Shown piece after piece: positions 1 through 36,518 of a stretch of DNA of 36,518 bases. Position 1 is the first letter of the stretch. The number at the start of each line of letters is the position of its first letter. The notes under the pieces are model-generated. The model made no database searches. It was given only the letters and a program-made list of their open reading frames with translations, and had not been told where the DNA came from. Source of the DNA: a virus. Made by a program: the position numbers and the translations under genes. The stretch is taken from the IMG/VR virus record IMGVR_UViG_3300017971_000529, positions 1-36,518 of that record. One strand, given 5' to 3'.

Positions 1-2265
1 ATTAACAGCCTGTGTGCCGTCATTAATAACATCGACAACAAATGACCCTGCCCCTGGAGTTATGCGTTGGATTGTCAATCGTGCGTCATTTGCCCCCAAT
101 GTTGAAACACTAACATGCACTCCAGAAGTTGCCGAAACCAAGCTGTTTGTTATTGTAAATCCTTGGGTTGCGGCAGAAGCAGTTGTAAATCCGGTAAATG
201 TTGCAACTCCAACGTTTACGTTTAACACAGATGTCGAAGATGGAGAAGCCTGAGTATCTGTTTGAGCTGTAAAATCTACAAGACCACCTGATGCTACTGT
301 TACGCCGCCTGTTCCTGCATTGATTGTTGTTGCAGAGGCTCCTGTTGTTGATCCGAGAGTGGTTGCGTGCGCAGTTGCCGTTGCACCAATATCACAATTG
401 CCTGTTCCGCAGTCAATAACTACGCTTGTAGCTCCTGTGTTGTTACCTATACTTATTGTGCGAGCAGCGAGTCCGGTACCAACATTGATATTTTGAGCGT
501 CAGCATCAACACCAATCCCAATTGTGCCACCACTTGAGTCGATCGTAATGTTGCCTGTTGCGTTCACATCAAACACACCACCCGCAGTACATGTAAATGC
601 ACCCGTTCCTGCTTGAAGATCAAGGGTTGATGTTCCTGTGGTTGAACCTACAGCTGTATTGTGATCTGTAGCATTGGATGCTATAGCTACTGCTCCGGTT
701 CCTGCGTTTAATGTAAGCGCAGTTGCTCCAGTTGCGTTACCTATAGTGATTGTTCGAGCAGCGGCTCCGATTCCTATGTTGATATTTTGCGCATCAGCAT
801 TAACACCAATTCCAATTGTTCCGCCACTTGAGTCAATTGTAATGTTGCCAGCTCCATTGACATCAAAAGTTCCACCAGCGGTGAACGTCATCGCACCTGT
901 GCCGGATTGAACTGTCATTGCAGATGTTCCGGTTACTGATCCGAAGGTTGTGCTGTGATCTGTAGCGTTTGAAAGAATAGTGCAAGCACCGGTTCCAGCA
1001 TCTATATCAACTGCTGTTGCTCCGGTTGCATTACCTATACTGATTGTTCGAGCGGCTGCTCCGGTTCCTATATTGATGTTTTGAGCATCAGCTCCAGCAC
1101 CAATCGAAAGAGCGCCACCAGTTGAATCTATTGTTACTGCGCCGGTTGCGTTAACATCAACTATGCCACCTGCTGTAATCGTAGTAGCGCCTGTTCCTGC
1201 TTGAAGTGTAAGGGTAGCTGCTCCAGTTGTTGAACCTACAGTAACATCATGAGCTACTGCATCAACACCAACATTAACAGCGCCAGTTCCGGATTCAATA
1301 TTTACCGGACCGTTTGCAGCAACCATTGAAATGCCTGCGGTTCCTGCATCAACATCAATACCACCTGCCGCATTTGATGCATAGATGCGAATAGCGTTAG
1401 CAGCAGCTAAGCCTGACGTTACATCAGCACCGCCAACATCAGAGTGCAGGTAAATAGACTGCGCACTTGTTCCCTGGTCAACATGCAATTCATACGTCTC
1501 ATTTACCCCACCATCAAGATGGAAATAAACAGCTTGTGCTGCGTTGGTATCCGAAGTTACCGTTGTAGTTCCTGCCGATTGTGTAAATCCAGCCTGCGCT
1601 GTTACTAATCCAGAAAAAGTAGGAGCATTGTCAACATTGATTGTAACTGTATTGGCGATAGCAGCCGTTGTTCCAACATTGGTTCCCCCCAGAATATTAA
1701 CGTTGCCAACGCCATCAGGAATCACCGTATTGGCGTCATCGGCAGTATATTGTACAGCAGTTGCCCCTGTTGCGGTAACCGTAATTGCGCCGGCCGCATT
1801 ACCTATATTTATGCCTGCGCCAGCTGTAAGCGTTGCAGCTACGGGATCCAATCCTGTTGATCCAATAAGAACTTGCCCGTCTGTTAACGCTTGCGTTGCA
1901 AGAACGCCTGTTGCATCATTTACCACAATTCCTGCTGCTGCAAAATCACTGATCGTTACATTACCTGTAGTAACCGTTAATCCTGTACCTGCGGTAATTG
2001 TGGTTCCTGCATTTACAAATGTTGTTGAGGCTACCGAGTCAAACGTTCCTGTACCTGCGCCAATTGCGATCCACGATGAGTCTCCTGCCGCTATTTCAAG
2101 CAGTATATAAACATCATTACCGGCTTGATCAAGCCATAATGCTCCGATTTCAGCTTGATCTGCTGTTGTTGGAGCACGTTGTGCAATAATTGGAAGCGGA
2201 GTAAGTGCAACTATACCACCTTGAGCACCATACGCTTCTCTTTGTCCTTGATTTCTTGTTGACAT
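1..2265 (-). CDS. Large tail fibre protein with 98-aa tandem repeats (3' end cut by window edge)
   Basis: The frame is open from ATG at 2265 to position 1 (755 codons, no stop). The N-terminus (MSTRNQGQREAYGAQGG) is followed by a Gly/Ala/Thr-rich, beta-structured body. From about residue 310 there are just over three copies of a 98-residue unit containing ADAQNINIGTGAAARTISIG. Its DNA landmark recurs at 446, 740 and 1034, a period of exactly 294 bp. Residues 180-230 (TADDANTVIP, GNVNILGGTN) resemble a module in the two other fibres. If the window is circular, the last 49 residues lie at 36369-36518, for 804 in total. It heads the fibre cluster on the minus strand. The fibre role is inferred from composition, repeats and neighbours; the receptor is unknown. 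Confidence 0.85.
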   Translation of the reverse strand, partial: MSTRNQGQREAYGAQGGIVALTPLPIIAQRAPTTADQAEIGALWLDQAGNDVYILLEIAAGDSSWIAIGAGTGTFDSVASTTFVNAGTTITAGTGLTVTTGNVTISDFAAAGIVVNDATGVLATQALTDGQVLIGSTGLDPVAATLTAGAGINIGNAAGAITVTATGATAVQYTADDANTVIPDGVGNVNILGGTNVGTTAAIANTVTINVDNAPTFSGLVTAQAGFTQSAGTTTVTSDTNAAQAVYFHLDGGVNETYELHVDQGTSAQSIYLHSDVGGADVTSGLAAANAIRIYASNAAGGIDVDAGTAGISMVAANGPVNIESGTGAVNVGVDAVAHDVTVGSTTGAATLTLQAGTGATTITAGGIVDVNATGAVTIDSTGGALSIGAGADAQNINIGTGAAARTISIGNATGATAVDIDAGTGACTILSNATDHSTTFGSVTGTSAMTVQSGTGAMTFTAGGTFDVNGAGNITIDSSGGTIGIGVNADAQNINIGIGAAARTITIGNATGATALTLNAGTGAVAIASNATDHNTAVGSTTGTSTLDLQAGTGAFTCTAGGVFDVNATGNITIDSSGGTIGIGVDADAQNINVGTGLAARTISIGNNTGATSVVIDCGTGNCDIGATATAHATTLGSTTGASATTINAGTGGVTVASGGLVDFTAQTDTQASPSSTSVLNVNVGVATFTGFTTASAATQGFTITNSLVSATSGVHVSVSTLGANDARLTIQRITPGAGSFVVDVINDGTQAVN
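446..1330 (-). repeat. 294-bp (98-codon) in-frame tandem repeat inside the fibre gene
   Basis: Three near-identical units have a constant period of 294 bp, and a partial fourth lies towards the 3' end of the gene. Each encodes the order GS.TG, AGTGA, AGG.FDVN, NITIDSSGG, ADAQNINIG, AARTI, SIGNATGATA. The exact codon-multiple period keeps frame, so copy number could change by recombination without breaking the gene. Confidence 0.8.
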
Positions 2266-2342
2266 AATTAATCCTAAAAATAAAGGTCATACTATTAACA
2301 CCCTTACCTTAGAACATGAAATCAAACCGACACAAGCCCCGT

Positions 2343-2371
2343 TTGCAATATAAAAAATATTGGTCTATACT
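2343..2371 (+). promoter_or_regulatory. Sigma70-type promoter of the RHH/membrane-protein pair
   Basis: TTGCAA (2343-2348) and TATACT (2366-2371) are separated by 17 bp, and a GGAGG ribosome site follows at 2381-2385. The predicted transcript starts about 12 nt before the ATG at 2390. This gives the plus-strand pair its own promoter inside a minus-strand virion region. Confidence 0.6.
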
Positions 2372-2389
2372 TTTCTTATAGGAGGCAAT

Positions 2390-2551
2390 ATGAATACTGA
2401 AAAAAGAAAACTATACAACCTGAAGCAACTAAATATAGAAATCCCCATTGATATGCATAACAAAATAAAGTTTGCTGCTAAAAGAAGAAATATACCAATG
2501 AGGACATGGATTTTGAGAAGCCTTTACAAAACACTCACAGAGGAAACATGA
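2390..2551 (+). CDS. Ribbon-helix-helix (Arc/CopG-like) DNA-binding protein, 53 aa
   Basis: A basic 53-residue protein. A predicted strand, LKQLNIEIP (residues 9-17), is followed by two helices (DMHNKIKFAAKRRNIP and MRTWILRSLYKTL), the layout of Arc/MetJ ribbon-helix-helix repressors. I chose ATG 2390 because GGAGG sits 5-6 nt upstream; an in-frame TTG at 2360 lies within the promoter. The stop overlaps the next start as ATGA, so the two genes are translationally coupled. The likely role is autoregulation or control of neighbouring phage promoters; the target is unknown. It is the first gene of a plus-strand island between the ejection proteins and the fibre gene. Confidence 0.7.
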   Translation: MNTEKRKLYNLKQLNIEIPIDMHNKIKFAAKRRNIPMRTWILRSLYKTLTEET

Positions 2552-2679
2552 TGTTGGGACCATTAGTTTTATTAAGTTTATTAATTACTTCTATATATTT
2601 AATGATCCCCTTAATAATATTCGCAGGCTTATTATTCTTTGGGATTATATTAAAAATCAAAGAAAAAATTGTTCACTAA
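2548..2679 (+). CDS. Small hydrophobic membrane protein, 43 aa
   Basis: ATG 2548 (or 2551) overlaps the TGA of the RHH gene, and AGAGG stands about 5 nt upstream. The product is almost entirely hydrophobic (residues 3-36: Leu/Ile/Phe-rich with one Pro and two Gly) and ends in a basic tail, KIKEKIVH. It probably forms one or two inner-membrane helices. Its last bases overlap the 3' end of the convergent minus-strand ejection gene by 4 bp. Its position as partner of a small repressor suggests a moron with a membrane effect, such as exclusion or a holin-like function, but nothing in the sequence decides this. Confidence 0.6.
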   Translation: MMLGPLVLLSLLITSIYLMIPLIIFAGLLFFGIILKIKEKIVH

Positions 2680-3989
2680 TATGGAACTCCATTTTTAAAA
2701 TTTACAATACTATTCGCAAGACTTCCTTTCCCTTTAACAATCGAATCAACCATTCCATCCAACAAAACCTTAGATAATTCTTGTGGGCTTTTAAATAGAA
2801 ATTTTCCGTATGGTGTTAATGTTCGTGCATAATTACCTAAAAGTAATTCAGGAATTTTTAACGGAGATCTTGCAATTGTTCCTATTGCTCCTCTTTTTAC
2901 TACGCCATCAAGAGCGGATTTTAAATTTCCTGTCTCTGCGATATTTTTGATCGCAGACTCAAAGTCTCTGATTGCGCCGGTTAAATCTTCAGCTTTACCA
3001 TAAGTATTTTTAAAGGCGGGATTTTTTTCACCGAATTCGTTTAGTGCAGACTTCACTTTATAATTAATTCGTCTCAACGCATTCTTTATGTCGGGGTGCG
3101 CTTTTGCTCTATATGCCTCCTTGCTCCAATCTTTCTTAAGTTTCATAAGATCAGACATCTTTACTTTATTAGAGCTCAATACAGATTCTCCCTCGGCAAG
3201 GTGCTTAATAACTTTTTGGTTAATGTCACTTTTATACTCAAATTCTTTAGCGAAATCCCTTATTTCGGAACGAATTGTCTTAACCGTAGACTCTGGGGCC
3301 TTAACAGTTCCAAATAATTTATTAGCATTTCTATAGTTATCATCTATAGTTCGCTGAACTTTGCTGATAAAATTCTTAGGGTTCATTTTAGAAATACCAC
3401 CTAGAATCCACTGTGTCGCCAAGTTTCCACCTTTAGCAGTAATATCTGATGTTCCGGCATCTTTAAGAAGTTTTTCAACTGATTCACCTGCTGCGCCACC
3501 TACTACATTCGCCGTTAATGTTTCCGCGGGTCCCCCCAGCGCAGCATACATCGGAACTGCTCCAACTACATTATCAAGAACTTGTTCCCATCCTCCTCGT
3601 GGCTCTCTCCATTCTTCGGGTAATACCTTCTCACGTAGTTGCCCAACAATCCCAGGCTCATTATATGACTTATGCGCGTCTCTTAATCTATTCTTTAATG
3701 CATCAGGAATATTTAAATTGTTTATATCTTCTAAGCTCATACCTTCAGGACGACCAATAGGCGCTTGCAATAAGCCGCCTATTGACCCGGGAATATCAAG
3801 AATGGCAGGAATATTTGTTGCTGATCGTGCTAAATTTCGTTTTGTTGCTCCCAAAAAACCTTCCGGCTCATATTCAACTTCTTGCTGTGGAATGTTTTCT
3901 ACACGATACTGCTCTGCTCCTGACTGTGTAGGGCTATTCGGGGCGACTGAATCATCAAACGAAAGAATCCGAAATTTTTCCTGTTCCAT
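2676..3989 (-). CDS. Putative internal virion / DNA ejection protein, 437 aa
   Basis: This is the third of three consecutive minus-strand genes (205, 411 and 437 aa) downstream of the nozzle gene, the place of the P22 gp7/gp20/gp16 ejection cassette. Residues 1-45 are Gln/Glu/Pro-rich. Residues 130-180 are Gly/Ala-rich and amphipathic (ALGGPAETLTANVVGGAAGE). Residues 210-350 are strongly helical and basic (Lys/Arg-rich), and a hydrophobic patch lies near 370-395. No enzymatic motif is visible. The start directly abuts the stop of the 411-aa gene. The role is inferred from position, size and composition; I do not recognise a named family by sequence. Confidence 0.55.
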   Translation of the reverse strand: MEQEKFRILSFDDSVAPNSPTQSGAEQYRVENIPQQEVEYEPEGFLGATKRNLARSATNIPAILDIPGSIGGLLQAPIGRPEGMSLEDINNLNIPDALKNRLRDAHKSYNEPGIVGQLREKVLPEEWREPRGGWEQVLDNVVGAVPMYAALGGPAETLTANVVGGAAGESVEKLLKDAGTSDITAKGGNLATQWILGGISKMNPKNFISKVQRTIDDNYRNANKLFGTVKAPESTVKTIRSEIRDFAKEFEYKSDINQKVIKHLAEGESVLSSNKVKMSDLMKLKKDWSKEAYRAKAHPDIKNALRRINYKVKSALNEFGEKNPAFKNTYGKAEDLTGAIRDFESAIKNIAETGNLKSALDGVVKRGAIGTIARSPLKIPELLLGNYARTLTPYGKFLFKSPQELSKVLLDGMVDSIVKGKGSLANSIVNFKNGVPY

Positions 3990-3990
3990 G

Positions 3991-5226
3991 TTATGCCCTT
4001 CGCTTTACAAACTTCCCGTTCAAAATATAACCTCGTTCACCCTTTGAATTAACAACAGGTTGTCCCTCTATTAAATCAATTTGGTTTGTCGATACAGTTT
4101 TTCCTGCCAACCTCTTATTTTGTTCTCGTGTTTTTTCATCAACATAACCTTGACTCTTGGCGTAACTTATTGCATCTTTCATTGCTGCGCCAATCTCTTC
4201 ATTCAAGCTTGATCGTAATTTAGCAGCTCTATCACGTGTTAACTTTTTCAAGTTTCGCGGTGGAATATTGTCATGCTTTTCTATTATTTGATATGCCGCC
4301 TGATCTAAGAGCTTGTCACCCTCTGCTGTTTTTTTTATCACACTTAATATTTTTTGCGCGCCATCAGGAGAATTTTTAAGCGTTGGAAATGTCTTCATAA
4401 ACATTTTAACGACTTCCTGGGCTGGTCTTGAACCGAAAACCGTAGGCAATTGTTTCAAAAAACTTTTTCCTAAAGATTCCATAACTTCAGCATCACCGCC
4501 GAATATTGTTGCTGCATTGTCTATGCCAAATAATTTTCCAAATGCTTCAGTTGCTGCATATAACATGGGGCTTGGAAGTTGACCACGAGCAAGAACATCT
4601 TCCATTTTAGCAGCCGTTGTGAGAATTTCATCTGCTGACGTTGCCTTTTCATCAAGTCTGTCCAGATATTTTTGTTGAAACGCCCATGCATCTTTTTCTC
4701 GTTGAAGCTTGTTTTTTTCTGCTGCAGTACGCGCTCGGCTCTGCTCCTTTGAAATATTATCTAATGAGCGCGAAACAACAGACGGTTTACCACTAGCGGC
4801 TGCTGCGGCTAGGGATAATTTCTGTTGTTGTGATAATGGCGCTTGGCCAGATTGAACCTCTGAGGGCTGTAGACTCTGTTGCGGTTTAATTTCTTGTGGT
4901 AATGTCGCTTGTGGCTGTTGATTTATCACTTTCATGATTTCATCTATAAATGGTTTCATTCCAGCAGATTCAGTGTTGCTTTTTATATATTGTGCGCGTT
5001 CTTGAGGGCTTAACTTAGCTAAGGTTCCTGGAAGCCCCATTTTTTCATATATAGCTGCAAGATCTTTCTGCTGAAAGCCTTCAGCCATTCCTGTGCCCAA
5101 ACCACCTAAAACTTGGCCTAGTGTACCACCAATGGTTTCACCCCATGATGGCGCTGAAGGCAATACCCTAACCCCTTGGCCTGGGGTTGATCTCTGCCAC
5201 GGTAGCAAATCGTATATATTTGCCAT
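3991..5226 (-). CDS. Putative internal virion / DNA ejection protein, 411 aa
   Basis: This is the middle gene of the ejection-type cassette. Residues 25-55 are Gly-rich (GGTLGQVLGGLGTGMAEG), residues 100-150 form a Gln/Pro/Ala-rich linker, and residues 150-205 are a charged helix likely to coil (SKEQSRARTAAEKNKLQREK). A compact helical part follows at 205-340. The C-terminus (DLIEGQPVVNSKGERGYIL) looks like a small beta tip. Gly- and Gln-rich, helix-dominated proteins of 200-600 residues at this position are typical of podoviral pilot proteins that leave the capsid ahead of the DNA. The family assignment is by context only. Confidence 0.55.
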   Translation of the reverse strand: MANIYDLLPWQRSTPGQGVRVLPSAPSWGETIGGTLGQVLGGLGTGMAEGFQQKDLAAIYEKMGLPGTLAKLSPQERAQYIKSNTESAGMKPFIDEIMKVINQQPQATLPQEIKPQQSLQPSEVQSGQAPLSQQQKLSLAAAAASGKPSVVSRSLDNISKEQSRARTAAEKNKLQREKDAWAFQQKYLDRLDEKATSADEILTTAAKMEDVLARGQLPSPMLYAATEAFGKLFGIDNAATIFGGDAEVMESLGKSFLKQLPTVFGSRPAQEVVKMFMKTFPTLKNSPDGAQKILSVIKKTAEGDKLLDQAAYQIIEKHDNIPPRNLKKLTRDRAAKLRSSLNEEIGAAMKDAISYAKSQGYVDEKTREQNKRLAGKTVSTNQIDLIEGQPVVNSKGERGYILNGKFVKRRA

Positions 5227-5250
5227 AATAATTCCTTATTTTATTGGTGT

Positions 5251-5868
5251 TTAACCCTTGCCAAAATAATTTTTAGCCATGCTGCCAGCTACGGCCGCAC
5301 CAGCTGGAGCTAATGCGCCAAACAACGATTGCCACAAGGATGGTCGTGGTTGCTCAAAGTAATTTTCGTAACGGGGAGTAAGTCCGGCTTGAAGCATGCT
5401 CATCAACCTGCCTATCTCGCTTTCTCTGTTCTGCATATTAAATTGTTGCTGCATTCCGGCAAGATTTTGCGCTAATCCTGCGCCTGCTCCGCCCAAGGCA
5501 TTTTGAAAGGCAGACGATCTCATGCCGCCCATTCCCGCAAATTGTTCTGATAACTCGGGAACTGTTTGCTCCTGAAACTGAGTTTTATACACGTCCGCAA
5601 TTGGTTCAAAATCCGCTGATGGAAGGTTTTGCATTCCCCCCATTCCCTGCGATAATAATTGCTGCAATGCTTGTTGCTGTTGTGGATCAAACCGACCCAT
5701 TTGGGTTACTGAGCCACCGGTTGGTAATTTCATATTTCTTATGCCATTCATGCCGTCATAATTCATCACTTGACCGGCACTTGATCGGCCACCAGACATG
5801 AGGCTATTCAGTGAATTCGCTGCACCCAGTCCGGCTCCAATCATGGATATAATTGACATTGGATCCAT
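5251..5868 (-). CDS. Putative small ejection / internal virion protein, 205 aa
   Basis: A Met/Gly/Gln/Ala-rich protein. The N-terminus (MDPMSIISMIGAGLGAANS) is a glycine-zipper-like hydrophobic helix. Residues 55-80 are Gln-rich (FDPQQQQALQQLLSQGMGG). Residues 110-150 hold GMGGMRSSAFQNALGGAGAG, and the tail has another Ala/Gly helix. This composition is common for the first pilot protein of podoviruses (P22 gp7-like position). ATG 5868 is favoured because AGGAG lies 6 nt upstream; a second in-frame Met is at 5859. It is the first gene of the cassette and is transcribed towards the 411- and 437-aa genes. Confidence 0.55.
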   Translation of the reverse strand: MDPMSIISMIGAGLGAANSLNSLMSGGRSSAGQVMNYDGMNGIRNMKLPTGGSVTQMGRFDPQQQQALQQLLSQGMGGMQNLPSADFEPIADVYKTQFQEQTVPELSEQFAGMGGMRSSAFQNALGGAGAGLAQNLAGMQQQFNMQNRESEIGRLMSMLQAGLTPRYENYFEQPRPSLWQSLFGALAPAGAAVAGSMAKNYFGKG

Positions 5869-5899
5869 ATTATTCTCCTAGGAGTTAGAAAACTTTTAC

Positions 5900-5905
5900 T
5901 ATACT
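5900..5905 (+). promoter_or_regulatory. -10-like TATACT box before the plus-strand virion gene
   Basis: TATACT lies about 54 nt before ATG 5959 in the divergent gap with the ejection operon. I see no good -35 at 16-18 bp. The same hexamer precedes two other plus-strand islands (2366 and 14876). Confidence 0.35.
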
Positions 5906-5958
5906 ATTTGAGATCTCATGTTCAGCATAAAACAGAAAATCTAAAAATAGGTAGTATT

Positions 5959-6516
5959 ATGGCAAATCCAAACGAATTAAAACAAGGTCAATTTCTCGGA
6001 ACTACGCAGATATATGACCTTGATGTTAAAGCGCAAGATGCAGCTGATTTTAATGTCAGACTTCGTCAAAATCTTAATAATATGGTTATCTCATTAAATG
6101 CAAAAGTTGCTGGTTACTACTCACAAGAGGAATATATAAATGGAAAACTCTTCTATCCTGATTATACTCGGGTTGATGGCTATAATGATGCTCCTCCGAC
6201 TTTCCGTCAAGTTTACTCAAAAACCATTCCAATAGGTGCACTTCCCGGAGGCGGTCCGTATCCACAAACAAAAAGCACAGCGCACAATATATCGGGATTC
6301 CCGGCAGCCGGACCGACAACTTTTATTGGTGTAACGGTAACAGGCTGCGCAACAGATCCCGCCAACTTACGATTTATTCCGTTGCCGTATTCTTCATCTG
6401 TACTCGCAAACAACATTGCAGTTGAATTAAATGGCGCAAACATTGATATCATAGTAGGAGCTGATTATTCAGCTTTTACTGATGCATATGTGCTTGTGGA
6501 ATATATAAAATACTAA
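5959..6516 (+). CDS. Putative tail/appendage or receptor-binding virion protein, 185 aa
   Basis: Start ATG 5959 (MANPNELKQGQFLGTTQIYD) has AGGT about 8 nt upstream; the longer upstream reading has no ribosome site. Residues 20-45 form a helix (QDAADFNVRLRQNLNNMV). Residues 75-185 are beta-rich and contain TFRQVYSKTIPIGALPGGG, then TAHNISG, FIPLPYSSS and, at the end, DAYVLVEYIKY. This order (K-T-I...LP..., ahni, FT.IG, iPlp, yv.leY.K) is one I associate with the distal domain of many podoviral and myoviral appendage proteins. It lies alone on the plus strand between the nozzle and ejection genes and overlaps the nozzle stop by 4 bp. It could be an alternative receptor-binding protein acquired as a cassette. 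Confidence 0.55.
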   Translation: MANPNELKQGQFLGTTQIYDLDVKAQDAADFNVRLRQNLNNMVISLNAKVAGYYSQEEYINGKLFYPDYTRVDGYNDAPPTFRQVYSKTIPIGALPGGGPYPQTKSTAHNISGFPAAGPTTFIGVTVTGCATDPANLRFIPLPYSSSVLANNIAVELNGANIDIIVGADYSAFTDAYVLVEYIKY

Positions 6517-9050
6517 ACTGAGCTTCTGGTTCCGGCACCTTCAGCATAGAACGTCATTGAGTTTATAGAAAATGGTGCAAAAACAACCTCTTTGGTGTAA
6601 ATATATTCATCTCGTAAGCTCAGTACCATCTGAATGCATTCACCATATCCATGAATGTAAATCTCTCTATACAGTCGACTTCTGTTTACCTCAAACGGTA
6701 ATGTTGGCAATGGATACATCTCTATAATGTTATCACCAAGTATCGTATCTGATGAAACTGCTGCTTCTGTCATGCCTTCGCTATTTGTATCACAAAAATA
6801 ATCGAATGTTAAAATACCCGAAGAGGATTTATCTACATCAAATGCAACCTGATTAACCTTTAACATAGCCGCATCAGGATAAAAATTGTACTCCTTGGTT
6901 TTTATGTATGGAATACTTACCAAGGCAATCGTACCGCTTCCTGCATATGCTCCTACAGGAGCAACTTCATCCTCTTGCGCCTCAACAGCTACGTCATCTT
7001 CACCAACAATTTCAGTAACTTTATAGATTATGTCGTTAAAACCGCTTGTAAACCCTTCAGCATTTTCCAAGATGACATAAGAATCCAGAGATAAATTGTG
7101 ATTTATTGCAGTTATTACAACAGCTGGCCATGCACTTGTGTCAGCTTCAGTTATTTGCAACGCAGCTGCATTTCGTGATGTTTCACGGTCCATTATAAAC
7201 GTAAAGCCCTCCTGGTTTCCTGCAATAATATTCTGAAAGAGTGATTGCCCGGTCCCTTCATTCCACCTGCCTGTATCTTCTGACCATACAGATGTGTCTC
7301 CTCCCCATGTAATATCATCATTATTCTGATAATATCCAAAAGCGGTAATAGAGTCGTCAAATTTGGCCCACGCTGCATTCATATAGTTATAAACTAATAT
7401 CTTATTGGGGAATGTCGGATTGCTAATCTGATCAGGATATGACCACATAGCGATCTCATTAAAATAATCTCTTACACCTGCAATTCGCTCTACACCACTA
7501 TTGCCATTATGTAACTGATTTACAAAGTCAGGTATTTGTTCGTCAATTCTTTTAACCAGCAGACCGTCACATGCATGAACACCAGTTTGCCCTACGCCAA
7601 AAACAACCTTATCCAATAAAACACTTGAGAACGTAGACTCTGCACCGAGGGAGTCATCAATCGTTTGCCATACAAATGGAGTTGCATAATTACCTGTATA
7701 TACAAGTTCCCACGTACTTCTTTCAAAGTAAACTATAAGCCTGTCTTTAAGTATTCGTGCACTTATAATCGCCTGTTTGGTTGGAGCATCTGCCCAACCA
7801 CCGACTCCTGGCACCTCTTCGTACCAAGAACCTAAGCAGGAAATTGCAGCTCCAGTCGAGAAAATAGGCGACCTGTTCCACGACCATCGGGCTCTTTGCG
7901 TAAAGCTTGCATTCTGTGAGGTTCCCGCGCCATTATCAACCGTTTCTAATGTATTTAAACAAACCAGCCTATCTTTAAAGGGAAGAATTATTCTGGCCGA
8001 CTGTAATGTATAGTTTGCAGGTAGTGCAGCTCCCGTTGCCGTCTTTCTTGTTTGTGGCTGTATCGCATTCCATGTACCACCAGTCCAATACTGAATTAAA
8101 TCATTTCGATTGTGATTTACCACGAAAAAAGTGTAATCGTCGTTTGCAGCTCCCCGATAATTGCAAGCCCAAAAGAATTGAGCATCAGTTGCTGACCAGG
8201 CACCAAGTCCAAGTCGATCCCAACCGACACCATCTCGTTTATAGGCAAACTGAGTATCAAAGCCAATAGTTGACTCATTATTAATTGCTTCGCTTTCATA
8301 ATAATGTATTCCCATCACCGGATCGGCCGGATAAAAATAAATTTGTGTGTTTAATGCGGCTCCAGTAAATGTAAACTGGCCCGTATCCGTGTCAAATGTT
8401 CCCGTTCCTGCTCCGGTTGACATTAAAGCTTGCGGCCCCGTGCCGCCACTGGAAGTAATTACAGTAAATATCTCATTGCCAATCGAAAATGCCTGTCCTA
8501 CCTCAAATATTGATCCCGGAACAATCCCTGCTGCTGCACCTGCACCATCCGTTGTTCCACCACCTGCGCCGTCCGGATAAAAGTATATTTGCGTTGTAAT
8601 TGCAGCTCCTGCAAATACGTATGCTCCTGTAGTCGTATCATATGTGTATGTTGTAGCGGTTCCTGTGGTTGTCATAGTCCCCGGAGTTCCATATTCAACA
8701 ACAGTGAAGATTTCATTTGCTATAGAAAATTTCTGCCCAACCCGATAATCAGTGCCAGGAACCGTGGGACCAACAGCGCCGCCAACACCGTCAGTTATGC
8801 CAACACCCGCGCCTCCGCCAAGTGCAACTTCAGAGCTTGGCAAAGCAATTCTTAGGCGTGATCCTAAAGGAATAGCATTGTCTGTATATGTTGTTGGAAA
8901 TAACCGACTTCCTATACGCTTTCTTACTAATTCTCTCCATACAAAAGCATTTTCAAGAGACTCAAAGGCGTTTTCAGGCAACAACCATGGCTTGCGATCT
9001 GTTTCAGTTCCCTGATTATATGGTCCTATAAAAAATGCTTTTTTTGGCAT
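6513..9050 (-). CDS. Tail nozzle / tail tubular protein B-like, 845 aa
   Basis: A large beta-rich protein after the adaptor gene, the place and size of T7 gp12-like nozzles (P22 gp10 is the shorter analogue). The N-terminus has FFIGPYNQGTETDRKPWLLP and ENAFVWRELVRKRIGSRLF, the usual start of podoviral hubs that line up genome-end contacts. Residues 290-590 hold propeller-like Trp/Asp blades (RDYFNEIAMWSYPD, KILVYNYMNAAWAKFD). Two insertion repeats lie near residues 100-160 and 180-240, each with VGQ.FSI.NEIFTV and ending in TQIYFYP. An FCCH-like beta module lies near 645-700. Role inferred from length, order and these features. Confidence 0.7.
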   Translation of the reverse strand: MPKKAFFIGPYNQGTETDRKPWLLPENAFESLENAFVWRELVRKRIGSRLFPTTYTDNAIPLGSRLRIALPSSEVALGGGAGVGITDGVGGAVGPTVPGTDYRVGQKFSIANEIFTVVEYGTPGTMTTTGTATTYTYDTTTGAYVFAGAAITTQIYFYPDGAGGGTTDGAGAAAGIVPGSIFEVGQAFSIGNEIFTVITSSGGTGPQALMSTGAGTGTFDTDTGQFTFTGAALNTQIYFYPADPVMGIHYYESEAINNESTIGFDTQFAYKRDGVGWDRLGLGAWSATDAQFFWACNYRGAANDDYTFFVVNHNRNDLIQYWTGGTWNAIQPQTRKTATGAALPANYTLQSARIILPFKDRLVCLNTLETVDNGAGTSQNASFTQRARWSWNRSPIFSTGAAISCLGSWYEEVPGVGGWADAPTKQAIISARILKDRLIVYFERSTWELVYTGNYATPFVWQTIDDSLGAESTFSSVLLDKVVFGVGQTGVHACDGLLVKRIDEQIPDFVNQLHNGNSGVERIAGVRDYFNEIAMWSYPDQISNPTFPNKILVYNYMNAAWAKFDDSITAFGYYQNNDDITWGGDTSVWSEDTGRWNEGTGQSLFQNIIAGNQEGFTFIMDRETSRNAAALQITEADTSAWPAVVITAINHNLSLDSYVILENAEGFTSGFNDIIYKVTEIVGEDDVAVEAQEDEVAPVGAYAGSGTIALVSIPYIKTKEYNFYPDAAMLKVNQVAFDVDKSSSGILTFDYFCDTNSEGMTEAAVSSDTILGDNIIEMYPLPTLPFEVNRSRLYREIYIHGYGECIQMVLSLRDEYIYTKEVVFAPFSINSMTFYAEGAGTRSSV

Positions 9051-9051
9051 A

Positions 9052-9645
9052 TTAATATCCCATTATTATAAACGTACAAGCAGCATTATAATCTGCGCCT
9101 GTTGATTCGTTCTTACCTTCAATTCTTAATGTAGCCGTAGTTGGAAACGCACCGGTAGCTGTACAACTTACAAATCTGGCTATTGACCGCGAAAACGTAT
9201 TTTTAGTAGAGACAAGCGCCCAATCAAAAACAACCGTTGTGAAGTCCGGTCCCCAATTAACAACAAGATCTTGTGCTCCATCAAAAGTATTAGAACCCCA
9301 CTTTACAAGCAATCCTGATGGCAGATATGTCCATCCAACACTCGTTTTTCCAGCTTCGGTCACAGGTATTGCAGCGCCACCATTTTCCCGCTGAAAGAAC
9401 AATTCAGTTGCATTAGAAATTGCACCTTGTTTTGTATATAATGCTCCCTCATTTACTGCTGTTCCAGGATCTGCACCTTGCTCAGGAAGTTGAATTATCT
9501 TATGTTTGCCATCATTGGCAACTCCGGCACCTAAATTATAATGATTTGTATTCCATGTAGTCTCTATTGTTGCAAAATTTTGTCGTATGGGAGCCTGCGT
9601 TATATTTCTTTGCTGAGGCGCTAAAGGCGTATCATTCCATGCCAT
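9052..9645 (-). CDS. Putative tail fibre / receptor-binding tip protein, 197 aa
   Basis: The N-terminus (MAWNDTPLAPQQRNITQAPI) is followed by residues 46-80 with GKHKIIQLPEQGADPGTAVN, then EGALYTKQG and ELFFQRENGG. This is a pattern I recognise from the shaft-to-tip segment of many phage side fibres. Residues 100-197 contain YLPSGLLVKWGS and alternating strands, like the compact C-terminal tips of gp53-like fibres. It lies between the adaptor and nozzle genes, so it may attach at the neck or nozzle. The start is ATG 9645, with AAAGGAT about 6 nt upstream. Confidence 0.6.
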   Translation of the reverse strand: MAWNDTPLAPQQRNITQAPIRQNFATIETTWNTNHYNLGAGVANDGKHKIIQLPEQGADPGTAVNEGALYTKQGAISNATELFFQRENGGAAIPVTEAGKTSVGWTYLPSGLLVKWGSNTFDGAQDLVVNWGPDFTTVVFDWALVSTKNTFSRSIARFVSCTATGAFPTTATLRIEGKNESTGADYNAACTFIIMGY

Positions 9646-9655
9646 AATTTATCCT

Positions 9656-10669
9656 TTAATAAAAACCGTTTCCCCACCACCTGTTGGGGGCCTTGGTATT
9701 ATAAATTGTAGCTGCTTCTTTTCCCTGGTTTTGAACGAGCGTTCTGCGCTGAACCAAGTTCTCTTGTTCTTTAAACATAGGCATAATCTGAGCCAATGTA
9801 TCAGTATCTACCCGATCTTCCAGTATTCTTTTTGCAGCACCCCAGGCTATATAGCTCCAATGTTGCTCAAGCTCAGGGTAATCTGCATCATTTTCAAGCG
9901 CATCAGGACGAACATAGGCATCCATGGTAATGCTGTAAACGGCATCAGGAACAGGTCTGACAATAAATTTATTTTCATAATATAAGACCGATTGAGGTTT
10001 GCCCAATGTGGATGGAACTGCATGCACATAAATCTTTGCACCTGCATCAGGTGCCTGTGGAAACGTAAATGAATATACGCCAGTCTTGTAATTTATTGAT
10101 CCATACGCAGCTGCGCCCTCTGGCCAGACAAGATCGCCATCAATTAAAAATTGGCCGGTAGTTGCACTTCTTTGCGGCGAATCCGTTATTACTAACTGCT
10201 CGCCATTTGCATCGTACGAGCTAAATATGACCGAATACGGTACAACCGGAGCACTTGAAAGCGTACCCGCATAAAGAACTGTCGCTCCATCTCCAGTCGC
10301 TATCTGTATTCGCTGTTGGGTTGGCGGATACATACTATAAAATTCATCACGTGATTGGCTTAAATATATTTTTGTTCCATCACAAAAGACCGGCGTGCTT
10401 TCAGTGATATAGGCATTCTTAAAGTTATATAATGGATCCTCTTCACGTATAGGCGCACCGGGTCCTGATGTAGTTTCATATATATCTATATACGGTGTCG
10501 TGTAAAAAGTAAGCGTCTTTTTAAATGTAAATAGCCGCAGATTTTCCGGCATATCATAAATAAGAAAATCATTTATATAACGAAGAAGCTCATTTTCAGT
10601 AATTTGTGACGTAGAAGGCGCCTTGATTATTCTACGAACTTTAGTTTTTATATCCGCTAATGTTGCCAT
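9656..10669 (-). CDS. Tail adaptor / head-tail connector protein, 337 aa
   Basis: Residues 1-60 form the helical head typical of podoviral adaptors (T7 gp11-like, P22 gp4-like): ADIKTKVRRIIKAPS, then ENELLRYINDFLIYDMPENL. The middle (about 95-240) is a beta-rich insertion. The C-terminal part returns to helices (QHWSYIAWGAAKRILEDR, then MPMFKEQENLVQRRTL). This split-domain layout fits the ring that bridges portal and nozzle. It is followed by the 197-aa fibre and the nozzle, the expected order. AAGGAG sits about 6 nt upstream of ATG 10669. Confidence 0.7.
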   Translation of the reverse strand: MATLADIKTKVRRIIKAPSTSQITENELLRYINDFLIYDMPENLRLFTFKKTLTFYTTPYIDIYETTSGPGAPIREEDPLYNFKNAYITESTPVFCDGTKIYLSQSRDEFYSMYPPTQQRIQIATGDGATVLYAGTLSSAPVVPYSVIFSSYDANGEQLVITDSPQRSATTGQFLIDGDLVWPEGAAAYGSINYKTGVYSFTFPQAPDAGAKIYVHAVPSTLGKPQSVLYYENKFIVRPVPDAVYSITMDAYVRPDALENDADYPELEQHWSYIAWGAAKRILEDRVDTDTLAQIMPMFKEQENLVQRRTLVQNQGKEAATIYNTKAPNRWWGNGFY

Positions 10670-10677
10670 AATTCTCC

Positions 10678-11031
10678 TTAACTTACATTCCTAAGACTAA
10701 GATCTGTTCTCGATGTTATATTACCAATCGGAATCACCAAAGCAGTAGAATAATTATAAGGCGGTTCTACGGGGGCCAAGAAGGAATCGTAGTTAGTAGT
10801 GTTAATATCCATACTGAAAGTGTCATCACTCAATACGGAAATCTTTCCTGTCTTATTGTTAATCTGGCTCATGCCAAAACTATCAGGTACCAAGATCCTT
10901 ACAATAATATCAGACTCATAATCGTGATCGATAGTTGTTTGTATAATTACCGGATTAGATTTTGATATGGACAATATCTGTCGCATTGCTGGTTGAAATC
11001 GCGGATCAGGATCTGTATACCAAATAGTCAT
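10678..11031 (-). CDS. Small virion-associated protein with FCCH-like beta module, 117 aa
   Basis: After a short N-terminal part with two strands (NPVIIQTTIDHDYES), the sequence runs VRILVPDSFGMSQINNKTGK, then VLSDDTFSMDINTTNYDSF and ALVIPIGNI. The pattern GM.qIN...v.s..tF...i.t..f..f is that of the FCCH-like module common in phage virion proteins. Similar modules occur in the 326-aa head protein and the nozzle here. Exact role unknown; its position between head and adaptor genes suggests a minor head or neck part. AGG stands 6 nt before ATG 11031. Confidence 0.55.
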   Translation of the reverse strand: MTIWYTDPDPRFQPAMRQILSISKSNPVIIQTTIDHDYESDIIVRILVPDSFGMSQINNKTGKISVLSDDTFSMDINTTNYDSFLAPVEPPYNYSTALVIPIGNITSRTDLSLRNVS

Positions 11032-11038
11032 TATAGGC

Positions 11039-11467
11039 CTATTTTTTTCTTAATGGGGGTAATTTTACCGATTTCACCTCATCAATATGCGTTGTTCCCA
11101 GATCTTGCATATCTATAAACTCAAGACTCTCCAACATAAACCTTCTTTTCCTGCTTTGTGTGGTCATAGTTGGCCGTCCACTGGAATCTAGAAGATATTT
11201 ATGTTCAATTTGTCCGACATTATTATTCAAATGCTTTATAAGATGAACCGGCAATTCATAATCTTTGCCATCTTCAAGCTCATATTGCATAAGTGGATCT
11301 TGCTCATATTTTCTGTAAGGAAATGACACCTTTCCACCCGGCATTTCAAGGTTTCTGAATCTTACCTTAACGCGCTGACTCTCCTTCTTATACAAAGCAT
11401 CTAAATCTGCCGGCGCCTTCTTAACCCGCGTTCCTGTTTGAATTAATATTTTCTCACTCTGACTCAT
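11039..11467 (-). CDS. Conserved phage structural-region protein of unknown function, 142 aa
   Basis: It contains KVRFRNLEMPGGKVSFPYRK, then QYELEDGKDYELPVHLIKHL and a basic SRKRRFMLESLEFID. I associate the combination (RN.E.PG..v.F.y, Y.L.DG..Y..P..v..HLN) with small proteins found between capsid and adaptor genes in several podovirus lineages. The function is not known to me. AAGGAG sits 5-6 nt before ATG 11467, directly after a terminator, so this gene begins a new translational unit that reads on into the neck and tail genes. Confidence 0.5.
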   Translation of the reverse strand: MSQSEKILIQTGTRVKKAPADLDALYKKESQRVKVRFRNLEMPGGKVSFPYRKYEQDPLMQYELEDGKDYELPVHLIKHLNNNVGQIEHKYLLDSSGRPTMTTQSRKRRFMLESLEFIDMQDLGTTHIDEVKSVKLPPLRKK

Positions 11468-11477
11468 AAAACTCCTT

Positions 11478-11503
11478 AAAAAGGGGAGGGGGAATCCCCT
11501 CCC
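11478..11503 (-). terminator. Rho-independent terminator after the capsid pair (minus strand)
   Basis: A perfect 8-bp stem (GGGAGGGG / CCCCTCCC) with a 4-nt loop is followed on the minus strand by five T residues (complement of 11478-11482). It closes the capsid/head-protein transcript and probably lets only part of transcription pass into the neck genes. Confidence 0.75.
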
Positions 11504-11508
11504 TATTA

Positions 11509-12489
11509 CTATTCAGCTAAGTTAGAAAATGATTTTCCTGCTATCCAGTAGATTTCATCGTTGTTGCTTCCCGCAGGGTTCACCGTTCCGGCGACCAGTC
11601 TCATTCCTACATATGAAGTATTTGTCACTGCATCTGCAAGCAGATCAACCGCACCCAATAACGCTGTTCCTGTATCCATTCCAACTGGAACTACTGTTGC
11701 AAATGTAGCCGGATAAGATGCTGGAAGTGGGAACGTAAAGGCTGTAAACGCAGTCGAGTTTATATTGGTTGTTATGGTTGAAGCTGTAACAGCTGTGACT
11801 GTTGCTTCTAAGCCATTTATTTCGGTCATACTGTATGAATCGTCAGCCAAATTAACCCTAATTTTCTGACCTACTGTATAACCATGCGGAACAGATGTAG
11901 TTATAACAGCATTTGCTGCTTGAGAAATATTTACGATATATCTCCAGCGCGGGTAAAAAATTGGATCGTAGGGGATCCTTCTCCAGAATCCAGCTGTTCC
12001 AGCTGCACCAGGAGCATTTGCCATCGCATAAGCCATTCTAAAGCTTGTATTTGCCACTAGCGTGTCAATAGAGAAATCCCAACCGCCAAGTGTTTGAGCA
12101 GCTGTTACACTTGAAAGACGAACAATATCACCATCAGACAGGCCAGCAGTGCTTCCGGTAGCGACTACTGGTTGTGTCGCATTTGTTGTACCTGTAACTG
12201 CAACTGCCGCAGATGGGGCTGTATTTGAAGTATCAACTAAAAAGAATCCGCCACCTGCAGCAATTTGGTCAACCGCAACGGTTTGGTCTGCTGCTGGATG
12301 GTAATATAGAAGGCCGCGACCATCAGTCATTCCACGCTGCCAGTAAAATTCAAATCCATGTCCATTATTTGCAGCATCGGCTTCTGTAAGGTTTACTACA
12401 CGCATCCAATCAACACCGGCAGGAAGTACAATGTTTTTTGCGTTTCCGTCTGCAGTAAATGAACCTTGTATTAATATTGTGTTATCCAT
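11509..12489 (-). CDS. Putative head decoration / capsid-associated protein, 326 aa
   Basis: Directly after the major capsid gene and before a terminator, so it shares the strongly bounded capsid transcript. The N-terminus (ILIQGSFTADGNAKNIVLPA) and residues 30-60 (WMRVVNLTEADAANN, EFYWQRGM) resemble beta-rich capsid accessory proteins. Residues 195-255 form an FCCH-like module (ITTSVPHGYTVGQKIRVNL, then SMTEINGLEATVTAV and TINSTAF-like strands). Thr/Ala/Gly-rich, no enzyme motif. Decoration or head-fibre role inferred from position and fold pattern. Confidence 0.55.
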   Translation of the reverse strand: MDNTILIQGSFTADGNAKNIVLPAGVDWMRVVNLTEADAANNGHGFEFYWQRGMTDGRGLLYYHPAADQTVAVDQIAAGGGFFLVDTSNTAPSAAVAVTGTTNATQPVVATGSTAGLSDGDIVRLSSVTAAQTLGGWDFSIDTLVANTSFRMAYAMANAPGAAGTAGFWRRIPYDPIFYPRWRYIVNISQAANAVITTSVPHGYTVGQKIRVNLADDSYSMTEINGLEATVTAVTASTITTNINSTAFTAFTFPLPASYPATFATVVPVGMDTGTALLGAVDLLADAVTNTSYVGMRLVAGTVNPAGSNNDEIYWIAGKSFSNLAE

Positions 12490-12498
12490 ATTTATTCC

Positions 12499-13449
12499 TT
12501 AAATATTGCGGGTTGCACGCATGTTAATAACCCAGGCATCATTTACAATTCGCGATGCAAATGCCATCTTCCATGCAACAGACGCATTTTGAGCTAACGG
12601 ATCTGAATAAATTGGAGGTCTGTATATAAACTGACTTCTATAACGATCCTGCTCAACCATCATTACGCCTTCTGTTGCAACGCAGAAAATATTTAAGACA
12701 TCTGCGCCATTTGCTGAGGCATTTGGAGTAATCGAACCATCACTAGACACAAAGAATCGAAGATTCTGAATTGAGCCCCATTCTGAAGGCAACAATGAAG
12801 CTTGTGACGGATATTTAGATGCATGCAAGAAATCATTAACCGAGTTAAGATCAGCCGTAATAGAGGTATGCGCTAAAGCCATGTATGCCGATCTGATTGG
12901 ACCTGTGCCGAACTTATCTGTTCCCTCAATATTATCGGCCAATGTTTTTGCATCATTTCCAAGCAATGCTTGAACTACAAATGAAACGTCAGCAGAGGTA
13001 ATATTTGTTGGGTTATCTCCGTTTGTTCCACCAAGACAGTTGATCATTGCTGCAGTTGCAGCCATCATATCACGAACCAAATTGTCTTCAGTTTCTCTCA
13101 GTTGGAAACCGGCGCGTACTGAGTGATTAGTTAAAACTTTGTCCTGATTTTGCAAGGAAACCTGTTCGTTGATTTCATACCATGCGCCATAAAACTGCAT
13201 TTCAACGTCAATATCTACACGATCGAGATTGGTTGACGGAGGTGTAACACCTGTATTTCCTAATGGAACCAATGCGGGATCGGGTTTTGCATACCTGCTG
13301 AAACGTGCTGTATTACCGCCATTTGCAGGCATTAACACTTTCTCGCAGGGCAATGTATGAATTAAATTAGGGGTTGGCGTGCTAAGCATTCTCTCAATAA
13401 AGGTCTGTTGAACCTGTGAGGGCATCAGCGTTGTGGTTGTTACTGCCAT
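12499..13449 (-). CDS. Major capsid protein, N4-gp56-like (HK97 fold), 316 aa
   Basis: It begins MAVTTTTLMPSQVQQTFIER with AGGA about 7 nt upstream of ATG 13449; the longer reading from 13506 is rejected because it would start inside the tandem repeats. Family landmarks are GGNTARFSRYAKPDPALVPL, then TPPSTNLDRVDIDVEMQFYG and the helix LRETEDNLVRDMMAAT, which follow the N4-gp56 major capsid pattern (basic ordered strand, G-TP, v.qYG...i). Length 316 fits. It follows the scaffold gene, as usual. Expression is probably high: its own promoter, a repeat-bearing leader and flanking terminators. Confidence 0.85.
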   Translation of the reverse strand: MAVTTTTLMPSQVQQTFIERMLSTPTPNLIHTLPCEKVLMPANGGNTARFSRYAKPDPALVPLGNTGVTPPSTNLDRVDIDVEMQFYGAWYEINEQVSLQNQDKVLTNHSVRAGFQLRETEDNLVRDMMAATAAMINCLGGTNGDNPTNITSADVSFVVQALLGNDAKTLADNIEGTDKFGTGPIRSAYMALAHTSITADLNSVNDFLHASKYPSQASLLPSEWGSIQNLRFFVSSDGSITPNASANGADVLNIFCVATEGVMMVEQDRYRSQFIYRPPIYSDPLAQNASVAWKMAFASRIVNDAWVINMRATRNI

Positions 13450-13494
13450 AATTATTCCTATTTTATTAGAATAAACAAAACAATTCAAAGAACT

Positions 13495-13594
13495 GGCGAA
13501 GTTCAATACAGCCTAGGATGGCGAATCCCAATACAGCCTGGGTTGGCGAATCCCAATACAGCCCGGGTGAGCGAATCCCAATACAACTCAAGTT
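13495..13594 (-). repeat. Four 25-bp tandem repeats in the capsid gene leader
   Basis: Four units with a period of exactly 25 bp start at 13495, 13520, 13545 and 13570. Plus-strand unit core: GGCGAATCCCAATACAGCC. The two middle copies match at all but a few bases; the outer copies are diverged. They lie between the predicted promoter and the ribosome site of the major capsid gene, so most would be present in the mRNA leader. Confidence 0.85.
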
Positions 13595-13595
13595 A

Positions 13596-13625
13596 TGTAT
13601 AACAATAAAAATCAGAAATACACAA
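13596..13625 (-). promoter_or_regulatory. Candidate promoter of the capsid transcript
   Basis: On the minus strand TTGTGT (13625-13620) and TATACA (13601-13596) are spaced by 18 bp. It lies immediately after the scaffold-side terminator and before the 25-bp repeats. The predicted start near 13589 gives a leader of about 140 nt. Confidence 0.45.
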
Positions 13626-13626
13626 G

Positions 13627-13653
13627 AAAAAAGGCTACCCCGAAAGGTAGCCC
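13627..13653 (-). terminator. Rho-independent terminator after the scaffold gene (minus strand)
   Basis: Stem GGCTACC / GGTAGCC with a 6-nt loop, followed on the minus strand by six T residues (complement of 13627-13632). It ends the portal-scaffold transcript about 25 bp after the scaffold stop and insulates the capsid promoter. Confidence 0.85.
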
Positions 13654-13678
13654 AAAAGGAGAGTAGTTAATGAAGAAC

Positions 13679-14389
13679 TTAATAACCCTTTAAAATAGCC
13701 TTCGTTTCGGCCCAAATCTCCTTTTTGCGTTTATCGGAGAGTCCATGAGCAAAAGCATTGGCCTGAGACAATGGACTGTCTGTTTCAGACGGCCCTATTG
13801 ATGAAGCAGGTCGAGGCTTTGCCATATTTTTATCAATTGATTCTTTTTGCCTGGAATAGTCGGGCTTTGATAATCCATAACGCTTGATCATCTTATATGT
13901 GGCAACAGCCTTACTATAAAAATCAGGATTTACCGATAACGTTGCATATACTTCAGGCTCAGAATCCTTAAGCATCTCTATTGTGTCTTTTGTCACAACC
14001 TCTGAAAAGTCTGGAAACCGCGAACGAACTTCAGATTCTACCATCTTTGACTCTATTTGAGCCATTCGTTGTTCATTGCGTTTTCGCTCTTTCTTAAGAT
14101 GACGTGCCTCTATGAGATCATCATCACTTAGATTTTCTTCTTCAGGTTCTTGTTCTGGTTGCTCTGGCTTGTACGAACTGAGCCTTTTGATGAGTTCGTC
14201 ACGCTCTCTCTCTGCCCGCTCTTTTTCCTCTCTGAGGACACGCCAGTTTTTGACTGACTCGGTGTACTCTTTTTCTTGCGGGGTTTGCGCGGCTTGCTCT
14301 TCTTTGGCTTTGGGCTCCTCTTGAACAGATTCAGAAGGCTCCTGAGTAGTTTCATCAACATTCTCCATGGGTTCAGTATTTTCAACCAT
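13679..14389 (-). CDS. Scaffolding protein, 236 aa
   Basis: Acidic N-terminus (residues 1-50 rich in Glu, Gln and Thr), then a highly charged coiled coil at about 45-115 (REEKERAERERDELIKRL, then HLKKERKRNEQRMAQIESK). A compact helical section follows (EVRSRFPDFSEVVTKDTIEM, then YSKAVATYKMIKRYG) and a basic tail (LSDKRKKEIWAETKAILKGY) suited to contact capsid subunits. Length, charge pattern and position just before the capsid gene are those of scaffolds. AGAGGAG stands 5 nt before ATG 14389, and the start overlaps the previous stop by 8 bp, implying coupling. Confidence 0.75.
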   Translation of the reverse strand: MVENTEPMENVDETTQEPSESVQEEPKAKEEQAAQTPQEKEYTESVKNWRVLREEKERAERERDELIKRLSSYKPEQPEQEPEEENLSDDDLIEARHLKKERKRNEQRMAQIESKMVESEVRSRFPDFSEVVTKDTIEMLKDSEPEVYATLSVNPDFYSKAVATYKMIKRYGLSKPDYSRQKESIDKNMAKPRPASSIGPSETDSPLSQANAFAHGLSDKRKKEIWAETKAILKGY

Positions 14390-14867
14390 ATAACTCCTCT
14401 ATATGTTTATCACTCTTATTAACTATTTCCAATGCCTTATGCAATAATGTTCCATCGTTAAAATCCAAGGCTATTTGCGTCATTTCAGGCGCTCTTGAAT
14501 AATACTCAATTGGATTTTCAATTATTGATTGAACTGTATGTTTTTCAGGAATTGACCAAAGACACTCTATTTCATCAACCTTGCGATTATACGCATAAAC
14601 CGTCTGATCATAATGAGGCGTAGGACAACTAAGCCTGTGAAAAATATAATTTCTGACAACATTTGGCATTAACCGTTCACGCTTTGATTCAATTACCACA
14701 AAGAAGTTCCCCAAATACGATTTAATTCCATCATTAACGGTATTTTCCAGCTTTTTAGTGATATCTTTAAATTCTTCTGGAATTATATCGTTGACTTCAT
14801 GCTTGTCTGCGCTCTGTGACAATTCTTGCGACAACTGTCCTGCGGTTTTATTACTATTTTTTGTCAT
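14382..14867 (-). CDS. Conserved phage protein of unknown function, 161 aa
   Basis: Residues 50-110 contain LGNFFVVIESKRERLMPNVV, then RLSCPTPHYDQTVYAYN and IECLWSIP. The set FFVV...KRER..PNVvR...RlsCPTP.YDQ is one I recognise as a conserved block in uncharacterised proteins of podoviral head-gene clusters. The N-terminal 45 residues are polar and likely flexible. It overlaps the scaffold gene by 8 bp and is divergent from the plus-strand exported-protein gene. The function is not known to me; a role in assembly or packaging is only suggested by position. Confidence 0.5.
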   Translation of the reverse strand: MTKNSNKTAGQLSQELSQSADKHEVNDIIPEEFKDITKKLENTVNDGIKSYLGNFFVVIESKRERLMPNVVRNYIFHRLSCPTPHYDQTVYAYNRKVDEIECLWSIPEKHTVQSIIENPIEYYSRAPEMTQIALDFNDGTLLHKALEIVNKSDKHIEELYG

Positions 14868-14875
14868 TTCTCTCC

Positions 14876-14881
14876 TATACT
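14876..14881 (+). promoter_or_regulatory. -10-like TATACT box of the exported-protein gene
   Basis: TATACT lies 21 nt before ATG 14903 in a 35-bp divergent gap; the -35 region is weak. The ribosome site GAAGGAG (14891-14897) follows. Same hexamer as upstream of two other plus-strand islands. Confidence 0.4.
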
Positions 14882-14902
14882 GTAAGAAACGAAGGAGTAT
14901 TT

Positions 14903-15376
14903 ATGAAAAAAACACTGCTATTGTTCTGTACCATACCACTTTTTTGCATGGAACAAGAAGAAAAAAATCGTGACCGTAAAGGTTCTATTACAGTTACTAT
15001 TGATCGTGGCTATAAGAAAAAACATCGGGCTGCATATAAACTGGCGCACTCCGCACTGAACGGTCACACCGACGAACACATAGTAAATGCAATTGGATAT
15101 GCCCTGGAAAAGGATAGAGAGGGTCTTCTCTATCAAAAGATGCCTCAAAAAAGAGCAAAAGCTAAAAAAGCAGTTAGCGACAAAGCTATTAATCAAGAAA
15201 AAGCTGTTCGCTATATAATAAAAGAGTTGCTAGAACAGAAAGAAGAGAAAGAAAAAGAAGCTGCAAGCCAATCAAAGAAAAAATACACTGTTGCCCTAAT
15301 TGGCGCAGCTACGACGTTAATAAGTACAATAACCACAGCTCTTGCCATGTACTTCAATCAGGATTCTGCCGAATAA
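14903..15376 (+). CDS. Exported/membrane protein with signal peptide and C-terminal anchor, 157 aa (moron)
   Basis: ATG 14903 has GAAGGAG 5 nt upstream. Residues 1-15 (MKKTLLLFCTIPLFC) are a signal peptide followed by MEQEEKNRD. Residues 20-125 are very rich in Lys/Glu/Ala and helical (DEHIVNAIGYALEKDREGL, then KAVRYIIKELLEQKEEK). Residues 129-150 form a membrane helix (ALIGAATTLISTITTALAMY). The mature part would face the periplasm or host envelope with a C-terminal anchor. It is isolated on the plus strand among head genes, so it is likely a moron expressed from its own promoter. The style of the signal-peptide end resembles exported proteins of Dependentiae. A spanin-like role is possible, but I cannot support it. 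Confidence 0.65.
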   Translation: MKKTLLLFCTIPLFCMEQEEKNRDRKGSITVTIDRGYKKKHRAAYKLAHSALNGHTDEHIVNAIGYALEKDREGLLYQKMPQKRAKAKKAVSDKAINQEKAVRYIIKELLEQKEEKEKEAASQSKKKYTVALIGAATTLISTITTALAMYFNQDSAE

Positions 15377-15501
15377 CGCGCTCTGACAGACGCTTCTGCT
15401 TTTTGTTTACTAGTGGAATAGCCTACTATCTTCCAGCTATTTCCTTCTTTTTTTAGTATTTGCCAGCCCTTTTTTGTTTTTCTTCCTGTTTTCCATGGCA
15501 T
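15358..15501 (-). CDS. Small basic phage protein, 47 aa
   Basis: Starts at ATG 15501 (MPWKTGRKTKKGWQILKKEG) with AAGG about 7 nt upstream, inside the 3' end of the DUF5661-like gene but in another frame. It ends VGYSTSKQKAEASVRARYSA. The pattern GW.i....GkiVG.S.tk.kAeasvRAR is familiar from tiny phage head-region proteins that seem to be one beta hairpin plus a helix. Its 3' end overlaps the convergent plus-strand gene by 19 bp. A real gene is likely, but the short length and overlap keep confidence moderate. Function unknown. Confidence 0.5.
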   Translation of the reverse strand: MPWKTGRKTKKGWQILKKEGNSWKIVGYSTSKQKAEASVRARYSAES

Positions 15502-15769
15502 TTTTAGACCTTTCCATCTTTTTTTCCATCTTAGCAAGCTCTTTATAATAATTTTTAGATTCCAGCAAGTGAGCTTCAGCAATTTTAGCTGTCTTATTTA
15601 GGCTTCCCTTAGTGACATTAGTCTTATTGGATATTCCACCCTTACTTTTAGGCCCATGTTCAAGCTCTACAATTATCCCCTTATGAAACTCTTTTAAGGG
15701 AATCTTATTAGTGTTAATTTTTAGCTCTTTAGCAAGCTTTTTGGCTTCCGCCATTGTTTTCTTTGCCAT
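15437..15769 (-). CDS. DUF5661-like protein, 110 aa
   Basis: Residues 8-82 contain KKLAKELKIN, then FHKGIIVELEHGPKSKGG, TNVTKGSLNKTAKIAEAHLL and ESKNYYKELAKMEKKM. These match the DUF5661 pattern (ElEHG......TNvT...l..t.kIa.aHL.E...YY..L.kmE), a small conserved family found in bacteria and phages with no known function. The C-terminus (residues 90-110) is a Lys/Arg-rich tail. The start overlaps the previous stop as TAATG, so the two are coupled. It lies between portal and scaffold. Confidence 0.65.
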   Translation of the reverse strand: MAKKTMAEAKKLAKELKINTNKIPLKEFHKGIIVELEHGPKSKGGISNKTNVTKGSLNKTAKIAEAHLLESKNYYKELAKMEKKMERSKNAMENRKKNKKGLANTKKRRK

Positions 15770-15987
15770 TATTTTTTCTTTCGTTTGCGTGACACCTTCT
15801 TTAATGTTTCTGCTAAATGAGCACGCTTGCGTGTCTTTTTATTCTTGCTTTTCTCTGCTTTTTTAATCGCGCTCATTGGAATGTTTTCTTCTTCAGGAAC
15901 ACCAAGAGTTTTTGAAAGTGCACCAGGTTTCTTAATTGCGCCGGCTATCCAATTCTTCTTTTTTGTCTTAGACTTTTTTGGGGCCAC
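15769..15987 (-). CDS. Small highly basic phage protein, 72 aa (GTG start)
   Basis: The start is GTG at 15987 with AAGGA about 6 nt upstream; no ATG is available in frame. It contains NWIAGAIKKPGALSKTLGVP, then EENIPMSAIKKAEKSKNKK and KRAHLAETLKK. The motif W(I)..AIKKPGALrk.LGV...e.IP...l..A......kRA.LA.TLk is common to small basic proteins in phage head clusters. The charge suggests nucleic-acid contact inside the head, but the role is not established. It is coupled (TAATG) to the DUF5661-like gene. Confidence 0.6.
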   Translation of the reverse strand: MAPKKSKTKKKNWIAGAIKKPGALSKTLGVPEEENIPMSAIKKAEKSKNKKTRKRAHLAETLKKVSRKRKKK

Positions 15988-16008
15988 TTTAATCCTTTAG
16001 GAGTTATA

Positions 16009-16197
16009 ATGTTAAATCTTTATCTTTATATTTTATTATTAATTCAGCCGATAGAAATATATGACTTTATCATATGGAAAGAAAGCAATATTGCTATAAT
16101 CCATGAAGAGATCAAACTTGCCTTCAATGTCGAAGATGTCTGCGATATAGTTCACACTAAAAAGCGGACCATTCCTGATCCGCTCCGAATTAAATAA
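16009..16197 (+). CDS. Small protein with hydrophobic N-terminus, 62 aa
   Basis: TTTAGGAG lies 5 nt before ATG 16009. Residues 1-20 (MLNLYLYILLLIQPIEIYDF) form a hydrophobic segment, either a signal peptide or membrane anchor, followed by a mixed charged part (EEIKLAFNVEDVCDIVH) and a basic end. It is divergent from the GTG-start gene at 15987 and alone on the plus strand, like the other island genes. I do not recognise it. The good ribosome site supports translation. Confidence 0.5.
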   Translation: MLNLYLYILLLIQPIEIYDFIIWKESNIAIIHEEIKLAFNVEDVCDIVHTKKRTIPDPLRIK

Positions 16198-16248
16198 CTG
16201 TTTATTCATATCTCTTTTATCATTTCACAATAAAATCGATTTAAGTGT

Positions 16249-16464
16249 TTACCACTTACCTATTTTGTTTTTTCTATTAAAAAACTTAATATCCTCCTTC
16301 ATTTGCCTATCGGCTGATTCCAGTGTGTCACCATACATATAACCATCACCTCCATATGGACATTCAGGAAACATGCCCATCTTCTTTTCTTGTGGAAGAT
16401 TTGCAGGAGCTGACTCATCATTCATGACGAATGCAGTCTTGTTATAATAGCGTTTTGCCATCAT
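16249..16464 (-). CDS. Small conserved phage protein next to the portal, 71 aa
   Basis: Starts ATG 16464 or 16461; AGAGGTGT is better spaced for the second. It has an N-terminal MAKRYYNKTAFVMNDESA, then NLPQEKKMGMFPECPYGGD and a helical ESADRQMKEDIKFF. The pattern (NlPqe..m..yP......DtiesiDrQm..D) is one I associate with tiny conserved proteins downstream of podoviral portals. It starts about 50 bp after the portal stop. Function unknown. Confidence 0.55.
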   Translation of the reverse strand: MMAKRYYNKTAFVMNDESAPANLPQEKKMGMFPECPYGGDGYMYGDTLESADRQMKEDIKFFNRKNKIGKW

Positions 16465-16514
16465 ACACCTCTTGTAGAAACTGCGGCTTTACCCGCAAGG
16501 ATTATACCCTCTAT

Positions 16515-18629
16515 CTACCCCAACTCTCCTTGAGTTGGACCAGGCAATATTGGATTACTTTCTTCTACCATAGTTTCTTGCTGAGGAGAAACAGTTTGTG
16601 GCTGCCTAACCTCTCCAAGATTCTGTGCTTCTTCTTGTTTTGCCTCAACTTTAGCACCAAGCTCTTGTGCTTGTAATACTTTTGTAAGTTCAATAAGTGT
16701 TCGCAAATTACCTAAATCAATTGACTCAAGTTCTTTGAGCGACTTTACTATATCAAGCACTCCAGACATACGATCTTTAGCTGCTTCTGCTCTGTTTTCT
16801 ATTGCAGCACTTATATTCTCGTCTACACGAGATGCTCTTTCAAGCCCTAAACCTCTGTCAGCCATTGCCCGTGATTGAGCCAATTCTGTTCTGGCCTGTG
16901 TTTCTTGCATCTGCACTTGCTGAGCCATCTGTTGCTGTTGCTGCTGGGCCTGTTGCTGTTGTTGCATCATCTGTATAAGCTCTGTTTTATTTTGTAGCGT
17001 TGTATTTTCAATAATAAATTCATCAGGTATTGGTATACCAACTTCACGCAAGTGCAATGCTTGTGCAAGCGCCTGCTGTCTTTGTGTTGTTGTGTTAATA
17101 CCATCTTCTACCGCGCAATCATATTTTCCAAAATGCTTGTTATAAAATTGTTGCGATGGCTCCTGCTCAATGATTCTTTTTACTTTACCCGGAGAGAAAT
17201 TATTCTGGACTACTTTAAGCATGATTCTTCCAAGAAGCTTTTGACTGTAATCGAGCTTATCAAATAGAGACTGCAGCGTAGTAAGTGCTGCACCTTGACG
17301 AAGCATACTGAGGATTCCTGCTTTATCATCGGTTGCAGCACCAAGGAGTTCCTCACTTACACCAGATATTTGGTTAAGTTCTTCACCAAGGATACGTGAT
17401 AATTCAATTGTGGTAGGCGGAATAGCCGGGGCTTCAATTCGTTGAATATCACCCATCTGAGCAGTTGCCTTAAGCGCAATACCTTTACCTTCTCCGGTCA
17501 TAAAGACATCGCTGGGATCTACAAGTGCATCTTCTTTGTATACCCATCCCGAATTGACCTGTGATTCCAATGTTGCAAGCTCTATAACTTTTCTTCTGTT
17601 GTACAGGAACTGCGCATCGCGAAGGCCACGAACTACACCTTGTAGACGTAATGAATATGAAGGGAGTTGCGGATTATAATAGGCAACTACAGGAACAAAT
17701 GGGTATGTATCTATGCCTAATGGATTAGGTCCATCGTAAAAAACCCTTCCTTCAATGACGACAGCCATGTTAACAGTAGGAATCGTTGTTTTTTTGAGCT
17801 TAACCTGTGGATATTGCATAAGAAACCTATCAAGGGTCTCTTTATCATCAAATGTCCACTCGAGCGTTTCACCGGACTCCATATCAACAAGAATATTTTG
17901 CTTGCGATATGTGCGATAATAAAACTCATCATAAGCAAGCAATCGGGCACTATCAACACCATAATTCTCTGGCATGTACATAAACTTGCCGTCTTTGCCG
18001 TTAGAAGACCCTCTAACCTGATAAATTTCTTCTTTATGTTGTGGCATAATAGAGGCTGCATCAGCTGGAGAAAGATAAGACCTCTTCCAAATGTAGTTAC
18101 AATCAGAGAGATCTTGCTTTCTCCAGTAAGGATCCATTAAGAAAGAGTTATATGCGCAGTTGTCAACTTTGATATCACCCGAAATGGGATCATTGCGATA
18201 ATCAGCCCAGACATGCAAAAGACTAAGACCAGTTACAACGGCGCCGTGAAACGCATCAGAAATTGTCTCTAAAATTCCTTCTTGACGATTAAGCCACATC
18301 ATAATTTTTGTGAACTGATCGGCTGTCAATTCATCATTATTTTCGACCGGAATAACGGTTATAGAGTTTCTATTGCGCCGTTGATGACCTGAAATCATCT
18401 CAACAATACGCCTTGTTCGATTAAAATTAAATTGTTTTCTCTGAAAAGCGGTCAATTGATAACGCTCCGGCCAAATTGTTTGGTCGCCAGCCTCAACACG
18501 GGTATCAAAGGCCGCCTCTGCCCAATAAGCTTGATTATATGAAACACTATCAATGTAGCACTTCTCCATATGCTTCAATAAGGAGGAGTACCTGCCATCT
18601 TGATTAAAACTTGTCTTTGGGAATATCAT
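16515..18629 (-). CDS. Portal protein, P22 gp1-like, 704 aa
   Basis: It forms the dodecameric vertex through which DNA is packaged and ejected. Residues 1-120 have AYWAEAAFDTRVEAGDQ and FNRTRRIVEMISGHQRRNRN, the conserved early block of P22-type portals. Residues 325-360 (YSLRLQGVVRGLRDAQFLYN) and 405-450 (ELNQISGVSEELLGA, then AGILSMLRQGAA) form the stem/clip block. Residues 555-580 are a Gln run and 590-660 a coiled coil, as in the P22 barrel (725 aa). ATG 18629 is preferred over 18635, because AAGG touches the latter but lies 6 nt from the former. That ribosome site sits at the foot of a palindrome. Confidence 0.85.
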   Translation of the reverse strand: MIFPKTSFNQDGRYSSLLKHMEKCYIDSVSYNQAYWAEAAFDTRVEAGDQTIWPERYQLTAFQRKQFNFNRTRRIVEMISGHQRRNRNSITVIPVENNDELTADQFTKIMMWLNRQEGILETISDAFHGAVVTGLSLLHVWADYRNDPISGDIKVDNCAYNSFLMDPYWRKQDLSDCNYIWKRSYLSPADAASIMPQHKEEIYQVRGSSNGKDGKFMYMPENYGVDSARLLAYDEFYYRTYRKQNILVDMESGETLEWTFDDKETLDRFLMQYPQVKLKKTTIPTVNMAVVIEGRVFYDGPNPLGIDTYPFVPVVAYYNPQLPSYSLRLQGVVRGLRDAQFLYNRRKVIELATLESQVNSGWVYKEDALVDPSDVFMTGEGKGIALKATAQMGDIQRIEAPAIPPTTIELSRILGEELNQISGVSEELLGAATDDKAGILSMLRQGAALTTLQSLFDKLDYSQKLLGRIMLKVVQNNFSPGKVKRIIEQEPSQQFYNKHFGKYDCAVEDGINTTTQRQQALAQALHLREVGIPIPDEFIIENTTLQNKTELIQMMQQQQQAQQQQQQMAQQVQMQETQARTELAQSRAMADRGLGLERASRVDENISAAIENRAEAAKDRMSGVLDIVKSLKELESIDLGNLRTLIELTKVLQAQELGAKVEAKQEEAQNLGEVRQPQTVSPQQETMVEESNPILPGPTQGELG

Positions 18630-18636
18630 GAACATC

Positions 18637-18672
18637 CTTACTGTATGGATTTTTTCTAATCTACACAGTAAG
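18637..18672 (-). promoter_or_regulatory. Imperfect palindrome at the portal ribosome site
   Basis: Perfect 8-bp arms CTTACTGT (18637-18644) and ACAGTAAG (18665-18672) extend inwards through GATT/AATC around a 6-nt T-rich loop. In the mRNA the 3' arm runs into the AAGG of the portal ribosome site. It could be an operator for the RHH protein encoded just upstream or a hairpin that hides the ribosome site. Confidence 0.5.
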
Positions 18673-18719
18673 TCTATTAAAGCTAAAGAGATAATAACAA
18701 GGTTTTATTTGCGCCAGCT

Positions 18720-18887
18720 TTATGGCTTGCCAGATTTTTCTATATACACCCTATGTAACGCATCGCCAATCAACCTTCGAATCGTAATCCCACTCGTAAC
18801 AGCTAGCAATCTTATCACTTGATACAACTCTTTATTCAATTCAACTGTAATTTTCACTTTGTCAATTTTAGATATCTTATTATGCAT
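18720..18887 (-). CDS. Ribbon-helix-helix repressor, 55 aa
   Basis: From ATG 18887 (GGGAG about 7 nt upstream) the product is MHNKISKIDKVKITVELNKE followed by LYQVIRLLAVTSGITIRRLI and GDALHRVYIEK. Strand KVKITVEL plus helices LNKELYQVIRLLAVTSG and TIRRLIGDALHRVYIE is a clear ribbon-helix-helix layout. It lies divergently from the three-gene exported-protein operon and upstream of the portal. Three 8-bp direct repeats overlap both divergent promoters, so autorepression with joint control of that operon is likely. It is the second RHH gene of this genome, and the two differ in sequence. Confidence 0.7.
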   Translation of the reverse strand: MHNKISKIDKVKITVELNKELYQVIRLLAVTSGITIRRLIGDALHRVYIEKSGKP

Positions 18888-18889
18888 AC

Positions 18890-18917
18890 TTGACTCCCTT
18901 GTTTTATATGGTAATAT
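18890..18917 (+). promoter_or_regulatory. Promoter of the exported-protein operon
   Basis: TTGACT (18890-18895), 16 bp, TAATAT (18912-18917) on the plus strand. The -10 box overlaps the tandem TATGGT repeats. The leader would be about 50 nt. Confidence 0.55.
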
Positions 18918-18929
18918 GGTTATATGGTA
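18906..18929. promoter_or_regulatory. Three 8-bp direct repeats, candidate RHH operator
   Basis: The core TATGGT occurs at 18907, 18915 and 18923 with a period of exactly 8 bp (unit ATATGGTA/T). The repeats cover the -10 boxes of both divergent promoters. RHH repressors often bind short direct repeats cooperatively, so this is the best candidate site for the 55-aa repressor encoded 19 bp away. Confidence 0.55.
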
Positions 18930-18952
18930 ACCCTGCAGGACGTTATTGTCAA
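18924..18952 (-). promoter_or_regulatory. Promoter of the RHH repressor gene
   Basis: On the minus strand, TTGACA (18952-18947), 17 bp, TACCAT (18929-18924). The -35 matches consensus fully; the -10 is part of the operator-like repeat. Confidence 0.55.
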
Positions 18953-18974
18953 TTAATTATTATGAAGGAATTGT

Positions 18975-19205
18975 ATGAATATAAACAAAGTGCCTTTAAT
19001 GGTGCTAATTTTAGCGTGCTCTTGTGGAATATCTGGAGATACGCCGACATCGTCGCAACTTAATACATTTGAACAAACTAGTAAGAGGAAACCGACAAGA
19101 GGAGTCTGGAGGTCGGTACTTGCGCATTATATATATTATAATGCAGTTAATCCCCTATTAAAGTTGACAAGTTTTCTTTGCAAAGATGAGATGAAAGAAC
19201 AATAA
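18975..19205 (+). CDS. Small exported or lipoprotein-like protein, 76 aa
   Basis: First gene of a three-gene plus-strand operon; GAAGGA stands 6 nt before ATG 18975. Residues 1-17 (MNINKVPLMVLILACSC) are a signal peptide with cysteines at 15 and 17; ILAC is an imperfect lipobox. The mature part is short and polar (SGDTPTSSQLNTFEQTSK) with a basic, aromatic section (RGVWRSVLAHYIYYNAVN). I do not recognise a family. Export and possible lipidation would place it in the host envelope during infection. Confidence 0.55.
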   Translation: MNINKVPLMVLILACSCGISGDTPTSSQLNTFEQTSKRKPTRGVWRSVLAHYIYYNAVNPLLKLTSFLCKDEMKEQ

Positions 19206-19214
19206 GGAATTGTT

Positions 19215-19715
19215 ATGAAAAAAGTACTAGCGGTGCTATTGATGGGAACTATGTCGTTGAATATATGTGGCATGGAAGAAGAGCTAAATGCCTTTAAACC
19301 AAATGATATTAGTCATGTTAAACTACTTAAAAAGGGTGGTATATTTTCTACTCATGATGGCCAAAAACGTCGCATGATCAATCCCGCCTTCATAGATAAA
19401 CGTATTAAAATACTAAAGCCTGGACAGTTAAAAACACTTCTATCTAACGACTTCTACCTCAAGCTTAACAAGTTTAACAACTCGGATGATTATAAGCTTG
19501 AGCTTGCCGGCAGACAAAGAGGTGGTGGACTTGGGCTAGCAATATTAACTTTTGTTGGCGGAACCGCAGCTGTTATTGTTTCAAACATAGCCCTCGTCAA
19601 AAAGAACGAACATAAGCCCGTAGCTGCTGGGACTGCTGCCGGAGCATGCACAATGACAGGCATGGGGCTTGTCGCCGACTTAACTGCAAAAGCCCTTGCT
19701 GTTCCAGGATTCTAA
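19215..19715 (+). CDS. Exported/membrane protein with glycine-rich helices, 166 aa
   Basis: AAGGAA lies about 6 nt before ATG 19215, 9 bp after the previous stop. Residues 1-19 form a signal peptide (MKKVLAVLLMGTMSLNICG) followed by MEEELN. Residues 30-98 are a basic globular section. Residues 103-128 (RGGGLGLAILTFVGGTAAVI) and 136-152 (AAGTAAGACTMTGMGL) are Gly/Ala-rich membrane helices. Pore-like, holin-like or superinfection-exclusion roles are all compatible with this shape; none is shown. The signal-peptide end just before ME plus acids matches that of the 157-aa protein at 14903. Confidence 0.6.
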   Translation: MKKVLAVLLMGTMSLNICGMEEELNAFKPNDISHVKLLKKGGIFSTHDGQKRRMINPAFIDKRIKILKPGQLKTLLSNDFYLKLNKFNNSDDYKLELAGRQRGGGLGLAILTFVGGTAAVIVSNIALVKKNEHKPVAAGTAAGACTMTGMGLVADLTAKALAVPGF

Positions 19716-19725
19716 AGGAGCAAAA

Positions 19726-20070
19726 ATGTTAAATATATCCTATATAAAAGCCAAGCTGCCTTATTTTATAGGCATTATAGCGTGTAGCTTAGGTTTTAAT
19801 TATATAAACGGGGCAGACATATTAAATGATTGGATGTTGGCAATTAGTTTTTCTATTGCAGCAATAATACTTCCATCTGCATGCCTACAAATAACAGGTA
19901 AATATAACCCGCTTAAAACGGCGTTATTTGTGCTTCCGCTTATATTCACATATGGCTTTATGTGGTATACAGGTGATATGACAGCATCATGCTCTATAAA
20001 AATGTTTACTTTGTGTTTCTTATTAATATTTCTTGTTCATAAAGCTGCATACGCTAAAGAAACCAAATAA
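19726..20070 (+). CDS. Four-helix integral membrane protein, 114 aa
   Basis: Third gene of the operon; AAAGGAG is 6 nt before ATG 19726. Hydrophobic segments lie near residues 10-27 (LPYFIGIIACSLGFNYI), 36-55 (WMLAISFSIAAIILPSACL), 63-82 (LKTALFVLPLIFTYGFMWYT) and 88-107 (CSIKMFTLCFLLIFLVHKAA). No family is recognised. With two other envelope proteins before it and a terminator after it, it completes an envelope-modifying unit, possibly for superinfection exclusion or lysis. Confidence 0.6.
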   Translation: MLNISYIKAKLPYFIGIIACSLGFNYINGADILNDWMLAISFSIAAIILPSACLQITGKYNPLKTALFVLPLIFTYGFMWYTGDMTASCSIKMFTLCFLLIFLVHKAAYAKETK

Positions 20071-20077
20071 ACACTTC

Positions 20078-20138
20078 TTGAGTTACAACTACTAACTCAA
20101 ATTACACTGCAAGCGGGTCTTTAATGGCCCGCTTTTTT
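20078..20138 (+). terminator. Tandem hairpins and rho-independent terminator of the envelope operon
   Basis: A first hairpin has perfect 8-bp arms TTGAGTTA / TAACTCAA (20078-20100, 7-nt loop). The terminator proper follows: AGCGGG / CCCGCT (20112-20133) and a run of six T to 20138. Outer CTGCA/TGCAG arms extend the second stem. It works for the plus strand only and stops about 55 bp before the terminase stop. Confidence 0.8.
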
Positions 20139-20192
20139 AGTGCAGGCGTATATCATAATAGCGGATTGTAGAAATACCACACAAAAACCCCA

Positions 20193-21539
20193 CTAAAAAA
20201 CTTCTTTAAATGGTGAACCAAAATCTTTATTTCCGTATACAGCCTTCTGATAACGATCTTGTAGCTGTTCCGGCGTAGATTCTTTTGACAACTTATTCAA
20301 AGATATACACGCCATTCTCCATGCATCACAGGCGTGCGAAAATTGATCGTGCAACGGCCTGTCGTGATACACTTTTCTTAAGTTATCAAACTCTTTTCTA
20401 TAGTTTTCCAGAGCCTTGATGAATTGTCCACACTTAGACTCATCAATCCAACAACGAGGCAAGACAGTTCTTACGGCTTCTATGCCATCGTTAATAGATA
20501 AACGTGGCGCTACGGTGAAATTTATACCAAGATTGCGCGCCTTCTCCAGTCGTGACATTCCCGACCCCCATTCACGCACACTTATATCATGAGGCGCTAT
20601 GTATTTTCCATAAATATACTCTTTATCCTTGAGAACTTGTACGTAATGCTCAAGACCTTGAGAGTGATTCTCATAGTAATCAATTATGTGAATAACTGTT
20701 CCAATAACCTGAAAGAATATAAGCACGGTTGAATCTCTCATGCCAATATCACACGCTACATGCACAGGAAACCCAGGCTCCCACGGAACATCGCCTATTT
20801 TTCCTTCAAATCTCATCTTGTCAACATACCTACCATAATATGAGCCTTCGATTCCTATTGAAAAGTCACAAAGGTATTCTTGAGCTGCAAGTTCCTCTGA
20901 AATCTCACCATTGCGTATATCACATTGAATAGATTCCCATGGGATATGTCCAGTGTCGTGAACCGTAAGCAACTCGCAATACCACTCAGGGCTGTTTTTT
21001 GCAATCTGATATAAATCGTAAAAAGCTCCACGCCCACGTGGCGTACTTATGATAACCACAGTTCCATCATTTGCGTTCAAAATAGGCCGAACAAACTTAT
21101 ATGCTCTATCGTCCGCCAAAGCAAACTCAGAAAAAACAACCATAACCGGGTTAGTTCCTACAAGAGACGTATCATATGTGTCGGACCCAATAAGCCTGAT
21201 AATTGATCCATTAATCAATTCTATTAGCATTTCTTGAGAATTCTTACGCTTAATTAGTTCTGGCGGAATGCAATCAAGAAAACGTTTTCCATCATTGGTT
21301 ATTGAATCCCAAACAACTAGTCGTGCTTGCTTAAATGTGGGTAAACAATAGAAATATGATCCGACCTTGCGAAGAGCACACCGCAACATCATATTGAATA
21401 CCACAAAATCTTTTCCAGCTCGCCTACTCCAGATTGCCAATATTTTCTTATATTTTCCCTCTTCTATAACAGAAGCAAGCTTATATTGATAATCACGCGG
21501 CTTAAACTGATTTAACTTGACCTGTGTGGCAACCCTCAT
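20193..21539 (-). CDS. terL: Terminase large subunit, 448 aa
   Basis: ATP-driven packaging motor with nuclease. The ATPase domain has a deviant Walker A (WSRRAGKD, 37-44), adenine-side LAIW, Walker B VMVVFSE (132-138, catalytic E138) and coupling motif STPRG (165-169). The RNase H-like nuclease follows with ACDIGMRDST (D264), APHDIS (D318) and HDQFSHACDAWRM (D405). Length is typical. It lies 28 bp after the small subunit gene. The Walker A with RR.GK is usual for phage terminases. The start is ATG 21539. Confidence 0.93.
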   Translation of the reverse strand: MRVATQVKLNQFKPRDYQYKLASVIEEGKYKKILAIWSRRAGKDFVVFNMMLRCALRKVGSYFYCLPTFKQARLVVWDSITNDGKRFLDCIPPELIKRKNSQEMLIELINGSIIRLIGSDTYDTSLVGTNPVMVVFSEFALADDRAYKFVRPILNANDGTVVIISTPRGRGAFYDLYQIAKNSPEWYCELLTVHDTGHIPWESIQCDIRNGEISEELAAQEYLCDFSIGIEGSYYGRYVDKMRFEGKIGDVPWEPGFPVHVACDIGMRDSTVLIFFQVIGTVIHIIDYYENHSQGLEHYVQVLKDKEYIYGKYIAPHDISVREWGSGMSRLEKARNLGINFTVAPRLSINDGIEAVRTVLPRCWIDESKCGQFIKALENYRKEFDNLRKVYHDRPLHDQFSHACDAWRMACISLNKLSKESTPEQLQDRYQKAVYGNKDFGSPFKEVF

Positions 21540-21567
21540 TTTTTCTCATTCGAAAACTTACGCCATT

Positions 21568-22032
21568 TCATTCTTCACCTTTGAGCTTATCAATTATAAC
21601 AACAGTATGCTTATCTTCATCACCATGCTCAGATTTTTTAAGATCAGACCAATAAGAATTTACATCTTTCCAGCGCTCAGAATAGCAGTGAAGAGATCGC
21701 AAAATGGGGCCATCACGGTATTGTCCCTTAATCATACCTTTTTCTCTGCGCGCAGTAAGAAGTGTGCGTATATGCTTATAGGTATCTGCCAAGATTTCGT
21801 GTTTCTTTGCCCAACGACTAAACGACGTCTCTTGAATGCCCTCTTTTGAATAAAACTCTTCCATAGTTAATGTATCAGGATCGTCAAAAAACTCCAAAAG
21901 ACGGGCACAAAGCATCTCTATAAACGTCTTTGAGACCTCCCGTTGGTTCCATGAGTTCTTGAATTTAAAATCTAAGAGTCTTTCTTGTTGTTCGGGCGTA
22001 TCATACTTTATCGCTCTCTTTTTCTTTTTCAT
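21568..22032 (-). CDS. terS: Terminase small subunit, 154 aa
   Basis: Directly upstream of terL. Residues 45-75 (LLEFFDDPDTLTMEEFYSKE, then GIQETSFSRWAKKHEIL) form a helix-turn-helix resembling the DNA-binding domain of small terminases. Residues 75-130 are helical and likely oligomerise (DTYKHIRTLLTARREKGMIK). The C-terminal 25 residues are acidic, then basic (SEHGDEDKHTVVIIDKLKG), suited to contact TerL. It overlaps the rusA-like gene by 32 bp, so the two are co-translated. The assignment is by position and HTH pattern. Confidence 0.75.
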   Translation of the reverse strand: MKKKKRAIKYDTPEQQERLLDFKFKNSWNQREVSKTFIEMLCARLLEFFDDPDTLTMEEFYSKEGIQETSFSRWAKKHEILADTYKHIRTLLTARREKGMIKGQYRDGPILRSLHCYSERWKDVNSYWSDLKKSEHGDEDKHTVVIIDKLKGEE

Positions 22033-22426
22033 CTTTATCCAATTCTATAACGAGAAACTCTGTACGCGGTATGCGGCCATAGAGCTTCTTACATTCAAAT
22101 TCGGCTATTATACAGTCCTCCTTCCACAGTATTCCAGTTCCGAGGTCCATTATAAGCTTAAGCAAATTATCCGCGTCTGGGCGATATATGTGGTGATCTC
22201 CAGGGTGCGTGGTCCTGTGGGTCTTGGGTATATGGAAATAGAATAGTGCTTCAAGGCGAAGAGGTCCTTGATAGTAAGGGTTCTCTCCATGTTGATGCTT
22301 GAGGGTTAGCTGAGATACAAGCTTGAGAGTCTTTTGTGGATCGAACACTGTCCGTGTATGCTTGGCGAACCTACAGCGGGCTAGAGGAATGGGATCTCCT
22401 TCAAGGATATATAAAATATCATCCAT
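22001..22426 (-). CDS. rusA: RusA-like Holliday junction resolvase, 141 aa
   Basis: It cuts Holliday junctions in phage recombination intermediates or before packaging. Family hallmarks: GDPIPLARCRF near the N-terminus (substrate-facing basic residues), and YRPDADNLLKLIMD (81-94) with acidic D84 and D86 and lysine K90. A final acid follows in WKEDCIIAE (D104), matching the D-x-D-N-L-x-K...D-D layout of RusA (E. coli RusA 120 aa). AAAGGAGAT sits 5 nt before ATG 22426. First gene of the packaging operon; it pairs logically with the two ERF proteins. Confidence 0.85.
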   Translation of the reverse strand: MDDILYILEGDPIPLARCRFAKHTRTVFDPQKTLKLVSQLTLKHQHGENPYYQGPLRLEALFYFHIPKTHRTTHPGDHHIYRPDADNLLKLIMDLGTGILWKEDCIIAEFECKKLYGRIPRTEFLVIELDKDEKEKESDKV

Positions 22427-22842
22427 GGTTATCTCCTTTGGTTTGTTTTTTTATACCATGTGGATGACAGTTCGTATAGGGCTGTCGCTTTTTATGGTGG
22501 ACGTTGGGGCTGTGTTATGATTGATGGTTTCCCAAAAAATGGAAAACACACATAAAGAAAAAGACATTTTTTGTGAGGTGGTACGTAAGCTTTTTGGAGG
22601 TAGTTAGAGGTAGTACGTAAGCTTTTTAGAGGTAGTTAGAGGTAGTACGTAAGCTTTTTCAGAGGTGGTACACAAGCAAATAGTAGGTAGTACGTAAGCT
22701 TTTTCAGAGGTGGTACACAAGCAAATAGTAGGTGGTACGTAAGCTTTTTGGAGGTAGTATACTTATCGGAACAACAAAATGCTTTAAACGGTGAAACGTT
22801 ATCTCATTATTAGTGGTTATGCGCATTCCCCTTTTTTGGGTA
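22427..22842. other. 416-bp non-coding region between rusA and the Rep-like gene
   Basis: No protein gene is supported here. It holds the leader and promoter region of rusA (TATAAA-like box near 22450; GACAG/CTGTC arms at about 22467-22487), an A-rich stretch at about 22530-22572, the iteron-like repeats, and an 80-bp stretch before the Rep stop with only weak hairpins. Confidence 0.5.
22575..22765 (+). repeat. Iteron-like direct repeats, candidate replication origin
   Basis: GTACGTAAGC occurs at 22581, 22613, 22645, 22690 and 22735, each preceded by GAGGTGGT or GGTAGGT-like bases and followed by a T run (unit GGTAGTACGTAAGCTTTTT). Variants GTACACAAGC lie at 22668 and 22713, so from 22645 on the units alternate every 22-23 bp. 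A truncated copy ends at about 22765. All copies face the same way. Same-direction repeats of about two helical turns next to a Rep-type gene are the hallmark of iteron origins. Alternatives are an incompatibility locus or a repressor array. Confidence 0.7.
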
Positions 22843-24162
22843 TTAAGCTGTTGCAATTGACTGTTGAAACGAGCGCTTATTGTTTTGTTCAAAAAGTTGA
22901 TTAAGTTCTTCTGTGCACGCTTCAATTTGGTTTTTACAGAAAGTTATACTTGACTCTCTTGCAAACTCATTAAAGCTCTTTACGGGATCTTGTAAAAGCA
23001 AAGTACACTTTTCAATTTCCTCTTTAAGGAATTCGATGCGCTCATCAGGAACAACAACTTTCTTTTTGTAAGTATCGTAAGGAGACCAGCCAAGATTTTT
23101 TGTACGTTGTTTAAATTTCACAACAAGGGGACGAGGTTCTTCGTTTTCTATAAGTTTAGGAATTTTAGTAATCTCGCAAAGCTTGTAATAAAAGTTCCAA
23201 TCTGGCGCAATGTGTCGCTGTTTACAGTAGTTTAAAAGCATAGACATAAGCCATCCCATGCGGTCACGAATTGGTTCTTTTGTTTTCTTTGTGCCTTCAA
23301 CAACGGGGCGAACAAACGTAAGCACGTACTTAAGAGCATCTTGTCCGAAAGCGATAAGCTTGAATTGTTCTCGATTATTGAGTGACAATAGCGTTGTAAG
23401 TTCTTCGATTTCAGGGGTTATAAGAGCACTGCGAATACTCTCGTTGTTCATGAGATCTTGTACACGTGGATCACTTCCATTAGCCAGGAGCCATTCTTTT
23501 TGCAAATCGCTTATCATCTTCAACCCTCTCTTGACGTGCTCTTTTCTTTCTCTTTCCTGTTTTGTTAAAAACCCTTCCCCGTCCCCATCGATTACGGTCT
23601 GACTTTCTGTCGCTAACCACGCGCGCGCGCACGCATTATGGGGTATGGGGTTGTTAGATAAATATATATAATTAATATAATTATTACTCTGTGTGACATT
23701 TTCGCTGGCAGGCGGTACTAGATCGTATCTTTCAGAGTGTAATTCATGAAGCATAATATGCTCCTGCCTCTCTGCTGAAAGTGTGTTTATCCAGTATGAA
23801 TAAGCATGCCTCCCTTTCTTAAGAGAATGAGACAATTTAAACTCATTTGGAGCATATTTATTCTCTTGATACTTAATCAAAAACCCATTATCCCGCAATT
23901 TATTGGTCGTGCGAACTACCGACCGCACAGAACAATTTGCACGCTCTGCAATGTATTTATTTGTCATACATATATGATCTGCAGTCCTAAAAGATAAAAT
24001 AACCTCAGCTATACGACACTCAGTTCTACTAAGCCCGGACAAGAAGTTTTCTATGTTTTGATCGAAAAATAGACGATTTTCATGAGAAATGCCTGGCTTT
24101 AGCCATTTTTGTTTATTTTTTACTTGATTTTCGTGTGATTCTGAGTTATTCTTCATACTCAT
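22843..24162 (-). CDS. Winged-helix Rep-like replication initiator, 439 aa
   Basis: Residues 44-103 form a winged helix: LSRTECRIAEVILSFRTADH, then MTNKYIAERANCSVRSVVRT and NKLRDNGFLIKYQ. This is the arrangement of replication initiators of plasmids and phages. The middle (about 200-330) is helical; the C-terminal 60 residues form a charged coil (DERIEFLKEEIEKC). The 3' end adjoins the iteron array. The ATG at 24162 (or 24156) lacks a clear ribosome site; a 9-bp hairpin lies 9 nt upstream, hinting at translational control. No helicase or primase motif is visible. Initiator is the best guess; a transcription regulator is the alternative. Confidence 0.55.
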   Translation of the reverse strand: MSMKNNSESHENQVKNKQKWLKPGISHENRLFFDQNIENFLSGLSRTECRIAEVILSFRTADHICMTNKYIAERANCSVRSVVRTTNKLRDNGFLIKYQENKYAPNEFKLSHSLKKGRHAYSYWINTLSAERQEHIMLHELHSERYDLVPPASENVTQSNNYINYIYLSNNPIPHNACARAWLATESQTVIDGDGEGFLTKQERERKEHVKRGLKMISDLQKEWLLANGSDPRVQDLMNNESIRSALITPEIEELTTLLSLNNREQFKLIAFGQDALKYVLTFVRPVVEGTKKTKEPIRDRMGWLMSMLLNYCKQRHIAPDWNFYYKLCEITKIPKLIENEEPRPLVVKFKQRTKNLGWSPYDTYKKKVVVPDERIEFLKEEIEKCTLLLQDPVKSFNEFARESSITFCKNQIEACTEELNQLFEQNNKRSFQQSIATA

Positions 24163-24171
24163 ATTTGTTTG

Positions 24172-24192
24172 GCCGGGATCTTTGATCCTGGC
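24172..24192 (-). promoter_or_regulatory. Leader hairpin at the Rep-like gene
   Basis: GCCGGGATC (24172-24180) and GATCCTGGC (24184-24192) form a 9-bp stem with one mismatch and a 3-nt loop. It ends 9 nt before the start codon, where a ribosome site would lie. No T run follows on either strand, so it is not a terminator. Confidence 0.55.
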
Positions 24193-24197
24193 TGGCT

Positions 24198-24244
24198 AAA
24201 AAAAATTTATAGGTCCTTTGGGGGGTACGCTATAAATTTTTTTT
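24198..24244. repeat. Perfect 15-bp AT-rich inverted repeat
   Basis: AAAAAAAATTTATAG (24198-24212) and CTATAAATTTTTTTT (24230-24244) flank a 17-bp centre rich in G. Each arm contains TATAAA-like sequence, so it could hold promoters on both strands, but no matching -35 is seen. It could be a DNA-unwinding element or a cruciform site for the Rep-like protein encoded beside it. Confidence 0.6.
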
Positions 24245-24275
24245 TGATCTATTTCAACGCAACGCGACTAATATA

Positions 24276-24404
24276 CTAAATTTTTTCATCTCTTACAATT
24301 ATCAAGCTTCTACACCCAAACAGCTTTATCATTTTTCTTATTACCTTCTTGCGATCTTCAGGTAATGACCTTAAAAAATCAATTACATCAAGCGTCATGT
24401 TCAT
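24276..24404 (-). CDS. Small hypothetical protein, 42 aa
   Basis: From ATG 24404 (or 24398) the frame gives MNMTLDVIDFLRSLPEDRKK, then VIRKMIKLFGCRSLIIVRDE and a stop. It starts 12 bp after the stop of the Cro-like gene and runs in the same direction. No strong ribosome site is visible. A helical basic section followed by a short strand looks protein-like. It may be a small regulator cotranscribed with the repressor. Unsupported by any recognised family. Confidence 0.4.
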   Translation of the reverse strand: MNMTLDVIDFLRSLPEDRKKVIRKMIKLFGCRSLIIVRDEKI

Positions 24405-24416
24405 TAACGTTATTCT

Positions 24417-24650
24417 CTAGTTATTTTTATCAATAAAACGCACTATTCTAACCAACGTTCTCCGCCGTATCTCCGCCCCCTTCAAAAACCTGCTGAGCGT
24501 GGTTGGCCCAATCCCTATGCGCTTGGAAATCTCAATCTCAGATAACTCCGAATTCATTACATAATCAAATAACTGCTTGCGGATCTCATCTACCATCTCT
24601 ATATTCATAGCGTCCCACTTTCGATTGTATTGTTTATAAACTGTTGACAT
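24417..24650 (-). CDS. Cro/C1-like helix-turn-helix repressor, 77 aa (or 63 aa)
   Basis: SELSEIEISKRIGIGPTTLS followed by RFLKGAEIRRRTLVRIV is a standard Xre/Cro helix-turn-helix (turn at IGIGPTT). There is no oligomerisation domain, as in Cro proteins. The start could be ATG 24650, which would be nearly leaderless from the predicted promoter, or ATG 24608 (MNIEMVDEIRKQ) with GGGA 5 nt upstream. It diverges from the early operon; its likely operators lie in the symmetric gap at 24643-24685. The likely role is an early/late or lysogeny-type switch. Confidence 0.7.
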   Translation of the reverse strand: MSTVYKQYNRKWDAMNIEMVDEIRKQLFDYVMNSELSEIEISKRIGIGPTTLSRFLKGAEIRRRTLVRIVRFIDKNN

Positions 24651-24685
24651 TACACAGATTACTGTTATTCTATATGTATGTCAAC
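24643..24685. promoter_or_regulatory. Symmetric divergent promoter / operator of the Cro-like switch
   Basis: GTTGACAT (24643-24650) and its exact inverse ATGTCAAC (24678-24685) supply TTGACA -35 boxes facing each other. On the plus strand TTGACA is followed after 16 bp by TATTCT; on the minus strand after 17 bp by TAATCT. Between them lies ACAGATTACTGT (24654-24665), with arms ACAG/CTGT. One bound repressor could block both polymerases. Confidence 0.6.
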
Positions 24686-24707
24686 TATTTAACCCAAAAG
24701 GATAATG

Positions 24708-25049
24708 ATGGAAATAAGAATAACTATACATGCACACAAAGATGAGTATCACAAAGAAAGCAAGCTGTTATCACGCATACCACAAGGAAGCGTGGATCTT
24801 ATCGAAGAGATATTCTCAAAATTCTTTCTCCTTTATAACGGCGTTACCGGGCATCAATACACGGAAATAACATGTGAATGGGACAATGAATCACGAACCA
24901 TAGGCCTGCAAGGAAATGCCACGTCAATAGATAGATTCATCAGCAATATAATACACAACCATATTGCTGATAATGAAGAACATGATGACGACTGCCATGA
25001 TTGTGAGTCTCTCCATTTTCACCCAGAAATATATTACGAAAGAGATTGA
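24708..25049 (+). CDS. Early protein of unknown function, 113 aa
   Basis: First gene after the divergent switch; AAAGGA stands about 6 nt before ATG 24708 (ATG 24705 is also possible). It begins MEIRITIHAHKDEYHKESKL. The middle has strands and helices (EITCEWDNESRTIGLQGNAT, then RFISNIIHNHI). The end is rich in Asp, His and Cys (DNEEHDDDCHDCESLHFHPE), which could bind metal. No family recognised. As first gene of the early operon it may act on host or recombination functions. Confidence 0.55.
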   Translation: MEIRITIHAHKDEYHKESKLLSRIPQGSVDLIEEIFSKFFLLYNGVTGHQYTEITCEWDNESRTIGLQGNATSIDRFISNIIHNHIADNEEHDDDCHDCESLHFHPEIYYERD

Positions 25050-25050
25050 T

Positions 25051-25242
25051 ATGAAATATACATTCAGAGAACTTATAGAGCTGCTTGATAATTACAGCCA
25101 AGACCCATTCAATCACAAGTCATGCTCTTTCGGAAGACCGGACGGAGATGACGACTTCATAACCGAATGCGACTGCTTTCAACACGACCTCATCAAACAG
25201 TTTCTTTTATGGGTGCGTGATAGAAATATAGGAAAAGAATGA
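25051..25242 (+). CDS. Small acidic protein with cysteines, 63 aa
   Basis: Starts at ATG 25051, one base after the previous stop. It contains MKYTFRELIELLDNYSQDPF, a middle with CSFGRPDGDDDFITECDCFQ, and an end HDLIKQFLLWVRDRNIG. Three cysteines and one nearby histidine may bind zinc; the end is an amphipathic helix. It overlaps the next start by 4 bp (ATGA). No family recognised. Confidence 0.5.
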   Translation: MKYTFRELIELLDNYSQDPFNHKSCSFGRPDGDDDFITECDCFQHDLIKQFLLWVRDRNIGKE

Positions 25243-25331
25243 CGCAACTTCACTTGTTTTTCATAATGATAGCCAGTAATTTCACCATAATAATAATAAT
25301 GCTAACCCTCATATACATGAGGATAAAGTGA
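25239..25331 (+). CDS. Tiny membrane protein, 30 aa
   Basis: ATG 25239 overlaps the previous TGA, and AGGAAA lies 6 nt upstream. The product is MTQLHLFFIMIASNFTIIII followed by MLTLIYMRIK: one transmembrane helix with a basic end. The overlap and ribosome site support translation; function is unknown. A 14-codon GTG-started reading overlaps its stop and bridges to the ERF gene. Confidence 0.5.
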   Translation: MTQLHLFFIMIASNFTIIIIMLTLIYMRIK

Positions 25332-25364
25332 CTGAAGAACACAATAACCAAGAGGATAAAAAAC

Positions 25365-26006
25365 ATGAATGAGTGGGTAAATTTAATGAAAGATATTGGG
25401 GTGGAAGCAAGTGAAATTTTAAAAATAATAGCCCAATATAATGCTGATTTGGCAAACTGCCAGGGTCAAATAGGGGCAATTGACGAAGAAGAAACAGGCG
25501 GGTTCGGTAACCGTACATGGTCATACGCAGATTGGCGAACCATTAGAAATGAGACAAAGAAAATATTACAAGACAACGGACTCTCATGCAAGATTTGGCA
25601 TGAACGAAATGGTGAAAAAATAGATATTATTGCAGAAGTTCGTCATAAGTCAGGATATTTTGAACAACACAGATGCCCTGCATTATTTAAAATAGACGCA
25701 GGAAAAGGAAAGGTAGAACATGCTGTTTGTGGGGCAATAACTCAATATAAACGCTATATATATAACGGACTATTTGGAATAACCACCGCAGAGGCAGACT
25801 CAGAAAAGAAGTCCAACGAGGTTAATGCGCAAGAAAATCCTGAAACAGAAAAAGAATCCAACTGGGTCAATGCGCAAGAAAACTCCGAAACAGAATTGCC
25901 TCCATGTCCAAAATGCAACAAGCCACTAAGAGAACGCAAAGGAGCGAACGGCCCCTTTTATGGATGTTCAGGATACCCTAAATGTAAATTTACCCTAGAT
26001 GGCTAA
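25365..26006 (+). CDS. ERF-like single-strand annealing protein fused to a topoisomerase-type zinc ribbon, 213 aa
   Basis: Residues 50-145 follow the ERF pattern: WSYADWRTIRNETKKILQDN, GLSCKIWH, AEVRHKSGYFE, AVCGAITQYKRYIYNGLFGI (compare the G.aiTY.kRY.l..llGi signature). Residues 150-178 form a linker made of a 15-residue tandem duplication. Residues 181-213 form a zinc ribbon of the topoisomerase I C-terminal type: CPKC, then GPFYGCSGYPKCKF (C181, C184, C201, C207). It probably anneals complementary strands during phage recombination; the ribbon would add DNA or RNA binding. The fusion is unusual to my knowledge. It is followed by a helicase gene. Confidence 0.7.
   Translation: MNEWVNLMKDIGVEASEILKIIAQYNADLANCQGQIGAIDEEETGGFGNRTWSYADWRTIRNETKKILQDNGLSCKIWHERNGEKIDIIAEVRHKSGYFEQHRCPALFKIDAGKGKVEHAVCGAITQYKRYIYNGLFGITTAEADSEKKSNEVNAQENPETEKESNWVNAQENSETELPPCPKCNKPLRERKGANGPFYGCSGYPKCKFTLDG
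25812..25901 (+). repeat. 45-bp in-frame tandem duplication in the ERF-zinc ribbon linker
   Basis: Two copies start at 25812 and 25857 (period 45 bp), encoding SNEVNAQENPETEKE and SNWVNAQENSETELP. The close DNA match points to a recent duplication that lengthened the flexible linker. Confidence 0.75.
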
Positions 26007-26018
26007 AACGGAAAAAGT

Positions 26019-26075
26019 TCGAAAATAGTCCGATTGGGGTACCCTAACGAGACGGGACTCGAACAACCACAAGAA
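26019..26075 (-). other. tRNA 3'-end-like remnant (weak)
   Basis: Read on the minus strand, this stretch contains GTTCGAGTCCCGTCTC, similar to the T-arm of a tRNA, then an acceptor-like tail to TACCCCA. The T-stem does not pair well and no anticodon or D arm exists. It could be a tRNA fragment carried at the junction of an acquired helicase gene, or chance. Confidence 0.2.
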
Positions 26076-26084
26076 CAGGATGCA

Positions 26085-28280
26085 ATGACCAGAAAGAAAC
26101 AAACTAGCCCACGAGACTATCAAGAAGAGGCCATTAAGAGCGTTGTAGGCGAACTTAAAAAAAACAATAAGGCCTCCTTGTCAATGGCGTGTGGAACAGG
26201 GAAAACTTTAGTTGGGTTGTGGATAGCAGAACGGTTAAAAGCAAAAAGAACAATTATATTTTTGCCGAGTCTTGCACTTATAAAACAGACAATTGAAACA
26301 TGGAGAGCCAACACAAAGCTATACAGCAAAAACATATACTCTATATGCTCATTAACCAAAATGTATGACGATATATCGGCAAGCGAACTAAACAGTGAAG
26401 CGCTGTCGTCAAGAAAAGAAATCAAAGAAAAACTGTCTAAAAAACCCAACGACTATGAGGCTATATTTTGCACCTATCAGTCAAGTATTAATATACCAAA
26501 ATCGATCGAGTTCTCCCTGGCCATATTCGACGAAGCCCATAAAACGGCTCACAAGAATCATGATGGATCATTCAGGTATCCTATTTACGACAAAAACGTA
26601 TTAATTAATAAACGATTGTTTATGACTGCAACGCCAAAAGTATTTATATCTGAAGACTGTGAAGATTCCGCCTCCTATTCAATGGATAATCAAAACATTT
26701 ATGGAAAAACCGTATTTTCACTTGGATTTGAAGAGGCGTTAAAACGCAAAATCGTGTGTGACTACAAGATAATTATTACTACGGTTAGTAGCGAAGAAAT
26801 AAACCAATCGATAGACCCAAAAAAACAAATTGCGGGATCAAAACTTGAAACAAAAGCACTGGCGCTCTCACTAGCGAAGGCTTATAAGAGAATAGCGGCT
26901 TCACGATCAATATCATTCCATAGAACAATTAAAGATGCTCAGGCATTTTCCGACGAATTTAAAAATATTAAAGACACCTCAACAGCAAGCCTTCACATCA
27001 ACGGAAAGATGTCCAACAAACAACGAGCATCTTGCTTAAAATCGTTTAAATCAGGCACAAGATCAAACATAAGTTGCGCCAGGTTTCTCTCTGAAGGTGT
27101 AGACATACCTACGGTAGACCTTGTGTCATTTATGTCACCCAAAAAAAGCAAAGTAGACATCATTCAGGCGGTTGGTCGTGTAATGCGAAACGCTCCTGGA
27201 AAAGAGTTTGGATATATTCTCTTGCCCGTTTTTATAAAAAAAAGCGATATCAACAATATAAATAATCAATTTTTATCGTCTGAATATAGTTACATATGGA
27301 AAATACTAAGAGCGCTTTCTTTTTATGATAAAACATTAAAAAATGAAACAACAGAGCGTATAACCAGTAGCGAAGATCAAAAGAATAGCAGAAAAAAAAT
27401 AGTAATTATGTCCGACACAAATATTAATAGTGACTTATGTGATGCTATAGACCTTCACATTGTTAATAATATTTTTCACGATGAATGGATCGAAACGTTT
27501 GAAAAATATAAAAACAGCATTTTAAATAAATGCAAAGATGTGCCAAAAAAGGAAGCTAAACACCTATTAAAGTGGGCACGTCATCAACGATGGGCCTATA
27601 AAAATAAAACATTGAGCAACGAGAAACAAAAACAACTAGAAAGCGTAAACTTTAATTTTAACCCTATAGAATCCACCTGGAACGAGAACCTTGATAAACT
27701 CAAAGATGTTATTGCGTCTGGAAATATAGCCGAACTTACGAGCTGTAAAACGAGCGTATCTTTATGGCTCTACACCCAAAGAAGAAAAAACACAAATGGC
27801 CAACTTTCTAAAGATAAATTTAAAAATATAATGAGCGTATTAAAGAAAGCCGGTAAAGAAGAGCTGTTATCAACACTCAATTCTATAGACAAATCCAGAG
27901 CAGAAAAGCTTGATAGGTTAAAATCATATTATAAAAAGCATGGACACTGTAATATTAGTTATAAAGATGATAAAAATCTTTACAAGTGGACTCACAAAAT
28001 TCGCGCACAAAAATTGAAGATCAGCGACAAAGACAAGCTTATTTTAAATTCTATGAAGTTCAATTGGAGCTACAATAAAAAAGTCGACACGTGGAAAGAT
28101 AATTATCAAAAGCTTGTTAATTATTATAAAAAATATAAAACTTTTTCTTTTTCTAGTGAAAGAGCTAAAGAGAACTTAAGCTTATCGCGCTGGTGTGTCA
28201 GGCAGCGCGCACGATTCAAAAAAAATAAACTGACAAAGGATGAGAGGACATTACTTAAAAATATAAAGTTTTTAAGTTAA
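26085..28280 (+). CDS. SF2 DEAD/DEAH helicase with four C-terminal helicase-associated modules, 731 aa
   Basis: ATG 26085 has AGGA 4 nt upstream; the longer reading starts at a TTG without support. Core motifs: Q-like RDYQEEAI, I MACGTGKT (34-41), Ia LPSLALI, II DEAH (149-152), III TAT (181-183), IV-V region ARFLSEGVDIPTVD, VI QAVGRVMR (361-368). After residue 465 there are four repeats of the helicase-associated type, starting near W468, W532, 606 and W670, e.g. KLDRLKSYYKKHGHCNISYK, then LYKWTHKIRAQK. Such repeats are thought to bind nucleic acid. The gene is A-rich compared with its neighbours, suggesting separate ancestry. Probably works with the ERF protein in recombination or replication; defence or counter-defence is possible. 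Confidence 0.85.
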   Translation: MTRKKQTSPRDYQEEAIKSVVGELKKNNKASLSMACGTGKTLVGLWIAERLKAKRTIIFLPSLALIKQTIETWRANTKLYSKNIYSICSLTKMYDDISASELNSEALSSRKEIKEKLSKKPNDYEAIFCTYQSSINIPKSIEFSLAIFDEAHKTAHKNHDGSFRYPIYDKNVLINKRLFMTATPKVFISEDCEDSASYSMDNQNIYGKTVFSLGFEEALKRKIVCDYKIIITTVSSEEINQSIDPKKQIAGSKLETKALALSLAKAYKRIAASRSISFHRTIKDAQAFSDEFKNIKDTSTASLHINGKMSNKQRASCLKSFKSGTRSNISCARFLSEGVDIPTVDLVSFMSPKKSKVDIIQAVGRVMRNAPGKEFGYILLPVFIKKSDINNINNQFLSSEYSYIWKILRALSFYDKTLKNETTERITSSEDQKNSRKKIVIMSDTNINSDLCDAIDLHIVNNIFHDEWIETFEKYKNSILNKCKDVPKKEAKHLLKWARHQRWAYKNKTLSNEKQKQLESVNFNFNPIESTWNENLDKLKDVIASGNIAELTSCKTSVSLWLYTQRRKNTNGQLSKDKFKNIMSVLKKAGKEELLSTLNSIDKSRAEKLDRLKSYYKKHGHCNISYKDDKNLYKWTHKIRAQKLKISDKDKLILNSMKFNWSYNKKVDTWKDNYQKLVNYYKKYKTFSFSSERAKENLSLSRWCVRQRARFKKNKLTKDERTLLKNIKFLS

Positions 28281-28319
28281 ACACGGTCAATTGAAGGCGA
28301 ATAAATATATATTAATAGA

Positions 28320-29084
28320 TTAACGGGGCGACTTTCTATCTCCACGCGCATGTAATACAAATTTTCTGACTTGGGTTATCGCATGACTGAACTTTGATTT
28401 TGGCATCGAATCAAGACTGTTGATATTATATGCATTCATCAATTCCTCAGCAATATCAGGAAATCCATTCAGTTCAGACTCAAGCTCGTCAAGCTGTTCC
28501 TTTGTAATTGCATCATACGATTCTTTCTTTCGTACAAGCTTCTTTTGCAAGGGAACGGCAATCTCATCAAATATCGCATCACTTGCAGCATCTCCATCAT
28601 CATCTTTAGGATCACCCTCAAGAGTTACCCCCAACATAGACAAAGCCTGCTGTCTACGCAAGTCAGCCATCGTACTATCAAAGGTCATAAGGTCATTGCG
28701 CAACGGAATCACCCGTATAATAGACCCCTTCCATTGACCACTTGAATGCAAAATCTCTGTATGCAATAACGTTCCACCGCTATCAGTTATCTCAGTCCAC
28801 TGATTCAAAGCCAGCTCATACTTTGCAAGTATAGGCCTTATATGTCTCATCACGATATCAAGATCACTATAGTCATCATTCCATGTAGCACTTGTTCTAT
28901 TGTAGGGAATGGCAGGAAACTCGCCCTGAGCAGCAGACAGTGACTTGGCAAGCTCATTTATCGAGGAGCTACTATAACGTGGCTCCTCGACCGTTTTTAT
29001 TCGCTTAACAACTTCTTCTTCGATATAGTTATTAAGCTCTTGTAGTTCCTCAAGCTTAGTTTTGAATGTTAGCTCGTCAGCCAT
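28320..29084 (-). CDS. erf: ERF-family single-strand annealing protein, 254 aa
   Basis: Residues 40-130 follow the ERF family: SINELAKSLSAAQGEFPAIP, then DDYSDLDIVMRHIRPILAKY, ELALNQWTEI and LLHTEILHSSGQWKGS, RVIPLR. ERF proteins form rings that anneal single strands. Compared with typical ERF the GSaiTY signature appears as DLRRQQALSMLGVTLEGDP. Residues 180-254 form an acidic and helical tail. The start at 29084 is overlapped by a 29-aa membrane protein frame and has a distant AGGAG. It is the last gene of the minus-strand fibre cluster and convergent with the helicase. It is the second ERF-like protein here. Confidence 0.75.
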   Translation of the reverse strand: MADELTFKTKLEELQELNNYIEEEVVKRIKTVEEPRYSSSSINELAKSLSAAQGEFPAIPYNRTSATWNDDYSDLDIVMRHIRPILAKYELALNQWTEITDSGGTLLHTEILHSSGQWKGSIIRVIPLRNDLMTFDSTMADLRRQQALSMLGVTLEGDPKDDDGDAASDAIFDEIAVPLQKKLVRKKESYDAITKEQLDELESELNGFPDIAEELMNAYNINSLDSMPKSKFSHAITQVRKFVLHARGDRKSPR

Positions 29085-29158
29085 GAATATATTGCCACTC
29101 CTGTTACCGCTATAAAGCCTCCAAGAAAGATATAAAACAACATTTCAGGTGCTATCAT
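29069..29158 (-). CDS. Tiny membrane protein, 29 aa, overlapping the ERF start
   Basis: ATG 29158 overlaps the previous TGA (ATGA), with AAAGGA 6 nt upstream, a better ribosome site than that of the ERF gene. The product is MIAPEMLFYIFLGGFIAVTG followed by VAIYSWLTS: one transmembrane helix. It ends 16 bp into the ERF gene in another frame, so ERF may depend on its translation. Function unknown; small lysis-related proteins look like this, but so do many others. Confidence 0.5.
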   Translation of the reverse strand: MIAPEMLFYIFLGGFIAVTGVAIYSWLTS

Positions 29159-29343
29159 TTCTTATCCTTTGGTTCCGGCGTGTCGGGGGAAAGATCGATA
29201 TTCACGCCGGTCTTGGCTTTTATTATCTCCTCTACGGACTCCTCTATTACATTATCAGTTTTCAGTCCAGGAATCCAGCGGGAAGCAATACCACCAAGAC
29301 CTAACAACACTAAACCACCATATATAACATAACTCCAATCCAT
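29155..29343 (-). CDS. Small anchored protein, 62 aa
   Basis: N-terminal membrane helix (residues 5-24: YVIYGGLVLLGLGGIASRWI) followed by a soluble acidic part with DNVIEESVEEIIKAKTGVNI and DLSPDTPEP. The pattern (TM, then D...EE..E..ik..tG..iDlsP) resembles small proteins near phage lysis and tail genes. It starts one base after the stop of the fibre gene. A spanin or holin partner role is a guess. Confidence 0.55.
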   Translation of the reverse strand: MDWSYVIYGGLVLLGLGGIASRWIPGLKTDNVIEESVEEIIKAKTGVNIDLSPDTPEPKDKK

Positions 29344-29344
29344 A

Positions 29345-31126
29345 TCACTCCTTTGGCATTTTAGTCAATAACAACGAAACCTGCTCCTCAAGAATACGTA
29401 ATCTATCCCGACAATTCTTTAATGCCAACTTTGTTTCCTGAAGCTCTGCGTGCTGCCTTTGCAATTCATTCAATAACAGAGTTGGAAGCTCATGATACTT
29501 GACGGTTTCAGGCTCACCCGTTTCTTTATTGTAAACAGCTAGTTGCGGAAATACCTCTGCAACCTCTTCGGCGATCAAACCCCATGCTGGAACATCCGGA
29601 TGCTCTTTAAAGTTAAACGTAACCGGACGCAATTTCATAATAAGCGACGACTGGTCACCCATGTCATCAATATTAATCTTATATTTTCTTGAAGAAGATA
29701 CAGTTCCAAGCTGATGTGAGCTGTCAATTAAAACTGCAATCGCATCGGCCACACCGGTTGTAATACCCCTTATTCCAGCAATAAAGCATTTATCTTGCTG
29801 ATTATTACCCGATCCATTATTTCCAATACGTAATGTATTAGATTCTCCGACAACACCAAGGCTCGCAAGGTACACATTTGATGATTGAGTTGTCGTAGAA
29901 TTAAGGCTTCCAGCGCTATACCCTAATGCCGTCACATATGAGCCTGTTTCAACCTGAACCGTGTCGGCCCCAATACACGTATTGTGTCCACCAGTTGTAA
30001 TTGTAGCTCCAGCCACATTTCCAATACAGGTATTATTTATCCCTGTAGACAGGTTAAGAGCCGCTGATTGACCTATCCCAACATTATAGGTCCCAGTAGT
30101 CAATTTTCCAGCCGCCTGAGATCCAACAAAAGCATTGGAATGTCCTGTTGTTAAATCGTTTAGACAATATGATCCAATTCCGACATTTGCATCAAGGGCT
30201 GAAGTATGTGTAAAATTACCAGCAAAGGCACCCACAAATACATTGGAAAGAACTCCAAATGATATACCATAATTGTGAACAAATCTATTTCCGCCAAACT
30301 TAATAACTCCATCTGATCCAGCCGCTGTTGTATTCGGAAGCTTTAAATTTCCAGATGTTATTTCTATATCGCCCGTTGTCGCTGTCAAGGCATTGCTATC
30401 AGTTGCAATTGCAGACAAGTCTCCCAATGTAATAGCATTGTTACATTCTACTCTAACTGTAGCGCCGGTCGCCGTCGTATTTATATTTCTCCCGACAGTT
30501 CCGCCATAAATATTAACATTGCCCGCAGCCGGAATCGCTGCATTCGTATCATCAGCAGTAAACTGAATAGCAACCGCTCCATCAAGAGATAAAACTATTC
30601 TGTGGTTGCCAACATCTTCAGTCGAACTTATTTGCCCTGCCGTTCCAAGTATCGAAATATAATTACCCGCTGCTGCATAAACATCTACGTCTCCATCACC
30701 ACGAAGTGATTCAATATACGGATTCCCGCTTACATTATCCAACGTCAATGTATATGTTGCCGGATTTCCTGAAACCGTCATGCCGGCTATGCCGGAAACA
30801 ATATTTATATTGTCATTAGCATCAACACCAACGGGACCGCCAGCATTACCCGTCAGCGTCTCAATCGTACCACTACTGGTTGGTGAGCGCACCCATGTTG
30901 CAGCTTTATTTTCTTTCTTTACTAATGTATGAATCTCAGGATTTCCCGCAGGACTTTGATCTATCCACCTAGCACCAATAAACCAATTATGAAAATCATT
31001 CACTGTAGGCGCTCTGTTGCACCAATATACCTGATTTGAACCGGCATTTGGGCTCGCATCAGACCATCCATTCGGATAAAATCCCGACAAATTACTGTTG
31101 GGATTCTTTACAAATCTTCTAGCCAT
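29345..31126 (-). CDS. Tail fibre with YadA-like beta-roll and S74 self-cleaving chaperone, 593 aa
   Basis: Residues 1-75 form an attachment head (WSDASPNAGSNQVYWC, WFIGARWIDQSP). Residues 185-235 carry the module shared with the other fibres (TADDTNAAIPAAGNVNIYGG). Residues 312-410 form trimeric beta-roll repeats (NVGIGSYCLNDLTTGHSN, then NNTCIGNVAG). Near residue 478, SSRKYKINIDDM opens an S74 intramolecular chaperone (Ser and Lys of the cleavage dyad visible), then ALRPVTF-like KLRPVTFNFK, WGLIAEEVAEVFPQLAVYN and a coiled coil (HAELQETKLALKNCRDRL). The chaperone trimerises the fibre, then cuts itself off. Follows the 104-aa gene. Confidence 0.85.
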   Translation of the reverse strand: MARRFVKNPNSNLSGFYPNGWSDASPNAGSNQVYWCNRAPTVNDFHNWFIGARWIDQSPAGNPEIHTLVKKENKAATWVRSPTSSGTIETLTGNAGGPVGVDANDNINIVSGIAGMTVSGNPATYTLTLDNVSGNPYIESLRGDGDVDVYAAAGNYISILGTAGQISSTEDVGNHRIVLSLDGAVAIQFTADDTNAAIPAAGNVNIYGGTVGRNINTTATGATVRVECNNAITLGDLSAIATDSNALTATTGDIEITSGNLKLPNTTAAGSDGVIKFGGNRFVHNYGISFGVLSNVFVGAFAGNFTHTSALDANVGIGSYCLNDLTTGHSNAFVGSQAAGKLTTGTYNVGIGQSAALNLSTGINNTCIGNVAGATITTGGHNTCIGADTVQVETGSYVTALGYSAGSLNSTTTQSSNVYLASLGVVGESNTLRIGNNGSGNNQQDKCFIAGIRGITTGVADAIAVLIDSSHQLGTVSSSRKYKINIDDMGDQSSLIMKLRPVTFNFKEHPDVPAWGLIAEEVAEVFPQLAVYNKETGEPETVKYHELPTLLLNELQRQHAELQETKLALKNCRDRLRILEEQVSLLLTKMPKE

Positions 31127-31128
31127 AA

Positions 31129-31443
31129 TTATCCCTTCTTCGAGAGAGCTTCCTCTGCCTCAACCTCTCTTTGCTTTCTGTCTTTGTAATTAGGCTGTGA
31201 AAATACAAGCTGCGCATACTCGTCAGGATCTGTCGGAACAGATTTTACACCGTTGGCAATCAACTTGTGATCCCACTTGTCTTTAAGTCGCTTAAAACAT
31301 CTTTCATATTTATGCTGAACAACCCACTGCAAACGCCTCTTCATATCATCTTCAAAAACGTCTTCTCGTATATCGTTTTTAATAACTCTTTTTTGGATAT
31401 CTGTTAGCGCTAGAATGTTTTTATTGTTAATTGAAATTTTCAT
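31129..31443 (-). CDS. Conserved fibre-cluster protein of unknown function, 104 aa
   Basis: A helical, charged protein between two fibre genes. It contains ALTDIQKRVIKNDIREDVFE, then DDMKRRLQWVVQHKYERCFK and VKSVPTDPDEYAQLVFSQP. I recall proteins of this shape (l...qk.vi.neI..d.f.eDm.rRl.w.l.hk.e....R) next to phage fibre genes, but with no known role; fibre assembly or attachment is plausible. The start is ATG 31443, 9 bp after the stop of the 1277-aa gene. Confidence 0.5.
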   Translation of the reverse strand: MKISINNKNILALTDIQKRVIKNDIREDVFEDDMKRRLQWVVQHKYERCFKRLKDKWDHKLIANGVKSVPTDPDEYAQLVFSQPNYKDRKQREVEAEEALSKKG

Positions 31444-31451
31444 ACATATTC

Positions 31452-34400
31452 CTATATAACCAAATGTCCACTAAAATATGTCAACATAGTAGGAGAGGCG
31501 GCCCCTCTTATTGTTGCCGTATCGCCTGCTCCAAACAATATGACAACTTGTGCCGTTGCTGTATCGCCAGAGTCCATATCAGCAATAACAACAATTTTCA
31601 TCTCTAAAAGATCATCGCTTGTTTTTGTTGCTCCTGGATCACAATATCCACCATAATATGTTCTATTTGATGTTGATAACCGAACACTTGCATTTGTCAT
31701 CGCAGTGGTGATGTCATCCATCGTTACCGTAAACGATAGCAAGTACTTTCCGTCCACTGGTGCTGTAAACGTATCTGTTGCGTTATTATAATCTCCATTA
31801 AGGTCATAAACCTCTGTATCAAATTCTATTGTTGCAACTGCTCCTGCTCCTGTTTGATTTGAATCTCCTGAAGAATTGTAAGCAAGAAATGCTGTTGGCT
31901 CTAAAGTCCCAACTTGATGATTATTATCTACAACCATTATCTCATGTGTAGCGCCTACAGTTGACTGATAAACTCCAGCCATATATGTCGTGTCTACCTG
32001 ACCAGATCCAGTTCCTTGAGCTCCTAGTCGCATTACATTGTTTTCAGCATTAACACCCGGCGACTGCAGGTATATATTTGAGGACTGAGAAGCAGTCGTA
32101 TTCGAATTTCCTGCAAGATAACCTAGGTGTAGATTGTTATTTCCGGATGCACCTACATATCGACACGTATTATATCCGAGTCCCGAATTCCATTTTCCGG
32201 TACTGCCCGCATAAGCCGTATTTCCGCCTACATACGTGTTTTTTTCGCCCGTGGTCAAGCCAAATCCAGAGCTATGTCCTATACATACGTTCATTGTCGC
32301 CGTAGAAGTGGTTATTGAATAGCCCGATCCATCGCCGATACAGGTGTTGTTAGTCGCCGTGGTCATCCGCAGGCAACTCCTATTGCCCATGCAGCAATTC
32401 GCATCGCCACTGCTGATCGCCTTTCCGCTCTCATAACCGATGCAATTGTTTTTTTCTCCGGTGGTCAAAGCTGTCAGAGCTGTCTTTCCTATTCCAACGT
32501 TGGCTCCAACTGTGCCCGTATAGGTAAAATTACCGGCATTTTCTCCAACAAAAACACAGCCTCTTGATGCGCCGTTGTCATAGTTGTGTAAAAATTTAGA
32601 CCCACCAGTACAACTTGTGCCGTTGCATGTTGCGCCAAGATATAACACTCCCTCAGTTCCTGCGGCATTTGTGTTGGGAAGGCGAATTATACGGTTTAAG
32701 TGTGTTCTTAATGTAGAACCCGACCCGGTTGTATTTGTATTTTCTCCCGTCAATACACTAAGAACGCCTGCTGCCGGGACAGCGTTTCCGGAGTCGGTTG
32801 TATATGTAGTTGCAACGGATCCCCCAGCCTCAAGATTTAATGTATTTACACCAGTAGTAAATGCTATTGTTCCACCTGCAGAAGTAAGCGTTGCAAATGC
32901 CGGATCGGCGCCAGTTGCCCCTATTAAAACTTGGCCGTTCGTACCAACGACTAGCGACGTTAGACTGTTTGTTGCATTTCCAACTTGAACGGCATGATCA
33001 GTCGTTCCGGTCACATTAAACGTAACGGTTGATCCGGCGGCGGTGGTTCCGATATTGTTGCCACCTGCAAGTGTAAATACGGCACTCGAAGCCTGCGCAT
33101 CGGTTGGTCCATCAGCACGTAAAATAACATCGTCAATAGTTTCTAAAGCAGATTGAACCGTAGTATCAGAAGCACTTAATATATGATCAAAGTTCGATGT
33201 ATCAGTTAGTACTAAAGATGCTATTGTTGCTGATACCCCAGAGAAACTAGTCCTAACTGTTTCTTTAGAGATAATAACATCGACAATAGACGTTGAGCTT
33301 TCTTCAAATATTATATATCCGAGTTGAGCAATCTCAAGCCTGGCAAGTTCAGCTGTTGCTGTTGGAATAATATTGTTTGCGACAGCTGTTTGAGCTTGCG
33401 TTAAATTATTATATTGAGCATCTCCTAATACTCCAATGTATATTGGAGTTGAAGAATTTATATTATCTTTTGATACATACAATCTGTAAACTGAATACTT
33501 ATTTGCTCCTAAAGCAGTTGCGACACCACCATTGTTCCATGTTCCGTCAAATGTATCACTTTGAAGATAGCGAGCCCATTTTCCAGATCCATTTGTATAA
33601 TACTGTTCAAAGACTTCTGCAACTCCGCCACTATCAGGAATATCTGTTTCGAGACCATGATCCTCAAGTTTATCTGAGCCAGAAATTTCTATTTTTTGTG
33701 TTCCATTAAGAGTAATATTTGCACCACCTACCATATTGCTTATAACTGATCCGATAGTGTCATGAGCCCACACGGAACTCCTCCAAGGAAATTGATATGG
33801 ATGATTTTCTTTGACAGTAACTTGATTATTTGTAATAGGAGTAGAGTCACGCAAACATTCAAATAAAACAATATTATCTGAAAATAATGACTCACTATAC
33901 ACAGTTGTTTTTTGAATTGTTCCTGTATTATCAATATAAATATAGTATGTATTTCCAGCAGTTAAACCAGATATTGTCTGTGGAGCAGTCCATGATATTA
34001 GCTCTCCATTAATATAACCTGTTCCGCTTTGAGATACGGTAAAATCTCCAAGAGTAGTATCATCAAAATATGGCCCAGCTCCATCCCATGATGAAAATCC
34101 ACTAACAATTGTAGGATAATCATCTAAAGTATCTAACGCTGATTGAACTGTAGTATCTGAAGAGCTCAATCTTCCATCAAAATTAGTTGTATCTGTTGGC
34201 AGCATAATTGCATCACGAGTTGTCGTTCCTACAGGAAATGAATCTGTTGTCTTTTCATCAACAATAACACGACTAATGTTCGTTGTTGCCTGTGAAACAA
34301 CTATAAAGCCTAGGCGGGCTATACCAATCCGTCCAAGCGGCCCCGCTTGGTCTACGTTATATCGAGATATTGCAAATAACGCCTCTTGCTCTGTTGCATA

Positions 34401-35285
34401 TTCCGCTCTATCCATAACCGCAAAGTATTGTGGATTAGCATTATTACTGTCAGGAACAGTTACAAATAACGAGTAAACACCATAATATCCGGCGGTTAAT
34501 GCCGTCGGGCCAACGCCAAAATTGTTATATACAGTAGAAAACGTTGTAGAGCTTGCAGCCGTAGCAAGATCGCTTCCTATGTAATACATAATATTGAATG
34601 TGCGTGCAGCGCCTGCCGGATCAGCAATAGTTAATAGATAGAATGGCGTTTGAAGGAGCATTCCATCTGATATTGTTACTTGGTTTCCTCCGGTTGCGGT
34701 AATGTGTCCGGATCCATCAACATCTATAATGCGAAATGCTAGATAGTTCGATGTGGCCTGAGTATTGGAAACATTTGAAATAGGATCTTGCCATAATTGT
34801 GTACAATATTGTTCGTTTGCACCAGGTGTTGCATCCCTATAAACAGCATATAAAACCGCACCGGCAGTTGCAGAAAATGCCGTTGTTGATATATCTGCCT
34901 TTTGAACTGTTCCGGCACTATCTACATAGATCCAGTACGCATTTCCGGACGTTATTCCCGACACGGTTTGGTTGCTAATAAAGTCTTCTGGGGCGCTTCC
35001 AACAAATACTGTTCCCCCTTCTAATACCTCTACATCACCTATAGTTGTTGTGTAGTCAACATACGGAGGACCTGCACCAAAACTATCAAGACCAAACCCG
35101 GCCCTGTTCGGTTCTGTCATATCAAATGTAATAGTATTTGCAGCTGATCCAAGATAAATAGTATTTGTAGGAGTTGTAAAATATATTATTCCACCACCAT
35201 CAGGAGCAACGGGAGTTCCGTCTATATCAATAAATTCTATCGGAGCACAACCTGTTCCCAAGCTTGTTCTTGTAATTTGTGACAT
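31452..35285 (-). CDS. Giant tail fibre with C1q-like tip, 1277 aa
   Basis: Residues 1-50 form an attachment domain (APIEFIDIDGTPVAPDGGG). A duplicated unit of about 332 residues spans roughly 65-395 and 397-720; both copies have GAGP-Y-D...GD, later SDTTVQSALDTLDD or SDTTVQSALETIDD. Residues 830-880 hold the shared fibre module (GNAVPAAGVLSVLTGENTN). Residues 925-1070 form YadA-like beta-roll repeats (NVGIGKTALTALTTGEKNN). From about 1130 the tip is C1q/TNF-like (AVATIEFDTEVYDLNGDY, APVDGKYLLSFTVTM, LTYFSGHLVI), a receptor-binding fold. The largest gene, in the fibre cluster. Confidence 0.85.
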   Translation of the reverse strand: MSQITRTSLGTGCAPIEFIDIDGTPVAPDGGGIIYFTTPTNTIYLGSAANTITFDMTEPNRAGFGLDSFGAGPPYVDYTTTIGDVEVLEGGTVFVGSAPEDFISNQTVSGITSGNAYWIYVDSAGTVQKADISTTAFSATAGAVLYAVYRDATPGANEQYCTQLWQDPISNVSNTQATSNYLAFRIIDVDGSGHITATGGNQVTISDGMLLQTPFYLLTIADPAGAARTFNIMYYIGSDLATAASSTTFSTVYNNFGVGPTALTAGYYGVYSLFVTVPDSNNANPQYFAVMDRAEYATEQEALFAISRYNVDQAGPLGRIGIARLGFIVVSQATTNISRVIVDEKTTDSFPVGTTTRDAIMLPTDTTNFDGRLSSSDTTVQSALDTLDDYPTIVSGFSSWDGAGPYFDDTTLGDFTVSQSGTGYINGELISWTAPQTISGLTAGNTYYIYIDNTGTIQKTTVYSESLFSDNIVLFECLRDSTPITNNQVTVKENHPYQFPWRSSVWAHDTIGSVISNMVGGANITLNGTQKIEISGSDKLEDHGLETDIPDSGGVAEVFEQYYTNGSGKWARYLQSDTFDGTWNNGGVATALGANKYSVYRLYVSKDNINSSTPIYIGVLGDAQYNNLTQAQTAVANNIIPTATAELARLEIAQLGYIIFEESSTSIVDVIISKETVRTSFSGVSATIASLVLTDTSNFDHILSASDTTVQSALETIDDVILRADGPTDAQASSAVFTLAGGNNIGTTAAGSTVTFNVTGTTDHAVQVGNATNSLTSLVVGTNGQVLIGATGADPAFATLTSAGGTIAFTTGVNTLNLEAGGSVATTYTTDSGNAVPAAGVLSVLTGENTNTTGSGSTLRTHLNRIIRLPNTNAAGTEGVLYLGATCNGTSCTGGSKFLHNYDNGASRGCVFVGENAGNFTYTGTVGANVGIGKTALTALTTGEKNNCIGYESGKAISSGDANCCMGNRSCLRMTTATNNTCIGDGSGYSITTSTATMNVCIGHSSGFGLTTGEKNTYVGGNTAYAGSTGKWNSGLGYNTCRYVGASGNNNLHLGYLAGNSNTTASQSSNIYLQSPGVNAENNVMRLGAQGTGSGQVDTTYMAGVYQSTVGATHEIMVVDNNHQVGTLEPTAFLAYNSSGDSNQTGAGAVATIEFDTEVYDLNGDYNNATDTFTAPVDGKYLLSFTVTMDDITTAMTNASVRLSTSNRTYYGGYCDPGATKTSDDLLEMKIVVIADMDSGDTATAQVVILFGAGDTATIRGAASPTMLTYFSGHLVI

Positions 35286-35287
35286 AA

Positions 35288-35635
35288 CTATTCTCCATAA
35301 AATACGGTAAAGTAAACACTTCCAGTTGTGGGAACACCTAGCTGCATACAGTAAAGTCGCTTACCCTCACCAAGATAAAACCCCTCAGAAAACGTTTTGT
35401 TTGCCGTAATATCTAACACAAAAAGAGCGTTTGACAGCAATGGGAAATGATTATCTACACCATTAAACGAAAACCAAAGAGTAGCGTCAGTATAATTCTG
35501 CAAGAGAATCTGACGTGCGGGATGATTGATAGCGGTACCTATTGACGTATATGCCGCACCTGCACCTGCAATTGTTGCTGCATCCAGCGTTCGGCACGTT
35601 TCTGCATTAAGGCGAAGATTTAACGCTTGAACCAT
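35288..35635 (-). CDS. Small virion beta-protein, paralogue 3, 115 aa
   Basis: One of three consecutive genes with a common core. Here: ARQILLQNYTDATLWFSFNG, then NHFPLLSNALFVLDITANK and GKRLYCMQLG, ending SVYFTVFYGE. The core (i...N.t...i.iSyNG...h..l......l.ld...N........l..g..vy......G.vy...y) predicts a small beta sandwich. It lies directly before the giant fibre. Probably a baseplate or fibre-attachment part, by position only. Confidence 0.5.
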   Translation of the reverse strand: MVQALNLRLNAETCRTLDAATIAGAGAAYTSIGTAINHPARQILLQNYTDATLWFSFNGVDNHFPLLSNALFVLDITANKTFSEGFYLGEGKRLYCMQLGVPTTGSVYFTVFYGE

Positions 35636-35644
35636 GTATTTTCC

Positions 35645-35983
35645 TTATATTTCAAAATAACTTATTACAAAAACATCGCCACCTTTTCCCGGATTAATCT
35701 CTGCTGCTACCCATACCTTTTGATACCGTGGCATCAGTAAAACATCTGACGGGATCTGTGCGTTTGCTTCAAAATCTAACTCGTAAGAACTATGTGAAAG
35801 AACTATATCTTGCGCATCAAAACCATCGTAACTTATAAGAACATTAACATTGCTTGTGTTAACAAACCTGATTAGGTATGACGGATGAGGAAGCCCCGGA
35901 TCGCACAGCTGGAAATCTGCTGTTAACAAGCTCGCATCAAACCATGTATATGTATTTGCGAAGGTTCTATCTGTTCCCGGCAT
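35645..35983 (-). CDS. Small virion beta-protein, paralogue 2, 112 aa
   Basis: Core: YLIRFVNTSNVNVLISYDGF, then DAQDIVLSHSSYELDFEANA, LLMPRYQKVWVAAE and GGDVFVISYFEI. It aligns with its two neighbours over the whole length; the N-terminal 30 residues (ANTYTWFDASLLTADFQLCD) differ. The start overlaps the previous stop as TAATG, so it is translationally coupled. Function as for its paralogues: an unassigned virion protein, perhaps a mixed ring with them. Confidence 0.5.
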   Translation of the reverse strand: MPGTDRTFANTYTWFDASLLTADFQLCDPGLPHPSYLIRFVNTSNVNVLISYDGFDAQDIVLSHSSYELDFEANAQIPSDVLLMPRYQKVWVAAEINPGKGGDVFVISYFEI

Positions 35984-36315
35984 TATCGTTTCTCATTATA
36001 ATAGCCAACAAAATACACAAATCCGACGCCCGCTGGCCCACTGATCCAAATGCGTTGCCCTTTAGGCAATAGATTTACCTTGCCTCTTGGCTGAGAATTA
36101 GTTTGGAAATTAAGCTGTACGGGGGTTCCGGCAGGAACTACGTCATGTAACTGTGTCCCGTTGTAACTGATCGCTATATTTTGATTACAAGCATTTACTA
36201 TACGTATCAAAAAGCAGGCCTCTTCAAGTGAGTCTACAAATTCGTCGTAACCACCAGTCAATGTTGAACTATCAAGTGATATCATATGAATAGCTGCCAC
36301 CCTGTTTGTTGTCAT
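35983..36315 (-). CDS. Small virion beta-protein, paralogue 1, 110 aa
   Basis: Core: FLIRIVNACNQNIAISYNGT, then LHDVVPAGTPVQLNFQTNSQ, VNLLPKGQRIWISGP and GFVYFVGYYNEK. AGGAG lies 6 nt before ATG 36315 but touches the alternative ATG 36321, so 36315 is chosen. It follows the 804-aa fibre gene after a 28-nt hairpin and is coupled to paralogue 2. Unassigned virion protein. Confidence 0.5.
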   Translation of the reverse strand: MTTNRVAAIHMISLDSSTLTGGYDEFVDSLEEACFLIRIVNACNQNIAISYNGTQLHDVVPAGTPVQLNFQTNSQPRGKVNLLPKGQRIWISGPAGVGFVYFVGYYNEKR

Positions 36316-36332
36316 GCACATCTCCTAGGCTT

Positions 36333-36360
36333 CCTCCCCAAGCATAATTGCCCGGGGAGG
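36333..36360 (-). promoter_or_regulatory. Intercistronic hairpin after the 804-aa fibre gene
   Basis: Arms CCTCCCC / GGGGAGG with extra GCA/TGC pairs around the loop. No T run follows on the minus strand, so it is more likely an mRNA-stability or translation element than a terminator. Confidence 0.45.
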
Positions 36361-36368
36361 AATTATAT

Positions 36369-36518
36369 TTATTCTTTTTCCGGCACCTTCTCGGCTTTTT
36401 CCTGTTGCGCTTTTTCCATTTGCTCAACTTCAGCCCTGAATTCATCAAGTGATTCATAAATAGCTGAAAACGGTGAACCCATTGGAATTACAAAGTCAAA
36501 ACGCAATGCTACATCAAC
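36369..36518 (-). CDS. C-terminal 49 residues of the tail fibre at position 1 (5' cut by window edge)
   Basis: Open from 36518 to TAA at 36369. It reads VDVALRFDFVIPMGSPFSAI, then YESLDEFRAEVEQMEKAQQE and a charged end KAEKVPEKE. No start is present in the window. Joined to position 1 it continues the fibre in frame: ...NDGTQAVN plus VDVALRFDFVI, a smooth beta strand. It ends with a coiled coil and is followed by the intercistronic hairpin. The joining is inference, but frame, strand and fold all agree. Confidence 0.75.
   Translation of the reverse strand, partial: VDVALRFDFVIPMGSPFSAIYESLDEFRAEVEQMEKAQQEKAEKVPEKE

Follow-up and report, generated by a model that had tools for sequence, protein, structure and literature searches.

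A candidate envelope-modifying cassette between the terminase and portal genes of a P22-type phage carries a domain common to proteins of the chlamydial phylum

What are a small repressor-like gene and an operon of envelope-type genes doing between the terminase and portal genes of a tailed phage, antisense to both? The question is raised by a linear IMG/VR virus record of 36.5 kb (the whole stretch of DNA analysed, here called the window), which represents a P22-type tailed phage. The P22-like portal gene (16515-18635, minus strand; PF16510, E 1.4e-73) and the large terminase gene (20193-21539, minus strand; PHROG 2, E 1.8e-30) flank the insert, and the coat gene lies at 12499-13506, adjoined by a 25-bp unit in 3.3 copies (13504-13585). 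Further genes in the window encode a helicase, a RusA-like resolvase and two Erf-like annealing proteins on opposite strands (25365-26006 and 28320-29084), the former with an additional C-terminal part resembling a zinc ribbon. Upstream of a DnaD-like replication gene (22843-24162) there are iteron-like tandem repeats with 32/45-bp units and GAGGTAGTACGTAAGC (22575-22759), a possible replication origin. No integrase was seen within the window.

The first-pass annotation had described a 55-aa RHH gene diverging from a three-gene operon, and this arrangement was found as described. P0001 (18720-18887, minus strand) encodes the putative RHH (Arc-like) regulator, which matches PHROG 582, 'Arc-like repressor', with E 1.7e-4 and stays below the cut-offs of the Pfam RHH models. 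On the plus strand, P0002 (18975-19205; 76 aa) has an N-terminal hydrophobic, lipobox-like segment indicative of a signal sequence or possible lipoprotein. It is followed by P0003 (19215-19715; 166 aa), which combines a signal sequence, an N-domain ending in GGG (residues 20-105, codons 19272-19529, delimited by profile scores) and two Gly-rich hydrophobic segments that are predicted to form a two-helix hairpin (residues 107-161, codons 19533-19697; hydropathy and a low-confidence AlphaFold2 model). The last gene, P0004 (19726-20070; 114 aa), encodes about four hydrophobic segments. The envelope-type character given earlier to these genes holds, although the signal sequence of P0003 had been missed, and the four helices of P0004 are visible by eye only, two of them passing the hydropathy threshold. 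The products are very probably located in the envelope. The tandem hairpins reported at the end of the operon are both real: a first one with an 8-bp stem (20078-20100, plus strand) and an intrinsic terminator with a 9-bp stem and a T-run (20111-20134, plus strand), together worth -27.5 kcal/mol. This terminator would keep the operon transcript from entering the terminase gene.

The start codons of the two transcription units are separated by a divergent regulatory gap of 87 bp (18888-18974), where 90 bp had been given. Within it lie three tandem 8-bp units, ATATGGTA/ATATGGTT/ATATGGTA (18906-18929), the presumed RHH operator. The units start at 18906, 18914 and 18922 and their TATGGT motifs at 18907, 18915 and 18923, which confirms the exact 8-bp spacing noticed earlier as well as the position of the motifs over both predicted -10 boxes. 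For random 87-bp stretches that keep the order-1 composition of the gap, a lag-8 match like this one has a probability of about 1e-4, rising to about 4e-4 when lags 6-12 are allowed, and no second place of this kind occurs in the window. The promoters themselves are predicted by consensus match only, TTGACA-17-TACCAT for the RHH gene (18952-18924, minus strand; 10/12) and TTGACT-16-TAATAT for the operon (18890-18917, plus strand; 9/12), and the count of promoter-like matches, 6 against 6.1 in shuffles, is not above chance. Binding of the RHH protein to these repeats, with repression of the two divergent promoters as the result, is probable, and we consider autorepression of the module likely. 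Since such binding would shut both promoters, the operon would be controlled apart from the late genes opposite, and would presumably be on while the late operon is off, either early or in the prophage.

Among the properties that mark a moron are absence of the genes from the corresponding site in close relatives, a promoter and terminator of its own, and expression from the prophage. A terminase query against IMG/VR, from which 80 relatives were kept, bears on the first. In most of the nearest relatives with a related portal, only 39-273 bp separate terminase and portal. The relatives compared at this slot have terminases 70-43% identical to that of the window, and L003, at 70%, is among those with the short gap, so that the cassette is absent there and from most near relatives. 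As for the second property, the terminator is clear and the promoter matches are well placed, with the reservation on their number given above. Other, unrelated genes occupy the slot in L002, L007 and L009, and in a 125-kb contig, G171:C1, different small Gly-rich membrane ORFs lie between a degenerate terminase and a portal fragment. Because its contents differ in this way, the slot is variable and the module of the window is one among several cargoes. The cassette is thus very probably an autonomous addition to the terminase-portal slot, which supports the earlier picture of a self-contained, separately transcribed and probably autorepressed envelope module and adds that, compared with the relatives, it is an extra insert. 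Intein-like inserts interrupt the terminase genes of L004 (2680-4977, at the end of the gene) and L018 (6774-9242). The Gly-rich ORFs inside the decayed terminase/portal pair of G171:C1 (L193/L194, 19400-21800) form a family that has undergone duplication and whose members start with MNIDNCT.RKEYLSMPE.

The proteins of the operon had been said to match no family. For curated collections this is correct, as the cassette gave no envelope-protein family match in Pfam, PHROGs, NCBIfam or PADLOC. Nothing was found with exact peptide patterns of P0003 and P0004 in IMG/VR, with P0003 in GTDB contigs or plasmids, or with P0001-P0004 in phages. When the three proteins were sought in other phages and in host genomes, P0002 and P0004 had no convincing relatives, and their matches in 234 genomes from the phylum of a Chlamydiia MAG (L082) were marginal, many of them with internal stops. 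P0003, in contrast, does have relatives. As a query against the same 234 genomes it retrieved L107 (E 1.3e-8) and L108, to which profiles added more; L110-L113, also among its first matches, are chance hits (a methyltransferase and other known proteins). The shared part is a domain of about 85 residues (residues ~20-105 of P0003) with the pattern ...Y.l......Y.l....R..GGG, for which Pfam, NCBIfam and PHROGs have no family. With P0003 left out of profile construction, its domain scores 42 bits against a profile of 8 sequences and 51 bits against one of 19, while the best of 20,000 shuffles reached 10 and 12 bits against the same profiles; their members were collected by searches starting from P0003, which itself remained outside the tested models. 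The hydrophobic tail adds nothing to the score. P0003 thus has what defines the family, an ~85-aa domain ending in R-x-x-GGG with a significant profile score, and it is almost certainly homologous to the proteins of the phylum in this part. The cassette can therefore no longer be called one without relatives, the domain of P0003 being common to that phylum and the core of the cassette being present, as described below, in three other phage lineages.

At E<=1e-3 the N-domain is found in about 14 of the 234 genomes of the phylum and in 0 of 398 Pseudomonadota. The Gly-Gly pair is invariant in 16/16 aligned members, and beyond it the cellular proteins diverge into Gly/Ala-rich hydrophobic helices, Asn/Ser-rich tails, ankyrin repeats (confirmed by Pfam), GTPase-like parts and long coiled regions. 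Small Gly-rich hydrophobic proteins, perhaps partners, are encoded just after the N-domain genes in L107 (2081-2326) and L108 (2300-2644). Two AlphaFold2 models from four phage sequences have a mean pLDDT of 52, and about 70 in the domain; with low confidence, they place a beta-hairpin, a helix and a second beta-hairpin before two long helices. Fold comparison of these models gave no significant match, and the likeness of the helical hairpin to the ATP-synthase c-subunit (Z 6.4) was set aside as a common arrangement. The Arg-x-x-Gly-Gly end and the beta-beta-alpha-beta-beta order had suggested a ubiquitin-like (beta-grasp) domain. This reading is not claimed, since it had support neither from PDB profiles nor from Foldseek with the two low-confidence models. 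By gene neighborhood, the domain may belong to a ubiquitin-related effector group, because a three-gene set in L130 (48-2205) consists of a weak zf-Nse/U-box-like protein, an unknown protein and an N-domain protein, and L128 has a similar set.

The same phylum, whose name is taken from the title of the MAG L082, emerges when the phage itself is considered. Full-length relatives of the terminase, 50-42% identical, are present in its genomes. G136:C19, a phage contig of 40.7 kb, shares synteny with the window, and in G171:C1 the terminase (42%) and portal fragment lie beside RecA-, ParA- and aminoacyl-tRNA-ligase-like ORFs, names that were read from the ORF sequences without a family-library run. 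Judged by this chromosome-like setting, the terminase/portal pair is a decayed prophage. Taken together, the terminase and portal relatives in contigs of the phylum and the distribution of the N-domain over this phylum and the Pseudomonadota make an environmental chlamydia the host with high probability. The phages known for Chlamydia are microviruses; to our knowledge, few if any tailed phages of chlamydiae have been described, and a literature search found no paper on them.

The cellular N-domain profile was also used to scan the fetched phage loci. Among 50 whole phage records, 4 carry the N-domain, and these represent three lineages: L006 (991-1521), L018 (4299-5000) and L022 (10632-11333), the last being one phage together with L023 and L025. 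In all three the protein has the same plan as P0003, with signal sequence, N-domain, GGG and Gly-rich hydrophobic tail. After its gene come those of two tiny proteins with a single hydrophobic segment (29-44 aa), of which the second overlaps the first by ATGA or starts within a few bases of it, and then a hairpin. In the window, P0004 with its 114 aa stands in place of the two tiny proteins, and the additional small exported P0002 precedes the core gene. Among 559 distinct ORFs of at least 150 aa from about 90 phage loci, 5 have two consecutive tiny hydrophobic ORFs after them: the N-domain genes of these three lineages, plus a homologous pair from other loci. With the five distributed randomly, the probability that all three N-domain genes would be hit is about 3.5e-7, for a criterion framed after the three had been seen. 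Counting the window, at least four phage lineages thus have the core in cassette form, while regulators and insertion points change. In the three other lineages the sites differ, one lying upstream of early genes, one between the scaffold and coat genes in antisense orientation, and one ahead of the terminase region. L006 has an HTH_17/MerR regulator directly upstream of its cassette (HTH_17, E 4e-13) and L018 a divergent MerR/excisionase-like regulator adjoining it, so that, with RHH in the window, the regulator is exchangeable. Operator-like repeats were not found in the other cassettes at the stringency used for the window. On these comparisons, the core of the cassette is the exported N-domain protein plus small membrane protein(s), with the RHH gene and operator outside it. 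The domain tree did not resolve and gave no support for descent of the four phage forms from one ancestor. Queries with P0007, P0008 and the L006 terminase retrieved the same records and no further phage relatives, and the L022 terminase led to 12 loci with no new N-domain carrier. Divergent from the N-domain gene of L022 is a gene for a 144-aa signal-peptide/TM protein (11566-12000).

Because the same core is found in at least three other phages, the cassette probably serves phages repeatedly as a means of altering the envelope of chlamydiae. Our preferred explanation of the whole, which we put forward tentatively, is a regulated phage moron with P0003 at its core that modifies the envelope of the infected bacterium. 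P0003 would be exported to the cell envelope and work in it together with the small membrane protein(s) of the neighboring gene(s). The envelope would thereby be altered against other phages, and of the jobs that the cassette could have, superinfection exclusion by blocking DNA entry, in the manner of P22 SieA, is by analogy the most likely one, though itself a possibility only. Counting against the explanation are the lack of convincing relatives for P0002 and P0004, the fact that no integrase, as a sign of lysogeny, was seen in the window, and the orientation of the cassette in L006 and L018, where it runs with the neighboring phage genes, as early or lytic expression would equally explain.

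The alternative that survives best, still an unlikely one, is lysogenic conversion, with the exported N-domain protein imitating chlamydial surface or effector-type proteins and altering the interaction of the bacterium with its protist. In the phylum the N-domain does indeed head large proteins of ankyrin, GTPase-like and hydrophobic kinds, similar in character to effector-type proteins, and expanded families of eukaryotic-like secreted proteins in Parachlamydiaceae (PMC4209131) count in the same direction. However, the phage forms have a Sec-type N-terminal signal sequence that is absent from the cellular forms, and with it the products should stop at the bacterial envelope; moreover, no effector activity of the N-domain is known. 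We give slightly less credence to the idea that the phages repeatedly carry an exported form of a targeting or processing domain specific to chlamydiae, with GGG as its site of cleavage or recognition, and that they use it to alter the symbiont surface and with it the symbiont's life in the protist. If true, this would be a three-level interaction of phage, chlamydia and protist with a new protein family.

A lysis cassette, in which holin-like small membrane proteins and the exported Gly-rich protein disrupt the unusual chlamydial envelope, is about as improbable. The tiny single-TM proteins do come in pairs, and the window proteins that were scanned included no recognisable lysozyme, amidase or holin. 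Yet the cassette is missing at this site in close relatives, and in the window and in L022 it is antisense to the late genes and set apart by its own terminator; another single-TM ORF adjoins the tail genes. This other single-TM ORF (29155-29343; 62 aa, without family match) immediately follows a tail gene and is a candidate holin. Still less probable is a toxin/immunity or bacteriocin-like pair, with GGG as the end of a leader, the Gly-rich tail as the membrane-active part and the tiny membrane proteins as immunity. Here the invariant GG (16/16) would fit, as it stands exactly between a folded domain and a highly variable tail with small membrane partners coming next, but the cellular relatives carry very large soluble proteins beyond GGG, and no C39-type peptidase or transporter adjoins the cassette. 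Finally, P0002 and P0004 are without relatives, as in a chance assemblage of unrelated small ORFs, which is very improbable given the significant domain of P0003 and the recurrence of the cassette plan in other phages.

The cassette ties a tailed-phage group to the chlamydial phylum and brings out an undescribed domain common to phage proteins and large effector-like chlamydial proteins. The operon is small and clonable, and a role in exclusion, lysis or symbiosis is testable in surrogate hosts.

Among known systems, SieA of P22 is an inner-membrane protein that blocks DNA entry (PMC10883804). Like SieA and comparable phage morons, the genes described here are additional ones in a P22-type phage that encode membrane proteins and are presumably separately expressed; unlike SieA, to which there is no sequence relation (no SieA-type family match in Pfam, PHROGs, NCBIfam or PADLOC), they comprise an exported domain protein with partners, an RHH protein and a domain of the host phylum. 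The regulator is reminiscent of Arc/Mnt-type repressors in its small RHH protein, its weak Arc-like profile match and its tandem repeats over divergent -10 boxes, whereas the ATATGGTA units are direct and non-palindromic, and the operator is a predicted one only. MetJ boxes have the 8-bp spacing of these tandem repeats. P0003 itself calls to mind the chlamydial Inc proteins, type III substrates with a soluble part and a bilobal two-helix hydrophobic hairpin with a short loop (PMC3048545). It has two predicted helices and a short loop as well, in a low-confidence model, but Inc proteins use type III secretion and have no Sec signal, while a hydrophobic N-terminal signal is found in 4/4 phage forms, and the N-domain is no defining feature of Inc proteins. 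The NEX/PEX effectors of Parachlamydiaceae carry N-terminal F-box or RING/U-box domains (PMC4209131). The GGG N-domain differs from these and has no name, but the proteins that bear it are, like the NEX/PEX families, phylum-specific, modular and combined with repeats.
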